DNA of 64,000 nucleotides from Pyrococcus horikoshii OT3 (GTDB lineage Archaea; Methanobacteriota_B; Thermococci; Thermococcales; Thermococcaceae): the NCBI RefSeq assembly GCF_000011105.1, contig NC_000961.1:792662-856661 (forward strand), written 5' to 3'. Position 1 is the stretch's first letter. Each line of letters opens with the position of its first letter. The notes beneath the pieces were generated by a model. The model was not told the DNA's origin, made no database searches, and saw only the letters and a list, made by a program, of their open reading frames with translations. The position numbers and the translations under genes were made by a program. Shown here piece by piece: positions 1 through 64,000 of this stretch.

Positions 1-2
1 GG

Positions 3-17
3 ACTATAAATATAAAA
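3..17 (+). promoter_or_regulatory. TATA box of the ACR3-like/DGC operon
   Basis: An A/T-rich element reading TATAAATATAAAAAA lies about 25-40 bases ahead of the chosen start. It is the only obvious archaeal promoter element before the first gene, and it suggests the operon begins here rather than upstream of the window. Confidence 0.55.
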
Positions 18-42
18 AATTTAACATATGAAGGGAAGGGAA

Positions 43-1053
43 ATGAAGATTGTTGAGTTTATGAAAGATAAGATGGTTTATATAGTGTTCACACTTATCT
101 TTTCATCAATCTACGCTGGTGTTCACCATCGTAGCATTTTCCTATCCCTTAAAGTAACTCTTCCCATAGCTCTTTTCATGATGCTCTTTCAGCCCATGGT
201 TTTCATGGACATAAAGAAAGCGTTCACCACGAGGACTAGAGTTAAAACAAAGTACTTAATATTACTAACGTTCTTTTACACTCTGCTCTTTCCGGTCCTG
301 ACCTGGATCTTCCTGAAGTTCTGGCTTAGGATGATGCCAAATACTGAACCACAGCTTCTTGCAGGTATGGTACTCATAGGTCTCGCCCCACTCCCCAGTT
401 CATCACCGGCCTTCACTAATCTTGCAGGAGGGAGGTTTCAGCTGACCCTCGTTGGTGTCATGTGGACTTTTCTACTCTCGATCTTTGTGATGCCGTTCTA
501 TGCGAAGCTTATACTACATACCATCATCCAAGTACCCATTGAAATGCTTCTCAAATCCCTCATCCTATACATAATAACTCCCCTTATAATAGGCCAGCTA
601 ACCAAGTATATCATCCTTCACTGGAAAGGCACGGATGCACTTATATCCCTCAAAAAGCCCCTCATAGGTATTTCACTAATTGGGATGTATTGGATGATCG
701 TGGTAGTTTTTGGCATAAATGCTAAGGTAATAGTCGAAAGACCAGAGTTAATACTGATAGGAGCTATCACTATGAACATCTATTTTCTCTTACGTGCGGC
801 AATAGCATATTTCATCGGAAAAGCTCTTGACTTTCCCTTTGAGCAGAACATTTCTCTAGTTTATTCCACCGGCTCGAACATGACCCTGGCAACGGCCATG
901 GCAATAGGAACCTTTGGTCCACTAGCAGCTGTTGGTACTGCTTTAGGAGGGCCTTTTAGTGACATGCTTTTGATGATATTCTTTGTCAAGCTCTTTACGT
1001 TAATTCGGAAAAAATATATACACAATGAAAGAAAAAGTATTACAGGTGGCTAA
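43..1053 (+). CDS. ACR3/BASS-family membrane permease (arsenite exporter-like)
   Basis: This is a polytopic membrane protein of about 336 residues with roughly ten hydrophobic segments. The conserved late region reads TGSNMTLATAMAIG and then GGPFSD, and the mid-protein block around APLPSSSPAFTNLAGG aligns in my reading with the APC...LTGG region of ACR3 arsenite/H+ antiporters. I start at the second ATG because the purine-rich GGGAAGGG lies just before it; an ATG at 28 is the alternative. ACR3 proteins carry an essential cysteine in that mid-protein helix, but this protein has proline and serine there, so arsenite as substrate is uncertain. The next gene, four bases downstream, is a cysteine-rich DGC protein, which fits a metalloid or thiol-related role. 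The family call is fairly sure; the substrate is not. Confidence 0.7.
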   Translation: MKIVEFMKDKMVYIVFTLIFSSIYAGVHHRSIFLSLKVTLPIALFMMLFQPMVFMDIKKAFTTRTRVKTKYLILLTFFYTLLFPVLTWIFLKFWLRMMPNTEPQLLAGMVLIGLAPLPSSSPAFTNLAGGRFQLTLVGVMWTFLLSIFVMPFYAKLILHTIIQVPIEMLLKSLILYIITPLIIGQLTKYIILHWKGTDALISLKKPLIGISLIGMYWMIVVVFGINAKVIVERPELILIGAITMNIYFLLRAAIAYFIGKALDFPFEQNISLVYSTGSNMTLATAMAIGTFGPLAAVGTALGGPFSDMLLMIFFVKLFTLIRKKYIHNERKSITGG

Positions 1054-1056
1054 CGA

Positions 1057-1425
1057 ATGGAAATTCCTAAGGTGTGCATAGTTGTTTGTGAGGATTCCAT
1101 CTCCGAGTTAGTTGTTAGAGAAGCCTTAAAAGAACTCAGTGATTATGTTGTTCTTTGCCCCCTAGGAACGGAGAATAAAGGAACTAGTGAGATAATAAAA
1201 AGGGCCAAATACGTAATGGTGGTGGACTCTTGCTCCGACAAATGTGGTAAAAAGCGTGCCGAAACTCTTGGAATACAATACAACGAATATCTTAACCTTG
1301 AAGAAGAGCTTGGCATTAAAATGCCCTGCTTGAAGAACCCTTCTGTTGATGTTATAGATGATATCGGATTAGCCGCAGTTCACTTAGTGGAGAGAGTTAA
1401 AGAGATCCTTGAGAAGCTTTATTAA
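1057..1425 (+). CDS. DGC-domain (putative zinc-binding) protein
   Basis: This 122-residue protein has cysteines at about 7, 11, 34, 58, 62 and 91. Its signature CSDKCGKK matches the C-x3-C-GKK core of the DGC family, which is named for a metal-binding motif, and that family's function is poorly known. It lies four bases after the ACR3-like permease on the same strand, so the two are almost certainly co-transcribed. In my knowledge DGC proteins often occur near redox, metal or arsenic resistance genes. A metallochaperone or sensor role for the neighbouring transporter is an inference. The gene ends in an AT-rich stretch facing the convergent oxidoreductase gene. Confidence 0.7.
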   Translation: MEIPKVCIVVCEDSISELVVREALKELSDYVVLCPLGTENKGTSEIIKRAKYVMVVDSCSDKCGKKRAETLGIQYNEYLNLEEELGIKMPCLKNPSVDVIDDIGLAAVHLVERVKEILEKLY

Positions 1426-1452
1426 TTTCAAAAATAAATAAGAAAAATATAG

Positions 1453-2646
1453 CTATGACCCTTTCATAGCCTTCCACACTTCTTTTATAAAGGTCTTTGT
1501 GTCACTAATTGAATCTATCCTGATAGGCCTTCTTGTCCTAACGAGATACTCAATGGTTCCTGCATATTGAAGGGCATATTTTCCAACGAGTTGCGCTCCA
1601 TTTAGCCTTCCATTCTCTATAAAGAGCTTAGCTATGTGAGAACCATGCCATATCTCCTTTCTAGCCCCCATAAAAGTTCCAATTGAAGCGAATACTTTGT
1701 CAAAGATCGTTATAATATTCATATTTATGGAGCCACGATAATGCTTTTCGTGTCCAAGCATGTTATAACCAGCCACTCTCCCCTGCTCTCTTGCGAGTGG
1801 CCATATTGCAAATATACCGTAGCGTCCACTTATCACATCTTTTGTTTCTGCACAATCGCCAGCAGCATAAACATCCTTCACATTCGTCTCCATTTTTTCA
1901 TTAGTAAGAATTCCTCCATGTTCTCCAAGTTTTATTTTACCGTCAAGAAAGTTTAAGTTAGGTGTAACACCGAGTGCTGCAACTATTAAATCTCCATAAA
2001 TAACGCCACAAGGGGCTTTTATCCCCTCCGCTGGGTCTCCAATAATCTCGATACTTTTCTCGAATAGAACTTTAACGCCATTAAGTATCATGACATCCCT
2101 GATTATGTTTGAAATATCCTCGTCAAAAAGCCTTCTTAAAATCCTTGAACGGCAGATTATTATGGGATCCGCTCCGATCTTCTTGAGCGCTATTGCAGTT
2201 TCAACGGCAACTGGGCCAGCCCCAATTATGATGACCCTTCCCTTAACCTTCCTTAGCCTCTCAGCATCTTCAAGTGTTCTAACCCCAATAACATTCTCTC
2301 TATCAAACTGAGGCACTATACGAGGTTTTGCACCGCTCGAAATTAGGAGCTTATCATATTCTATTTCCTCTCCGTTGTCTAATATTACCTTCTTTCTCTC
2401 GGTATCCACTCTTTTAACTTCCCTACCCATAATGTAGTCTATACTGTTTGACCTTATGAAATGCCAATCCCATATGAAGAGCTTTTCCCTTCTCACGCTC
2501 CCCTCGATGTAATAGGGAAGGGCAGCCGGAGAATATGGCAGAGTTTTCTCTCTATTTATCACGATGATCTCATCTTCAGAATTGGCCCTTATCGTCTCTG
2601 CTGCTGCTGTGCCAGCACCTCCAGCACCTATAATAACGTGTCTCAT
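1453..2646 (-). CDS. FAD/NAD(P)-dependent disulfide-reductase-family oxidoreductase
   Basis: This 397-residue flavoprotein has an N-terminal FAD Rossmann motif (GAGGAGTAA), a second dinucleotide-binding motif for NAD(P)H near residue 140 (GAGPVAVE), and the second FAD motif AAGDCAE near residue 260. That layout is typical of NADH oxidase and CoA-disulfide reductase relatives. Those enzymes have a redox cysteine in an NCxLPYY motif; here the segment reads SPAALPYY, so the cysteine is missing. A thiol-based mechanism is therefore unlikely, and simple electron transfer between NAD(P)H and an Fe-S partner is more plausible. The gene follows two tungsten oxidoreductases and a polyferredoxin, and its start overlaps the AOR stop by four bases. 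I infer that it is the pyridine-nucleotide-linked module of that unit. Confidence 0.75.
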   Translation of the reverse strand: MRHVIIGAGGAGTAAAETIRANSEDEIIVINREKTLPYSPAALPYYIEGSVRREKLFIWDWHFIRSNSIDYIMGREVKRVDTERKKVILDNGEEIEYDKLLISSGAKPRIVPQFDRENVIGVRTLEDAERLRKVKGRVIIIGAGPVAVETAIALKKIGADPIIICRSRILRRLFDEDISNIIRDVMILNGVKVLFEKSIEIIGDPAEGIKAPCGVIYGDLIVAALGVTPNLNFLDGKIKLGEHGGILTNEKMETNVKDVYAAGDCAETKDVISGRYGIFAIWPLAREQGRVAGYNMLGHEKHYRGSINMNIITIFDKVFASIGTFMGARKEIWHGSHIAKLFIENGRLNGAQLVGKYALQYAGTIEYLVRTRRPIRIDSISDTKTFIKEVWKAMKGS

Positions 2647-4388
2647 TCCAGATCACCCAATCCAAGTTTTTTAAGAGTTTCAGAAGTTGGAACACCATTT
2701 TCATCCCATCCCCTTAAAGAATAGTAAACGCGCTTCATTTCCTCAAGTTTTTCTCTGTCAAGTCTTGGTTCCTCACTAAAAAGTCTTGGGGAGAGATCAT
2801 CTTTTACTTTTCCATACTTTAAGTTGAAACTCCTCTCCATTGTTCTAATCCTTTCTGCAATTGTCATTAAGTCTTCTTCTGTAATGCTATTGCCCGTAAC
2901 TGCTTTGTATGCTCTTGCCCACAATTTCAAAGGCGTCGTTAGCAGTGCTATAACGCAGACACCAAGAGAATCTGCTATGATGTGTAGATTCTCCCATATA
3001 ACAGCGAGCTTAACTTTGCTTGAAGAATAGCTCCATGGATAGGCTGCCTCAACATCTCCCACAAATTTTGTTGCAACCATTTCTGCCTGCTCCTTTTTAA
3101 TGTAGTAATAGAACTCAGGGAAGCTGTAGAGAGCGCGGTTGACACTGCCAGAGTCTGCAACCGCTGCTATAAGGGCTGAACCAACGAATGGCCTTATGTC
3201 GCTGCTCCAGGATTCCATTCCTCCTTTAACGTAAACAGCAGGAACACCAAAATGCTCACTCGCTCTCTTAATTCCTTCTGCAAAGATATCACCATCTCCT
3301 TCACGTTTCACAAGCTTGTCTATGAAGTCAAGAATTTCTTCACTTCCGAGCTTTACCTTTCCAAGGCGTGAGGCATAGGCTATGACTGCTGTTGCGCTCA
3401 TCATGTCTAAGCCTTCACTTTGGCACTTTCTATAAACCCTCCAAGCAAGCTCGGGATCTTCAATTTTTAAAATAAATGTTGCCGCTGGAAACGTACCTTG
3501 GCAGAGGTTTATCGGCAGGGTTTCTCCATCATAATTAACTAGCCCCCAGCACCTTAAGGGGCAGGAGAAGCAGCTTGCCCTGCCAATTGTATGCTCCTCA
3601 AAGAACTCCTTAGCTTTCATTGCAGCCTCTTCTGCTTTCTCCCACTCTCTCTCGTAGTCTCCAAAGTAGGGCATTCTAAGCTTCAGTATCGTTGGGACGA
3701 AGTTTACATGCCAATCTTTGAAGCGGAGGAACTCACCACTACTTATTATGCTCTCTTGGATCTCCTCAAAGACTGACATCAGCTCAATAGGATTGTAGGG
3801 ATTTACCCCCTTTGTACCATGAATGAGTATTGCTTTGAGTTTTTTAGCTCCCATAACAGCTCCAAGACCTCCCCTTGAGGCAAGATTCCTGTGAGAGAAT
3901 ACTATTCCAGCGAACTTTACTCCATTTTCGCCAGCCCTTCCAATGCATGCTACCTTTAAATCAGAATGCCCACGCGTTAGGTAGTCTATCGTTTCAAAAG
4001 CATTTAAGCCCCAAAGTTCTTCTGCACTTTCTATTGAAACTTCATCATTTTCTATCTTTATGTAAACGGGTTTTTCCGCTTTACCTGTAATAACTAGTCC
4101 ATCATAGCCTGCAAATTTTAAAGCAGAGGGAAATTCTCCTCCAGTACTGCTCCCTCCAATTAATCCAGTTACGGGAGATACTGCCACAACATCCATCCTT
4201 GAACCCGAAGGTACGAAAGAAGTCAATGGACCAGTCATGAAAATTAATGCATCGGGATTCTCGTAGAGGATCCTCGTAGCAATTCCCCTTCCTCCCAGGA
4301 AACTTTTAGCGTACTTCTCGGTAGGTTCAATTCTAAAAGTTCCAGAGCTTAAATCAATAAAGAGAATTTTTCCTGTGTATCCGAACAT
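2643..4388 (-). CDS. Tungsten-containing aldehyde ferredoxin oxidoreductase family protein (copy A)
   Basis: This 581-residue AOR-family protein has the N-terminal pterin-binding region (LGGRGIATR), the conserved GPLTS and SSTGGEF blocks, and the [4Fe-4S] ligands C273, C276 and C280 (CFSCPLRC) plus C478 (SLGVC). This matches the CxxCxxxC...C arrangement of P. furiosus AOR. Family enzymes oxidise aldehydes, or run the reverse reaction, at a tungstobispterin site with ferredoxin. Compared with copy B it lacks about 13 residues just before MTGPLT, in the D-x-x-PEN segment. It is downstream in a four-gene unit: polyferredoxin, copy B, copy A, flavoprotein. The specific substrate cannot be read from sequence. 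It could be a WOR4/WOR5-type enzyme rather than a classic AOR. Confidence 0.88.
   Translation of the reverse strand: MFGYTGKILFIDLSSGTFRIEPTEKYAKSFLGGRGIATRILYENPDALIFMTGPLTSFVPSGSRMDVVAVSPVTGLIGGSSTGGEFPSALKFAGYDGLVITGKAEKPVYIKIENDEVSIESAEELWGLNAFETIDYLTRGHSDLKVACIGRAGENGVKFAGIVFSHRNLASRGGLGAVMGAKKLKAILIHGTKGVNPYNPIELMSVFEEIQESIISSGEFLRFKDWHVNFVPTILKLRMPYFGDYEREWEKAEEAAMKAKEFFEEHTIGRASCFSCPLRCWGLVNYDGETLPINLCQGTFPAATFILKIEDPELAWRVYRKCQSEGLDMMSATAVIAYASRLGKVKLGSEEILDFIDKLVKREGDGDIFAEGIKRASEHFGVPAVYVKGGMESWSSDIRPFVGSALIAAVADSGSVNRALYSFPEFYYYIKKEQAEMVATKFVGDVEAAYPWSYSSSKVKLAVIWENLHIIADSLGVCVIALLTTPLKLWARAYKAVTGNSITEEDLMTIAERIRTMERSFNLKYGKVKDDLSPRLFSEEPRLDREKLEEMKRVYYSLRGWDENGVPTSETLKKLGLGDLE
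3193..3272. repeat. Near-identical ~80-bp segment shared by the two AOR genes (copy in AOR A)
   Basis: About 80 bases coding for the KRASEHFGVPAVYV...SDIRPF region read the same at the nucleotide level here and near 4967-5046 in copy B. The flanking codons of the two genes differ at many positions. This looks like a gene-conversion tract or a recently homogenised active-site segment. Confidence 0.75.
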
Positions 4389-4394
4389 TTTCCA

Positions 4395-6200
4395 TCACCA
4401 CTCAAGCCCATACTTCTTTAGCGTTTCCTCAGTTGGGATCCCATTCTCATTCCAACCCCTCAGCATGTAGTATTCATCTTTCATTTCCTCGAACTTCTCC
4501 CGATCGAGTTTAACTCCCTTCCAGGGACCTGAGTGAATTACACTTTCAAAAAGCCTAGGTGAAAGAGTGTCTTTCTCTCTATTAACGCCTCTTCTAACGT
4601 TGAACATTCTCTCAAGCGTCCTTATCTTCTCGGCATAAAAATGAAGCTTCTCCGGGCTCATCTCTATCCCTGTAGCTGCGGTAAAGGACTCGGCCCACAG
4701 TTCAAGGGGAACGGAGAGCATTGGGGTATCGCAGACACCAAGAGAATCTGCTATGATATGTTCGTTCTCGAAGTAGGCAACGAGTTTAGCCTTTCCCTTG
4801 TAGTTGGTTGGCTCTGCTGCACTTTCGTCACCTACTATCTCCTTCGCAACCTTCTTGGCCTTCTCAGGTTTTGTATAGTACGAAGAAGCAGGAAAGCCAT
4901 GGATGGCCCTACTTATACTCCCACTCTCTGAGACTGCTCCAGCCAAGGCCACTCCTCGGAATGGTCTTATGTCGCTGCTCCAGGATTCCATTCCTCCTTT
5001 AACGTAAACAGCAGGAACACCAAAATGCTCACTCGCTCTCTTAATACCTTCAGCTAGAATATTTCCTGGGCCTTCACGGTTAATTATCTTATCTATGAGG
5101 TTTAACACATCCTCACTCCCTAACTTTACAAGACCGAGACGGGAGGCATAGGCTATTATTGCTACAGTGCTCATTATATCCATCCCTTCTCTTTGAAGTT
5201 TTAGATAGACTTTCCAAGCTAGTTCAGGATCCTTTATCTTAAGGATGAAGATTATTGCTGGAAAAGTCCCCTGACAGGCTACCATGGGAGCTTCTTCTCC
5301 TTTATATTCTACCCAAGCCCAACATCTAAGTGGACAGGAAAAACAACTACTAGGCCTTAGACTGGCCTTCTCCTCAAAGAATTTCTTAGCGTTTTTAGCA
5401 GCTTCTTCCGCTTCTTCCCAGAACTCCTCCTCGTAGTCCCCAAAGTACGGCCTTCTCGCTTTTAGTAGAGATAGAGAGATGTTGGCATGCCAGTTTTCAT
5501 ACTTCTTAAAAGATGGACTTTCTTTTATTCGCCTCTGAATTTCAAAATTTACTTTCATAAGCTTATTTGTGTCCTTTATTTTAACTCCTTTCGTTCCCGC
5601 TACTGCTATTGCCTTGAGGTTCTTGCTTCCCATTACCGCTCCGAGGCCACCTCTCGCTGCAAGATTGCGCTTTGAAAAGCTTATTCCTGCAGTTTTAACT
5701 AGATTAGCTCCAGCTTTTCCTATGCATGCAACCTGAACATCTTCTCTTCCTAGCTTCTTTACACAGTCAACTGTATCATAAACGTCATACTCCCAGCAGG
5801 CTTCGGCATCATGAAAGGTAATCTCATCATCTATAATCCGTATACACGTTGGTTCTTTGCTCTTTCCCGTTATCACTATTCCATCGTAACCTGCAAACTT
5901 TAGAGCTGCTCCAAAGTCGCCACCTGCACTACTTCCACCGAGTAGGTTTGTTAACGGAGAGAGTGATACGACGTCTATTCTCGAACTTGACGGTGCAATT
6001 CCAGTAAGGGGGCCAGTCATCATTATGAGAGCATTTTCAGGGTCAAAGGCGTTTGCATCAGGAGGGATAATGTCATAAGCTATCTTGGTCGCTATCCCCC
6101 TACCTCCTAGAAAGTCCTTTGCATACTTCTCCGTAGGAATAGTATTGATTATGTGGTTGCTCAAATCTATAAAGAGTATTTTTCCAGCGTAGCCGAACAT
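4395..6200 (-). CDS. Tungsten-containing aldehyde ferredoxin oxidoreductase family protein (copy B)
   Basis: This is a full-length AOR-family enzyme of about 601 residues when started at MFGYAG, which aligns exactly with the N-terminus of copy A. An upstream TTG in the same frame would add 24 residues overlapping the ferredoxin gene and is not needed. The [4Fe-4S] cysteines are C286, C289 and C293 (CFSCPLRC) and C490 (SLGVC), almost the same positions as in P. furiosus AOR. Pterin-region motifs LGGRGIATK and GPLTG are intact. The gene starts right at the stop of the polyferredoxin gene and lies six bases before copy A, so the two AORs and the ferredoxin are one transcript. The substrate is unknown. 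Confidence 0.9.
   Translation of the reverse strand: MFGYAGKILFIDLSNHIINTIPTEKYAKDFLGGRGIATKIAYDIIPPDANAFDPENALIMMTGPLTGIAPSSSRIDVVSLSPLTNLLGGSSAGGDFGAALKFAGYDGIVITGKSKEPTCIRIIDDEITFHDAEACWEYDVYDTVDCVKKLGREDVQVACIGKAGANLVKTAGISFSKRNLAARGGLGAVMGSKNLKAIAVAGTKGVKIKDTNKLMKVNFEIQRRIKESPSFKKYENWHANISLSLLKARRPYFGDYEEEFWEEAEEAAKNAKKFFEEKASLRPSSCFSCPLRCWAWVEYKGEEAPMVACQGTFPAIIFILKIKDPELAWKVYLKLQREGMDIMSTVAIIAYASRLGLVKLGSEDVLNLIDKIINREGPGNILAEGIKRASEHFGVPAVYVKGGMESWSSDIRPFRGVALAGAVSESGSISRAIHGFPASSYYTKPEKAKKVAKEIVGDESAAEPTNYKGKAKLVAYFENEHIIADSLGVCDTPMLSVPLELWAESFTAATGIEMSPEKLHFYAEKIRTLERMFNVRRGVNREKDTLSPRLFESVIHSGPWKGVKLDREKFEEMKDEYYMLRGWNENGIPTEETLKKYGLEW
4967..5046. repeat. Near-identical ~80-bp segment shared by the two AOR genes (copy in AOR B)
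   Basis: This is the partner of the segment at 3193-3272. Identity ends at the codons after CTCTCTTAAT, where copy A continues TCC and copy B ACC. Edges are accurate to a base or two. Confidence 0.75.
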
Positions 6201-6201
6201 A

Positions 6202-6654
6202 TTAATCAGCCTCTCCATAGAGAATTCTAACGCCTCTCTTCCTGGCCTCGGGAACAGCATCATCCGGGACAAGCTCTATTGCATTCATGGGACAATATTT
6301 AACGCATTGTGGATCGCCTCCACAGAGATCGCATCTTATCATCTTGTTGTTTATGTAATCGTATAGGACACCGCCAATGGGGCAGACGAGGGTGCACATC
6401 TTGCATCTAATGCACTTATCATCATCGACAATTCTAATGTTCCCTTCCATGTGTATTGCTTCCATAGGGCATACAAGCTCACATGGCGCGTCTTCACACT
6501 GGAGGCACATTATGGGAAACTTCTCTCCCTTGTATCCTATAACATGTATCCTGGATAAATCGGGGTTTACTATTCCCTCGTGGCTTAGAGAACAGACCAT
6601 TTCACACGTATGACAACCTATGCACTTATCCTCATGCACTATTAAATAAGGCAT
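6202..6654 (-). CDS. Polyferredoxin electron-transfer subunit, four [4Fe-4S] clusters
   Basis: This protein of about 150 residues has four cysteine groups: CIGCHTCEMVC, CEDAPCELVCP, CIRCKMCTLVCP and CDLCGGDPQCVKYCP. The pattern is that of four cubane clusters, as in the small subunits of DMSO-reductase-like and AOR-type complexes. I start at MPYLIV because GGTGA lies five bases ahead of that ATG; an ATG 33 bases upstream gives a longer form. It is the first gene of the unit with the two AORs and the flavoprotein. It would carry electrons from the tungsten enzymes to the flavoprotein or to soluble ferredoxin; that role is an inference from gene order. Confidence 0.85.
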   Translation of the reverse strand: MPYLIVHEDKCIGCHTCEMVCSLSHEGIVNPDLSRIHVIGYKGEKFPIMCLQCEDAPCELVCPMEAIHMEGNIRIVDDDKCIRCKMCTLVCPIGGVLYDYINNKMIRCDLCGGDPQCVKYCPMNAIELVPDDAVPEARKRGVRILYGEAD

Positions 6655-6739
6655 TGTTTTCACCATTATGTATTGAATTTTTTTCATATAAAAACATTTT
6701 CATATTTAAAACCAAAAGTTATGGACAAAATTGGGAAAT

Positions 6740-7885
6740 CTAATCTAACAGCTCAAATCTTTCCTTAAGGGGGTTTATCAGAGCTTCTGCAATAAAAACA
6801 CCAGTTATAACAATTAGACCGGCAACTATGAAGGTCTTTCTAACACCAATAAGATTAATCAAGAAGCTCCCTAAAAGTGGCGCATATAACCCCCTTATTC
6901 CACAGGTTGTTAAGTGAAGAGCAGAAAGATCTTCCGTCCTATAGTCTGGGACTCCCATTGAGAAAGCTTGCCATCCTATTGAGATCGCTGAACCACCTAT
7001 CCCACATAAAGCCCCTGCAAGATAAATGTGCCATGGTAAGGTACTCATAAAGTAAATTCCCGCCATAGCTCCAATAGCTATAAAGCCAAGCTGAAAGACC
7101 CTAACTACATGAGACAGCTTTTTAATGACCCTTCCCCATAGCTCGGAGAATATAACATATGTTAGACTGTCTATAGCTATTGCAATTCCAATTGTCATGT
7201 TGGAGAGATTGAGAAGTCTAACTTCCAAGATTGGAATTGCTGGAAGCATCATGAGCATTCCAGTTCCAGCTATCATGAACATTAGTACTAAGCTTAAGAT
7301 CAGTTTGTCTCTATATGGTAAATCCCTATTTTCGTTTTCACAGTCTTTAACCTCTGGAAATGGAAGTCTAGAAAGGGTTGCAATGATGAGCAAGCCTGAG
7401 GCTAAGATAAAGGCAAGTCTATGGCTCTCTACATCCATTATATAGCCAGCGATTCCAACAGTGATGGTGTAAATTAAAGTGTACGTTGCCTCTGCATGAC
7501 TCAGGATTCTAAGATCCATATAAACCCTTTCAACTATTGTTGGGTAAAGAACCTCTTTAATTCCATAAAAGGTATAATATAAGAAGATGAGAAGAAGAAA
7601 AAGAGAAATGCTTTCAGAAAATGCTAACATAAAAAGGAAAAACGAAGCGAAGAGGAATGACATTATTACTAGCTTTTTAACCCCAATTCTCTGTGAAACT
7701 CTGGCCCAAAATGGGGAGAAAAGATTAGAGATGTAAGAGCTACTTCCCACTAAGCCCACTATAAAGGGAGAAGCTCCCATCCTCGTGATTATCACATCAA
7801 AGAAAGCTTCAGCTAGACCTTCTGCAGCACCAAGGCTCCCCTGGGCAAGAAATTCAAACTTAAGGAGTTTTTTGGTTTTATTCAT
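6740..7885 (-). CDS. Major facilitator superfamily permease
   Basis: This 381-residue protein has about twelve hydrophobic segments in two halves. It contains an MFS-like GLVGSSSYISNLFSPFWARVSQRIG stretch, shown here only in part, with the usual basic loop after helix 2 (residues R-V-S-Q-R). The substrate cannot be told; such proteins export drugs or take up sugars and other small solutes. Its start overlaps the end of an upstream 90-residue gene by four bases, so the two are co-transcribed. No regulator is adjacent. The family call is confident and the substrate is unknown. Confidence 0.8.
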   Translation of the reverse strand: MNKTKKLLKFEFLAQGSLGAAEGLAEAFFDVIITRMGASPFIVGLVGSSSYISNLFSPFWARVSQRIGVKKLVIMSFLFASFFLFMLAFSESISLFLLLIFLYYTFYGIKEVLYPTIVERVYMDLRILSHAEATYTLIYTITVGIAGYIMDVESHRLAFILASGLLIIATLSRLPFPEVKDCENENRDLPYRDKLILSLVLMFMIAGTGMLMMLPAIPILEVRLLNLSNMTIGIAIAIDSLTYVIFSELWGRVIKKLSHVVRVFQLGFIAIGAMAGIYFMSTLPWHIYLAGALCGIGGSAISIGWQAFSMGVPDYRTEDLSALHLTTCGIRGLYAPLLGSFLINLIGVRKTFIVAGLIVITGVFIAEALINPLKERFELLD

Positions 7886-8154
7886 AACTCATCCCTCAGC
7901 AGTAAACTACCGACAAACTTTCCCCTCCAGCTTAGCTCGACCTTAATGCCAAAAGGACCCTCCCAGACACTATCGATATCAACTTCATCAAGTGGAACAT
8001 CCTCCTTTAGTTTCCCAATCTTTGTTTCATTATACAATAGGATAATCTTCTCTCCCTTCTTTACCTTCTTTGCCTTTGAAAGGAGCTCCTTAACCTCTTC
8101 TTCAACTTCCTCTTTCTTTATCATCTTTTTCTTTTTCTTACAACCGAAAGGCAT
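7882..8154 (-). CDS. Small charged protein of unknown function
   Basis: This 90-residue protein starts with a lysine run (MPFGCKKKKK), followed by a glutamate/lysine-rich amphipathic helix to about residue 35 and then a beta-rich part containing VDIDSVWEGPFGIKVELSWRG. I do not recognise the family. It is translationally coupled to the MFS permease through a four-base overlap, suggesting a related role or simple co-regulation. A second ATG at residue 11 would remove the lysine run. The lysine run may be a genuine N-terminus, since the ORF is tightly placed and the promoter region lies just upstream. Confidence 0.6.
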   Translation of the reverse strand: MPFGCKKKKKMIKKEEVEEEVKELLSKAKKVKKGEKIILLYNETKIGKLKEDVPLDEVDIDSVWEGPFGIKVELSWRGKFVGSLLLRDEL

Positions 8155-8261
8155 TTCAATCGCCAGCCCACATTATTTTGACTTTTACCAATTTGCTCTG
8201 ACTACTTAATGTTTGAAAACTTTTTTTATATTACTTCACTTCCATAAAGTGGGGGATCAAA

Positions 8262-9149
8262 GTGACTCACTATGAGAATCTTAAAAGAAAAATGATGCTC
8301 TCTTTTTCCCTTAATTTAGGTATAACGCTAGCAGAGGTTATTGGGGGGATTATTTCTGGAAGTTTGGCTTTGCTAAGCGATTCACTTCATAACTTTAGTG
8401 ATTCTATGGGCATATTCGCAAGCTATTTTGCTATAAAAATAGGAGAAAGAAAGAAAAATGAAAAATTCACATTTGGGTATAAAAGGGCCGAAATTCTAGT
8501 TGCTTTCGCAAACTCCGCTGTACTTGTTGGTGTATCTCTTTTCCTTATTTTTGAAGCCTATAAACGGTTTAAAAGTCCCGAACCAATAAAGGGTTCTCTT
8601 ATGCTCTTCGTTGCTTTAATTGGACTCTTTGCTAACTTAGCTTCCGTTATTCTTCTACATGAGCACGCACATGAAAGCATGAACATTCGTTCTGCTTATC
8701 TGCATCTGGTGAGTGATTCCCTATCTTCCATAGCAGTAGTCCTTGGGGGCATTGCAATAACAAAGTGGAATGTTTTTTGGATTGATCCTCTCATTACCGT
8801 GTTAATTTCCCTCTACATTCTCCACGAAAGCTATGGAATCCTCAAAGAGAGCATTGAAGTGCTCATGGAAGCCGCACCTAACTTAGATTTCCAGAAGATA
8901 AAGGAAGAAATTGAAAGCATTCCAAAGGTTAGAAATGCGCACCATTTTCATGCTTGGAGGGTTGGAGAAAATGAAATTCACTTTGAATGCCACGTTGAAA
9001 CTGAGGATATGCTTCTAAGTGAAGCTCAAAAGCTTATAGATGCTATTGCAGACAAGCTCAAAAAGTTTGGAATAACCCATGTGACTATTCAACTTGAGAC
9101 AGGAAGGTGCAAAGAGAAAAGCATGATTTGCAACGAAGAGTACTCTTAA
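8262..9149 (+). CDS. Cation diffusion facilitator (CDF) metal exporter
   Basis: This 295-residue protein has six predicted membrane helices and a C-terminal cytoplasmic domain. The metal-site motifs are clear: SDSLHNFSD in helix 2 and HLVSDSLSS in helix 5, which correspond to the HxxxD pairs of zinc-type CDF exporters. A short histidine stretch (LHEHAHE) lies between helices 4 and 5, and the C-terminal domain carries NAHHFHAW, the usual CTD metal-binding segment. It should expel Zn2+ or a similar divalent ion using the proton gradient. Translation starts at a GTG seven to eight bases after the strong site GGGGGAT. It is monocistronic, and a TATA-like TTTTTTTATATT lies about 40 bases ahead of the start. 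Confidence 0.88.
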   Translation: MTHYENLKRKMMLSFSLNLGITLAEVIGGIISGSLALLSDSLHNFSDSMGIFASYFAIKIGERKKNEKFTFGYKRAEILVAFANSAVLVGVSLFLIFEAYKRFKSPEPIKGSLMLFVALIGLFANLASVILLHEHAHESMNIRSAYLHLVSDSLSSIAVVLGGIAITKWNVFWIDPLITVLISLYILHESYGILKESIEVLMEAAPNLDFQKIKEEIESIPKVRNAHHFHAWRVGENEIHFECHVETEDMLLSEAQKLIDAIADKLKKFGITHVTIQLETGRCKEKSMICNEEYS

Positions 9150-9189
9150 ACCTAAGGTTAAAAATCTCCCTTCTGTTTCCAACTTTTGG

Positions 9190-9206
9190 TTTTAGAAACC
9201 TATAAA
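9190..9206 (+). promoter_or_regulatory. Promoter of hypF
   Basis: CTATAAAGG lies about 35 bases before the hypF ATG and is framed by the inverted tetranucleotides AACC and GGTT. It is the likely TATA box. The symmetric frame could be an operator, but it is too short to claim. The RBS is GGGAGAG just ahead of the ATG. Confidence 0.5.
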
Positions 9207-9240
9207 GGTTCCAAATTCTGAAAAATATCTGGGAGAGAGA

Positions 9241-11562
9241 ATGAAAGCATATAGAATTCACGTCCAGGGAATAGTTCAAGCCGTCGGATTTAGGCCCTTC
9301 GTGTACAGAATAGCTCACGCTCATAACTTAAAAGGATTCGTAAGGAACCTGGGAGATGCGGGAGTTGAGATAGTTATAGAGGGGAATGAAGAGGATATAG
9401 AGGGTTTTCTCGTAGATTTATATAAGAAGAAGCCTCCCATTGCTAGAATTGATAAAGTTGAGAAGGAAGAGATTCCTCCCCAGGGATTTGACAGGTTCTA
9501 CATAGAGAAAAGTTCAACGGAAAAGAAGGGAGAGGGTGATTCAATTATTCCCCCAGATATAGCAATTTGTGATGATTGCCTTAAAGAGCTATTTGATCCA
9601 ACAAACAAGCGTTACATGTATCCCTTTATCGTCTGTACGAACTGTGGGCCAAGGTTCACGATAATTGAAGATCTTCCCTACGATAGGGAGAATACCGCAA
9701 TGAGAGAGTTCCCAATGTGCGAGTTCTGTAGGAGTGAGTATGAGGATCCATTGAACAGGAGGTACCATGCTGAACCAGTTGCCTGTCCTACATGTGGGCC
9801 GAGTTATAGGCTATACACCAACGATGGAAACGAGATAGTTGGGGATCCCCTGAGAAAAGCGGCAAAGCTGATAGATAAGGGATACATAGTAGCAATAAAA
9901 GGTATAGGTGGAATTCACTTAGCTTGCGATGCTACAAGGGAAGATGTTGTGGTTGAGCTTAGGAAGAGGATATTTAGGCCCCAAAAGCCCTTCGCTATTA
10001 TGGCTAAGGATTTAGAGACCATAAGAACATTTGCCTACGTTTCTCCTGAGGAAGAAGAGGAGTTGACAAGCTATAGAAGACCAATAGTGGCTTTGAAGAA
10101 GAAGGAGCCCTTCCCGCTTCCTGAAAATCTTGCCCCTGGGCTTCACACAATAGGGGTAATGCTACCCTATGCAGGAACCCACTACATCCTATTCCACTGG
10201 AGCGAGACTCCAGTTTACGTCATGACCTCTGCAAACTTTCCGGGGATGCCGATGATAAAGGATAACGAGGAAGCCTTTGAGAAGCTTAGGGATGTTGCCG
10301 ATTACCTCTTACTCCACAATAGGAGAATTCCAAATAGAGCTGACGATAGCGTCGTTCGCTTTGTAGATGGTAGGAGAGCTGTAATCAGGAGAAGCAGAGG
10401 GTTCGTTCCCCTAGGAATAGAAATACCTTTCGAATATAAGGGATTAGCGGTTGGGGCCGGGCTCATGAATGCCTTTGGCGTTTCAAAGAGTGGAAAAGTT
10501 TATCCAAGTCAATACATAGGAGATACATCGAAGATAGAAGTTTTAGAATTTATGAGGGATGCAATAAGGCACTTCTTTAAGATTCTGAGGATTGATAGCT
10601 TAGATTTGGTTGTAGCAGATTTGCATCCAAGTTACAACACAACAAAGCTGGGAATGGAGATTGCTGAGGAATTTGGGGCGGAGTTTTTACAAGTTCAGCA
10701 TCACTATGCTCACGTAGCCTCTGTAATGGCCGAGCACAACTTAGAGGAGGTAGTTGGAATAGCCTTGGATGGAGTTGGCTACGGAACCGACGGGAAAACT
10801 TGGGGTGGGGAAGTAATATACCTAGGCTATGAGGATGTTGAGAGGTTAGCCCATATAGAATACTATCCACTCCCAGGAGGGGATTTAGCGAGTTACTATC
10901 CCTTAAGAGCTTTAATTGGGATATTGAGCTTAAACCACGATTTTGAAGAAGTTGAGAAAATAATAAGGGAGTTCTGTCCAAACGCAATAAAGAGCCTAAA
11001 GTATGGAGAGACCGAGTTCAAGGTAATTCTGAGGCAACTCAGCAGTGGAATCAACGTTGCTTATGCTTCTTCAACTGGTAGGGTGCTTGATGCTTTCTCA
11101 GTGCTCTTAAACGTTTCCTACAGGAGGCACTACGAGGGGGAACCAGCAATGAAGCTTGAAAGCTTTGCATATCAAGGGAAGAACGATCTAAATCTTACTG
11201 TTCCCATTGAGGGAGAGGAAATAAAGGTTTCAGAGCTGTTCGAGGAAGTCCTTGAGCTAATGGGGAAGGTAAATCCTAGGGATATAGCTTATTCCGTTCA
11301 TTTAGCCTTGGCTAGAGCATTTGCAGAGGTTAGCGTTGAGAAGGCTAAGGAATTTGGAGTCAAAACTGTAGTGTTAGGAGGGGGAGTAGGGTACAATGAG
11401 CTGATAGTTAAGACGATAAGGAAGATAGTCGAGGGAAGGGAGCTTAGGTTCTTAACTACCTACGAAGTTCCCAGGGGGGATAATGGAATCAACGTGGGAC
11501 AAGCTTTCCTGGGAGGGTTGTACTTGGAGGGATACTTAAACAGGGAAGATTTGAGTATTTAA
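9241..11562 (+). CDS. hypF: [NiFe]-hydrogenase maturation carbamoyltransferase HypF
   Basis: This is a full-length 773-residue HypF. It has an N-terminal acylphosphatase domain (residues 1-90, VQGIVQAVGFRPFVYR) and two zinc fingers with C110-C113/C132-C135 and C160-C163/C182-C185. A YrdC-like domain follows (about 200-380, including KGIGGIHLACDA and RPQKPFAIMAKD), then a C-terminal Kae1-like domain beginning around the HHYAH motif. HypF uses carbamoyl phosphate and ATP to make the thiocarbamate on HypE that becomes the cyanide ligands of the NiFe centre. It stands alone here; no other hyp genes or hydrogenase subunits are in the window. It serves the cell's hydrogenases in trans. Confidence 0.96.
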   Translation: MKAYRIHVQGIVQAVGFRPFVYRIAHAHNLKGFVRNLGDAGVEIVIEGNEEDIEGFLVDLYKKKPPIARIDKVEKEEIPPQGFDRFYIEKSSTEKKGEGDSIIPPDIAICDDCLKELFDPTNKRYMYPFIVCTNCGPRFTIIEDLPYDRENTAMREFPMCEFCRSEYEDPLNRRYHAEPVACPTCGPSYRLYTNDGNEIVGDPLRKAAKLIDKGYIVAIKGIGGIHLACDATREDVVVELRKRIFRPQKPFAIMAKDLETIRTFAYVSPEEEEELTSYRRPIVALKKKEPFPLPENLAPGLHTIGVMLPYAGTHYILFHWSETPVYVMTSANFPGMPMIKDNEEAFEKLRDVADYLLLHNRRIPNRADDSVVRFVDGRRAVIRRSRGFVPLGIEIPFEYKGLAVGAGLMNAFGVSKSGKVYPSQYIGDTSKIEVLEFMRDAIRHFFKILRIDSLDLVVADLHPSYNTTKLGMEIAEEFGAEFLQVQHHYAHVASVMAEHNLEEVVGIALDGVGYGTDGKTWGGEVIYLGYEDVERLAHIEYYPLPGGDLASYYPLRALIGILSLNHDFEEVEKIIREFCPNAIKSLKYGETEFKVILRQLSSGINVAYASSTGRVLDAFSVLLNVSYRRHYEGEPAMKLESFAYQGKNDLNLTVPIEGEEIKVSELFEEVLELMGKVNPRDIAYSVHLALARAFAEVSVEKAKEFGVKTVVLGGGVGYNELIVKTIRKIVEGRELRFLTTYEVPRGDNGINVGQAFLGGLYLEGYLNREDLSI

Positions 11563-11590
11563 TTTGTCTTTTTACTTTCTATCTGTCTCG
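11563..11590 (+). terminator. T-rich terminator after hypF
   Basis: Several T runs (TTTGTCTTTTTACTTTC) directly follow the hypF stop codon on the coding strand. Oligo-T tracts of this kind terminate archaeal transcripts. No hairpin is evident. Confidence 0.4.
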
Positions 11591-11627
11591 AGTGTTAGTT
11601 TTGAATATGGGTATTCATAATAAAGCT

Positions 11628-12530
11628 TTAGATGATGCCATACATGGTACGTAGATCTTGGGATATATTATCCCTGTTCTTTTTAATTAGATCCACGAGC
11701 GATTCTTGAACTTCTTTTGGAACTATCTCTTTTCTCCTTTTTACGTTGGCTAGATTTGTGATTATCTCCTGGGATATGCCTAAACTATAATCAGATCCAA
11801 TTGCTGCATTTTCATCAATTTCGTATAGAGTCTTCAGTTCTCTGAAGTTTGGTTTAACTATTAACTTTCCTGCTTCATGCTTGACATCTAAATAAATTCC
11901 TGAAAGACCATAAAATGCTATATCTACCAATCCAACGTACTTTCTTTTTCCACTATGAGCTTGGGCCTCCTCAATAAACTTTATGCTTTCCAACATGTTA
12001 GACAAACCCACAATAAGAGCATCACTATGGGGACTTGTTAAGTATCCCAAAATTTCCCTTTTTACACCGGTATAGTCTTCGACTCCATAGAGGGTACACC
12101 TATAAACGAAGCGTGCAGGTGTGTCTACTAATATTCCCCCTAGGAGATATACCTTTAGTTTATTTAAGGGATCCAGATTTTTAAAATTCTCTTCCAGTAA
12201 TGAGGCGAGTTTAGTTTTTCTCACATACCAGAAATTGTCTATAATTTTTACGTCCAATAATCCAAAATTCCATAGCAGTAAGATAGTACCCCTTATTCCT
12301 GAAATCCCAATTTTAGATTTTGATTCCGTTTTAATTCTTTTGACACTTATTTTTGCATAGTTTCTCTTTATTACTTCTATTTTTGATCCTCCTGCGGTAT
12401 AGGGAGCAACTTCCATTAGGCTATCAACTAGTTTCTCAACTTCTTTAAGTCTTTTGGAGCCTTTCTTAGTTCTTAGTGATTTTAAAGATTTTAGATATGA
12501 AGCACCTTCTTTAATTCCTATTACCTTCAT
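11628..12530 (-). CDS. Unrecognised 300-residue protein divergent from an AAA+ ATPase
   Basis: I do not recognise this 300-residue protein. It has a basic N-terminal third (many K/R between residues 8 and 75), a hydrophobic patch TILLLWNFGLLDVKIID at about 85-101, and a YLLGGILVDTPARFVYR segment near 128-145 that looks like a structured core. The C-terminus is highly charged. No nuclease, HTH or P-loop motif is visible and there is no signal peptide. It diverges from the ATPase at 12633 with about 100 AT-rich bases between, and sits at the edge of the methyltransferase/helicase island. It could be a partner of that ATPase or an accessory defence protein; both are inferences from position. Confidence 0.6.
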   Translation of the reverse strand: MKVIGIKEGASYLKSLKSLRTKKGSKRLKEVEKLVDSLMEVAPYTAGGSKIEVIKRNYAKISVKRIKTESKSKIGISGIRGTILLLWNFGLLDVKIIDNFWYVRKTKLASLLEENFKNLDPLNKLKVYLLGGILVDTPARFVYRCTLYGVEDYTGVKREILGYLTSPHSDALIVGLSNMLESIKFIEEAQAHSGKRKYVGLVDIAFYGLSGIYLDVKHEAGKLIVKPNFRELKTLYEIDENAAIGSDYSLGISQEIITNLANVKRRKEIVPKEVQESLVDLIKKNRDNISQDLRTMYGII

Positions 12531-12632
12531 TAGTATCCCTCCTTTTTCTTAATTCCCATATCTATGAATTTAACTTTATCGGAAAGCATTTAAAACATGA
12601 TATAACAATAGTTGATTATGAGGTGAATTACT

Positions 12633-14078
12633 ATGATGTCTACGGAGATCTCTAATAAACAAACTTATAATATCTATCTTCCCAAGGTGGCAGAAGAATC
12701 GCCTATAGATTCCTTAGAAAAAATTGAACCTGTCGGTAGGATTAAGAATTTCATTGACATAAGTTTCAAAGGCATTAAGCGAGTCGAAAATGGTGTGTCG
12801 GGATTTTACCCAATGGCAATTTTTGGTTACTATGGAAGTGGAAAGACATTCTTTGTTAGAAAGCTATCAGAGAAAATAGTGAAAGAGCTAGAAAGAACTA
12901 TACCCCTGCACTTTTATTTAGGCCAGACGTCCTATTTTGACTTGATTAAATTTGTAGATGGTTTGATAGAAAGCATAGAGGCCTTTATTAATAGAGGGGA
13001 CAAAACAAAAGCAACAATAAGTGGATACAATCCAGAAAAATGGAAAGAGTTTCTAGAGGTTTTAAAAGCGGCTAGGGAGAAAATTTCTAATGAGGAGGCA
13101 GAAAAAAGTAATGTGGAAGCATTCATAAAATTCTTAAATGAGATTAACTATGCTGGATACTATCCCTTTATATTCTTCGATGAATTTGAAACAGTCTGGA
13201 TTGGTGGAGTCCTTCAAGATGATAGAAGCTATAGGGTTTTTGTAGACTTTTCCAGTAGATTATTTGAGATGATAAGAGGAAAAGCGTACTCTGGAGGAAT
13301 ATGTTTTGTCCTAACGAAACCAGTTAGAGAACTAATTAGAGAGGCTGCCTCCATGAATCCGAGGCTGGTAAGAGAACTTAACGAAGCTTTTGGAACAAAT
13401 CTCGTAGATTATCCAGAAATGTACCCCTTAGAGAGAGAACCAGCCAGAGAAACTTTGAATACGTTTAACATTAAATGGAGCTATGAGGATCTTGAATTAT
13501 TATCTAAAAAATACAACTTAGTAATTCATGAGGACATTTTAATGGCAATTTCAAGAGTTCTCCCAACTCCGAGAGCTGTTATAAATATTTACTATAAGCT
13601 ACTAGCAATTAACGGGGATAAAATAACTTCCCCGACGATTTTTGGAAAACTAGTGGAGGACAAACTAGACATCTTCATAAATAGAGTTATCTCAGAATTT
13701 GTTACTCCAAATTCAAAATGGCACTTAATATTCAAAACGCTAGTTGAGAATGGCATCCTCTATGTCTACTCAAGAGATTGGGAGGCAATTAAGAGAATAG
13801 CTGCCCTGCTTGAAGTTTCAGCTCCCGATGAAAAGAAGCTTATCCAAAAGGTCAAAAACTACCTCAACAAATTAAGGGATTTAGGCCTTTATGAGTATAA
13901 CAAGCCGTATTCAACTTACCTAATCTCTCCAGATGTACTAGCGTTCCTTCTAGGAATTGAAAAATTACCAGATGGAAGAGAAGCAAACGAAGATACACTA
14001 AAATTGAAAGTAAAAGCAAAGATAGAAGAAAGGAAGAAGAAAAAGCAGAAGCACAAAGAGAGTAAAGTGACATCTTAG
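12633..14078 (+). CDS. AAA+ ATPase of unknown role, Orc/STAND-like layout
   Basis: This 481-residue protein has a clear P-loop at residues 65-72 (GYYGSGKT) and a Walker B at about 180-187 (FIFFDEFE). The C-terminal third looks like a winged helix (residues about 355-445), and the tail is a highly basic K/E-rich segment. The layout resembles archaeal Orc1/Cdc6-like or STAND ATPases, but I see no convincing origin-binding signature. The start ATG follows GGTGA at good spacing. It diverges from the 300-residue orphan and converges on the helicase operon. A role in mobile-element or defence biology is inferred from the neighbourhood. I cannot name the substrate. Confidence 0.7.
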   Translation: MMSTEISNKQTYNIYLPKVAEESPIDSLEKIEPVGRIKNFIDISFKGIKRVENGVSGFYPMAIFGYYGSGKTFFVRKLSEKIVKELERTIPLHFYLGQTSYFDLIKFVDGLIESIEAFINRGDKTKATISGYNPEKWKEFLEVLKAAREKISNEEAEKSNVEAFIKFLNEINYAGYYPFIFFDEFETVWIGGVLQDDRSYRVFVDFSSRLFEMIRGKAYSGGICFVLTKPVRELIREAASMNPRLVRELNEAFGTNLVDYPEMYPLEREPARETLNTFNIKWSYEDLELLSKKYNLVIHEDILMAISRVLPTPRAVINIYYKLLAINGDKITSPTIFGKLVEDKLDIFINRVISEFVTPNSKWHLIFKTLVENGILYVYSRDWEAIKRIAALLEVSAPDEKKLIQKVKNYLNKLRDLGLYEYNKPYSTYLISPDVLAFLLGIEKLPDGREANEDTLKLKVKAKIEERKKKKQKHKESKVTS

Positions 14079-14095
14079 TTTAGTATCTTTCTTTT

Positions 14096-14156
14096 TGGGA
14101 CTCAGCGATGGGCCAGCCTCATCACCGCTCAGTCGGGGCTAATCTACATCATCGCT
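14096..14156 (-). ncRNA. Probable C/D-box sRNA (2'-O-methylation guide)
   Basis: On the minus strand this 60-base interval has all four boxes in order and spacing: C box ATGATGT (14146-14152), D' box CTGA (14129-14132), C' box GTGATGA (14119-14125) and D box CTGA (14102-14105). The two guide intervals are about 13 bases each: one ending GCCCCGA before D', the other ending CCCATCG before D. This is the canonical Pyrococcus sRNA form. The last C-box base deviates from RUGAUGA. It starts one base after the helicase stop codon, so it may be processed from the operon transcript. The target rRNA or tRNA positions cannot be identified without a search. Confidence 0.65.
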
Positions 14157-16979
14157 CTAACCTAACTTAAGTACGTGCCTAGCTTTTTTATTTACCTCAA
14201 TATCAACCTTAACTTCAACATCTTCTCCGTTCTTTACTATGAACACTTTTCTATCCTGGGAGAATGGCTTGTAGATTTTAACTATCACGGGTTCTCTAGC
14301 TATGTTGGAAACTATGTATATCCAGTACTTATCCTCATTTTTTAGAGCAAACTTATACTCCTTTTCTGTTAATTCCGCGAGAAAAAGCATTGGATAGTGA
14401 CCTTTAACCTCTATATACTTCTCTTCTCCATCTTTAAAGGCTCTTATGTCGTAGTGCTCCCTTAAAGATACATCCTCAACGTTGTATCCTCTAGTCTTTT
14501 CCAGCTCCATGACTATTTCCATGGCCTTCCTTTCACTTTCAAGGATTTTGTTCAGAGGAACAAAATTTCTCTCAAGGGCCTTAATGTACTCCTCGGTGGG
14601 TAACTCTACATTGGTAAAATCGAGTCCCAGTACTTTTACAATTTCAACAGGAACCCTCTTAATAATTTCGAATTCTCCCTCACTAACTCCTTTTATTTCA
14701 AGAACCTTCTTTATCTCAACCTTGATCCTCTTAAAAAGCCTATCCCTCTTAATGCTCAGCTTTTCGTAATCCATATACCTACCTATTATGGGGAAATAGA
14801 CCCTGTCCATGATCAGCGTCCTAACTTTATAATCGGTACCTTTGCTTACCCCTTTGACGATCTTGTACTCCTTGGTTAGTACCTCGCTAATTCTCCGGAG
14901 TATGTTAAATCCAATAAAATACCTTCCATTTTCAACCAATATTGGATATCTATAAACTTCCCTACCCTCTTCGTCGTAAAATAGAACATAGTACACATCC
15001 ATAGAACCATTGTATCCCTTGACTAAGACCTGAATTCCTTCAATTTTGCTATTCTCTCTTAAGAGTGCTCTTACCAGGCGAAATGGGTTTGGGACATTCT
15101 TCTCAACGATCCCCTTTAAAACTTCTATATCAGGGGTATCCTCCAAAATTAAACTCAGCTCTCTCTTTATACTACCCGCGGGATTTACAGGGACTGCATT
15201 TTCAACCTTCTGTTTCAATATCCTGAGGGTTCTAACTAAGGCCCCCGCATAACCCTTGAGTTGTCCCTTAATTGAAGCAAGGATGAGTTCATACTCTGAA
15301 ACTTCCTCGTTCCTTTCCTCAACGTCTTCCCTCCACAAGTTTTCGAAATCTCCTTTGAATATTGGCTTTCCAATAATAGGCCCACTTCCTATGGCCTCCT
15401 TTATGTTCATTATTTTCTTGTAGAGGTTATTTAGAACGTCTAAATCCGTTTCCGTTGCAAGAAACACTGTGTACGCGTTAGTTTCCTTTCTCTGATTGAG
15501 TCTCCATATTCTCCCTACCCTCTGCTCGAGCTTTATCGGGCTCCAGGGAGCTTCGTAGTTTATCACCACGCTAGCAACGTGCAAATTAAGACCTTCAGAT
15601 GCAACGTCTGTAGAAACTAGCAAGTCTGATCTTTCGTGAAACTTCTTAATTTCCCTCTCTATTTCCTCAGACTTCATACCCCCGTGGAGCTTTGCAATAT
15701 CATCACTTTCCAGTAAAATACCATGTCTTTCCCTTAAGATGCCAGGTAGCTTTCCAAGTATGTATTCGAGCGTATCTCTAAATTCAGTAAAAATTATTAC
15801 CTTCTCTCCCTTTCTAATGTGGTAGGCGATTATATCCGATATAACTTCAAGCTTACTATCCTTATTGCCGATTTTCTTTCCGAGCTCTAAAACCCTCTTA
15901 AGTTTTTCGAGTTGTCTTTCGTCCAGAAACCCCCTATACTCATCTATTATTTTATGTATCGCATCGTCTATCTCCTCAAACTCCTCTATTTCAAGTTCCT
16001 CATATCCCATTCTAAATATCTTTTCAACGTATTCCTCGATCCCTTTTGCCTTTTCTTTCCTACCTCTGTGAGAGCTTTCAACAATTCTTGTCAGCGTTTT
16101 TAGGGCCGCCTCATAGCTGGAGGATGCCCTCTTCCTAATTATGACTGCAAGAAGGGTTAAAGGAGAGTAATCCGCTTGATCCTTAACTAACTCGAATAGT
16201 GCTCTATTCAATTCTTCAAAGAACTTCCTCTCCTCATCGCTAACATCAACGACAATAGCCCCAAAGTGGCACTTCTTAAATACTTCTCCTTCAAGCTCAT
16301 TAACAACTTTCTTAGTTCTCCTTAGAACGAGCGTTCCCCTTGTCCTCATATAAAGCTTCTTTTCGTTTGTTGGAGATATTTCCTCAGGAAGCGTTGGGTC
16401 GAGTAGCCTAAGCCTCGCCAAGTAATCCTTGTTATTTCCCCTGTGCGGGGTTGCTGAAAGGAAGATTACGTTTAGATTCTTATTCTTCGTTAGCTCTTTG
16501 AGGAATTCATACCTTTGTGTTCCCAAGGTAGCATTGTGAACTTCATCCACTATCACTAAATCCCAATCCTGGCTGGTTATCTCTTTGGTGTACCTCTTTG
16601 CTAGGTCTATTGATATTATGAAATACTTCCTCGGCCTTCTCAGCTTCCTTTCAATTTCAATCCCCCTATCTATGATCTCTGGTGCTTCCTCTAGAATCCT
16701 CTTGACTTCTTCTCTCCACTGTTCCCTAAGAACTTTCGGAACAACTATCAAGGCCTTCTTAATCTCCCCCCTGAGATCGAGATACTTTGCTATTAAGAGG
16801 GCTTGTATTGTCTTTCCGAGGCCTATCTCATCCGCAATCATGAGCCTCACTGGCCTTATAAGCATGGCATGATAGAGGGTCTGGAACTGATGCTTGAAAG
16901 GAATAATGCCTTTATCAGAATAGGAATAAACAAAAAGGTGAGGGTTGTGAAGTATAACATCCCTAATCAACCATCTCAA
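14157..16979 (-). CDS. SNF2-type helicase with C-terminal DUF3883-like nuclease domain
   Basis: This 940-residue superfamily 2 helicase has an ATP site DEIGLGKTIQ (near residue 50), a DEVH box (IVDEVHNA), motif III SATPHRG, and motifs V/VI STDVASEGLNL and QRVGRIWRLNQ. After a long middle region the C-terminus (about 840-910) reads YDIRAF...KYIEVKGH...LTEKEYKFA...YWIYIV. This is the pattern of DUF3883, a PD-(D/E)xK-like domain often fused to or encoded beside defence helicases. It is the last protein gene of the operon with the DUF1156 methyltransferase, DUF499 ATPase and a 142-residue protein, and its start overlaps that protein's stop by four bases. I infer that it is the translocase/nuclease effector. 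Confidence 0.85.
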   Translation of the reverse strand: MRWLIRDVILHNPHLFVYSYSDKGIIPFKHQFQTLYHAMLIRPVRLMIADEIGLGKTIQALLIAKYLDLRGEIKKALIVVPKVLREQWREEVKRILEEAPEIIDRGIEIERKLRRPRKYFIISIDLAKRYTKEITSQDWDLVIVDEVHNATLGTQRYEFLKELTKNKNLNVIFLSATPHRGNNKDYLARLRLLDPTLPEEISPTNEKKLYMRTRGTLVLRRTKKVVNELEGEVFKKCHFGAIVVDVSDEERKFFEELNRALFELVKDQADYSPLTLLAVIIRKRASSSYEAALKTLTRIVESSHRGRKEKAKGIEEYVEKIFRMGYEELEIEEFEEIDDAIHKIIDEYRGFLDERQLEKLKRVLELGKKIGNKDSKLEVISDIIAYHIRKGEKVIIFTEFRDTLEYILGKLPGILRERHGILLESDDIAKLHGGMKSEEIEREIKKFHERSDLLVSTDVASEGLNLHVASVVINYEAPWSPIKLEQRVGRIWRLNQRKETNAYTVFLATETDLDVLNNLYKKIMNIKEAIGSGPIIGKPIFKGDFENLWREDVEERNEEVSEYELILASIKGQLKGYAGALVRTLRILKQKVENAVPVNPAGSIKRELSLILEDTPDIEVLKGIVEKNVPNPFRLVRALLRENSKIEGIQVLVKGYNGSMDVYYVLFYDEEGREVYRYPILVENGRYFIGFNILRRISEVLTKEYKIVKGVSKGTDYKVRTLIMDRVYFPIIGRYMDYEKLSIKRDRLFKRIKVEIKKVLEIKGVSEGEFEIIKRVPVEIVKVLGLDFTNVELPTEEYIKALERNFVPLNKILESERKAMEIVMELEKTRGYNVEDVSLREHYDIRAFKDGEEKYIEVKGHYPMLFLAELTEKEYKFALKNEDKYWIYIVSNIAREPVIVKIYKPFSQDRKVFIVKNGEDVEVKVDIEVNKKARHVLKLG

Positions 16980-17404
16980 ATCATCTCAACCTCCATGAAC
17001 CTTCTGGCGAGGAACATCAGCCTCCTCATGTTCTTGTATTTCCAGTAAACATTTCTAAACTTTGAAGCCCAGTATCGGAGCTCAATGGGCTCCATCTCGA
17101 GGACTCTCTCCTCGAGCCTCTCCCAATCCCCTGGGTTTCTAAGAACGCCCATGACTACTCCATAGATCATGGCCCTTAGGTAGGCGTAGTCATTCTCAGT
17201 TGTCATTCTTCTCTTCTTTACTTCAAACCCAAGTCCCTTGGCAAAATCGGAATATTCCGGTAGAAATACCCTGGCCTTTGCTTCCACTTTCCCTAGCGTA
17301 CCGTCCTCAAAAATTGGATAAAATTCGGCGAGCTTCTGCTCTCTATTTACCGCTAGTTGAACGGGCTTAATGTACTTCAGCTTTATTAAATACTTCATTC
17401 CCAT
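16976..17404 (-). CDS. Orphan 142-residue protein inside the methyltransferase/helicase operon
   Basis: I do not recognise this 142-residue protein. The N-terminal half is predicted beta-rich (YLIKLKYIKPVQLAVNR) and the C-terminal half is helical with many aromatic and arginine residues (RYWASKFRNVYWKYKNMRR). It overlaps the DUF499 gene by one base and the helicase gene by four, so its production is locked to theirs. Equivalent small genes (for example DUF3780) occur in related loci, but this one has no motif I can match. A structural or specificity subunit that bridges the ATPase and the helicase is a plausible guess only. Confidence 0.65.
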   Translation of the reverse strand: MGMKYLIKLKYIKPVQLAVNREQKLAEFYPIFEDGTLGKVEAKARVFLPEYSDFAKGLGFEVKKRRMTTENDYAYLRAMIYGVVMGVLRNPGDWERLEERVLEMEPIELRYWASKFRNVYWKYKNMRRLMFLARRFMEVEMI

Positions 17405-20400
17405 TAGCTTTCCCTCCTTTTGAGCCTAAACTTTACCTTTCCAAATAGTGGTCTTAGCTTCTCAATCACCAGGTCGTTTATGACAACTTCTTCACTCGCA
17501 ACAACGTCAACATTGATTGTTGGGTTGCTCTCAAAGAATTCCTTCATTTCCTTTACTATGTGCTTGAAAACTTCCAAGTCAACATCCTGGAACTCGGTTC
17601 TCCATAGTGGTTCCTCAAATTCAAGGCTTCCGCTAGCACTTCCTTTGAACTCTATCCTGTCTAGAGAGTCCACATCTTTAATGGAGTGAACTGAGAGTAG
17701 TAAATATCCTTTGTGTTCTTCTTTTATCTCTTTAACTTCTATGACATCCTCCAACTTTGGAATTAGAAGTATTTTTGCTTCTGCTTCCTTTCCTTTGTTG
17801 CTCTTTCCTCTTATGACGACCTCCCTTTTAACCTTCAGAATCCTCCCTCTCCACTTAACCCTGACTTTCCCGCCCTTAAGCTCAACTTCATCCACTTCTA
17901 ACTTCCCAAAGCTCGATGATAAGGACACTGTGAATTCGTCATCGCTTATCGGCTTCACCGTTACTTCAACTTCAACCTCTTCTCCCGGCTTACCCGTTAT
18001 GCTTGCCCTACTAACACTTATTTCGAACTCTCCTTCCATAATTTTCTTTTGTTCTCTCTTTTCTACTATGTATCCCCAGAGTATTCTATTCAGGTCTTCT
18101 TTTACTTCACATTCCTCTCCCACTATGCTCCTCAACGGTATCGCAAGGTTTTCCTCTGGTATGTGAATCTCGTACCAAACTTTAATCCGGTACTTCTCAC
18201 CGTTCTTTTCCGCAATGAGGTCTTTTTCTTCATTTAGTAGGGAGCACAATTGCCTCTGAAGTGCTACCTCTCTGGGCAGTATTACATCCTTTACCTCTAT
18301 ATTAGCCGGGGGGTGGCCTTTCTCCTCTTCGCTTGGTATCTCCTTGTAAATCTTCTTGAAGAATATCCTTCCACCCCTTTCAATTCCAATCATTAATTTT
18401 TCCACGGCCTTTCTTATGATTTCTGTTAGTACCTTATCAGCTATCATGGGTAACCTCGGATTAGTCCTGAACACATTTCTCAGCTCTGAGAATGTGTATC
18501 CCCTTCCTGGGAAGTCTATCCCAACTTCTGCAAGAACATCCCTAAGCCACTCAAAGTCGGCCTCTTCCTCTACTATTTTACCCCTTGATACGAGAGCTGA
18601 ATATACATTCTCAACTACCGACCTTGAGGAGGCTGGGGCATCCACGATCTTTACTTTGTCACCCTCTGGGTAAGCTACGTGCTTAAATGAAATTATGAAC
18701 TGATTTTCCAGATCCTCAAGGGCTTTTTCCATAATCTCCCTAACCATGTTTTTCTGTATCTCCTCAACATCCTTACCAAACTTACCATATATGGCTTTTA
18801 TCTCCTTCATCACCTCATCGCAGGCAAGGACCCTTGCCGTGAGTTCTATTAGTGTATCTAACGATTTTTCAGCCAAGTAGCAGACCACCACGGTGTTCCT
18901 GTACGTTCTAGCCGAGGTGTTTTCAAAGAATATTAGCCTCTCTAGCGTATCCCTACTTACGTCATCCCTTACAATAACCTCGAGCTTGTACTCCGGAGTA
19001 TCCCTCAACTCCTGGGGATCCTTCGTAACTATAATCATATTCTTCTTGAAAAATGGTATCTCTCCCTCAGAAGACCTTTTCCTCCTCAGGCTTTTCCCTT
19101 CCCTAATGAATTTATCAGCGTACTTCACAAGGGAAAGCCAAACATCTCCATAACTGGTTTCAATGAGCTCCCTCGCCTTGCTCTCAACAAACTTACTTAC
19201 GTTGGCTCTCCTCCAGAACCAGAACGTCTTGTCTTTCTTTGCAAGGTACATGAACTTCACACTTTTTCCTATCTCTTCTATAGTGTCCTTTATATCTGCT
19301 GGTAGCCAATTGTTCTTCTCGAAGGTCTCCGGCTCGTAAACCCCCCTAGCAATACTCTCTGGCGTTGGAAATCCTGGGTGTGGACGTGGACTGTCAAACG
19401 GGTAAGTCTTGAGGAATATATACCTTAATATTATCTTCCCCAGTTCTGGATTTGAGAGGGTTTTAACTTTCTCCTCGCTGATATCTACCTCAAAAACAGT
19501 CTTGTAATCTGCGAAAGTTGTCCTTTTCCCAAAGAAAAGCCCTTTTATAGCTTCATCCTCGGGGTCTATGTGATAAGGCATTATTATCTCAGGGGGAGCG
19601 TTGATGAGTTTTCTCACAACTATCCTCGTAATCTTTATGAGATCTCTAGTCCTCTGGAGGCTAGTCCTCTCTATTATGTTTCTTAGCACTTCTATATACT
19701 CAGGGTGAAAGGGATAGCTAGCTTCGAGGGATTCAAGGAAACTTGAGGATATTCCAAATATCTCTCTGTTGCTCATAACCTCCCTTAGCTTGAGCAAAAC
19801 TCTCTCCTTCTCCCCCTCATCTATCCTCTTGAATATCCTCTTCTTCAAAACCTCAATGAGCTCGTTTTCCCTTCCCTCAGTTCTCATTGGGGAGTAAAGG
19901 TTATGTCCAGCTACCTTAGTTACCGCACTCCAGATGCTGTTGACGGTCTTCCTGTCGTATAGATCCTCGACTTTCCCCTCACCTTCCATTGGTAGGGTTA
20001 GTATCATAATACTCCTAGTAACGGTTAACGCTTTCGCTAAGTTGTGGAGGAAGTTTGCAACATTCTCTGCGTAATTCCTATCTTCCTCATTGGCGCTCCT
20101 TGAAAGTGTTTGCACGTGGTGAGCAATCTCATCTATGAGCAGGAGGACATTTTCCTCCTGGAAGAGCTTTACCAAAACCTCTATTGGAGGAACAGTCAAG
20201 TTCTTGTCATAGTCTTCCACGAGCTCGTACTTTCCCAGGGAGTGTGCTATGTAACCCCAGACGGTTCTAATCTTTCCATTAAGTGGTGTGCTCGGCTGTC
20301 CAATGTTTGTTTGACCATGTACAATGATTATCCTCGCATTGATGTTTTCGGCAAGATAGCTCAACTCTTCCAACTTTTCCCTGATATTTCTTCTCTGGCC

Positions 20401-20721
20401 TTCCAGTACCTCTTTTTCTCTGAGCGCTCGTGGATTCCTTAAAGCGTGGTATACGCTCAATAGAGTGTGGCTCTTACCTCCACCGAATAAAGAGTATATT
20501 AAGATAACATTGTTCTTTTCATCTCCCCTTAGCGTCTTTATCACTTTCTCCAAAATCTCAACTATGGAAGATGTGAAGTAAGTTCTCTTGAAGAACTCAA
20601 CTGAATCGAGGTAAATTGTAGGAGCATTTCCTTCCACTATTTTGTACAATTCTGGAGCCACTTCCTCATCAAGCTTTTCATCCAAAACGTCTTCCCAAAC
20701 TTCATGCTTTCCAAACTTCAT
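17404..20721 (-). CDS. DUF499-family P-loop ATPase (defence island ATPase)
   Basis: This 1105-residue protein has a typical DUF499 start: a P-loop at residues 80-84 (FGGGKSH) and a Walker B near 190 (LLLIDEIAHH). A long helical middle (about 300-700) and a C-terminal segment with beta-sandwich-like repeats (about 900-1050) follow. The DUF499 family (COG1483) is known mainly from predicted restriction-modification-like defence clusters together with DUF1156 methyltransferases and SNF2 helicases, exactly the neighbours here. It overlaps the methyltransferase gene by four bases and the 142-residue gene by one. It probably works as a large ATP-driven sensor or loader of the system; its reaction is unknown. 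Confidence 0.85.
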   Translation of the reverse strand: MKFGKHEVWEDVLDEKLDEEVAPELYKIVEGNAPTIYLDSVEFFKRTYFTSSIVEILEKVIKTLRGDEKNNVILIYSLFGGGKSHTLLSVYHALRNPRALREKEVLEGQRRNIREKLEELSYLAENINARIIIVHGQTNIGQPSTPLNGKIRTVWGYIAHSLGKYELVEDYDKNLTVPPIEVLVKLFQEENVLLLIDEIAHHVQTLSRSANEEDRNYAENVANFLHNLAKALTVTRSIMILTLPMEGEGKVEDLYDRKTVNSIWSAVTKVAGHNLYSPMRTEGRENELIEVLKKRIFKRIDEGEKERVLLKLREVMSNREIFGISSSFLESLEASYPFHPEYIEVLRNIIERTSLQRTRDLIKITRIVVRKLINAPPEIIMPYHIDPEDEAIKGLFFGKRTTFADYKTVFEVDISEEKVKTLSNPELGKIILRYIFLKTYPFDSPRPHPGFPTPESIARGVYEPETFEKNNWLPADIKDTIEEIGKSVKFMYLAKKDKTFWFWRRANVSKFVESKARELIETSYGDVWLSLVKYADKFIREGKSLRRKRSSEGEIPFFKKNMIIVTKDPQELRDTPEYKLEVIVRDDVSRDTLERLIFFENTSARTYRNTVVVCYLAEKSLDTLIELTARVLACDEVMKEIKAIYGKFGKDVEEIQKNMVREIMEKALEDLENQFIISFKHVAYPEGDKVKIVDAPASSRSVVENVYSALVSRGKIVEEEADFEWLRDVLAEVGIDFPGRGYTFSELRNVFRTNPRLPMIADKVLTEIIRKAVEKLMIGIERGGRIFFKKIYKEIPSEEEKGHPPANIEVKDVILPREVALQRQLCSLLNEEKDLIAEKNGEKYRIKVWYEIHIPEENLAIPLRSIVGEECEVKEDLNRILWGYIVEKREQKKIMEGEFEISVSRASITGKPGEEVEVEVTVKPISDDEFTVSLSSSFGKLEVDEVELKGGKVRVKWRGRILKVKREVVIRGKSNKGKEAEAKILLIPKLEDVIEVKEIKEEHKGYLLLSVHSIKDVDSLDRIEFKGSASGSLEFEEPLWRTEFQDVDLEVFKHIVKEMKEFFESNPTINVDVVASEEVVINDLVIEKLRPLFGKVKFRLKRRES

Positions 20722-23708
20722 AACATTTCACCCCTAACAGCTTTGACAAGTCTCTCCATAAGAATAACCTCATAAAGGCCGTCTTTCTCTAACCTCTTTG
20801 TTATTTCTTTCTCATCTTTAATTCCCAGGGTTAAGGAATAAATTCTCTTATAATAGGAAGCTACGAGCTTTGCAATAGAAATTGCCTCGTTCACTTCCAT
20901 TTTACTCTTTAGCTCCTCAATCGTCTCCCTGACCTTTGAAGCCCCCAGGAGAGAGGCGTGCTCAAGCACGTGAAGAACATCTATGGAGTTTCTATACTTT
21001 TCCGCACCCCTTTCCTTAAGGAACTTTTGAAGTTCCCTAGCATCTAGGGCCTTCTTACCTAGAAGGTCGGGAGAGTATAGGGTGATCTCGCTATTTACTC
21101 TCTTCAAAATTCTCAGCTTTTGAAGACTTGAAGAATCTACGGCCGTAGCTAGGTTTAGTAGTATTATATCATTCGGCGAAACCTTTGCGTTTCCAAAGAG
21201 CACCTTATAAGCTGTGTAGAATATCCCCTCTCTTGAGAGCGTTTCAGCTTTTACATCTTCAGTTATAGCCCCCACTATTCCCCTAATCGTCGCTGGATAT
21301 ACGTACTTCTCCAAGATTTCCCTCACGCTCAGCTCTCCCTTTGGGGATTTTACTGCTTTATACTTTGTAACTTCCGAGAGAACTGAGGCCATTACACCAT
21401 AGAGGAGATTCAACCTGTGGTAACCGTGGGAAATGAATTCCTTGGCACTCTTCATTCCCACCTCTGTTAAGGTCTCTTCAATGTCACCTACCCAAACCTC
21501 CTTCTCTTCATTCCTCTTTCTCCAAACAACTACTACTGAAGTGTCAAGGGCCATCTTTCCTCTGGCGGTGACTCTCTGGGATGACTCCGTTCCCAGGGGA
21601 AAGGCCCTCGTCACTTGGAGCTTTGCCTTTCTCCATCCGGCTTCTATCAGGGTAATCCAACTCTCTAGGTCGGTGTGGGCGTAGTAAGTAACTAGTATTC
21701 CATCGTCCTTGAGGTGTTCCCTCATGGCCACGAATGCCTGGCTGAAGAGGTTCTCGAAGTGCTTTGAGGCGATTTCCTTAGCCTCTTTGCCTGACTTTCC
21801 ATCAAACCTCGCTGGATACATCGAAACCTCCTTCTTGGCAAACTCTTGCCACTGCGTCTTTATTTCGACCCACTTAGGGCCAATTCTCTTGAAGAACGCC
21901 TCTCTGTGGAACCTTGGAACGAGTTTGCCGTTCTCAACGTCGCTCAAAGCCCTCTTCAGCCAGACGTAGTAAAAGTCGGAAAGCTCCGTGTAGGGGACGT
22001 CGTCAGCGTAGGGTGGATCGGTCACGATGACGTCGAACTTCTCGCCGAGGTTGAGAGAGGTTGCATCGCCCTGGAGGACTTTAATGGAGTTGCCCGTGAA
22101 GTCCGCGAGAGTTTTCTGGGAGGACGAGAGGGCTGAGGTGAGGTACTGGAGAGCCCTCAAGACAGATTCAGTACTTTTTCTGAAAGAATATGAATTTCCC
22201 TCCTCATAAAGGATATTAGTGTCTCCCCAGTTCCATACCATTGCAATTCCTCTAAATGACAAAGAGGACTGGATTTTATTTGTCAAAAGAGATCCAGAAT
22301 ACCATGAAGTACATATTGAATTAAAGTTCATTAACCTGACCAGAACAATGCTCAAATACGTTGCCACGGCCTCCGCGTATTCAAAGGCCCTCTCCTTGCT
22401 CCAGCCCTCAGCAATTTTCTCCTCCTCGACCTTCTTGCCCACTTCTCTTATCAGCCTCACAATCTTAATCAGCGTGAGGAGCTGGCGGGGGTTGAATAGG
22501 TTATTCCAACTGATGAACACCTTATAAATATCTCCAAGAGTAGCTCCACCATAGGGTTGCATTTTCTCAGTCGGTACATCAGGGTCTTTCTTCTCAACCA
22601 TCTCCTTGACCTTCTCCTTCGCCTTCCAGAGCTTCTCATTGTCTTCCCTCGTTGCAGGCTCGAAGATCAGATCCTTGTTTTTAACCTTCACCTTCACGAG
22701 CAATCTTTGCCTTGCAAACCTCTCATTCCCCTCGTGATACTTCCTCAGAGCGAACTTCACATAGAAGTCCACGTTCTTTCCCTTAGGCTTTTCAATGTAG
22801 TGATTTCCCTCTTCATCTGCATACTTAATCACGTTACCACATGATAGGCAAACAAGCTGGCTTTTCCTACCCTCTATATTCGGCCTTGGAACTTTGAAAA
22901 CGACTTTGTCTCCTTCTATTTCAACGTCCTCCTCTTTGAGCTTCCCCCTTTCAATAGCCTTCTTGACCTTCTCCACGTATCCCTTCCCCTCCAGGATTAT
23001 CTCTCCCCTCTCCGTGCTTACCTTGGCCCCAGAGACATCTGCGAATATCTCATTTAGATCAATTATTCTTACCTCCCCATTGGGATCTATCTTCATGTAA
23101 GCGAGCCTCTTGTAGTTCTTTCCATCCTTAACTCGGGCAAGCCAGAAGTTTCCCACGGCTGGAGTCCACCTCCCACAGTGAGGGCACTTAACTTCCCAGG
23201 TTCCAATGTAAACGGCTACATCCTCGTCATAAAGCTCCTTAATCTCGGGGTCGTTCTTCAACTGCTCGGTTATCCAGTTTCCCCATTTCTCCACGTCCCT
23301 GATTAATTGCCTCCCAAATTTCTTTGGATACTCAAGGACGGCCTTGAGGAAGATATATGCAGTGGGTAAGAGCTCGACTGCGGTAACATCTAGGCCAAGC
23401 CTTAAACCTTCGAGTGGGATTGAGCCAAACCCGGCAAAAGGATCGAGGAGCTTCTTCCCCCTAAACATTGGCTCTGGGTTAGCTTTATGGCCTTCGCTAA
23501 GCCTTATCTTGGATTTAAACTTATTGACGTCGTAATCTTCTGGGAGAAGGGAGGCCGCTATTATAGCCCTTGCCCCTATCAATGGCTTCCTAGTCCACCA
23601 GAATACCATCTCCCAGTAAGGGGGCCTCCCTGGGCCCTTCTCCTTCAGGCTCTTTTCATTAACCTCTTCAATTGGAAAATTGGGACTCTCAATCAACCTC
23701 TTCTCCAT
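20718..23708 (-). CDS. DUF1156-type DNA adenine methyltransferase with zinc ribbons
   Basis: This 996-residue methyltransferase opens with a DUF1156 domain (INE-like NEKSLKEKG and WWTRKPLIGARAI). The SAM motif I is DPFAGFGSIPLEGL (residues 89-102) and the catalytic motif IV is TDPPYADD near residue 564. The order I to IV with a long insert suggests an alpha-like amino-methyltransferase. The insert carries two CxxC pairs (KCPHCG near 174 and LVCLSCG near 284) that would form a zinc ribbon. It begins the four-gene operon and should mark host DNA so that the helicase/nuclease spares it. Residues about 456-519 are encoded by a strikingly AT-rich patch. The promoter lies in the 59 bases shared with the divergent DUF365 gene. 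Confidence 0.88.
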   Translation of the reverse strand: MEKRLIESPNFPIEEVNEKSLKEKGPGRPPYWEMVFWWTRKPLIGARAIIAASLLPEDYDVNKFKSKIRLSEGHKANPEPMFRGKKLLDPFAGFGSIPLEGLRLGLDVTAVELLPTAYIFLKAVLEYPKKFGRQLIRDVEKWGNWITEQLKNDPEIKELYDEDVAVYIGTWEVKCPHCGRWTPAVGNFWLARVKDGKNYKRLAYMKIDPNGEVRIIDLNEIFADVSGAKVSTERGEIILEGKGYVEKVKKAIERGKLKEEDVEIEGDKVVFKVPRPNIEGRKSQLVCLSCGNVIKYADEEGNHYIEKPKGKNVDFYVKFALRKYHEGNERFARQRLLVKVKVKNKDLIFEPATREDNEKLWKAKEKVKEMVEKKDPDVPTEKMQPYGGATLGDIYKVFISWNNLFNPRQLLTLIKIVRLIREVGKKVEEEKIAEGWSKERAFEYAEAVATYLSIVLVRLMNFNSICTSWYSGSLLTNKIQSSLSFRGIAMVWNWGDTNILYEEGNSYSFRKSTESVLRALQYLTSALSSSQKTLADFTGNSIKVLQGDATSLNLGEKFDVIVTDPPYADDVPYTELSDFYYVWLKRALSDVENGKLVPRFHREAFFKRIGPKWVEIKTQWQEFAKKEVSMYPARFDGKSGKEAKEIASKHFENLFSQAFVAMREHLKDDGILVTYYAHTDLESWITLIEAGWRKAKLQVTRAFPLGTESSQRVTARGKMALDTSVVVVWRKRNEEKEVWVGDIEETLTEVGMKSAKEFISHGYHRLNLLYGVMASVLSEVTKYKAVKSPKGELSVREILEKYVYPATIRGIVGAITEDVKAETLSREGIFYTAYKVLFGNAKVSPNDIILLNLATAVDSSSLQKLRILKRVNSEITLYSPDLLGKKALDARELQKFLKERGAEKYRNSIDVLHVLEHASLLGASKVRETIEELKSKMEVNEAISIAKLVASYYKRIYSLTLGIKDEKEITKRLEKDGLYEVILMERLVKAVRGEML
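22150..22340. other. AT-rich compositional patch inside the methyltransferase gene
   Basis: By hand count, 22201-22260 is 40% G+C and 22261-22320 is 32%. The flanks 22021-22080 and 22381-22440 are 58% and 57%. The reading frame stays open. The patch encodes residues of roughly 456-519, about 45-105 residues before the catalytic DPPY. It suggests local recombination of a variable, perhaps recognition-determining, segment. Confidence 0.7.
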
Positions 23709-23767
23709 TCTATATGCACCAGAAACATTTATTTTTAATTGGAGTTATAAATCATTTGGGGAGTTTT

Positions 23768-24193
23768 ATGAAGGCGGTGACGTTTCCAGTTCCCTGGGAG
23801 TACCTAAATAGGATATTCGAGGGAAAGAACGTCTTCGTGAAGCCGGCAACGCTCAAGGTTGAAGAGGGAATGAAGGTTATCTTCTACGCTTCCAGGGAAA
23901 ATCAAGGGTGGCATGGGGAAGCAGAGGTTGAGAGGGTTGAACACTACACCAACGTGGAGGAGATAATAAAGAAGTACGGGGATAAGCTTTTCCTAACCCC
24001 CGAGGAGTTGAGGAGGTACGATAAGGAGAGAAGCAGATGGGGTTCTGGGAGGAGAAAGAGGCCATGGATGGTTCTCGTGCTCAGGAACATCAGGAAGTAT
24101 CCCAGGGTTGTAAAGCCAAAGAAGTTTATCGTTGTCTCTGGAAGGTACGTGGATGAGAAAGAGTACGAGGAGATTAGGAAAAGTACGAGCTGA
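23768..24193 (+). CDS. DUF365 family protein (PUA/ASCH-like)
   Basis: This protein has 141 residues when started at MKAVTFPVP, which follows a weak GGGGAG site. It matches the archaeal DUF365 family in my recollection. The N-terminal half (an FEGKN-VFVKP pattern, then VEEGMKVIFYAS, then EAEVERVE) has the beta-barrel layout of PUA/ASCH domains, which bind RNA or modified DNA bases. The C-terminus is basic. It diverges from the DUF1156 methyltransferase with 59 bases between and converges with the next gene, overlapping it by 20 bases. A link to the methylation system is suggested only by position; the family also occurs elsewhere in Thermococcales. Confidence 0.7.
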   Translation: MKAVTFPVPWEYLNRIFEGKNVFVKPATLKVEEGMKVIFYASRENQGWHGEAEVERVEHYTNVEEIIKKYGDKLFLTPEELRRYDKERSRWGSGRRKRPWMVLVLRNIRKYPRVVKPKKFIVVSGRYVDEKEYEEIRKSTS

Positions 24194-25286
24194 AAATTTC
24201 CAAAGCCATTACCATACCTAAAAGGCGTAGATACGCTTCATACGTAGCGTAGGGATAGTACTTTAGGAGGGGATTGTTTGGATTAGAAAGCTTTGGAAGG
24301 GTATAAGTGTCAAGCTCCCTAAGCTCAAGGAGGACATAGTTGGACAATAGCTCTGCATAAGGCCCTTTACCCTTTTTCTTTGCAAAAGCAAGGGCCCTCC
24401 TGTAGACCTCTTCCCTAATACCTGTTATGTTGTACGGTACATCCCTCTCACTTTGAAGCCCTCCCCCAATGAAATATGGGTGAGGAGCATTGGCCCACTT
24501 TGATTCCGTCAAGTTAAGGTATGCAAGTGCAACTGAATAGTACCACAGGGCTAGGGATTTTTCTCCCCTATTGTAACTCTCCTCTGACATGTTTAGCCAG
24601 GCCAAGGCAAGGATTACTAAGCCGGTTTTTTGAGTTTTATCATTCTTTAAAGCCTCTTCCATCTCTATGATTTTCCTCCTGGTCTCGCTGATGTTAGAGA
24701 GGTTAAAGTTTATTCTCACATATTTACCATCTATGTGCTCCTTAATGAAGGGGATGAGGTACTCCATTGTGAGTGCTGCTCTTACTGATGTCATGTTCGG
24801 GTTCTGGGACCACCCCAAGTAAAGCTCCGCGACGGTTAACCATGGAGACTGTCCCCTTGTTCTTTCAATTTCCCTTATTTCATTTAGTAACCCTTTTACC
24901 TCACTCAAAGCCAGGCTAACGTTTCCCTTAATGTCATTGCATTCTATCTTGTCAGCTACTAGGTAGGCAAAAGTTGGAACGAACGTGTAAATTCTACCTG
25001 AATAAAAATCCTTCTCCATATCGCCAATCAAAATGCTACATTTCCTTGTGCTATTAAGCTCTGAGAAAAGAGAGTTTATCTGCGGTATTAATGATCCATC
25101 GGTAGTAAGTCCGCTGAAATTTACTAGAGAAAACTGTTTCCTCATCTCTTCAATGTATTCTTTTGGGTATACATATGGGGAGGGAGGTTCCGCCTTGTCT
25201 TTCGACTCAGGAATTCCGATGAAGTAAGCTCCAATTAAAATGAAAATGACTACAAAGACTGCGAACTTAATATCCAGCTCATCCAT
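24174..25286 (-). CDS. Membrane-anchored hypothetical protein
   Basis: This 370-residue protein has one N-terminal membrane segment (about residues 8-25, FAVFVVIFILIGAYFIG). A long, mostly helical extracytoplasmic domain follows, with many N-x-S/T sites (for example NFSG, NSTR, NISE, NLTE). The sites suggest an N-glycosylated surface protein. I do not recognise a Pfam family. Repeated LALxxYxxAxAYLNL-like helices in the second half hint at TPR-type packing. It overlaps the DUF365 gene tail to tail and is divergent from the helicase at 25442 with about 150 bases between. The function is unknown. Confidence 0.7.
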   Translation of the reverse strand: MDELDIKFAVFVVIFILIGAYFIGIPESKDKAEPPSPYVYPKEYIEEMRKQFSLVNFSGLTTDGSLIPQINSLFSELNSTRKCSILIGDMEKDFYSGRIYTFVPTFAYLVADKIECNDIKGNVSLALSEVKGLLNEIREIERTRGQSPWLTVAELYLGWSQNPNMTSVRAALTMEYLIPFIKEHIDGKYVRINFNLSNISETRRKIIEMEEALKNDKTQKTGLVILALAWLNMSEESYNRGEKSLALWYYSVALAYLNLTESKWANAPHPYFIGGGLQSERDVPYNITGIREEVYRRALAFAKKKGKGPYAELLSNYVLLELRELDTYTLPKLSNPNNPLLKYYPYATYEAYLRLLGMVMALEIFSSYFS

Positions 25287-25441
25287 GCAAGTGCCTCCAA
25301 TTTATTCTTTGGAGTGTTAAGACACATTAACTTCACATTTTACAATTTAAAACTTTTATCTGGTGAATTGTTATAGTGTCGGATGAGTACTAACAACCTT
25401 ATACCAAAACTTTTTGAATTGAACATTTCGAGCCGATTTTG

Positions 25442-27953
<2,512 letters not shown>

Positions 27954-27974
27954 GGACAGATGAGGAGATCCCCT

Positions 27975-28267
27975 AAAAAGCATTTTCCAGCTTCTCTCAA
28001 TATTTCGCATGATATCATGAACTGAAAGCCATGGAACAACCTTATCACCAACGAACTAAACGTACTTGAAAAGCTTGGGCATCTCTTTTTCATAGCGTTT
28101 AATCTGCCTGCATTCTTCTTTCCAGTCCTTCTCTAGGCACTTCAACTTGATTTGTAACTAAAAACTCATTGTTTTCATAATTTATAGGCATAAGTCCCTT
28201 TAAGTAGTCCAATATTCTGCGAGAGCCTTCAACATAACAAATGGAACCTTCTAAGAAAAGGAAGAAG
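27975..28267 (-). pseudogene. Decayed coding sequence of unknown family
   Basis: On the minus strand two reading frames join into one protein-like text. One runs through GSRRILDYLKGLMP and NEFLVTNQVEVPRE. After a one-base shift near 28126 it continues DWKEECRQIKRYEKEMPKLFKYV, then an in-frame stop, then VVPWLSVHDIMRNIERSWKMLF. The composition is that of a real, charged Pyrococcus protein, but it has a frameshift and an internal stop. I do not recognise the family. The only intact small ORF here (28099-28323) is a fragment of it. Together with the PIN pseudogene this fills the stretch between 27877 and 28268. Confidence 0.45.
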
Positions 28268-28684
28268 TTATAATGATGAATCGATAATTTCGATAAAATC
28301 AACTTTCTTAAAGTCTTCATCAAAAGTGGCTATTTTCTGAATTTCGTAATATTTGCAAGTGGCAACTATTATAGCATCATTGGTTAAAAGAGCGTATTTC
28401 TCCCCAATTTCTGCGTTGACTTCGACTATCCTCAAAAGTTCATTCTTTATCAGCAGTTCAATCGATTTTTTGACTTTTCCATAAACCCAAGCATATCTAT
28501 CTAAATGCTTTCTGAGATCATAAACGCCCTTCAATCCATCTCGAAGGGCTAAGGTGAACATAACTTTATAAGCCGTTTCAGAGAAAACGACAGGGTTTAT
28601 GACTAAAGTGAAGCTCCTTTCAATCAATGACTTCACTAATGCCTTTGCCTTCTCGTCACGAAGAGAAAAATAAACAAAAATCAT
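28268..28684 (-). CDS. PIN-domain protein, N-terminally truncated (VapC-like)
   Basis: This 138-residue PIN-like protein contains the motifs FSETAY (second acidic residue), LTNDAIIVA (third) and ATFDEDF (fourth). It lacks the first aspartate motif (usually V-x-DTN) that should precede its opening MIFVYFSLRDEKA. Upstream in the same frame there is a stop codon within the end of the ABC permease gene, so the missing part cannot be recovered. It overlaps the permease stop by four bases and has no antitoxin gene beside it. Either the gene has lost activity, or it is a degraded toxin kept by chance. A PIN nuclease with only three acidic residues would be impaired. Confidence 0.6.
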   Translation of the reverse strand: MIFVYFSLRDEKAKALVKSLIERSFTLVINPVVFSETAYKVMFTLALRDGLKGVYDLRKHLDRYAWVYGKVKKSIELLIKNELLRIVEVNAEIGEKYALLTNDAIIVATCKYYEIQKIATFDEDFKKVDFIEIIDSSL

Positions 28685-29454
28685 GAAAGATAGGCCTTTC
28701 TAAACTCCAATCCTGCAAATCCAGCGAACACTAAAGCTAGGAGTATTAAGACTATCCAATCCTGCATAATCCCAAAAGTTGGAGTTACCCCTGCAAGATA
28801 GTACCTAGCCCCATCAACTGCATACGTTAAGGGGTTTATCTTTGCTAGCCACTGCATCCAGTTTGGCATAGTCCTTACTGGGTAGAATGCACCGCTGAGG
28901 AACATCATTGGGAGCATTAGCATCATCACTATTATCTGGAACCCCTCCATGCTACTCATCTTAAGGGCTACTGCAACACCCAAGCCCGCTATTGCTACGC
29001 CTACGAAGAAGGCCAGGATGAGCGTTGGTATTACCCCGGAAACTTTTAGATTCGCTACAATAAAGCTTAATGCTACCATTATAAATCCCTGGATCATTGC
29101 AACTATTGCTCCTCCCGTTATCCTTCCCAGGATGCTCTCAACTCTGCTTGCAGGGGCCACTAGAATTTCCTTCATGAAACCAAACTGCTTATCCCATATT
29201 ATCGTTAATCCTTGCAAGAAGCTCATATCAAATACCGTCATTACAACGACTCCCGGGACTAGGTAAGTCATGTAGTCAACTCCGCCGAATATCCTCGTGG
29301 CCATGGGAAAGTTGAACACCCCGCTCCATCCCTTTCCGAAAAAGATCAGCCAAAGTAAGGGATTTAGAATGCTCCCTATTATTCTAGAAGGTGACCTTAT
29401 GAACCTCTTAAGCTCACGGTAAATCATCGTTAAGAAGACATTCATCTCCTCCAC
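28681..29454 (-). CDS. ABC-2 type transport permease
   Basis: This 257-residue membrane protein has six predicted helices and the ABC-2 signature region SGAFYPVRTMPNWMQWLAKINPLTY, shown here only by its hallmark residues G-x-F-YP, P-x-W and NPLTY. It pairs with the ATPase encoded just upstream (13-base overlap) to form a DrrAB-like exporter for a drug, lipid or peptide. The PadR repressor gene heads the transcript. The substrate is not deducible. Confidence 0.88.
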   Translation of the reverse strand: MEEMNVFLTMIYRELKRFIRSPSRIIGSILNPLLWLIFFGKGWSGVFNFPMATRIFGGVDYMTYLVPGVVVMTVFDMSFLQGLTIIWDKQFGFMKEILVAPASRVESILGRITGGAIVAMIQGFIMVALSFIVANLKVSGVIPTLILAFFVGVAIAGLGVAVALKMSSMEGFQIIVMMLMLPMMFLSGAFYPVRTMPNWMQWLAKINPLTYAVDGARYYLAGVTPTFGIMQDWIVLILLALVFAGFAGLEFRKAYLS

Positions 29455-30416
29455 CTCCTTATTGGCATTGTTGGCTTTTCAGAAGCTTCATCCCTTATTT
29501 CTCTACCAGTTAAGTGCAAGAACACATCGTTTAACGTTGGACGGTGATAAGTAACTTCTAAAATCTTGAGTTCCATCTCCCTAGCTTTTTCAAAGACCAG
29601 GGGTAAAGCTTCTGCTGCGTTCTTAACTTCTAGGGCAACCCTTCCGTTGTTGAGAACCTTACATCCCCTTATGAACTCGGCTTGTATGCACGTCGGTTTC
29701 TCAAACTTAACGTAGATTATATCATTACCTACCAACTTCTTCAGCTCCTCAGCCGTACCCTCAGCAATTATCTTTCCATGGTCTATGATTGCTATCCTGT
29801 CTGCAAGTTGCTCAGCTTCATCCATGTAGTGAGTGGTTAGGAATATCGTCATGTCATGCTCTTCCTTCATCGTCTTGATGTACTCCCAAATATGGGCCCT
29901 TGTCTGGGGATCGAGCCCTATTGTAGGTTCATCCAAAAAGAGGACTTCCGGCTCATGGATTAAAGCCCTCGCTATCTCCAGCCTCCTTTGCATACCTCCA
30001 GAGAAGTATTTTACCTGCCTATCCTTAAACTCCCAGAGTTCAACGAATTTTAACAACTCTTCAATCTTCTTTTTCAGTTCTTGTCCTTTAAGCCCGTAGA
30101 TCCTCCCATGAATGTACATATTTTCCCAGGCCGTTAGTTCTCGGTCAACGCTTGGATCTTGAAAAACAACTCCTATCTTCTTTCTAACTTCCCTGGATTC
30201 TTTAACAACATCGTGCCCAGCTACTATTGCTCTTCCCGAAGTGGGCTTCAGTAGCGTGGTTAACATATGAACTGTCGTCGTTTTTCCAGCTCCATTTGGT
30301 CCCAGGAAAGCGAATATTTCACCCCGTCTTACCTTAAAGGATATCCCCCTTACAGCTTCAAAGTCTCCATACTTTTTAACGAGGTTCTCCACTATTATAG
30401 CCTCCACCTTATTCAC
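29442..30416 (-). CDS. ABC transporter ATP-binding protein, DrrA-type
   Basis: This 324-residue ABC ATPase has Walker A GPNGAGKTTT, Q-loop VFQDPS, signature FSGGMQRRLEIA, Walker B VLFLDEPTIGLDP and an H-loop histidine in LTTHYMDEAE. The C-terminal 90 residues form the extension common in DrrA-type exporters (YHRPTLNDVFLHLTGRE). It lies between padR and the permease gene and overlaps both, so the three genes form one operon. Transport probably exports a hydrophobic compound whose presence releases the PadR repressor. Confidence 0.93.
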   Translation of the reverse strand: MNKVEAIIVENLVKKYGDFEAVRGISFKVRRGEIFAFLGPNGAGKTTTVHMLTTLLKPTSGRAIVAGHDVVKESREVRKKIGVVFQDPSVDRELTAWENMYIHGRIYGLKGQELKKKIEELLKFVELWEFKDRQVKYFSGGMQRRLEIARALIHEPEVLFLDEPTIGLDPQTRAHIWEYIKTMKEEHDMTIFLTTHYMDEAEQLADRIAIIDHGKIIAEGTAEELKKLVGNDIIYVKFEKPTCIQAEFIRGCKVLNNGRVALEVKNAAEALPLVFEKAREMELKILEVTYHRPTLNDVFLHLTGREIRDEASEKPTMPIRRWRR

Positions 30417-30861
30417 CCCCCAGGAGGATTATCTTGATCCTCTTAACGAACTCAGAAAATTCCCTCGCTAAAGCGGTTTTCTGCTCTTCGGAAAGCTTGT
30501 CAATGTTCTCAATGACTTCCCTTAGAACCTGCGCAACTTCCCTACCTCCAAGTTCCGAGAATTCTTTAAGCTTATTTGCAATCTCCAAAGCTTCTTCAAC
30601 TTCGTCTTCGTGTTTTTTAAGGTATTCTTCTCCTTTTTCCGTTATTCTATAGAGCTTCTTTTCCCTCTTTCCTTCTCTTGCCACTTCAATTAATCCACTC
30701 TTTCTTAGAGATGATAGGATTGGATAGATTGCACCTGGGCTTACCTTTATACCAAAGGTCTTCTCCAGTTCTGACATAATGCCATATCCGTGCAGGGGGT
30801 TTTCTTCCAGGAGCTTCAGTATTAGGAGCTTTAGGTGCCCCTTAAACTTGGGCTTTTCCAA
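30409..30861 (-). CDS. PadR-family transcriptional regulator
   Basis: This 150-residue protein has a PadR winged helix at residues 1-85 (LLILKLLEENPLHGYGI, then SPGAIYPILSSL, then LYRITEKGEEYL). A C-terminal dimerising helix follows. The start is a TTG four bases after GGTGA; no upstream ATG is available. It heads the ABC exporter operon, and the perfect palindrome immediately upstream is its probable operator. PadR repressors of this type control drug exporters and release DNA on ligand binding. Confidence 0.9.
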   Translation of the reverse strand: MEKPKFKGHLKLLILKLLEENPLHGYGIMSELEKTFGIKVSPGAIYPILSSLRKSGLIEVAREGKREKKLYRITEKGEEYLKKHEDEVEEALEIANKLKEFSELGGREVAQVLREVIENIDKLSEEQKTALAREFSEFVKRIKIILLGGE

Positions 30862-30870
30862 ATTATCACC

Positions 30871-30892
30871 TGATATATCAATTGATATATCA
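30871..30892. promoter_or_regulatory. Perfect 22-bp palindrome, probable PadR operator
   Basis: The half-site TGATATATCAA is followed directly by its exact reverse complement, giving a 22-base perfect dyad. It sits just downstream of a TATA-like CTTATAAA (about 30893-30901 on the minus strand) and ends two bases before the RBS of padR, so it covers the start of transcription. Binding here would block the padR-ABC operon. It is unique in the window. Confidence 0.8.
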
Positions 30893-30952
30893 GTTTATAA
30901 GTGTTTTTATTGTCTACTGGTTGCTATTAGTTAAAAGCATAAACTTCTCTCT

Positions 30953-31636
30953 TTAGGGATCTTCTTTATGACATTTTTCCCTTTGAAGTCTCATGTATAT
31001 CTTTCCAGCTTTTGTTACCAGGTACTTGGGAGTTCTCTCATTAGGTTTTTCAGGCTTAACAAGGTTATATTTTACCATTTCTTTCAGCTCATAGCTGATT
31101 GTTGCTGGAGAGAGTCCAAGCTCTTCAGATATTCTCCTCACACTTTTCCCTTCGAGAAGCCCACAAATTATCTTTGCCCATCTCCTTTTGGATGGGGCTA
31201 GGAATGTTCCTAATTCTAAGGAGATGTATCCTGAAAGGTTTTCGAAGTCACTTTCTATGATAACTCTGACATCTCTAATTGTCAGAAGTGCTAAGAGCGT
31301 GGATACAATAAATGGCCTCATACCACCTGAAAGAACTGCCAAGATGAGACGATCGTCTGTGATATTTTCCGTTATAGCATGGGATATTCTAGTTACCATC
31401 TCCTCACCATTAAGGGGAACTTCTAAAATTATAATATTCTTTTCTCCAATTATTGGAGATGCAATATTTTTTATAGAGTCTATTGCATTAAGTGTTCTCT
31501 GCTCTCTTTGGTAATCTTCTGGAACTATCATCAGGAGCTTATCTTTGGGTTCAAGACCATTTACACCCTCTCTTTTTCTTACTAAAGCCCTGATAATAAA
31601 TTTTTCATCAAAACCTACTGGAAAAACTACTAGCAA
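30953..31636 (-). CDS. csa3: Csa3-family CARF/HTH regulator of the type I-A CRISPR cassette
   Basis: This 227-residue protein has a CARF-type Rossmann domain (residues about 1-140, with the glycine-rich LSGGMRPFIVS) and a winged helix at about 155-220 (RRISEELGLSPATISYELKEM). That is the layout of Csa3, which in Sulfolobales senses cyclic oligoadenylate or related ligands and controls adaptation and CRISPR transcription. It is the last gene of the cas operon, overlapping cas3'' by 29 bases. I start at a TTG preceded by GGGGGTGG. Its place at the end of the effector genes suggests it regulates them. Confidence 0.87.
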   Translation of the reverse strand: MLVVFPVGFDEKFIIRALVRKREGVNGLEPKDKLLMIVPEDYQREQRTLNAIDSIKNIASPIIGEKNIIILEVPLNGEEMVTRISHAITENITDDRLILAVLSGGMRPFIVSTLLALLTIRDVRVIIESDFENLSGYISLELGTFLAPSKRRWAKIICGLLEGKSVRRISEELGLSPATISYELKEMVKYNLVKPEKPNERTPKYLVTKAGKIYMRLQREKCHKEDP

Positions 31637-32270
31637 CCTTCCACCCCCTAACTTTTAGAACTTCGAAAATTTCCTTTCCAAGGGCACTCTTCTTTCCACC
31701 TCTATTCACCGCTGCAGCATAGTTGTCAGCAACGACTAGTGGAAGTAAAATAGAGTACACACCCCTTAGATTTGTTCTCATGATCTCTTCAGCTTCTTCT
31801 GTGAATTCGATCCAATTTCTCCATGGGATTTCTTCTGGTATCTTTTCTCCAGAAAGTTTCTTGATTATGGAAAGACATTCGTTACAAAGCTTAAGGTTTC
31901 TTGGCCTTTTGGGACTTTTTTCTCTTATCCAATTGTGATGATGGAGAAGTATCGCAACAGAAACTACACCACCTATATCTCCATATTTCTTAAAGACTTC
32001 TCTCGCTACTAAAGCAGAGTATACCTCGTGAAACCTGAACTTTTCCCGCCTTTGTTGGAACTCTTCAAGACACTTTCCAATATCATGGAATATGTAGGCC
32101 TTTTTTAAGAGTTCTTCTGCAAGTTTAACATCGATATTCAAAATTTTGGAAAGAAAGTGGCCATAGCCCCTTCGCAGATATAGTCCCTCAATAATTTCAA
32201 GACCTTTCCTTATGTGATCCTCCATTGTTTCTACGCATACTTTGTTCTCAAAAAATGTACATACGCTCAT
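31608..32270 (-). CDS. cas3'': Cas3'' HD nuclease (type I-A)
   Basis: This 220-residue protein has the HD-nuclease signature H62-D63 (FHDIGK). Further likely metal ligands are H81 (HEVYSA) and the triplet H110-H112 (ILLHHHN). In type I-A systems the HD nuclease is a separate protein from the Cas3 helicase, and it cuts the displaced strand during interference. It follows cas3' with a four-base overlap and overlaps csa3. No fused helicase domain is present, as expected for I-A. Confidence 0.9.
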   Translation of the reverse strand: MSVCTFFENKVCVETMEDHIRKGLEIIEGLYLRRGYGHFLSKILNIDVKLAEELLKKAYIFHDIGKCLEEFQQRREKFRFHEVYSALVAREVFKKYGDIGGVVSVAILLHHHNWIREKSPKRPRNLKLCNECLSIIKKLSGEKIPEEIPWRNWIEFTEEAEEIMRTNLRGVYSILLPLVVADNYAAAVNRGGKKSALGKEIFEVLKVRGWKVASSFSSRF

Positions 32271-33820
32271 GGAATTCCACGCTCCCAGTCATAATTTCCT
32301 ATGAAGATTATTTCAATGTTCTCTCCAAGTGCCACAGATTTTGCCACCTTGTATGCATCTTCTAAACTTTTTATCTCCTTATTAAAACCTTTAATTTCCA
32401 CAAGCTCCTTAGAATAAAGTTCCAGCAATTTACGGGGAGTTATTAACACCATATCGTCCTCTACTAGAAGTGGAATTAAAAAATCTCTCATAATTGAAAT
32501 TCCCCTAACAGTTAGGCTTTCTACAGCACTTAAAACATCAGGGGCCCTCTTACTTGGATCTTTCATGAGTCGAACTAACTCTCCTTTAAGCTCTCTGTTA
32601 ACATTTTTTGTAATAGACCTATGGACTTCCGTAACTATTGTCTGATATGTTTCTGGAATTCTTGGTAAGATCTGGCCTCTCTTCATTAGATCTAACGTCT
32701 TTTCAACTTTATCCTCCGGATAAGGACCATAGGGGGCATCTTCAAGAATAATGATCTCTCCTTCTTTTTCGTTCTTATATCGAGCTACTCTTCCAAACCG
32801 TTGAATGAGTGAATTTATCGGAGCCCTGTCGGTTATCATTAAATCAACTGAAAAGTCAATACCAGCTTCAACTGCCTGTGTTCCTATAAGAAGGAAATCT
32901 CCTTCTTTCTGCCACTTTCTTAAGCAGTTAATGAGATCTCGTTTATGGCTTGAAGTCATTCTACCATGAATTAGCATGACTCTATCTCTTTCTGGCCATA
33001 TATTTTTAGCTCTATCAAATATTTCAACAGCTCTTTTGACGGAATTTACTATAATCGCGTTTCTTCTCCCAGGCTCAATAAAGTTTAGAGGGTCTCCGCG
33101 ATTAAATTCGATTTTAATGTCTTTTTTTAGTTCTCTCTTAATAAATGGATCATCATTTTCAGGATCCAAAACTTTAAAGTTGTAATTATTTTTATTCGCA
33201 TACTTCTTGAAAATTTTCTTATGAGCTTCCGATAAGGTAGCAGTCATGATAACAATGGGAACTTTCTGAGAAGTTAGAAACTCAATAACAGACAAAAATG
33301 CAGTTACCATTGACTTGTCCTCAAGAAGGAAGTGAGCTTCATCAAAGATAACAAGCGATGTTAATATTGAAGCTTGCGTTAAATAATCATATCCAAACTC
33401 TTTACCCGCTTTAATTCTATGCCTCCTCTTTGTGTTGAGCTTTAGAAGGTCCCAGGTAAAAGTGTCCGCAGTAGTTATATTAAGGGGAAAAAGATGGAGA
33501 AATTCTCCGCTCGAACCCATCATTTTAGTTCTAGAAAATCCAAATGCCTCTTCTGCTGTTTTCTGAATGTCCTCTATTATCGATCTCATTGGAAGGACAT
33601 GAATGATTCTATCAAATAGTTTAGCATCATAAAGAGAGTGCACTGCTAAAGCATAGCTTAGGAGTGTTTTTCCATAACCTGTAGGGGCTTGAAGAATTAA
33701 AAATGGCGGTTTTTCTGAAGATGTGATAAAATGAAAAGCCCCCTCAAGTAGGGGCCTTCTCTCTGGTTTAAATCCCTTTGCCTTTGCAAGCTTTTGGAGT
33801 GCATCCTCAAAAGCTCTCAA
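32267..33820 (-). CDS. cas3': Cas3' helicase (type I-A)
   Basis: This SF2 helicase has about 517 residues from the TTG start. Motifs: Walker A QAPTGYGKT (about residue 45), DEAH box (IFDEAHFL), motif III TATLS and the motif VI arginine region IQRFGRVARY. It unwinds target DNA for the HD nuclease Cas3''. I prefer the TTG at 33820: it makes a TTGA overlap with the cas8a stop and lies five bases after GGGGTG. A GTG 27 bases upstream would add nine residues read from within cas8a. It belongs to the seven-gene I-A cassette. Confidence 0.92.
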   Translation of the reverse strand: MRAFEDALQKLAKAKGFKPERRPLLEGAFHFITSSEKPPFLILQAPTGYGKTLLSYALAVHSLYDAKLFDRIIHVLPMRSIIEDIQKTAEEAFGFSRTKMMGSSGEFLHLFPLNITTADTFTWDLLKLNTKRRHRIKAGKEFGYDYLTQASILTSLVIFDEAHFLLEDKSMVTAFLSVIEFLTSQKVPIVIMTATLSEAHKKIFKKYANKNNYNFKVLDPENDDPFIKRELKKDIKIEFNRGDPLNFIEPGRRNAIIVNSVKRAVEIFDRAKNIWPERDRVMLIHGRMTSSHKRDLINCLRKWQKEGDFLLIGTQAVEAGIDFSVDLMITDRAPINSLIQRFGRVARYKNEKEGEIIILEDAPYGPYPEDKVEKTLDLMKRGQILPRIPETYQTIVTEVHRSITKNVNRELKGELVRLMKDPSKRAPDVLSAVESLTVRGISIMRDFLIPLLVEDDMVLITPRKLLELYSKELVEIKGFNKEIKSLEDAYKVAKSVALGENIEIIFIGNYDWERGIP

Positions 33821-35022
33821 AGGAGCACCCCCAAGTGTTCCTCCCACATAAATGTTCTCATGACCTTCCGGAACTCCCCACTCCCTCTGCTGCTTCCCTC
33901 TAAAAGTGCCCTGCCCTGTCGGAACAGTCTAAAAATTGAGTCTTGAATTATATCCTTCTTTCCGCTATTAATAGCCCGATACAAGTCTTTTACAAAGATA
34001 TAAGCTAGCATCTCTTCATCTCCCTTAACTCCTTTCCAGACTTCTTTTTCTGCGATATCCACAAGAGCCCAAAGAGGATATTTTTTTACAGTAGCACCTC
34101 CTTCTTTGAGTTCTACAAGAAGGGACATGGATCCCACCTTACTAGCCCTGATTTTCTTCACATATTCCGTTATGTAATTGTTTAGTTCGATTAGGTTTAG
34201 TTGAATGGTTTTAAGTTCCGTGTAGGATTGTCCTTCAAGGCTTATCACGTGTAGAGTTACAGGATAAACTTCATCGATAATATTCTTTTCCTCCTCAGCG
34301 AGCTTCATTGCCAATTTCATTTCATATAGCTCTTCAGTGGTCAGAGATATTCTTCCTGATGCTCCAGCGCTCGTTAATGGTAGGATACCATGCTCAATAA
34401 TGTCTTCAACCTCGTATGGCCAGAAGCCTTCAATTCCTGGTTTTGTTATTAGATAGTACTTTCCACTAATGAACCCTGCGAAACTCGTAAAGAATCCAAG
34501 GGCCATGAAAGAAAACCACAGAGGATCCATACGTATCTGAGCTTTTCGAGCTGTTGTTGGTTTTAGAAAGCTACTTTGATATTCATAGTATTCTGGCTGT
34601 TTGAGTATTGCAGGCAAAATAGCTTGTTTTTCCTTATACACTACTCCAAGGTATGTTCCATTTTTGTCAGTTTTTATGGTAGATAATGAGGCACTTGGAT
34701 CTATTTTATCCTCTTTAAGGAGTTTTATCGTCTCTCTAATTACAAGTTCAAAAAGCTCTCCATAGGTTTCAGGAGTACTTCTATTAAACCAAGCTTGCAA
34801 GACATCATTAAAAGAATTTCTATCATTTCGTCCTATTTTTGATGTATTAATCCTGGTTCTACTCTCTAGAGAGTTTAACGCTCCTTCTAGAGCCTCAATT
34901 AGCTCCTCTTTATCAGGTTCTAAGCCTGCTTCCATTACAACCCATGACATGCCTAATGCTAGAAGTTCCCTTGTTAAGCCTTCATGGGGATACCTTGAGA
35001 GTGCCTCAAGAAGCAAGAACAA
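33817..35022 (-). CDS. cas8a: Cas8a large subunit of the type I-A effector
   Basis: I call this 401-residue protein Cas8a (Csa4-like) mostly by position between cas5a and cas3' and by size, since Cas8a families diverge strongly. The sequence has a helical, charged second half (about 230-390) and a region near 150-190 with aromatic residues (YYEYQSSFLKPTTARKAQIRMDPLWFSFMALGFF, shown only by hallmark residues). It would recognise the PAM and recruit Cas3 proteins. Its start overlaps cas5a by 17 bases. No zinc-finger cysteines are evident. Confidence 0.75.
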   Translation of the reverse strand: MFLLLEALSRYPHEGLTRELLALGMSWVVMEAGLEPDKEELIEALEGALNSLESRTRINTSKIGRNDRNSFNDVLQAWFNRSTPETYGELFELVIRETIKLLKEDKIDPSASLSTIKTDKNGTYLGVVYKEKQAILPAILKQPEYYEYQSSFLKPTTARKAQIRMDPLWFSFMALGFFTSFAGFISGKYYLITKPGIEGFWPYEVEDIIEHGILPLTSAGASGRISLTTEELYEMKLAMKLAEEEKNIIDEVYPVTLHVISLEGQSYTELKTIQLNLIELNNYITEYVKKIRASKVGSMSLLVELKEGGATVKKYPLWALVDIAEKEVWKGVKGDEEMLAYIFVKDLYRAINSGKKDIIQDSIFRLFRQGRALLEGSSRGSGEFRKVMRTFMWEEHLGVLL

Positions 35023-35743
35023 TCACCTCCCCATCAAGCTTTGCAACTGAAAGTTTCCCCTTGACTTCAACTATCCCATCTGGGTAAAACATTACTATGC
35101 GTCTGGCGTTAGAATAATCTCCAATTCCAGAGCGCCAGTCAACAACTGCTTGAAAAGTTCCCCTTCCTTCAATTTTAACATCTTTTCCAAATGGAAAAGC
35201 GTATGCAGTTTTTGCTTCTTCAGTATATTCGATTTTTGTCCTCCCTATCTTAACATCTTCGACGCTAACTATTGATTCCCTTGAACCGATCCTTGTTATT
35301 CCCCATGCAGCCCTTGTCAAATCTTTTGAACTATATGTACTTTCCGCTAATTTATCATCATCAATAAGATAAGCTGCTGTTAAGATGTAGTCAAATTCTC
35401 CATATAGAACTGCGAAAGGGAAAGACGTCACTGCACTTTGAACCTTTCCACGGTAGATAGTGTTGATTTTTAATAAAGATCCATAGAGCTTAGGTCTTCC
35501 TCCCATTTTGATTGTAACCCATTTAAATAGACTTGCTATTGACTCTGCCTTACTTCTAAATGTTTTCTTCTCATATATAGTTTCTCCTCTGTCCCCTGTA
35601 AGATGAAGCAGAGGATATGCTATTGCACCTATTAATGCGGTTGGTGGGATGTAGCGAAGAGCAATACGCATCTTGCTTTGGGGAAGAGCGCGAAGAGCTA
35701 TTATCCCGCTTGGTTTCATTTGAACTTTTAAAAATAAAGGCAA
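35006..35743 (-). CDS. cas5a: Cas5a RAMP subunit of the type I-A effector
   Basis: This 245-residue RAMP protein starts with a ferredoxin-like beta strand (PLFLKVQMKPSGIIALRALP) and carries a glycine-rich segment GTFQAVVDWRSGIGDYS near the C-terminus. Translation begins at a TTG after GAGGTGAT. The protein would cap the 5' handle of the crRNA beside Cas8a. It follows cas7 by 11 bases and overlaps cas8a by 17. Confidence 0.85.
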   Translation of the reverse strand: MPLFLKVQMKPSGIIALRALPQSKMRIALRYIPPTALIGAIAYPLLHLTGDRGETIYEKKTFRSKAESIASLFKWVTIKMGGRPKLYGSLLKINTIYRGKVQSAVTSFPFAVLYGEFDYILTAAYLIDDDKLAESTYSSKDLTRAAWGITRIGSRESIVSVEDVKIGRTKIEYTEEAKTAYAFPFGKDVKIEGRGTFQAVVDWRSGIGDYSNARRIVMFYPDGIVEVKGKLSVAKLDGEVIVLAS

Positions 35744-35754
35744 AGAAGATCACC

Positions 35755-37384
<1,630 letters not shown>

Positions 37385-38692
37385 CTAAATGCAGGAAAGG
37401 AATACCGAGACTGGTATTACTAAAGGATCTCTAGAGAACTTTGACTTGGATAATGTTATTACTTTCCTTATCTTCCCAACCTTAACTGGGGAAACTTTAA
37501 CGTTGTCGCTCCACTTAACCTCTATCCCTACCCCTTCTCTAGTCACAACATCGATCTCCCTTCCATCGCGCCAATACCCTACTTCATATCTCCTTGCCAC
37601 ATGAGTTGCCACCACACTCTCAACTATCTTATCTTCACTCGGCTCCTCCGTTAAAGTCCATCTAGAGACTAAGTGGTACAGAAAAGGGTCTATAAGGTGC
37701 ACCTTTTTCTCCCTCTTAAAATCCGCTTCCAATTTATCCGGATCTATGTATGGAAGAACCCTTATGAGAAACATCCTCTCGAAAAGTTCGATATAGCTAA
37801 ATACCGTTTTGTGAGATCCTATATCTATCTCCTTTGCAATTCCATGCCAACTCACTGGAGAGGGGAGCTTTTTGATTATGGTTTTCATTATTCTTCGTGC
37901 AACCTCTTCGCTTTTTCCAAGCTTTAGTATGTCTCCCCTCATCCAAGAAATGTAGGTTTCATAAGTTTCCTCCGAAACCTTATTATGCTTTAGCAGGTCT
38001 TTCACGGCCCTGGGAAATCCCCCACTAATGAGGTAAAGTTTGAAAAGACTATTAAGTTCCTCAATGAAAGGTATAGCCTTTAAACACTCCTCAACTTTGT
38101 TTAGACTGTTTATCCTGGGGAGAACTGAATGTAACTTTGGGGATGCTATCTTAATAAACTCCCTAAACGTCAATGGGAGCATTACTGCATCCTTCCCTTT
38201 TCCTCTTCTCCCAGGAAATGTTTCGACTTCTCCTTTTGTGTACATGCTTGTTGAACCAGTTAAAATGAGAACATCGTTCCTGAATTTTCCCATATCAATG
38301 TAAAGCTTTATTGCTCTAAACCACTCCTTTGGGAACGTGACTTCGTCAAGTAATATGTATGATGATTTTATTCCCTCGGTCTCTTTAATTTCAAGGTACT
38401 CATCAATAACATTCATAAGCTCCTTATAATCGCTTATATAGTCACATCGGAGATAAAAAATCGACCTTGGATTTTTCCCTTCATCGAGGAGTTTCTTTAC
38501 TATGAGCTTCAATAGGGTAGTTTTTCCAACCTGTCTGGGGCCAAATATTATATTGAGAGAAAAAGGTTCTAGGGATATTTTCTTTATAACCTCAGGCACC
38601 CATCTAACTTCACTTCCTATCCACTTCCTGTAGTCTTCATCCTCCTCTATTCCCTCCCTTCCTTTCCACCATGGATTAAAATGTTCAATCAT
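37385..38692 (-). CDS. AAA_14/DUF4143 P-loop ATPase
   Basis: This 435-residue archaeal ATPase has Walker A FGPRQVGKTT, a Walker B-like SYILLDEVTFP and the motif LILTGSTS (sensor 1). The C-terminal DUF4143 domain (about 330-435, with HLIDPFLYHLVSRW and a late EIDVVTREGVGIEVKWSDN) includes an endonuclease-like D...EVK pair. Pyrococcus genomes carry many paralogs of this family, whose role is unclear; their irregular distribution suggests mobility. It is monocistronic and preceded by a cluster of TTGGTAA half-sites around its TATA box, suggesting autoregulation. Confidence 0.88.
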   Translation of the reverse strand: MIEHFNPWWKGREGIEEDEDYRKWIGSEVRWVPEVIKKISLEPFSLNIIFGPRQVGKTTLLKLIVKKLLDEGKNPRSIFYLRCDYISDYKELMNVIDEYLEIKETEGIKSSYILLDEVTFPKEWFRAIKLYIDMGKFRNDVLILTGSTSMYTKGEVETFPGRRGKGKDAVMLPLTFREFIKIASPKLHSVLPRINSLNKVEECLKAIPFIEELNSLFKLYLISGGFPRAVKDLLKHNKVSEETYETYISWMRGDILKLGKSEEVARRIMKTIIKKLPSPVSWHGIAKEIDIGSHKTVFSYIELFERMFLIRVLPYIDPDKLEADFKREKKVHLIDPFLYHLVSRWTLTEEPSEDKIVESVVATHVARRYEVGYWRDGREIDVVTREGVGIEVKWSDNVKVSPVKVGKIRKVITLSKSKFSRDPLVIPVSVFLSCI

Positions 38693-38705
38693 GTTGATAT
38701 TTGGA

Positions 38706-38746
38706 TTACCAAATATTTAAAAATATTTTGGTAATGATATTACCAA
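38706..38746. promoter_or_regulatory. Three TTGGTAA half-sites around the promoter of the DUF4143 ATPase
   Basis: The heptamer TTACCAA or its complement occurs at 38706-38712, 38728-38734 and 38740-38746. The second and third form a dyad with 8-base arms (TTGGTAAT, three bases, ATTACCAA). The first two flank an A/T-rich TATA element (38713-38722), which lies only about 25 bases from the ATG. This is a strong candidate operator that covers the promoter. Confidence 0.65.
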
Positions 38747-38762
38747 TGGGTCGGACTTTCTT

Positions 38763-38950
38763 ATGGTAAAAGTTGTTGGGGGAGGTTAAGGAGGGTGGTG
38801 GATATTACATAAGGAAAATCGAACAGTGTCCCAGGGTTTTGTATAGGGTATACTGGAGATGCGTAGTCTTTGCTTGAAGGAAATCCTAGGATAAATAGTA
38901 AGCTCACCTTCTGGATACCTAAAATGGTAGCTCTTAAATTTAATTTTTGA
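38763..38950 (+). pseudogene. Possible decayed plus-strand coding remnant
   Basis: Plus-strand frames give MVKVVGGG, then after a shift EVKEGGGYYIRKIEQCPRVL and YRVYWRCVV, then after another shift LEGNPRINSKLTFWIPKMVA and a stop at 38948-38950. The texts join in order and have normal protein composition, but two frame changes are needed. I do not recognise the family. The stretch otherwise holds no gene between the DUF4143 ATPase and the phosphomutase. Confidence 0.4.
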
Positions 38951-38968
38951 AAAGGAAAAAGAGTAGAG

Positions 38969-40336
38969 TCATGAAAGTGCTTTCTCAAGCAGCTCAATTC
39001 CCAGGTTTAAATACTCCTGGGCTTTCTCTTTGCTCTTTGCTTCGCTAAATATCCTTATTATAGGTTCCGTTCCACTCGCCCTAACCAGAACCCATCCATC
39101 CTCAAATATTATCTTAGCTCCATCCGTTGTGTCAACCGTGTATCCCCTCTCTCTTGCCATTTCTGCCACTTTATTGACTATCGCATGTCTATCTCCCTCA
39201 ACGTGCCTCTTGGTCTTTATTTGGTAGTACTTAGGTAGCTCATCTATAAGCTCGCTGAACTTCTTACCGCTCTTAGCGAATATTTCAACAACCTTAGCTA
39301 CGGTCATCGCTCCATCTCTTCCCAGCACATGCTCTGGAAATATTACTCCCCCGTTCTCCTCCCCACCTATTGTTCCGTTGTTCTCATAGAGGGCCCTAGC
39401 TACAATTAAATCGCCAACTTTAGTTCTCATGACCTTGGCCCCATGCTTCTTTGCAATGTCATCCAACAGGTTAGAAGTTGCCACGGTTGTGACTAGTAGC
39501 CCTCCACCCTTCTCCTTAAGTACCGCATCCGCAACAAGTGCAAACGTCTTATCTCCCTGGATGAATCTTCCGTTTTCATCTATGAATACTGCCCTATCTG
39601 CATCCCCATCCTGGGCAACTCCGAAATCCGCACCTAAGGCCTTGACTATCTCCATAAATTCCTTGAGGTTCTCTTCGTTAGGTTCCGGATTTCTTGCAGG
39701 GAAGTATCCATCGGGCTGAGCGTTTACGGTAATTACCTTACATCCGAGTTCCCTTAGCAGGTAAGGTAGGGTTAGTGATCCGGCCCCATTGGAAGTGTCT
39801 ACAACTACGAAGGGTTTTCTCTTCTTTATAGCTTCAACGTCAACCTTGCTCTTTATCGCTTCTATGTAGGGCTTTATTATATCCTCCCTTCTAACCTCAC
39901 CTATCTCGTACCACTTGGCCCTGTCGAAATCTTCCTTAAAGAATAGTTCCTCAACAATAGCCTCCCTCTCTTTCTTAAGACCCATTCCATTGGGCTCCAA
40001 GAGCTTTATTCCATTGTACTCCGGTGGGTTGTGGCTTGCGGTTATTACCGCACCACCATCGGCATTGAAGTGCTTGGTCGCCCACTGCACCGCTGGGGTT
40101 GGTGCTATGCCTACATCTATCACGTCACAGCCAACGCTTAGGAGGCCGCTTATTAAAGCCTCTTTCAGCATTTCTCCACTAACCCTTGTATCCCTCCCGA
40201 CAACTACAAGTGGCTTTTTCCTTCCCTCCCTTTTGAGTAGGGTTCCAAAGGCCATTCCTATCTTCATTGCAAATTCCGGCGTTATCTTCTCGTTGGCTAT
40301 CCCTCTAACGCCAAAGGTACCAAAGAGCTTTCCCAT
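38969..40336 (-). CDS. manB: Phosphomannomutase/phosphoglucomutase
   Basis: This 455-residue alpha-D-phosphohexomutase has the catalytic serine loop TASHNPPEYNG, the metal-binding DGDADR, the sugar-binding GEENGG and the C-terminal phosphate loop RASGTEPIIR. It interconverts mannose-6-phosphate and mannose-1-phosphate (probably also glucose phosphates). It is the last gene of the mannosylglycerate operon, four bases after the GDP-mannose pyrophosphorylase gene, and supplies that enzyme with mannose-1-phosphate. Confidence 0.94.
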   Translation of the reverse strand: MGKLFGTFGVRGIANEKITPEFAMKIGMAFGTLLKREGRKKPLVVVGRDTRVSGEMLKEALISGLLSVGCDVIDVGIAPTPAVQWATKHFNADGGAVITASHNPPEYNGIKLLEPNGMGLKKEREAIVEELFFKEDFDRAKWYEIGEVRREDIIKPYIEAIKSKVDVEAIKKRKPFVVVDTSNGAGSLTLPYLLRELGCKVITVNAQPDGYFPARNPEPNEENLKEFMEIVKALGADFGVAQDGDADRAVFIDENGRFIQGDKTFALVADAVLKEKGGGLLVTTVATSNLLDDIAKKHGAKVMRTKVGDLIVARALYENNGTIGGEENGGVIFPEHVLGRDGAMTVAKVVEIFAKSGKKFSELIDELPKYYQIKTKRHVEGDRHAIVNKVAEMARERGYTVDTTDGAKIIFEDGWVLVRASGTEPIIRIFSEAKSKEKAQEYLNLGIELLEKALS

Positions 40337-40340
40337 GCTT

Positions 40341-41735
40341 TCACCTCCCGTAATCGTCTTGAAGCCTTACTATGTCGTCTTCTCCAAGGTATTCGCCTAT
40401 TTGGGTTTCTATAACTTCGAGAATCACTTTTCCTGGGTTTTCGAGTCTGTGAGGAACTCCGGCTGGTATGAAGGTGCTTTCTCCTGGCCTTAGGATGAAC
40501 TCCTTGTCCCCAACTTTTACCTTAGCAGTTCCCCTAACAACAACCCAGTGCTCGCTCCTGTGATAATGGATCTGTAAGCTCAACCTTTTTCCGGGAAGGA
40601 CTGTTAACCTCTTTATCTTGTACCTTTCACCCTCCTCTAAAACGGTGTAGCTCCCCCAGGGCCTATACGCTGTTCTATGGACTATTGCCCTCTCGTCGTT
40701 TTCCTCCTTCAGCTTCTTGTAAACCTCTTTAACCTTCTGAGTTTCTCCCCTCTTTGCAACCAAGAGGGCGTCTCCAGTGTCAATTATCACGAGATCCTCA
40801 ACTCCAACTGTAGCGGTTAGCCTCTCCGTTAGTACCAGGTTATTCCTGGAATCAACGTTTATGTACTTAGCTTTAAATCCTGTAACATGAACTGCATTTC
40901 CGTTTTCATCTTTTTCTAAGGCCTCGTAAACAGCATCAAAGCTACCTAGATCGTTCCAATATGTATTCAAAGGGACTACCGCTGCTTTATTGGTCTTCTC
41001 CATTATCCCATAATCAACACTTATCTCTGGGGCGAGCTCATAGATCTCCTCGATGCTCTTTCCTTCCTCAAAAGCTTTTACTACATCCGGGGAATGCTTT
41101 CTGGCCTCCTCCATGAAGACGGAAACTTTGAACATGAACATTCCACTATTCCAGTAATAGCCGTTTTCAACGTACTTCCTAGCGGTTTCTAAGTCAGGTT
41201 TTTCCTTGAACTCGTCAACAAGATAGCCAAGAACTTTCCCCTCTACTTCAATTTTCTCCCCAGGTTTTATATATCCATACCCCGTATGGGGTTTCGTGGG
41301 CTTTATCCCAAACGTTACTAAATACTTCTCAGCAAGCTTTTCGGCCTTCTTGAAAGCTTCCATATAACTCTCGTTGACTTCAATTGCATGATCGCTGGGT
41401 AGAACCGCAACCACGGAATCCCCGTAGTTATCGTTTATAACCTTAAGCCCCCAGTATATTGCCGGTAACGTATTCTTACCTACCGGCTCGAGCAAAATAT
41501 TCTCTTCTGGGACTTTAAGCCCCAGCTCATTTAAATCATCCAGGACTCTAAATCTATATTCCTTGTTTGTAACTACGAATATTTCCTTGGGTTTTGAAAA
41601 TATTAAAGCCCTTTCAACAGTTTTTTGAAATAAAGACCTGTCAGAGAAAACCTTAATGAATTGCTTAGGCATCGCTTCCCTGCTTAGGGGCCAGAGCCTC
41701 GTTCCCTTTCCCCCAGCTAGAATCAAAGCCTTCAT
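40341..41735 (-). CDS. manC: Bifunctional mannose-1-phosphate guanylyltransferase / mannose-6-phosphate isomerase
   Basis: This 464-residue protein has an N-terminal nucleotidyltransferase domain with [14 protein letters not shown] at residues 6-19 and the conserved PSDHAIE. A C-terminal cupin-type isomerase domain begins near residue 355 (RPWGSY) and contains the metal ligands of [10 protein letters not shown]. The two activities make fructose-6-phosphate to mannose-6-phosphate and mannose-1-phosphate to GDP-mannose. It overlaps the upstream phosphatase gene by four bases. GDP-mannose feeds MpgS and also glycan synthesis. Confidence 0.95.
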
Positions 41736-42463
41736 TTGATCACCTCCAAAACATCTATTATCGAGGATACGTTTTGAGCTTTTTTATGCTTCAAACTTCC
41801 AACTATGAAGGCCTTGTCAACAACTTCAAACATTGGGAAGTCATTATAGCTATCCCCGACAGCATAACTCTCAATTTGTCCAAGCCTTTTATAAAAATCT
41901 AACAAAATCTTAGCCGCTTTCCCTTTGTCGCTATTCCCATGAACGGTATAGAACCTGCTCCCCATGGTGACCTTGAATCCTCCCTCGACTAATACTTCTT
42001 CCCAACCATCTCTGGACCATTCAAAGATAGTCTCACTGTATTCCCTCTCCATGGCTAGTGGGACTAATTCTGGTGGCATACCTGTAAACTTCTCTATCTC
42101 CTCTTTTGTTGAATTACCATAGTACTTGAGTCCGTAGATATTTTCAAGCTTTTTCAATTCTTCTCTAATTTTTTCAACCCTAATTCCAAGTTCAATAACT
42201 ATGTAATTCCCCACTTCTTTTCCCTTAACGTCGAATGGAAAATATCCCTTTGGAATAAATATAGCACTCCCGTTCTCCGATATAAATGGGGTTTCAACCT
42301 CTAATTCCTTCCTATAGTATTCCTGCTCGGCCCTTGTTTTTGAAGAGTTAAAGATTATCTCAAATCCCATATCTTTTAGCTCTTCTATTATTGGTTTAGC
42401 TGGATCCGGTTCGTACCCTGGAATTAAAGTCTTATCTATATCCAGGAATATTAACCTAATCAT
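41732..42463 (-). CDS. mpgP: Mannosyl-3-phosphoglycerate phosphatase
   Basis: This 243-residue HAD-superfamily phosphatase has the nucleophile motif [11 protein letters not shown] at its start and the late [10 protein letters not shown] motif. The Cof-type cap in the middle fits the MpgP family. It removes phosphate from mannosyl-3-phosphoglycerate to give mannosylglycerate, the heat- and salt-stress solute of Thermococcales. It lies between mpgS and manC, with four-base overlaps on both sides. Confidence 0.94.
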
Positions 42464-43644
42464 AGCTCAAACCTCAGTAACGTTTCTGAGTTACCCTCAA
42501 CTATATCCATCCACTCTTTTATTGGAATCTCCTTTATTGGCCTCATCACAAGGGGCTTAGGAGGCTCCTCATTCTCCCCGAGAATTCCGTGATCTCTTAG
42601 ATCTTTCAGAATCCTTTTCCTAAGATTATCGGTTGCAAGCTTCGAGTGATAGATCGTTGCCAAACTTAGCAATAGCATCTCCTTTACGTGCTCTTTTCCC
42701 TTATCCTCATGGAAATGAGGATTAAGGGTTTCTATCTGGAAAATTTCAATCCCCTGGTCGAAGACATCCTTAAACTCTTCAACGTTTTCCCACTTTCCAA
42801 ATCTTTCAAGAATGTAAACTATTTCATAGGGTTCTATAGAGTATCCAGTCGAGAACGGTAATATTTCAGCAAGCTTCATGGTCATTGCATGCTCTCCTGC
42901 ATTCCCCGTGACCATTATGGTAGTTTCAAACGCCGTGTGCTCACTTACAAGCAAGTTCAGGTAGTGATTCGTTATCTCACTTACTCTTCCCCACTTCTTA
43001 AAGTATAGGGTTCCCTTCGTTACCTTAGGTTTATGCCTCCAGTGTAACCTGACCATTGTATATTCGCTTTCGCTCATAAGGAAGCCTGCTGCGTAGTCCT
43101 TCACGTACTCATTAACGGCCCCGGGGATGTAATTATCAGCATCAACGAAGCCTACGTATTCTGCTCCAATGGCTTTGGCCAGTAGAAGCCCTACTAACAT
43201 CCCTTCCCCCTTTCCACTCCTTATCATGCCATTCTCGTCCAGAATATCCGTATATCCTACCTCCTTGAACGCTTTAGCAAGTCCAGGATCCTTCTGATGT
43301 ATCATTATTATTTTTGAATGAGTTAGATTGTAAAAATGCCTAATTAAATCGACCTCTAGTTTATACCTATTTGGCCCTTCCCTCTTACTATTTGAGACTA
43401 TTATAATTGGACACTTATGGGGTATCGCTTTTAAAACACCATCAACGAGATGCAACTTTTCATTTTTCATTGGAACTATAACGGCCATCTTTCCAAGTAG
43501 ATCGTATATTTTCTCCCTGGGGATGTTACTTATCGTGTATATCGGGACTTCCTCCGTCTCTGTATCCATCTTTATTACCTTCTGAACCTCGTGAATCGTT
43601 ACTGCGCCAAATATTTCCTTATAAACGGGAGCTTCTAGAAGCAT
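42460..43644 (-). CDS. mpgS: Mannosyl-3-phosphoglycerate synthase
   Basis: This 394-residue GT-A fold glycosyltransferase (GT55 family in my recollection) has the nucleotide-metal motif [10 protein letters not shown], an N-terminal [12 protein letters not shown] region and the [11 protein letters not shown] acceptor segment. It joins GDP-mannose and 3-phosphoglycerate. It is the first gene of the operon mpgS-mpgP-manC-manB. A clear TATA box lies just upstream, and mpgS probably responds to salt or heat stress as in other Pyrococcus species. Confidence 0.95.
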
Positions 43645-43677
43645 TCACTTCACCTGATCTGTTATTCTGTTAGTCAG

Positions 43678-43688
43678 AATATATAAAG
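43678..43688 (-). promoter_or_regulatory. mpgS: TATA box of the mannosylglycerate operon
   Basis: On the minus strand GGACCTTTATATATTC lies about 35-45 bases before the mpgS start, with the purine-rich BRE-like bases ahead of it. The leader carries the RBS CAGGTGA. Confidence 0.7.
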
Positions 43689-43758
43689 GTCCCTATCCGT
43701 TTAACTAGCCTCCTATAATATAAAAATTTAAATTCTCGTATGAAAAAATTACCCTCTG

Positions 43759-43962
43759 GTGAGAATTAATGGCAATGGGGGGGCAAACGATAATTCCTTA
43801 AATAATGTAGTTGGCATAATAAAACTCTTGTCTGGGGAAGTCTTGATAGGAAGAATAAAGAGCATAAATGATGATTTTATTCTCGTGGAAACCCAGGAGA
43901 AGAAAATATTCATAGTAAACAAGAAAGCAATCTCTTATATTGAAGTTACGAAATTTAAATAA
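43759..43962 (+). CDS. Hfq/Sm-like small protein, apparent start out of frame
   Basis: The frame codes for LLSGEVLIGRIKSINDDFIL followed by VETQEKKIFIVNKKAISYIE, which follows the Sm1 and Sm2 pattern of Hfq-like proteins (compare the bacterial KHAIS Sm2 motif with KKAIS here). In-frame translation must begin at a GTG inside the likely RBS. The best start signal, GGTGA then six bases then ATG at 43769, is one frame off. That ATG leads into a run of seven G residues and stops after ten codons; one more G in the run would join it to the Sm frame. So the gene is frameshifted, mis-sequenced, or switched by the G tract. An RNA chaperone role is inferred from the fold only. Confidence 0.7.
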   Translation: MRINGNGGANDNSLNNVVGIIKLLSGEVLIGRIKSINDDFILVETQEKKIFIVNKKAISYIEVTKFK

Positions 43963-44040
43963 TGGTGCGGTGGCCGGGATTTGAACCCGGGTCGCCGGCT
44001 TGGGAGGCCGGCGTCCTAGACCAGGCTAGACTACCACCGC
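43963..44040 (-). tRNA. tRNA-Gly (anticodon CCC), CCA encoded
   Basis: The minus strand folds as a complete tRNA. It has a GCGGTGG/CCACCGC acceptor stem, the anticodon stem CCGGC/GCCGG with the loop CTCCCAA (anticodon CCC), a T-arm with GGTTCAAAT, and the 3' CCA encoded at 43963-43965. Discriminator A follows the acceptor stem. It begins directly after the stop codon of the Hfq-like gene, tail to tail. Confidence 0.93.
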
Positions 44041-44083
44041 ATATCCAGGATTTAGAATTATTAGGCACCTTAAAAATTTATCG

Positions 44084-45436
44084 TTACTCAAGTGGAGATC
44101 TTCCGTACTTTGTGAATACCTTAAGCTCCGGATCCTTATTCCTTAAATAATTTATTAATGCATCCAGGGCCATTCTAGCCTCCTTATAGCTAATCTTAGC
44201 TCCATCATGTGCAAGTTGAAGGGGTCTTATATAACCCCCAACCCTATGGTGTAATATTAACGGTAAAATATCCTCGATCTTCTTGGTCGATTGAACCATG
44301 TAAATGACATCTCCCCTCTCGAACCTCACATATCCTATATTCACACCCCTCTCCGCGAACTTCTTCACATTCTTAAAATGGTTTATTAAATACTCGGGAA
44401 TTTCATGAGGAATTCTTACCGGTTCCTCAAAGCTCCAATATCCCTCCTTCTCTTTTTTCAAGAACCTCCTCAAAACGATGTCGAGAAGGGCCGTATCGAC
44501 TATTGGAATTCCAAGCATGTTGGCCAGTTTCTTTGTATAAAAGCTCTTTGCAATATAGGCTAAATTAGCAACTTCAAGCAGTTTGTCGAGGGAATACAAA
44601 TATTCTATATAGGTTAGTAAGATGTGAAACGCATCATTTACCATGTCTTTATCTATCACAACCTCAACCCTCTCCTCCTTTATTTCCCTCAGGGCATCTT
44701 CTAGACTTTTACCTTCCTCTAAAAATCTTTCAAGCAATGAAAGGGGAACTCCCTCCCGCTTAATTATACTACTAGGAACCTTAACCCTAACTTTGTTCCT
44801 TATATGCCCAATTATTCTCGTTTCAAGGTACTTCCTCCTGAACTTGTCAATTATTACATCAGAAAGAAGGGGAGCATCACTTGTTCCCTCATCTTTCAGT
44901 TTCCTCCTCACTTCCCTGTAGTGTTCTTCAAGCATCTTTACATACTCGTAAATCAGGTTATCGAAATCGTTAATTCCAATTAAGGATCTAATTACTGCAA
45001 TGCTCTTTATATCCTCCGGGTAAACAGGTGGCCTAATTAAAGAACCTGTTAAAGTTCCATCCATTAAAATTAGTTTTTTCTCACCTCTCAGCATTTTCTC
45101 TGCAAGGTAACCTATCATGTTCTCCATCGTCTCCATTTGCATCCTCACGACTTGATCGGAAACTCCATGATTGTACTGCATGGCATTCGCGTAGAACAGC
45201 TTGTACGATCTCCCACTACCTATAGCTATGGCCGATAAAAAATATACTATCGTTCCACTAAGCCTAGTTACACTCCTACTTCCATCCACGGCATAGACAG
45301 ATGACCTCTCGGCTTCAGGTAAAGCTTTCCAGTTTGAGAGCAAGACCTCATAATTAACGTTCCTAAGTGTTTCGTTCAATTGAGCAATTAGGATATCCGC
45401 TATCTTCTCCATGTTCCACCTGGTAAGGAGCCTCAA
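44084..45436 (-). CDS. nurA: NurA 5'-3' nuclease
   Basis: This 450-residue protein matches NurA in length and in the N-terminal catalytic block ([10 protein letters not shown], with its metal-binding aspartate) followed by the [10 protein letters not shown] strand. A second acidic motif lies in LMDGTLTGS. NurA is the nuclease that with HerA digests the 5' strand at double-strand breaks. The TTG start overlaps the rad50 stop as TTGA and follows GGAGGTGG, giving the family's usual length; an ATG at 45412 is possible. It is the last gene of herA-mre11-rad50-nurA. Confidence 0.93.
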
Positions 45437-48072
45437 GATACCACCTCCACCTTTGAGGCCCCACCCTCGAGCCTTATCCTTATCACGTGATCCGCTGCAT
45501 CCTTGAGTTCCTCATCATGGGAAACTATGATCACTTGAGATATCTTCCTCAAGTGCCTCTCCATTATCTCTATCAATTTCCTCCTCCTCTCCTCATCTAG
45601 GAACGGTGTGGGTTCATCGAGGATCAGCAAATCTACCTTACCTATTAAGTACATAGACATCGCAAGCCTAAAGGCTAAACCAAGGGCTATTCTTTCACCT
45701 CCACTAAGGAAGGTTAGCGGCCTCTCAACGCCGTCGTAAATAACGAATAGTTTAACCTTATTGTCTTCGGCCCTTATCGCTATCCCAGAATATTTACCAT
45801 CCGTAAATTCAGAGAAAATTTCACTGGCAATTTCTCCTATCTTGTTTAGAGCTTCCTCTTTTATTAGGGCTTTATACTCTTTTATTTTACCTCTAAGCTC
45901 TTCAATCCTCTTTATAGCAATATTTAGCTTTTCAAGTTCCATCTTAGCTGATTCTCTCTCTTTTCTCTCCTCCTTAAGCTTTTCTATTGTAGATTTAATT
46001 TCATCCCTTCTTCTCTCAAGTTCCTCTAACTTAGTTTCCAATCCCTTTATCTCCATACTAAGCTTCATCATCTTCTCCCTTTTTTCTTCGTACTTCTTTT
46101 GGTCAAATTTCCTTTGAAGTTCGTTAAGCTGTGAAGTGACTTTTTCTATATCCGTTTCAATTTTTGCTAGTTCTTCGAAGGCCTTATCAAGTTCCTCCCT
46201 CTCGTCTTTAAGACTTTCAAGGATGTCCCTTAACTCCTTCTCAGCGTTTTTTGCTTCTATGTATTTGTTGTGAAACTTTTCAAGTTCCCTTATCCTCCCA
46301 GAAAGCTCATCTATTGTTTTAAATCCCAACCTTAGTAACCTATCTTCGATCTCAGATAATTCCTTTTTGGCCTTATCTATTTCGATTTCAAGCTTGGTAG
46401 ATTCATTTTTATAATCATTAAGCTCATTTACTTCCTTTTTTAGGCTCTCCACTTCACCCTTTAATTTATTGCTCTCACTTTTTAGTAACTCGTACTCTTC
46501 CTTATCCCTCTTCAAATCTTCCAGATTTATCTTGCTTAATCTTTCTCTAATCTCAATGATCTGATCAGCTATCGTTTTTAAGCTGGAAAGCCTACTCAGT
46601 TCGTTCTCAACTTTCCGAAATTCAGCTCTTAATTGCCTTTCAAGGGCTTTTGCCTCTTGGATTTCCTTCTCTATCGATGAAAGCTCCAAGGAGTACTTTC
46701 TCAGTAGATCCGCCTTATGTTCTTCGGTGAGCTCCCTCCCACAAACTGGACATTTCCCCCGGGCCTTCTTCAGCTCAATTATTGCCAATCTCCTATCTTT
46801 ACTCCTCTGGTTTAACTCGCCTATCTTCCTTGTTATCTTGTCTATTTCTTCTTCAAGCTCCTTTTTCCTATTCTCTAAGTATAGGAGTTTCTCATTTATT
46901 TTCTCAGGCTCCAATCCACCCAACTTGGATTTTAAGGATTCCATCTGAGCTTTGAGGCGCATAGCATCTTCGAATTCCCTAACCCTTGGCTCAAGCTTCA
47001 TAATTTTTTCCTGTATCTCTTTTAATCTTTCCTCTATCCACCTAATCCTAGCAACTTTAGACTCCGCATCCTTAATTTTTCTTTTAACCTCTTGTAGACG
47101 GTTACTTAAAATACCAAGCCTCTTCTCTAGCTCATTTTTCTTGACGAGGTACTCATCCTTAAATTCAATTAATCTTCTGTATTCAGTCTCCTTTTTTTCA
47201 AGTTCTGGAAGTTCCTTTACAACTTCTTCAAGCTCTTTGCTTTTCTTTCTCTTTTCTTCAATTCCTGACTCAAGCTGCCTTATTCTTTCTTCAAGCCTAC
47301 CTTTTTTTCCGTTTAGCTCTCCCAACCTTAGTTTCAGTTCGGTTATACTATTGAAAGTTGCTTCCAACGTTTTAACTTCCTCTTTGATCCCTTCCAGCTC
47401 CCTTCTTAACCTGGGAAGGTTTGAAGATATATTTCGAATTTCATTAAGCACTTCTGTAAAGCTCTTTTCCTGGGTCCTTATGAGATCCTCGATGTTTTCT
47501 GTTTTCATGATGAACTTTTCCTTCTCCTCTATGGAATATTTGATGTACTTCCTGATCTTCCCAAGATTGTCGTAGGCTTTCTCTAGCTTGTCGAGGTTAA
47601 GGATCTCTTTGACTATTTTATCCCTGGTCTCGTCACTTTCCAATATTGCATCTATCTGCCCCTGCCTTACATATATAGCGTTTAGGAATACGTTGTATGG
47701 AATAATCCTATCTATGAAGGATGAGACGCTCTCCATACTAGTTTCGGTAACGTGCCTCCATTCCCTCCCGTCAAGTCTCTTTAAATAAGACACATTTCGA
47801 GCAAAATCCCTAAGTACCTTGTATTTAGTTCCATCCTCTTCGAACGTTATTTCAATTATAGCTCCTCTCGTTCCGGTTCTTGTGAACTCATCTTTTTTTA
47901 ATCCTCTTAACCTCATTCTCTTTGACCAGTAAAGACCAACTAAGATTGCATCCAAAAGGGAACTTTTCCCTGCTCCATTTTGACCTATTATTAAGTTAAT
48001 GCCCGGTTTAAACTCGATCTCGCTATTCTTATGCGATCTAAAATTCTGAACGATAACTCTCTCGATTTTCAT
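45433..48072 (-). CDS. rad50: Rad50 ATPase
   Basis: This 879-residue SMC-like protein has the N-terminal Walker [10 protein letters not shown], a very long coiled coil and the zinc hook CPVC near residues 439-442. The C-terminal lobe carries the ABC signature [10 protein letters not shown] and Walker [11 protein letters not shown]. Two molecules dimerise through the hook and tether DNA ends for Mre11. It follows mre11 by two bases and overlaps nurA by four. Confidence 0.97.
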
Positions 48073-48074
48073 CT

Positions 48075-49316
48075 CTATCCCCCTCTAAGCCAGGCCGTTA
48101 AATCTCCAGGATTCTTAGGTCTCTCAAACTTTCTAATTTTGCTTTCTTTTTTCTCTCTTTCCTCTTTTTTCTCATATCCGCTTAAGATATCAACTATTTT
48201 TTCAATGTAAGACTCAAATTCATCGCTACTAGCTAGATCTATAACTTTCCACTCCTGTTCTGTGAAGAAGGATTTTATATCAACGCTCTCACCATTCATG
48301 GATTTTTCATCCTTAATGATAGCTGTATGAATTCTTAGATACTCGGCATTTACGATTTCCTTTATCCACTCGACATCGAAAGGTTTCCTCCACTTTATGT
48401 TAAACCTTACATATGAATTCCTTGGGATATGAGGTAGAGAAGCCTTTACAGCTTTTTTTATCTCCCTCTCAGAGTCTCCTTTTATCACGACGTCGATGAA
48501 ATCTCTCACCTTGATATTAACGAATCTTGGGGTGAAATCTTCGACTATATAAAATCCTTTATCGCTCCCCACTTCCTCTCTAAACGTAACCCCATTCCAA
48601 ACTAATCTCTTTGCATAATCGCCAAAATCCCATCTTTCCAGCGATCCGGGATATACAACTGGGGAATCCCCATAATTCGTCTCAAACCTCTTATGAACGT
48701 GTCCAAGGGCATAATAAAGATAACCTCTTGGTAAATCTGAGAGCTTCAATTCAGCACTATAGCTAGGAAAAACTTTCTCCGTTATGTCTCTTATTCCCTG
48801 ATGCAGGACTAATATGGCATCTTCATCTGGCCGAAATATACCTTTAAAGAAGTTCAAGTTAGCCTCAAACCATGCAGAACTCATGTATTTCATCCCGTGT
48901 ATCTCAAGGTTATCATAAACTCCCTTTACGAGCCAGTAGTTCCCAACTCTTTCACTTGTTAAATACTCGTTCTCCACCCTCTCCTGTCTAAGCCCAATTA
49001 CGTAGAGTAACCCAAGATCTTCAAGGAGGTGAAGAACCGAGGGGCCCCTCTGAGTCCTATCATGATTTCCTTCAATAGCAAAAACTGGAATATTGTTCTC
49101 TTTCGGAATTTGGAGTAATTTAATTGCCGTTTTTATCGTTCCTGGGGAAGGTCTGCTTGAATTAAACAGATCTCCAGCTATTATTATAAAATCCACGCTT
49201 TCCTTAACACACATCTCCAGGGCTTTTTTGAAAGTATTGGCAAATTCTTCGGCCCTCTGAGGCTTGTTAAATTGTTCATACCCCAGGTGAACATCAGCTA
49301 AGTGAGCAAACTTCAT
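48075..49316 (-). CDS. mre11: Mre11 double-strand break nuclease
   Basis: This 413-residue protein has the five phosphodiesterase motifs in order: [29 protein letters not shown] and GHVHKR. All Mn2+ ligands are present. The C-terminal helical region binds Rad50. It is 12 bases after herA in the same operon. Confidence 0.97.
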
Positions 49317-49328
49317 GAGCTAACACCT

Positions 49329-50996
49329 TCAGAAATCTATATCCGGATCTATCCTAATGAGCTCTTCATTCATTTCCCTCCATCTATCCACGATTCCTAT
49401 GTCCTCTCCACCATATACACCTCTCCCAGCCCTTCCCTCCAATTCTTTGAAGTTATAAATCTTGACGAGGGCCGGAACCTTAATGGCCTGCCCAACTATA
49501 ACTGCTTCTCCCTTACCAAGGCCAGCTATATCCTCCATAAGATCTTTACTAAGCTGTTCGCTAGCCCTCAAAACATGCTCTTGATCCTTTGGATTGACTA
49601 TCCTAAGGATTATCTTAGTGTTCATTTGACTTAGAACATCCTCATTTAACCTACTGGGCCTTTGAGAGACCACTCCAAGGCCAACCCCAAATTTTCTACC
49701 CTCCCTAGCTATCCTGCTCATGATCTTAGATGCGTCACTTTGTTCGCCCTGAGGAGCAAATATATGGGCCTCTTCAACGATTATAAGAATTGGATAAGCT
49801 AGTGCTGGATACTTTTCCCTGATCTCATCCATTATCTCTTGATATTCTCTCACCCTGCTTCCGGAGACCCTATTCAAACTCTTCCTGGCTTTTTCAAAGT
49901 CAACCCTTTTCTCAAACACTTCCTCCAAAAATTTCCCGACAACGAGTCTCATCTGATTCTCGTCTAGGGGGCCTAGATCTATTACATTAACCATTCCTGG
50001 CCTTATCGCGGCGACCAAATTTTCACTTGTTACGAAAGCTCCATAGTTCCTAAGAAATCTGTTTATCCTATATATTAACCCCCTAATCGTTTCAACTCTC
50101 TCGCTTCTTAGTGGTTCAGAGGAGTAATTCTCCTTTTTAGGATCCCAGTATCTTATGCTCTTTTTAGATATCCATTCCCTTAGTTTAACCTCTAACGCTT
50201 CAAGTAATCTCCTCCCTCCATATCCTTGATTTTCGTACTTAACAGTCTCCCAGGCCCTTCCTAAGTATTCCCTTTGAATTGAGGCGTGGGTAGGAACCTC
50301 AAGAAGGTTTGCTAATTCTTCTGCATCTAACTCATCAACCCTAATTTTACCTTCAATTATATTTACCAGATCAGTCCCCGTATCCGGTAGTCTTAGGTTG
50401 ACGTAGTCGCCATGGGGATCTAGAACAACAACGGTTCCTCCTATCCCCTCAACTAATCCCCTAATCATAACTGCAACGGCATTGCTTTTTCCTGCTCCAG
50501 TAACCGCTAGGACTGCAAAGTGCCTTGAGACAAGCTCATCTACATCTAAGCTAATTTTAACTCCTGGTCTCAGTAGAAGGGTTCCAATCTCTATGCTTGG
50601 ACCATTTGGCCTATATATCCTCTCTAGAATATCATCTGATGCCCTATATACGAACTCTCCATTTCTGACAGGTACTCTGTTTGGAACGAGCTCATCCCCA
50701 TCCACTTTCCCAAGTATCCTAACGGTTGCAACGACCTCCTCATTTTCCACCAAGCTCTCTCCATATTCATTTATATCAAGCCTTAAAGAGTTGAAGTTAC
50801 TTTTTCCAGCTGAAAGAAGCCAATTAACGTTTTTCACACTTCTAACAACTCCAAGAACCCATTCTCCACTCCTGTTTTTAGTAACCACAAATTCGCCAAA
50901 GGAAATATTCTCCTCGGGATTAACCGAGAACTCATAGTTAATGAAGCTTGATTCTCCCCTTACAATTCCTATATATTCACCCTCCTCGATCATCAT
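49329..50996 (-). CDS. herA: HerA DNA translocase
   Basis: This 555-residue hexameric ATPase has an N-terminal beta-barrel (HAS) domain, Walker [11 protein letters not shown], Walker [12 protein letters not shown] and a late [12 protein letters not shown] segment with the arginine finger. It pumps DNA into NurA during end resection with Mre11-Rad50. It is the first gene of the repair operon. Two adjacent ATGs (50996, 50993) could be used. Confidence 0.95.
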
Positions 50997-51016
50997 TATA
51001 CATCCCCTCCCTCACC

Positions 51017-52189
51017 TTAAGAAAGTTTTCTAACTGTGTATCTAAATAACACTGGAGTTGAAAGGGCCGTAAGCATCGATACTATAACTACCGTTGCAAA
51101 TATCCCTTCATCTATGAGTCCCTTCTCTAATCCTAGCTTGAGAATTGCAAGCTCCAAGCTTCCTCTCCCTCCCATTCCTATCCCAACGATTATTGCATCT
51201 CTAATGGAAGAACCAAAAATTTTCATACCAAGTCCACAGCCAATTAATTTTCCAAGAACTGCAGATGCGTAGAGTAATAGGATTAATAGGATACTTATAT
51301 CCCTAACATTTGGATTAAACATTAACCCTACGTACACGAAGAACAAGGGTATGAAGAACTCAACGAGAACGATTTCAAGCTCTTCAATTAGCTCATTTAG
51401 CTTGATCCTCGTTATGACCATTGGGTCTTTCCTTTCTCTTAATCTACTAATTGTTAATCCCGCTAAATATGCCCCTATTATTTGATTCAACCCTATATCC
51501 TGGGCTATAAACGCGAGGGTGAACGTCAACACTATCGTAAACGTGAAGAATATGTGTAGATCCCTGATAATATTGTAAAACCGAGTAGATCTTTTAAATA
51601 CGAATTCTGAGAGCATTAGAACTCCCAAAATAAAGATAACTATCTTAATTGTTAGAAAGACCAACGAGAGGCCAGATATTCCTCCCTGGGTTATACCCGT
51701 GAGTATACCGATTAAGTAAACGGCTATTATGTCATCAGCAAAGGCCGCTCCCATGAGTACCGAGGAGATATCCTTCTTGACCCTCTCCCTCACTAAAACA
51801 CCACTCGTAACTTCTATTGCAGTATTTCCGAGGGTTATTCCAACAAAAAGCGCAGCTATTAGGCTTTTCTCGAGGAAATAAACTGTTAGAAATCCCAAGA
51901 TAAACGAGAAGGCCACCCCAAACATGGCCACAACGCTAGCCTTTACTTTGTTCCTGGAGATCGCTGAGAAGTTGCTAGTTAAACCCATGTAAAGCATCAT
52001 CATTATGAGCCCAAACTCCCCTAGAACCTTAAGCTCACTTGTAGGGAGGACTATCGAAAGCCCAAATGGTCCCAAGATTATACCCGTGAGTATATGGGCA
52101 ATTATAGGATGGATCCCCTTTTTCTTTAATAACCACTCGAGAGACTTAGCTACCACGAGTAAGATTGAAAGATCAAAGATGTAGCTCAT
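51017..52189 (-). CDS. Na+/H+ antiporter, CPA2 (NapA/KefB-like) family
   Basis: This 390-residue membrane protein has about twelve helices and the CPA2 core with AAFADDIIAVYLIG (the paired aspartates of the ion site) and GMGGRGSLELA near the C-terminus. I start at MSYIF, two bases after the stop of DUF131 and preceded by AGGAGG; the upstream ATG would overlap that gene. No cytoplasmic RCK domain is present. It exchanges Na+ (or K+) for H+. Confidence 0.88.
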   Translation of the reverse strand: MSYIFDLSILLVVAKSLEWLLKKKGIHPIIAHILTGIILGPFGLSIVLPTSELKVLGEFGLIMMMLYMGLTSNFSAISRNKVKASVVAMFGVAFSFILGFLTVYFLEKSLIAALFVGITLGNTAIEVTSGVLVRERVKKDISSVLMGAAFADDIIAVYLIGILTGITQGGISGLSLVFLTIKIVIFILGVLMLSEFVFKRSTRFYNIIRDLHIFFTFTIVLTFTLAFIAQDIGLNQIIGAYLAGLTISRLRERKDPMVITRIKLNELIEELEIVLVEFFIPLFFVYVGLMFNPNVRDISILLILLLYASAVLGKLIGCGLGMKIFGSSIRDAIIVGIGMGGRGSLELAILKLGLEKGLIDEGIFATVVIVSMLTALSTPVLFRYTVRKLS

Positions 52190-52190
52190 T

Positions 52191-52442
52191 TCAGGGCCTC
52201 CTCGAGAGGAGAGCAAACAGGAACCAGGTTAGCATAAGTAGCAATGCAAGCACCATCGCTATTGTCACGCCCCTTCTAGTTCCGAAAGCTATTGGAACCG
52301 GGCCTATCATTATTATACCTCCAGCCTCTACATTTGACTCTTGAGGCTGGCCAAATGCCGAGATTAATGTTCCCAAGAATACAAGCATAAACCCTATCAT
52401 TATCAATGCTATTCCAGTAATTATTAGAGCTTCACCTTTCAT
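52191..52442 (-). CDS. DUF131 (TIGR00304-type) membrane protein
   Basis: This 83-residue protein has two membrane helices (about 5-28 and 57-78) separated by an EAGGIIMIGPVPIAFGT loop. The loop and size match the archaeal DUF131/TIGR00304 family, which has no known function. It lies directly before the antiporter gene with a coupled stop/start, and is divergent from the HAD gene with about 50 bases between. Confidence 0.82.
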   Translation of the reverse strand: MKGEALIITGIALIMIGFMLVFLGTLISAFGQPQESNVEAGGIIMIGPVPIAFGTRRGVTIAMVLALLLMLTWFLFALLSRRP

Positions 52443-52494
52443 GTTAGAAAGTTTGGGGAGGATTTATAATAGTTTATCTACCCTCCCATACTTG

Positions 52495-53181
52495 ATGCTT
52501 GTCATACTTGACTTAGATGATACACTCTGCAATACGTGGGAAGCACTAAGACTAGCCCTGATAAGGTTAACTCCAATCATTATCATGAAGAGAAAATTTA
52601 AGCTAATAGCCTATTTCCTTACGAAAAGATATGAAAAGCTCGAGAGCATTAGGGATATACACCTCCTGGACTTCGAAGGGATATTCAACAGGATAATGGA
52701 GGATATCTATCGAGATCTTGACAAAGAAGAAATTAAAGAGATGCTTGATCTTTTTGATAGGGCATTCTTTGCTAACCTTAAGCTCTATGACGATGTATTA
52801 CCATTCTTGAATGAGCTTAAACAAATGAAAGCAAAGCTTGCTCTTGTAACGGATTCAGCTTCAAGCTGGCAAAGAAGAAAGCTTGAAGTACTTGGAATCC
52901 AGAGGTACTTTGATAAAATTATAGTTAGTGGAGATACCGGGCATACAAAGCTCGAACCTTATAACTTCTATTTGGCAACGAAAATGTTTCCAAAGGAAGA
53001 TAAAATTTTCGTTATAGGAGATAGGGATGACACCGATATGAAGGGTGGGAAAGCAATAGGGGCAACGACGATTCTAGTAAAGAGGGGCTACTTCAAAGGA
53101 AGAAGGGCAAAGTACGCCGATTATATTGTAAACAATCTATATGAGGCACTAGAGGTGATTAAAGGTGAGCTTAAAGCTTGA
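52495..53181 (+). CDS. HAD-superfamily hydrolase
   Basis: This protein has about 228 residues from ATG 52495. Its motifs are LDLDDTLCNT (nucleophile), LVTDSASSWQRRKLE (motif II) and VIGDRDDTDMKGGKAIGATT (motif IV, with a GDRDDTD metal site). I use the downstream ATG because the stretch 52441-52494 holds TATA-like TTTATAAT and no RBS; an ATG at 52441 is in frame. The likely product is a phosphatase for a small metabolite. It heads a run of four overlapping genes with the dolichol kinase-like, MfnA and radical SAM genes. Confidence 0.88.
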   Translation: MLVILDLDDTLCNTWEALRLALIRLTPIIIMKRKFKLIAYFLTKRYEKLESIRDIHLLDFEGIFNRIMEDIYRDLDKEEIKEMLDLFDRAFFANLKLYDDVLPFLNELKQMKAKLALVTDSASSWQRRKLEVLGIQRYFDKIIVSGDTGHTKLEPYNFYLATKMFPKEDKIFVIGDRDDTDMKGGKAIGATTILVKRGYFKGRRAKYADYIVNNLYEALEVIKGELKA

Positions 53182-53773
53182 GCTTAAAAGGAAAGCCCTT
53201 CACATGACTGGATTATCCGTACCCTTAATATACTTAGCCTTAGGTAAAAGTGCTGCAATAACCTTCGTTTTAATATTCTTAATAATCTTCCTGGCGTTAG
53301 AGCCTTTTAGACTTGGTGAAGGGTTAAGAATCAAGGTGAAAGAGAAATTAGGAATTCCTGAAGAAGTTACGGAGAAAATAGAGAGAGAAATCGATGGAAT
53401 AGCAAGAGAACGTGAGAAAAGAGGGATAGGAGCCCACATCTATTTTACAATAGCGGCCCTACTAGTGATCTACCTTTTTCCTAGGGAAGTTGCCATCGGT
53501 AGCATTTCAGTTGCAACGTTAGGTGATGCAATGGCCGCGATCATTGGTAAGTCATATGGAAGACACAGGTTCAAAAATGGAAAAAGCGTCGAAGGAAGCT
53601 TAGCATACTTTATAACGGGTCTGCTAATATTAACCCCTCTAGTAGGATTGAAAATGGCCCTCTTAGCTTCCCTAGTTGGAATGATAGTAGAGTTCTATGG
53701 CCTACCTCCTGACGATAACTTTTCTAATCAGCTTGCAATAGCGATAACCCTTTACTTAGCGGGGGTGAGATAA
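53165..53773 (+). CDS. Dolichol kinase/CTP-dependent polyprenol kinase-like membrane protein
   Basis: This 202-residue membrane protein has the SEC59/dolichol-kinase motif GDAMAAIIGKSYGRHRF followed by GKSVEGSLA. It should phosphorylate a polyprenol with CTP in archaeal N-glycosylation or lipid carrier metabolism. Translation starts at a GTG after AGGTGAT, within the end of the HAD gene. It overlaps the next gene by one base. Confidence 0.85.
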   Translation: MSLKLELKRKALHMTGLSVPLIYLALGKSAAITFVLIFLIIFLALEPFRLGEGLRIKVKEKLGIPEEVTEKIEREIDGIAREREKRGIGAHIYFTIAALLVIYLFPREVAIGSISVATLGDAMAAIIGKSYGRHRFKNGKSVEGSLAYFITGLLILTPLVGLKMALLASLVGMIVEFYGLPPDDNFSNQLAIAITLYLAGVR

Positions 53774-54924
53774 TGAAGTTTCCCAGGATTGGACTTCCCA
53801 AGGAGAAAGTTATAGAACTCATTAATGAAAAAACTAAGAAAGATCTAACGTTTTCATCTGGTAAAATCCTTGGCTCGATGTGCACGATGCCCCACGATCT
53901 AGCAATCGAAGTGTACACTAAATATATAGATAGGAATTTAGGTGATCCTGGGTTACACCCTGGGACTAGAAAAATTGAGGAAGAAGTAATAGAGATGATC
54001 TCCGATCTTCTACATCTAGAGAAAGGCCACGGTCACATAGTTTCTGGAGGAACGGAAGCAAACATACTCGCCGTTAGAGCTTTCAGGAATCTTTCAGATG
54101 TGGAGAAACCAGAATTGATACTACCCAAGAGTGCTCATTTCTCATTCATAAAAGCCGGGGAGATGCTCGGGGTTAAGTTAGTATGGGCCGAGCTTAATCC
54201 TGACTATACGGTTGACGTTAGGGATGTTGAGGCTAAGATAAGTGACAACACGATAGGAATAGTTGGGATAGCTGGAACCACTGGGCTTGGAGTTGTGGAC
54301 GACATTCCAGCATTGAGCGACTTGGCTAGGGATTACGGCATTCCCCTCCACGTGGATGCGGCTTTTGGAGGTTTTGTGATACCCTTCGCCAAAGAACTTG
54401 GCTACGAGTTGCCCGACTTTGACTTTAAGCTTAAAGGGGTTCAGAGTATAACGATAGATCCGCACAAGATGGGGATGGCCCCCATACCAGCTGGGGGTAT
54501 AGTGTTCAGGAGAAAGAAGTACTTGAAGGCGATAAGCGTTTTAGCTCCATACTTAGCGGGGGGGAAAGTATGGCAAGCTACGATAACGGGAACTAGGCCA
54601 GGAGCTAGCGTAATAGCTGTTTGGGCATTAATAAAGCATCTAGGCTTCGAAGGTTATATGAGAATAGTAGAGAGGGCTATGAAGCTTTCAAGATGGTTTG
54701 CGGAGGAGATTAAGAAGATCAACAACGCATGGCTTGTGAGGGAACCAATGTTGAATATAGTCTCCTTCCAGACGAAGAACTTGAAGAAGGTTGAGAGAGA
54801 ACTCAAAAGTAGGGGTTGGGGGATAAGCGCTCATAGGGGATATATAAGGATCGTCTTCATGCCCCACGTTACCAGGGAAATGATTGAAGAGTTCCTAAAA
54901 GACTTAAAGGAGGTCCTATCTTGA
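53773..54924 (+). CDS. mfnA: PLP-dependent L-aspartate/tyrosine decarboxylase, MfnA family
   Basis: This 383-residue group II decarboxylase has the PLP lysine motif DPHKMGMAPIP and SGGTEANIL. MfnA makes tyramine for methanofuran in methanogens; in Thermococcales the homolog is known to make beta-alanine from aspartate for coenzyme A, which is the likelier role here because methanofuran is not expected. It sits in the overlapping run of four genes, followed by a radical SAM gene with a four-base overlap. Confidence 0.92.
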   Translation: MKFPRIGLPKEKVIELINEKTKKDLTFSSGKILGSMCTMPHDLAIEVYTKYIDRNLGDPGLHPGTRKIEEEVIEMISDLLHLEKGHGHIVSGGTEANILAVRAFRNLSDVEKPELILPKSAHFSFIKAGEMLGVKLVWAELNPDYTVDVRDVEAKISDNTIGIVGIAGTTGLGVVDDIPALSDLARDYGIPLHVDAAFGGFVIPFAKELGYELPDFDFKLKGVQSITIDPHKMGMAPIPAGGIVFRRKKYLKAISVLAPYLAGGKVWQATITGTRPGASVIAVWALIKHLGFEGYMRIVERAMKLSRWFAEEIKKINNAWLVREPMLNIVSFQTKNLKKVERELKSRGWGISAHRGYIRIVFMPHVTREMIEEFLKDLKEVLS

Positions 54925-55748
54925 AGAAGCTAAAGGTTTATATCCCAGGAATAAAGTTTCCTTCGATTTCAGTTACAGGTGAGTATTGTTATCTAAACTG
55001 TGCTCACTGTGGGAGGCACTATCTCAAGGGAATGCTCAAAGTAACTAGAAAAAGTCTTCTTGAAAGATGCATGGAAATGGAGAAAGAAGGGTACACTGGT
55101 TGTCTCTTAAGTGGTGGCATGGATTCAAGGCTTAAAGTTCCTCTAGATAAGTTTAAAGATGAGATCAAAGCCATAAAAGAGAAGACAAAGCTTAAGATAA
55201 ATGCCCACGTTGGGTTCGTGGATGAAAGTGATCTCGAGTGGCTAAAATATATTGATGTAGTCTCCCTTGACTTTGTTGGAGATAATGAAGTCATAAAGAG
55301 GGTTTACAAAATAGACAAGAAGGTAGAAGATTATCTAAGGGTTCTTGACCTCCTAACGGAGAACGGAATTAGGGTTGCTCCCCACATAACGATAGGTTTA
55401 GACTTCGGCAAGGTTCACTGGGAATTCAAAGCGATAGACATTCTCGTTAACTATCCTATAGATGTCTTAGTCCTGGATGTCCTGATCCCAACCCCTGGAA
55501 CTGAAATGGCAAATGTCCCAAAGGTTCCCGTTGATGAAGCTATAAGGGTAGTTAAGTACGCCAGGGAAAAGTTCTCGGGTGAATTAAGCATAGGGTGTAT
55601 GAGGCCATTCGGTGAGTGGAGGGTGAAGTTTGACAGGGAAGCGATACTAGCTGGTGTTGATAGGATAACTAACCCTCCCAGGAAGATCATAGAATGGGCC
55701 AAGAAGATTAGAGATGTTGAAATTATCTATGAGTGTTGTGTCATGTAG
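54921..55748 (+). CDS. Radical SAM protein
   Basis: This 275-residue protein has the radical SAM Fe-S motif CYLNCAHC near its start, the GG region LSGGMDSR, and a C-terminal double cysteine (YECCVM). It is short, with no extra SPASM-type domain, although the C-terminal cysteines may form part of another cluster. It is coupled to the MfnA gene and is followed 42 bases later by RuBisCO. The reaction is unknown; a role in cofactor or nucleoside metabolism linked to its neighbours is an inference. Confidence 0.88.
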   Translation: MKKLKVYIPGIKFPSISVTGEYCYLNCAHCGRHYLKGMLKVTRKSLLERCMEMEKEGYTGCLLSGGMDSRLKVPLDKFKDEIKAIKEKTKLKINAHVGFVDESDLEWLKYIDVVSLDFVGDNEVIKRVYKIDKKVEDYLRVLDLLTENGIRVAPHITIGLDFGKVHWEFKAIDILVNYPIDVLVLDVLIPTPGTEMANVPKVPVDEAIRVVKYAREKFSGELSIGCMRPFGEWRVKFDREAILAGVDRITNPPRKIIEWAKKIRDVEIIYECCVM

Positions 55749-55790
55749 AGATTTAAACTCCTAAGGGAATATACTATGATGGTGCTCCGC

Positions 55791-57068
55791 ATGAAAGTTG
55801 AGTGGTATCTTGACTTCGTTGATCTAAACTATGAACCTGGAAGGGATGAGCTGATAGTGGAATACTACTTTGAGCCGAACGGTGTCTCCCCAGAGGAAGC
55901 CGCCGGTAGGATAGCCAGCGAGAGTTCTATTGGTACTTGGACAACACTCTGGAAGCTTCCGGAGATGGCGAAGAGGAGTATGGCTAAGGTTTTCTACTTA
56001 GAAAAACACGGGGAGGGATACATAGCTAAGATAGCCTACCCCCTAACTCTCTTCGAGGAGGGAAGCCTAGTTCAATTGTTCAGTGCAGTAGCTGGAAACG
56101 TCTTTGGAATGAAGGCTTTGAAAAACCTAAGACTACTGGACTTCCATCCACCATATGAATACTTAAGGCACTTTAAAGGCCCCCAGTTTGGGGTTCAGGG
56201 AATAAGGGAGTTCATGGGCGTTAAGGACAGGCCATTAACGGCAACGGTTCCAAAGCCAAAGATGGGGTGGAGCGTTGAGGAATATGCTGAGATAGCTTAC
56301 GAACTCTGGAGTGGTGGTATAGACCTTCTAAAGGATGATGAGAACTTCACGAGCTTTCCCTTCAACAGGTTTGAAGAGAGGGTCAGAAAGCTCTACAGGG
56401 TTAGGGATAGGGTTGAGGCCGAGACTGGGGAAACTAAGGAATATCTGATAAATATAACGGGCCCAGTTAACATTATGGAGAAGAGAGCAGAGATGGTTGC
56501 CAATGAGGGAGGACAGTACGTGATGATAGATATAGTGGTGGCAGGATGGAGCGCCCTCCAGTATATGAGGGAAGTTACCGAAGATCTAGGCTTAGCAATA
56601 CATGCCCACAGGGCTATGCATGCAGCTTTCACAAGGAACCCAAGGCATGGAATAACTATGCTAGCCTTGGCAAAGGCCGCTAGAATGATAGGTGTTGATC
56701 AAATACACACAGGAACGGCCGTTGGGAAGATGGCCGGTAATTACGAGGAGATAAAGAGGATTAATGACTTCCTCTTAAGTAAGTGGGAGCACATAAGACC
56801 TGTATTCCCTGTGGCCAGTGGAGGTCTCCATCCAGGATTGATGCCAGAGTTAATAAGGCTCTTTGGAAAGGACTTAGTGATTCAAGCAGGCGGCGGGGTT
56901 ATGGGGCACCCAGATGGTCCTAGGGCCGGGGCCAAAGCTCTCAGAGATGCAATAGATGCCGCAATCGAAGGGGTTGACTTAGATGAAAAAGCAAAATCGA
57001 GTCCGGAACTTAAAAAAAGCCTTAGAGAAGTGGGGTTATCTAAAGCCAAAGTAGGTGTCCAACATTGA
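55791..57068 (+). CDS. rbcL: Type III ribulose-bisphosphate carboxylase (RuBisCO)
   Basis: This RuBisCO large subunit has about 425 residues with the N-terminal domain, the catalytic motif GGIDLLKDDENF, the HAHRAMH segment, and the C-terminal SGGLHPG and GGGVMGHPDG phosphate loops. Archaeal type III enzymes act in the AMP pathway, turning ribulose-1,5-bisphosphate from nucleotides into two 3-phosphoglycerates. I start at ATG 55791, six bases after GGTG; an ATG 15 bases upstream is less likely. The partner AMP phosphorylase and isomerase genes are not in the window. Confidence 0.95.
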   Translation: MKVEWYLDFVDLNYEPGRDELIVEYYFEPNGVSPEEAAGRIASESSIGTWTTLWKLPEMAKRSMAKVFYLEKHGEGYIAKIAYPLTLFEEGSLVQLFSAVAGNVFGMKALKNLRLLDFHPPYEYLRHFKGPQFGVQGIREFMGVKDRPLTATVPKPKMGWSVEEYAEIAYELWSGGIDLLKDDENFTSFPFNRFEERVRKLYRVRDRVEAETGETKEYLINITGPVNIMEKRAEMVANEGGQYVMIDIVVAGWSALQYMREVTEDLGLAIHAHRAMHAAFTRNPRHGITMLALAKAARMIGVDQIHTGTAVGKMAGNYEEIKRINDFLLSKWEHIRPVFPVASGGLHPGLMPELIRLFGKDLVIQAGGGVMGHPDGPRAGAKALRDAIDAAIEGVDLDEKAKSSPELKKSLREVGLSKAKVGVQH

Positions 57069-57853
57069 AGATAGCTAAAATCAGAGATTTATACTTGGAA
57101 ATCCCTAACGTTCGCTATTCCTTTTTTACTACCCCTTACATTCCTCATAAGTTGGGAACTGCGGTTGACGTTTACTTCGAGGATGTTGCTCTCTTTCCAT
57201 TAGAAGAGGGGAAGTTGATAGATGTCAAAAAGATAAGAACCCCAAGGTATATACCAGTTAAAGAAGATTACATCATGATATTTTCTCTTGGAGAGATCTG
57301 TCTTAAAGTTCTTCATGTTCAACCAAGTATTGAACCTGGAGACAGCGTTTCTTTAGGAGATGAGATTGGAAAGTTAAGGCTTTCAGGATTCTTCTCTCCA
57401 TGGACTGATAAGCATGCCCACTTTGAGTTAAGGCCATGCAACGATCCATACAGAGCTAGAGGCGGTTTAGTGATCTATCCAATATTAACGGGGATTGTAA
57501 GAACTGCAAGAGGGAACGAATTTAAGGTCGTCGAGAAGAACGAGAGGTACGCTATGCTGGAACCTTTAAAGAAAGGTAAGAAAGGAATGACACCTTTTGG
57601 ATACGTCGAAGGGGGAGTTCCCCACTACAGGTACGGGGCGATACTAAATGGGAACGAAGCATCACTCCTGGGAAAGAGCGTGAAAGCTGAGAGAATTTTA
57701 CCCAACGGAGTTGGGTTATTTAAGGCTGACTTTAAAGTTTTAGCCAATGGAAGCATTGTTAAGGGAATTAGCGTCTATTGTAACGATGAAAAGATAAAGC
57801 TCATAGGAGGGAACTTTGAGGTGGATGAGGTAGTGGAGCTTAAATTTATATAA
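57065..57853 (+). CDS. M23-fold protein (LytM-like) coupled to RuBisCO
   Basis: This 262-residue protein shows the fold of M23 metalloproteins: an H-K-L-G-T-A-V-D segment, then [11 protein letters not shown], an [13 protein letters not shown] lipoyl-like strand pair and the HAHFELRP motif (the HxH metal site). No signal peptide is present, so it is cytoplasmic and unlikely to cut peptidoglycan. The C-terminal domain (about 165-262) is separate and beta-rich. Its TTG start overlaps the RuBisCO stop and has AGGTGT ahead of it, so it is translated with RuBisCO. The function is unknown. Confidence 0.75.
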
Positions 57854-57875
57854 AATATTTAACCAAGATCAATCC

Positions 57876-58076
57876 ATGAACAGGAAGCTCGACGAGTTCA
57901 TTAACATTACCTCTTCTACCCATGGGGGGAAGGAAGTGAAGAAGAAAAATAATAGCAAAAAGAGACTTAGAGAGACAAACTTAGACAGCTTTTTGCCAGA
58001 GGAGCATATAGAGTTCTTTAAAAACCTAAGGATAGGCTCAAAAAAGATAGCTAGGAAAAAGATAGAGGAACTCTAA
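57876..58076 (+). CDS. Small basic protein, probably from a leaderless transcript
   Basis: This 66-residue, very basic protein (runs of K/R between residues 21 and 32) is of unknown function. The ATG has no RBS, but a TATA box TTTATATAA lies about 25-30 bases ahead of it, so the transcript may be leaderless. A GTG at 57936 after GGGGGGAAGGA could start a shorter form. It converges with the Mrp operon, overlapping its last gene by four bases. It could be an RNA- or ribosome-binding protein. Confidence 0.55.
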
Positions 58077-59518
58077 ATAGACACAACTCCAAGAATAAGG
58101 GCAAAGAGTGCAGCGCTCTCGTTCAGGTTGACTTTAATTAGATAATCTCTCTTTACTAAATGATTCCTAACGGCGTAAAAGCTTAGAGCCGCAAGGAGTA
58201 TAAGGGAATCGTAAGTTGAAAGTTTGCCTCCAAGCATGAATCCAAGGATAAAGGCTAAGGTTCCAGATATTAGAGAGGGGAGCACGCTGTAATTGCTTGG
58301 TTCGTTACCATGACCTTTCCATAGGTAATAATTAAGCTTTGAAAATGAGAACGCCGTTCCGAAGGATACCGCGTAAATAATGATCTTATCTAATTTTGAA
58401 GTTACCAGCTGGGCTTTTCCAACCCCTCCAATGGTAACTCCCAAGCCCGAGATCGCTAGGCTAAGCATTAAAATGGAGATAAGAAGAAGAGAATTTTTCG
58501 AACCTAACTTGTTTAATTCCATTCTCCTCCTAGTATCAACAATTCCTCCAACCCCAAGGAAAAGTCCTGATTTGAAGATAGCATGAGCTAGCGAGTAGAG
58601 CGTAGCCCCGGTAATGTTTGACGTGCTTACCCCGAGGAGGATGTAACCCATTTGAGAGACTGTATGATATGCCAATAGCCTCTTAGCGTTGAACTGGAGA
58701 ATGGCCATTAAAACTCCAAAGATCATTGAAAGGTAAGCGAAGGGCTTCAAGAACTCGAAGTTACCTAGTCTTGAGAGAAGAATCAAACCATAGATCGGGG
58801 CTTTAACGACTATTCCAGACAGAATCGAGCTTACATATGTTTTGGCGTTTGAATGAGCGTCAGGTAACCACATATGCAGGGGAAATATACCAGCCTTAAG
58901 CATCAATGCTACCGCTGCTAACCGAAGGGGAGTATCATCCCTCAACCCAACCCTCGAGGCAAGTTCAACGTTGAGGTAACCCGTTTGAAAGTATATCATA
59001 CCCAAGGCTAGAATAAAGATATAAGAGGCCGTCATGGAAAGAATTAAATAGTTAAATGCTGCTTTCTTATCCTTAGAAGCTATTAAAGCATAGGAAGAAA
59101 CCGAGGAGAGCTCCATAAATATATAGAAGTTGAAATAATCCTTGGATATGAAAGCTCCAATTAATCCAGCATGCATGAGGAGAAGCAGGCTGAGCTCCTT
59201 CCAGTTGGTGGCCCTCGGGAGTAAGTAGAGGGAAGAGGTCCCGAAAACTATAAACTCCGCGAGGATAAAGGTCATGCTTATGAAATCGAGATTAACCTCA
59301 ATTCCTAACTCCCTAGGATAGTTTCCGACGACTCCTCCTTGGACAAATGGAAGAAGGAGCATTGGAAGAAAAATTCCGATAAAATATAGAATTTTAACTT
59401 CCTGGGCTAAGGGTAGCCTGAATTTAGCCCTAAAAGTTCCCTCTATCCTAAACGTTCCGAAAATGTATACTAGGATTGAGAATATAACTGGTCCGAGAAC
59501 CATCACGATTGCATTCAC
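58073..59518 (-). CDS. mnhD: Mrp antiporter subunit D (NuoN/M-like)
   Basis: This 481-residue antiporter-like subunit has about fourteen helices. Key polar residues are in [16 protein letters not shown] and [16 protein letters not shown] (the conserved K and H of the proton channel), and the HTVSQMGY segment is in the right place. It is the only large NuoL/M/N-type subunit in this cluster. It ends the minus-strand operon, overlapping the MnhC-like gene by four bases. Confidence 0.92.
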
Positions 59519-59793
59519 TCCTCTCCCTCCTTGAGAAAGCTTAAAGCCAATCCAGTAACTGCGACATCAACTACGAGCGTTGTTAACATTAGAACGGAAG
59601 GAATTGGATCTACTGGATTGGTGAAGTCTCTTAGGGGAGGTCCCTCTCCTACCTCTGCACCCTTTCCTACAAGGTAAAGAACGACCCCAAGGGCCATTAG
59701 GGTTAGCGAGAGTAGTTGCTTAAGCTTAAGCTTGTTGATGATTACTCCCATTAGCCCTATAATCACCAGTATCAATCCGCTAACCTCAAACAT
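59515..59793 (-). CDS. mnhC: Mrp antiporter subunit C (NuoK-like)
   Basis: This 92-residue, three-helix protein is of the NuoK/MnhC type. The second and third helices carry DPIPSVLMLTTLVVDVA, which is the NuoK/MrpC hallmark. It lies two bases after MnhB and overlaps MnhD. Confidence 0.88.
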   Translation of the reverse strand: MFEVSGLILVIIGLMGVIINKLKLKQLLSLTLMALGVVLYLVGKGAEVGEGPPLRDFTNPVDPIPSVLMLTTLVVDVAVTGLALSFLKEGEE

Positions 59794-59795
59794 TT

Positions 59796-60179
59796 TTAAT
59801 CCCTCTCCAGAAAGGCTATTAGAGAGTAGAAGATTAGCACAAAGGCCGCACCAACCTTTATTCCGGCAAGTATATTAAACGAACCTATAAGATTTTCATT
59901 TGGATTTAGGGAGGTTAGAGCTAATAGCAATAGTAAAAATGCTATTCCAAGGCCCGAGGAAGTTTCTAGAGAGCTCACTGCTTTCTTCCTGAATCTCTTT
60001 CTAACCTTCCTATACCCATGGGAAGTTATCAAAAGTATTACCGCGACGGCAAGTATAACCCCGGCCTGAAATCCTCCTCCAGGAGAGTATGCTCCATAAA
60101 GCATTAGATAGGCCGCATAGGTTACCAGGAAAGGGGCTACGAGTTTACTCGTGGTTCTCGCTATTAAGCTCATTTTCAC
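59796..60179 (-). CDS. mnhB: Mrp antiporter subunit B
   Basis: This 127-residue, four-helix protein carries the MnhB motif LYGAYSPGGGFQAGVI, in which GGGFQ is diagnostic. It overlaps the DUF4040/MbhE-like gene upstream by 35 bases and lies two bases before MnhC. Confidence 0.9.
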   Translation of the reverse strand: MKMSLIARTTSKLVAPFLVTYAAYLMLYGAYSPGGGFQAGVILAVAVILLITSHGYRKVRKRFRKKAVSSLETSSGLGIAFLLLLLALTSLNPNENLIGSFNILAGIKVGAAFVLIFYSLIAFLERD

Positions 60180-60633
60180 GTTTTCTTCCCCCCATGAGTA
60201 AGCTAAATCCCAAAGCAGCAGAAAATAGTATTAAAGCTTCCCCAACGCTGTCATAAAGTCGCCATCCAGCTAGTATCTCGCTAACCAGGTTATTAATGTT
60301 CCATGCTTTAACGTATGCCTCATAGCTAGCGAGATTTACCTTGAATTTGACTCTAAGGAGGGCAAAGGCTAGGGGTAGAACGGCCAAGCCAAGTGGTAGC
60401 TTAACTTTACACTCTCCTCCAGCCCTTTCATAGCCAAATACGAAGAGCCCTGTAACTATCCCTCCAACTACTATACCAGAAAGGGCCACATCTGGAGCAT
60501 AAGAAAGTAGAACAAGCAAAATGAAGACTAGACTTGTTAGGGAATACACTATCAAGGAGGTCATGAAATCTCTATGCAATATGACAATCAAAGCTAAGGT
60601 TAGCATTACAACTTCAAGGATTATCCCAAGCAT
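60145..60633 (-). CDS. Fused MbhD/DUF4040 and MbhE-like Mrp subunit
   Basis: This 162-residue membrane protein joins two modules normally found at the C-terminus of MrpA or as separate MbhD and MbhE proteins. Residues 1-75 are DUF4040-like (SYAPDVALSGIVVGG). Residues about 110-150 read NINNLVSEILAGWRLYDSVGEALIL, matching the D-x-x-GE signature of MbhE. It replaces the missing MrpA. It overlaps MnhG by 20 bases and MnhB by 35. Confidence 0.85.
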   Translation of the reverse strand: MLGIILEVVMLTLALIVILHRDFMTSLIVYSLTSLVFILLVLLSYAPDVALSGIVVGGIVTGLFVFGYERAGGECKVKLPLGLAVLPLAFALLRVKFKVNLASYEAYVKAWNINNLVSEILAGWRLYDSVGEALILFSAALGFSLLMGGRKRENELNSENHE

Positions 60634-60925
60634 ACATATCCACCTTGACCTTGGGTTTTACCCCTCCCTTATAAGCTCCCCTGGCTATGGCATGACTTAT
60701 CATAGGATTTATCATCGCTATGAAGATAAGTAGAATTACGAGCTTAGTCCTAATGGCCCAAGAGTTAACGATCATGCTTAACCCGAGGATTATCCCCATT
60801 ATTCCTCCCGTGTCACATTTAGTTGCAGCGTGAAGTCTAGTGTAAACGTCTGGGAACCTTACAACCCCTAGTGCTCCAAAGAACATTATCAAGTATCCAA
60901 ATAATAGGGGGAGTAACTCAAGCAC
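60614..60925 (-). CDS. mnhG: Mrp antiporter subunit G
   Basis: This 103-residue, three-helix MnhG protein has the hallmark FFGALGVVRFPDVYTRLHAATK and a following GGIMGIIL. It overlaps MnhF by eight bases and the fused subunit by 20. Confidence 0.92.
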   Translation of the reverse strand: MLELLPLLFGYLIMFFGALGVVRFPDVYTRLHAATKCDTGGIMGIILGLSMIVNSWAIRTKLVILLIFIAMINPMISHAIARGAYKGGVKPKVKVDMYAWDNP

Positions 60926-61187
60926 TTTTCATCCTCTCCATATGCTTAGCAAGCATTAATCCTCCAACGGAATTTACCATGAGAAGAACTATGGCCATGT
61001 CTATGAGGAAGTATTCTTCCCATAGTACACCTAGGATGGCGAGGATTCCAACAACCTTTGTGGTTATCGTGTTAAGGCCCACTATCCTATCCGGTAGCGT
61101 TGGCCCAGTTATTACCCTGTACATAGCCATTAAAGCAGTCCCCAGGAGTACCCAAACTCCCGCTACCAAAACATTTTCTTGAGCCAT
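60918..61187 (-). CDS. mnhF: Mrp antiporter subunit F
   Basis: This 89-residue, three-helix protein has the MnhF motif RVITGPTLPDRIVGLNTI. It overlaps MnhE by 25 bases and MnhG by eight. Confidence 0.93.
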   Translation of the reverse strand: MAQENVLVAGVWVLLGTALMAMYRVITGPTLPDRIVGLNTITTKVVGILAILGVLWEEYFLIDMAIVLLMVNSVGGLMLAKHMERMKSA

Positions 61188-61768
61188 TCTTCAATATCCC
61201 CCTTTATGATCTCTCCAGCTTTCTCCACATTCAAAGTCTCCACATCTATCCAATGCACATACAGATAAGTCCCATCAAGTTTCTTCACGACATCCAAGGT
61301 TAAGGTTCCTGGAGTTAGAGTTATTGAATTAGCCAATATAGTTATTCCAGTATCGGAGTGTAAATCAGTTCTTATTTTGACGATCCCGGGATTTATATCC
61401 ATAAGTAAGGCATGCTTAGCGACCTTCAAGTTACTTTCCAAGAGCCTAAAGCCCATTATAATGAGGTACTGGGGTAGGTATATGAAGGCGAAGTAAAGTA
61501 TCTTCCACGCTAGATGCTTTGAATGCCTTATGTCCTCGGTAAGAAAATCCCTCAGATAATAAGATATTATCGCGGTGGTTGGGAACCCTAGAATTAGGCC
61601 TCTGTATGAAAGATCTCCAGTTATACCAAGCCAGAATACCAGAAGGATTAACCAGGTTATTGCGAATCTCTCCCAAGGGGACAGTTTCTGCTTCTCATAG
61701 ATTTCATATCTGTACCTCTCCTTGACCTCCTCAACCCTCTTTCTTAGGTACAGGTGGATTCTAGTCAT
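61163..61768 (-). CDS. mnhE: Mrp antiporter subunit E
   Basis: This 201-residue MnhE has two or three N-terminal helices and a cytoplasmic domain containing the ILANSITLTPGTLTLDV signature. It is the first gene of the Mrp operon. Its start follows the Sir2 stop by no gap, so Sir2 may be on the same transcript. Confidence 0.93.
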   Translation of the reverse strand: MTRIHLYLRKRVEEVKERYRYEIYEKQKLSPWERFAITWLILLVFWLGITGDLSYRGLILGFPTTAIISYYLRDFLTEDIRHSKHLAWKILYFAFIYLPQYLIIMGFRLLESNLKVAKHALLMDINPGIVKIRTDLHSDTGITILANSITLTPGTLTLDVVKKLDGTYLYVHWIDVETLNVEKAGEIIKGDIEEWLKKMFW

Positions 61769-62520
61769 TAGAGGATCCTCCTAACCTCTTGGACTAATTT
61801 TGGCAGTATCTCTCCAGCTTTTCCCCTTAGGAAAAAGTCAGCTATGGGTGTTATTCCTGACTTCTGAACGTTAATCTCTATGACGACACCCCCAGAGTCT
61901 TTAACTATATACGGAATGTAAGCCGCGGGATAAACTAGTCCACTAGTCCCAACAACTATCACGACATCCGCTTCCTTGGCTAGCTTAAAAGCTTCATTGA
62001 GCTCTTTACTTGGTAAAGGTTCCCCGAACCACACCACATCTGGCCTTAGAAGCGAACCACACTTTGGGCACTTTGGAAGATCCTCGCTTAAAATCTCATC
62101 TATCCTTCCACTTTCCTTTAAATGCTCTCTAAACTCACAGCTTGTGCACCTAACCCGAAATATGTTCCCATGTAATTCAATCAAATTCTTAGTCCCTGCT
62201 TCCCTGTGTAAATCATCAACATTTTGGGTGATTACTGCCTTTAAGATCCCCATTTTTTCCAGTTCAACTAGGGCATAGTGAGCAGGGTTTGGCTTAGCCT
62301 TCAGGATTTTCTTGATCCTCCACTTATAGAAGTCCCAAACTAGCTTTGGATTTCTCTCAAAAGCCTCTGGAGTCGCCAACTCTTCCGGCCTATACTTCTT
62401 CCATAGCCCATCTTTACCCCTGAATGTTGGAATCCCGCTCTCGGCACTTATACCTGCCCCAGTAAATGCTATGACATTTTTCGATGAAGCTAAAACCCTC
62501 GCTACCTCGGCCATCATCAA
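61768..62520 (-). CDS. cobB: Sir2-type NAD-dependent deacylase
   Basis: This 250-residue sirtuin has the NAD motif [15 protein letters not shown], the catalytic QNVDDLH with ELHGN, and zinc cysteines in RCTSC and KCPKC. A Y-x-x-R (FYKWR) matches the SIRT5/CobB position (Y92 and R95 in E. coli CobB) that favours negatively charged acyl groups. So it may remove succinyl as well as acetyl groups from proteins such as the Alba chromatin protein. It lies directly before the Mrp operon. Confidence 0.93.
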
Positions 62521-62558
62521 ACTTTATTTAGACGAACGTCTTAAAAACTGTTCCTTCA

Positions 62559-62576
62559 GGGTATGTTTTTATACCC
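62559..62576. promoter_or_regulatory. Dyad in the divergent promoter between Sir2 and ASCH genes
   Basis: GGGTAT, a six-base spacer of GTTTTT and ATACCC form a short inverted repeat in the 74 bases between the divergent cobB and ASCH genes. It lies about 20-35 bases ahead of the ASCH start, within that gene's TATA-rich region. It could be an operator but is too short to be sure. Confidence 0.35.
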
Positions 62577-62594
62577 TTAACTCAACAATAAACC

Positions 62595-63122
62595 ATGCAA
62601 CATGTCATCGCGCTTCACCAAGTTTATGGTGAACTAATATTTAGAGGGTTAAAATGGCATGAAATTAGGAGGAGTAGGGTGTTTGAAGAGGGAGACATCG
62701 TTTTTCTTTACATAGCTAGAGGGGATCTGTACACTTTAAAGAAGACCCTTAGGAAGCTTGGGTTAACTGAAGAGCAGACAATAACAAAGAGAGGAACGAT
62801 AGCTGGAGGGTTTGAAGTTGGAGAAGTCATTAAGGCCGACTTTGAAACCCTGTGGGAGTTGACGAAGGATAGTAGTGGATTAAGCTTTGTGCATGGCGAG
62901 GAAGAAGGAAAGAGATGGCTTAAGAGGTACATAAACGATTACGGCTATGCCTTCGTCATAGAAAAGCCCTTCCTGTTTAAGGATCCCGTTACAAGGGAAG
63001 AACTCAAGGAAAAGTACGGAGTTCACGTTGAGGGAATAGTCCATCTATCCTTAAGAACCAGACGTCCCTGGGTTAGGGAACTTCTGGAGGATCTCATGAG
63101 CAGAGACTTTGAGTACATTTAA
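62595..63122 (+). CDS. ASCH-domain protein
   Basis: This 175-residue protein starts with the ASCH fold: MQHVIALHQVYGELIFRGLKWHEIRRSRVFEEGDIVFLYIA, of which L-H-x-x-Y, GLKWHEIR and GDIVFLY are the hallmark. The ASCH/PUA superfamily binds RNA; some members cut or bind modified nucleotides. A C-terminal basic segment HLSLRTRRPWVREL fits nucleic-acid binding. The gene is alone, between cobB (divergent) and the Mrp/NBP35 gene. Confidence 0.85.
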   Translation: MQHVIALHQVYGELIFRGLKWHEIRRSRVFEEGDIVFLYIARGDLYTLKKTLRKLGLTEEQTITKRGTIAGGFEVGEVIKADFETLWELTKDSSGLSFVHGEEEGKRWLKRYINDYGYAFVIEKPFLFKDPVTREELKEKYGVHVEGIVHLSLRTRRPWVRELLEDLMSRDFEYI

Positions 63123-63204
63123 TACACAAATTTGCTCCAAAAGCAACAAAATAGCACAAAGGTTTTTAAACTAGATTAGGTATTATCCATCGGGTGAAAA
63201 GCGA

Positions 63205-64000
63205 ATGACGATAAAAACGCCCACCGTAAAGGTACCTGGACTTGGCACTGATCCCTTAGAGCAAAGAATTAAGGAGAAGGAGAAGAAGTGGAAATATAAG
63301 ATAGCAGTCCTCAGCGGTAAGGGAGGAGTGGGAAAGAGCACCGTCGCGGTTAACCTCACAGCGGCCCTTGCAAAGATGGGATACTTTGTTGGAATATTGG
63401 ATGCCGATATTCATGGTCCAAATGTCGCTAAGATGCTCGGCGTAGACAAGGAGGAGGTCTATGCTGAGAAGTTTGATGACGGTCACTTCGAGATGATACC
63501 ACCAACAACGGATTTCATGGGACAGGTGACCCCAATAAAGGTCATGAGCATGGGAATGATGGTTCCCGAAGATCAGCCAGTAATCTGGAGGGGACCGCTA
63601 GTTACTAAGGCCATAAAACAACTCCTTGGAGACGTTAAGTGGGGCTCCTTAGACTTCATGATAATAGACTTTCCCCCAGGGACTGGAGATGAAATCCTCA
63701 CGGTTGTGCAATCTATTAAACTTGATGCAGCTATAATAGTCACGACCCCCCAGGAAGTAGCCCTACTTGACACAGGAAAAGCAGTGAACATGATGAAGAA
63801 AATGGAGGTTCCATACGTGGCCGTTGTTGAAAATATGAGCTATCTCATATGTCCCCACTGTGGAAATAAGATAGACATATTTGGAGAAGGAGGAGGGGAG
63901 AAGCTCGCTCAAAAGGAGGGAGTTGACTTCCTGGGTAAGATTCCAATAGATTTGAAGGCCAGGGAAGCGAGCGATTTAGGGATACCTATAGTTTTATACG
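63205..64000 (+). CDS. Mrp/NBP35-family Fe-S cluster carrier ATPase (truncated by window end)
   Basis: The frame opens at ATG 63205, seven bases after GGGTGA, and stays open to the window edge, giving about 265 residues so far. It has the deviant Walker A SGKGGVGKST near residue 38, DADIHGPN (switch I), FPPGTGDE and the metal-binding pair CPHC near residue 215 that holds the Fe-S cluster at the dimer interface. It carries Fe-S clusters to apoproteins, and many Fe-S enzymes (AOR, ferredoxins, radical SAM) are encoded in this window. Only the C-terminal few residues are missing. Confidence 0.95.
   Translation, partial: MTIKTPTVKVPGLGTDPLEQRIKEKEKKWKYKIAVLSGKGGVGKSTVAVNLTAALAKMGYFVGILDADIHGPNVAKMLGVDKEEVYAEKFDDGHFEMIPPTTDFMGQVTPIKVMSMGMMVPEDQPVIWRGPLVTKAIKQLLGDVKWGSLDFMIIDFPPGTGDEILTVVQSIKLDAAIIVTTPQEVALLDTGKAVNMMKKMEVPYVAVVENMSYLICPHCGNKIDIFGEGGGEKLAQKEGVDFLGKIPIDLKAREASDLGIPIVLY

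Follow-up and report, generated by a model that had tools for sequence, protein, structure and literature searches.

A conserved G-tract at the out-of-frame start of an Hfq-like gene in Pyrococcus: a candidate slippage-controlled locus

A run of seven G separates a well-formed translation start from the gene that it appears to serve in Pyrococcus horikoshii OT3. The window, by which we mean the whole 64,000-nucleotide stretch of DNA analysed here, belongs to a genome of 1,738,505 bases on a single contig. It contains an Hfq/Sm-like open reading frame whose ribosome-binding site and ATG lie one base out of frame with it. The initial annotation left three readings side by side, namely a sequencing error, a fixed frameshift and a switch. 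We asked which of these best accounts for the locus, and our comparison of related genes came out in favor of a switch: the tract is found in every copy with an intact 5' end, its length differs, and every such copy is out of frame.

An Hfq-like frame one base away from its start

All features of the gene lie on the forward strand. The Shine-Dalgarno (SD) sequence GGTGA (43758-43762) is followed by the six-base spacer GAATTA and then ATG, so that positions 43758-43801 read GGTGA-GAATTA-ATG GCA ATG GGG GGG CAA ACG ATA ATT CCT TAA. The first three codons are ATG (43769-43771), GCA (43772-43774), and ATG (43775-43777), and the ten-codon frame MAMGGQTIIP (43769-43801) ends at the stop at 43799-43801. 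This start and its early stop had been reported in the initial annotation, with coordinates that proved exact to the base. The duplex of the region before ATG with the anti-SD AUCACCUCCU has a computed energy of -7.4 kcal/mol, compared with -0.3 for the GTG that lies in the Hfq-like frame. A TATA-box-like sequence, TTTAAATT (43727-43734), is placed such that transcription would probably begin near the SD (~43757) and leave a very short leader. In the alignment, an AT-rich box stands at a similar distance in other copies of the gene.

The open stretch of the Hfq-like frame spans 43744-43962 and crosses the seven-G run (43777-43783, an exact count in the sequence and the proposed slippage site) one base off the frame of the ATG. 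As had been claimed, joining the two takes one added G at the run, the in-frame lengths being 8 or 11. A mechanical ORF caller instead assigned a GTG start and 67 amino acids (43759-43962). The earlier statement that translation without an added G must use a GTG inside the ribosome-binding site was borne out, since GTG 43759, which lies within the SD, is the sole ATG, GTG, or TTG of this frame upstream of the domain. The stop codon abuts a tRNA-Gly (CCC) gene on the reverse strand (43963-44040), which is an integration target in the related genome G001.

The Hfq/Sm assignment was backed by Pfam and by the predicted fold. The core domain (43807-43959) has five strands, an Sm2-like NKKAIS, and signs of purifying selection. 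Five other copies matched Pfam Hfq_1 at 29.6-31.7 bits, above the cut-off of 27, while the window copy scored 24 bits (E 4.1e-5), below it; matches to the NCBIfam Hfq models also fell below cut-off. An AlphaFold model built from a five-sequence alignment placed five strands within residues 13-59 with a core pLDDT of about 90, and the glycine-rich N-terminus was modelled with low confidence. When this fold was searched against the PDB, all of the best 50 matches listed were Hfq, the top ones being bacterial and from Methanocaldococcus jannaschii; a profile sequence search of the PDB returned nothing at 0.01. The archaeal Lsm profile (PF01423) did not match the gene, and its sole match in the genome was G000:C1:1353990-1354184. 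As NKKAI replaces the canonical Sm2 motif YKHA, absent here, in all five copies, we describe the protein as Hfq-like rather than as canonical Hfq. The product is best explained as a short stand-alone Hfq-like protein with a glycine-rich N-terminus that presumably binds RNA.

A tract in every complete copy, of differing length

To place the window gene among its relatives, we searched the proteins of 61 genomes. Close relatives were found within Pyrococcus only: one in G001, two in G003, one in G007, and a truncated one in G008. Of these five copies, spread over four genomes, four retain the 5' end and together with the window make five complete copies. All five share an SD, then (A/G/T)TG GCA A(T/C)G, then the G-tract, with SD duplexes of -7.1 to -8.8 kcal/mol for the equivalent start in the other copies. 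Tract lengths are 7 in the window, 9 in G001, 10 and 10 in G003, and 10 in G007, and none of the five SD-preceded starts is in frame with the Hfq-like ORF. The lengths that would restore the frame are again 8 or 11 in both G003 copies, 7 or 10 in G001, and 9 or 12 in G007. Thus four of the five are one G short (+1 G, equivalent to a -1 ribosomal shift), and G007 has one G too many.

Two expectations about orthologs had been raised. That they might read eight G failed, the lengths being 9, 10, 10, and 10. Nor did they combine seven G with a conserved GTG start, one of two findings named as decisive against a frame problem: a run of seven G is confined to the window copy, and the GTG inside the SD sits in the Hfq frame in the window's genome only. 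A conserved GTG start was therefore rejected, this codon being missing or out of frame in the other copies. A second allele of tract length was not found in genome, viral, or plasmid searches, with one genome available per species. Viral contigs held no close relative and phage records none; 18 viral stretches carrying the motif gave translations unrelated to the Hfq-like protein, and the sole relative in GTDB contigs was a truncated copy in a metagenome-assembled genome. A motif match in a Thermococcus genome (G086) was rejected because it sits within an unrelated in-frame gene.

The tract itself is exceptional. Pattern searches across nine Pyrococcus genomes yielded six tracts of at least nine G, four of which belong to the Hfq-like gene. 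A first-order Markov model predicts about 117 in these 16 Mb, so long G-tracts are otherwise strongly avoided. Given this rarity and its recurrence in all five complete copies, the SD-start-tract arrangement is beyond chance. Between copies, pS is 0.60-1.04, near saturation, and dN is 0.09-0.29; the Hfq-like ORF is under strong purifying selection. GGG makes up 23% of glycine codons in the window, and the glycine codons of the tract all end in G despite their expected freedom to vary at the third position. With synonymous sites near saturation and dN low, drift does not explain why a run of GGG codons was kept in five copies.

The copies occupy a few sites. Those of the window and G001 (a genome of 1,765,118 bases) share a position flanked by the mannosyl-3-phosphoglycerate synthase gene and tRNA-Gly. 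An element is inserted at the G001 tRNA-Gly and carries a second copy of the tRNA end, 46 bases long and 97.8% identical (L034, reverse strand 9564-9609, and about 13400). A second location is common to the G003 copy at 378 kb and those of G007 and G008, the first two lying within a few kb of tRNA-Glu. The G003 copy at 478 kb has element-like genes as neighbors, with a tRNA-Ala some 8 kb away. The Hfq-like gene thus accompanies tRNA-targeted elements and may have originated from one.

G-tracts were also seen at other gene starts in Thermococcales. Tracts of at least nine G lie 2-6 bases upstream of an ATG that opens a protein with a hydrophobic N-terminus in 8 of 28 cases examined, whereas positions drawn at random from these loci gave 3.2%; the eight are not fully independent, as three are members or near members of a single gene family. 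These SD-position tracts are in L025, L067, L070, L072, L085, L087, L094, and L096, at about 1501 in each. The proteins behind them are secreted or membrane proteins. A Thermococcus secreted-protein family of ~375 amino acids (L067, L076, and L096) has the common upstream sequence AACCCCGTT and 10, 9, and 9 G directly before the start. From their sequences, the eight loci look like G-tract SD contingency loci. The pattern is a lead that fits a lineage using G-tracts as contingency sites; it is no test of the Hfq-like gene.

Slippage, recoding, or direct translation

We consider the gene to be slippage-controlled and most likely phase-variable by replication slippage, a reading to which we assign a probability of about 0.5. 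In this model, the SD would recruit ribosomes to the conserved (A/G/T)TG GCA start, and the G-tract a few codons further on would determine the reading frame. At the deposited tract lengths, translation would yield a short peptide and terminate (OFF). Gain or loss of one G would join the start to the Hfq-domain frame, presumably giving the full protein (ON). Slipped-strand replication would alter tract length within populations, and slipped tracts would stay unrepaired in a lineage that appears to lack MutS and whose NucS-type repair is presumably inactive on small indels. The window's genome encodes NucS and gave no match to the MutS_I domain, for which 11 of 14 control genomes were positive. 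NucS of M. smegmatis leaves indels of 1-2 bases unrepaired (PMC11551767), a property of the Mycobacterium enzyme that we carry over to Pyrococcus by analogy.

As in phase-variable genes with homopolymeric tracts, a long homopolymer near the start sets the frame, and its position is conserved while its length varies among relatives (7, 9, 10, 10, and 10 G). This variation, a shift whose sign is not fixed, the lack of a stimulatory RNA structure, and NucS without MutS_I together favor genetic phase variation. Several observations pull the other way. All five copies are out of frame, an outcome that random phases would give with a chance of (2/3)^5 = 0.13, which is not significant, and four of the five require the identical correction (+1 G). 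The seven G of the window are also short for frequent replication slippage. The uniform out-of-frame state leans toward a mechanism that needs no in-frame DNA state.

Such a mechanism would be stutter of the polymerase on the G-tract or a -1 slip of the ribosome on GGG GGG, either of which would yield a fraction of product with the Hfq domain, tract length then fixing a low, constant expression. We judge recoding at the RNA or ribosome level less likely than phase variation, yet it is the main and a serious rival, since not one of the five sequences is in frame while their domain is under purifying selection. The shift needed is the same in four copies, and a G-tract is slippery for polymerase and ribosome alike. 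Among archaeal cellular genes, one is moreover established as recoded by a -1 frameshift, that of the Sulfolobus alpha-fucosidase, although its site is a run of A rather than G (PMC8211752). Programmed -1 sites are marked by a conserved direction of shift and a stimulatory structure downstream. Here, four copies call for -1 and G007 for +1, which is unexpected for a fixed ribosomal site but compatible with polymerase stutter. In the three copies folded, the downstream RNA was no more structured than shuffled sequences (z 0.81, -0.28, and -0.09), so a classical ribosomal frameshift site is not favored; a downstream pseudoknot or stem was rejected for want of any signal over shuffles.

The Hfq frame might instead be translated directly, from GTG 43759 in the window, perhaps nearly leaderless, and from a GTG or TTG after the tract elsewhere. 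The tract would then be a leader or SD element that switches nothing. GTG 43759 is indeed in frame and close to the predicted 5' end of the mRNA, a GTG directly behind the tract in the G003 378 kb copy and in G007 pairs with the anti-SD at -9.6 and -9.7 kcal/mol, and long G-tracts do occupy the SD position in other Thermococcales genes. Against this, the window GTG lacks an SD (-0.3 kcal/mol), and G001 would have to start either ahead of the promoter-like box, at 81-87 bases upstream of the tract, or at a TTG 12 bases after the tract. The G003 478 kb copy has no ATG, GTG, or TTG in the domain frame at all, and in no copy does the conserved, SD-preceded start share that frame. Reinitiation behind the short ORF was rejected, the overlapping GTGA being confined to the G003 378 kb copy. 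We hold direct translation to be improbable; as it fails generally, and the G003 478 kb copy offers no usable start in the domain frame, a frame switch at the tract remains. Little credence is likewise due to the view that the true sequences are in frame and were misread or misassembled at the homopolymer, or that the genes are dead and decayed. Homopolymer miscalls may affect individual genomes: four of the five tracts lack exactly one G, as common under-calls would have it, and the fragmented G008 assembly has a break no more than about 40 bases from the tract. However, four genomes would have to carry independent errors, one of them in the opposite direction, and neither the tract nor its rarity would be explained. 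Decay is at odds with a protein under selection. A tract in all intact 5' ends, with differing lengths and a start always out of frame, disfavors a single error or private frameshift, and an error peculiar to the window's genome was rejected because the arrangement is common to five copies. Even with in-frame true lengths, a conserved long G-tract just after the start would make this a slippage locus.

Returning to replication slippage, a more specific proposal is that it switches an Hfq-like RNA chaperone as part of a Thermococcales contingency-locus system enabled by indel-blind NucS-type repair, in a lineage where the SD of surface-protein genes likewise contains long G-tracts. This we advance tentatively, at somewhat under even odds. 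If true, such a G-tract switch, conserved in free-living hyperthermophiles and acting on an RNA chaperone, would carry homopolymer-tract switching over to archaea and to post-transcriptional control and tie it to the absence of MutS. A shift in the RNA or on the ribosome would instead make the locus a rare case of recoding in an archaeal gene. We found no archaeal example of an on/off switch by homopolymeric slippage in the literature searched, and no report of this Hfq-like tract locus in the open-access literature. In a survey with 18 archaeal genomes among those covered, tracts of more than 7 bases were generally not over-represented (PMC2831843).

Relation to known systems

The protein resembles M. 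jannaschii Hfq (PDB 2QTX and 4X9C) in its predicted fold, with a TM-score of 0.70-0.78 at 35% identity, and differs in that the Pyrococcus model lacks the N-terminal helix. Hfq-like proteins are also known from the thermococcal and methanococcal plasmids pP12-1, pCIR10, pIRI48, and pMETVU01 (PMC3543421). These have in common with it an Hfq-type domain, 51% identical across 47 residues in the case of pMETVU01, and an association with archaeal mobile elements. Most plasmid proteins carry an N-terminal Zn finger (pMETVU01, pCIR10, and pP12-1, but not pIRI48) and are encoded behind a helicase gene, whereas the Pyrococcus gene is stand-alone and chromosomal, near tRNA integration sites. No plasmid relative has a G-tract after its start, pCIR10 having six G in its SD, and the tract is thus a feature of the Pyrococcus lineage. 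Two further proteins were noted in Thermococcaceae. A chromosomal Zn-finger and Hfq-like protein of another genus (L008:1492-1956, reverse strand) resembles the plasmid proteins and lies near PIN-type toxin-like genes, and a membrane protein ending in an Sm/Hfq-like domain (L007:862-1722) is encoded next to a gene that resembles those for type I restriction specificity.

The closest archaeal parallel to the frame problem is the -1 frameshift of Sulfolobus fucA1 (PMC8211752), where the two parts of a gene are likewise one base out of register at a homopolymer. In fucA1, a run of A with a stem-loop and rare codons lies between two long ORFs, whereas the Pyrococcus G-run occupies codons 3-5 with no structure. 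In its architecture, the locus is most like the phase-variable poly-G genes (contingency loci) of Campylobacter and Helicobacter, with which it shares a G-tract just inside the gene start and a variable length and probably also frame switching and weak indel repair. The bacterial loci govern surface structures or a DNA methylase; here, the host is a hyperthermophilic archaeon, the product a predicted cytoplasmic RNA-binding protein, and tract lengths are compared between species.
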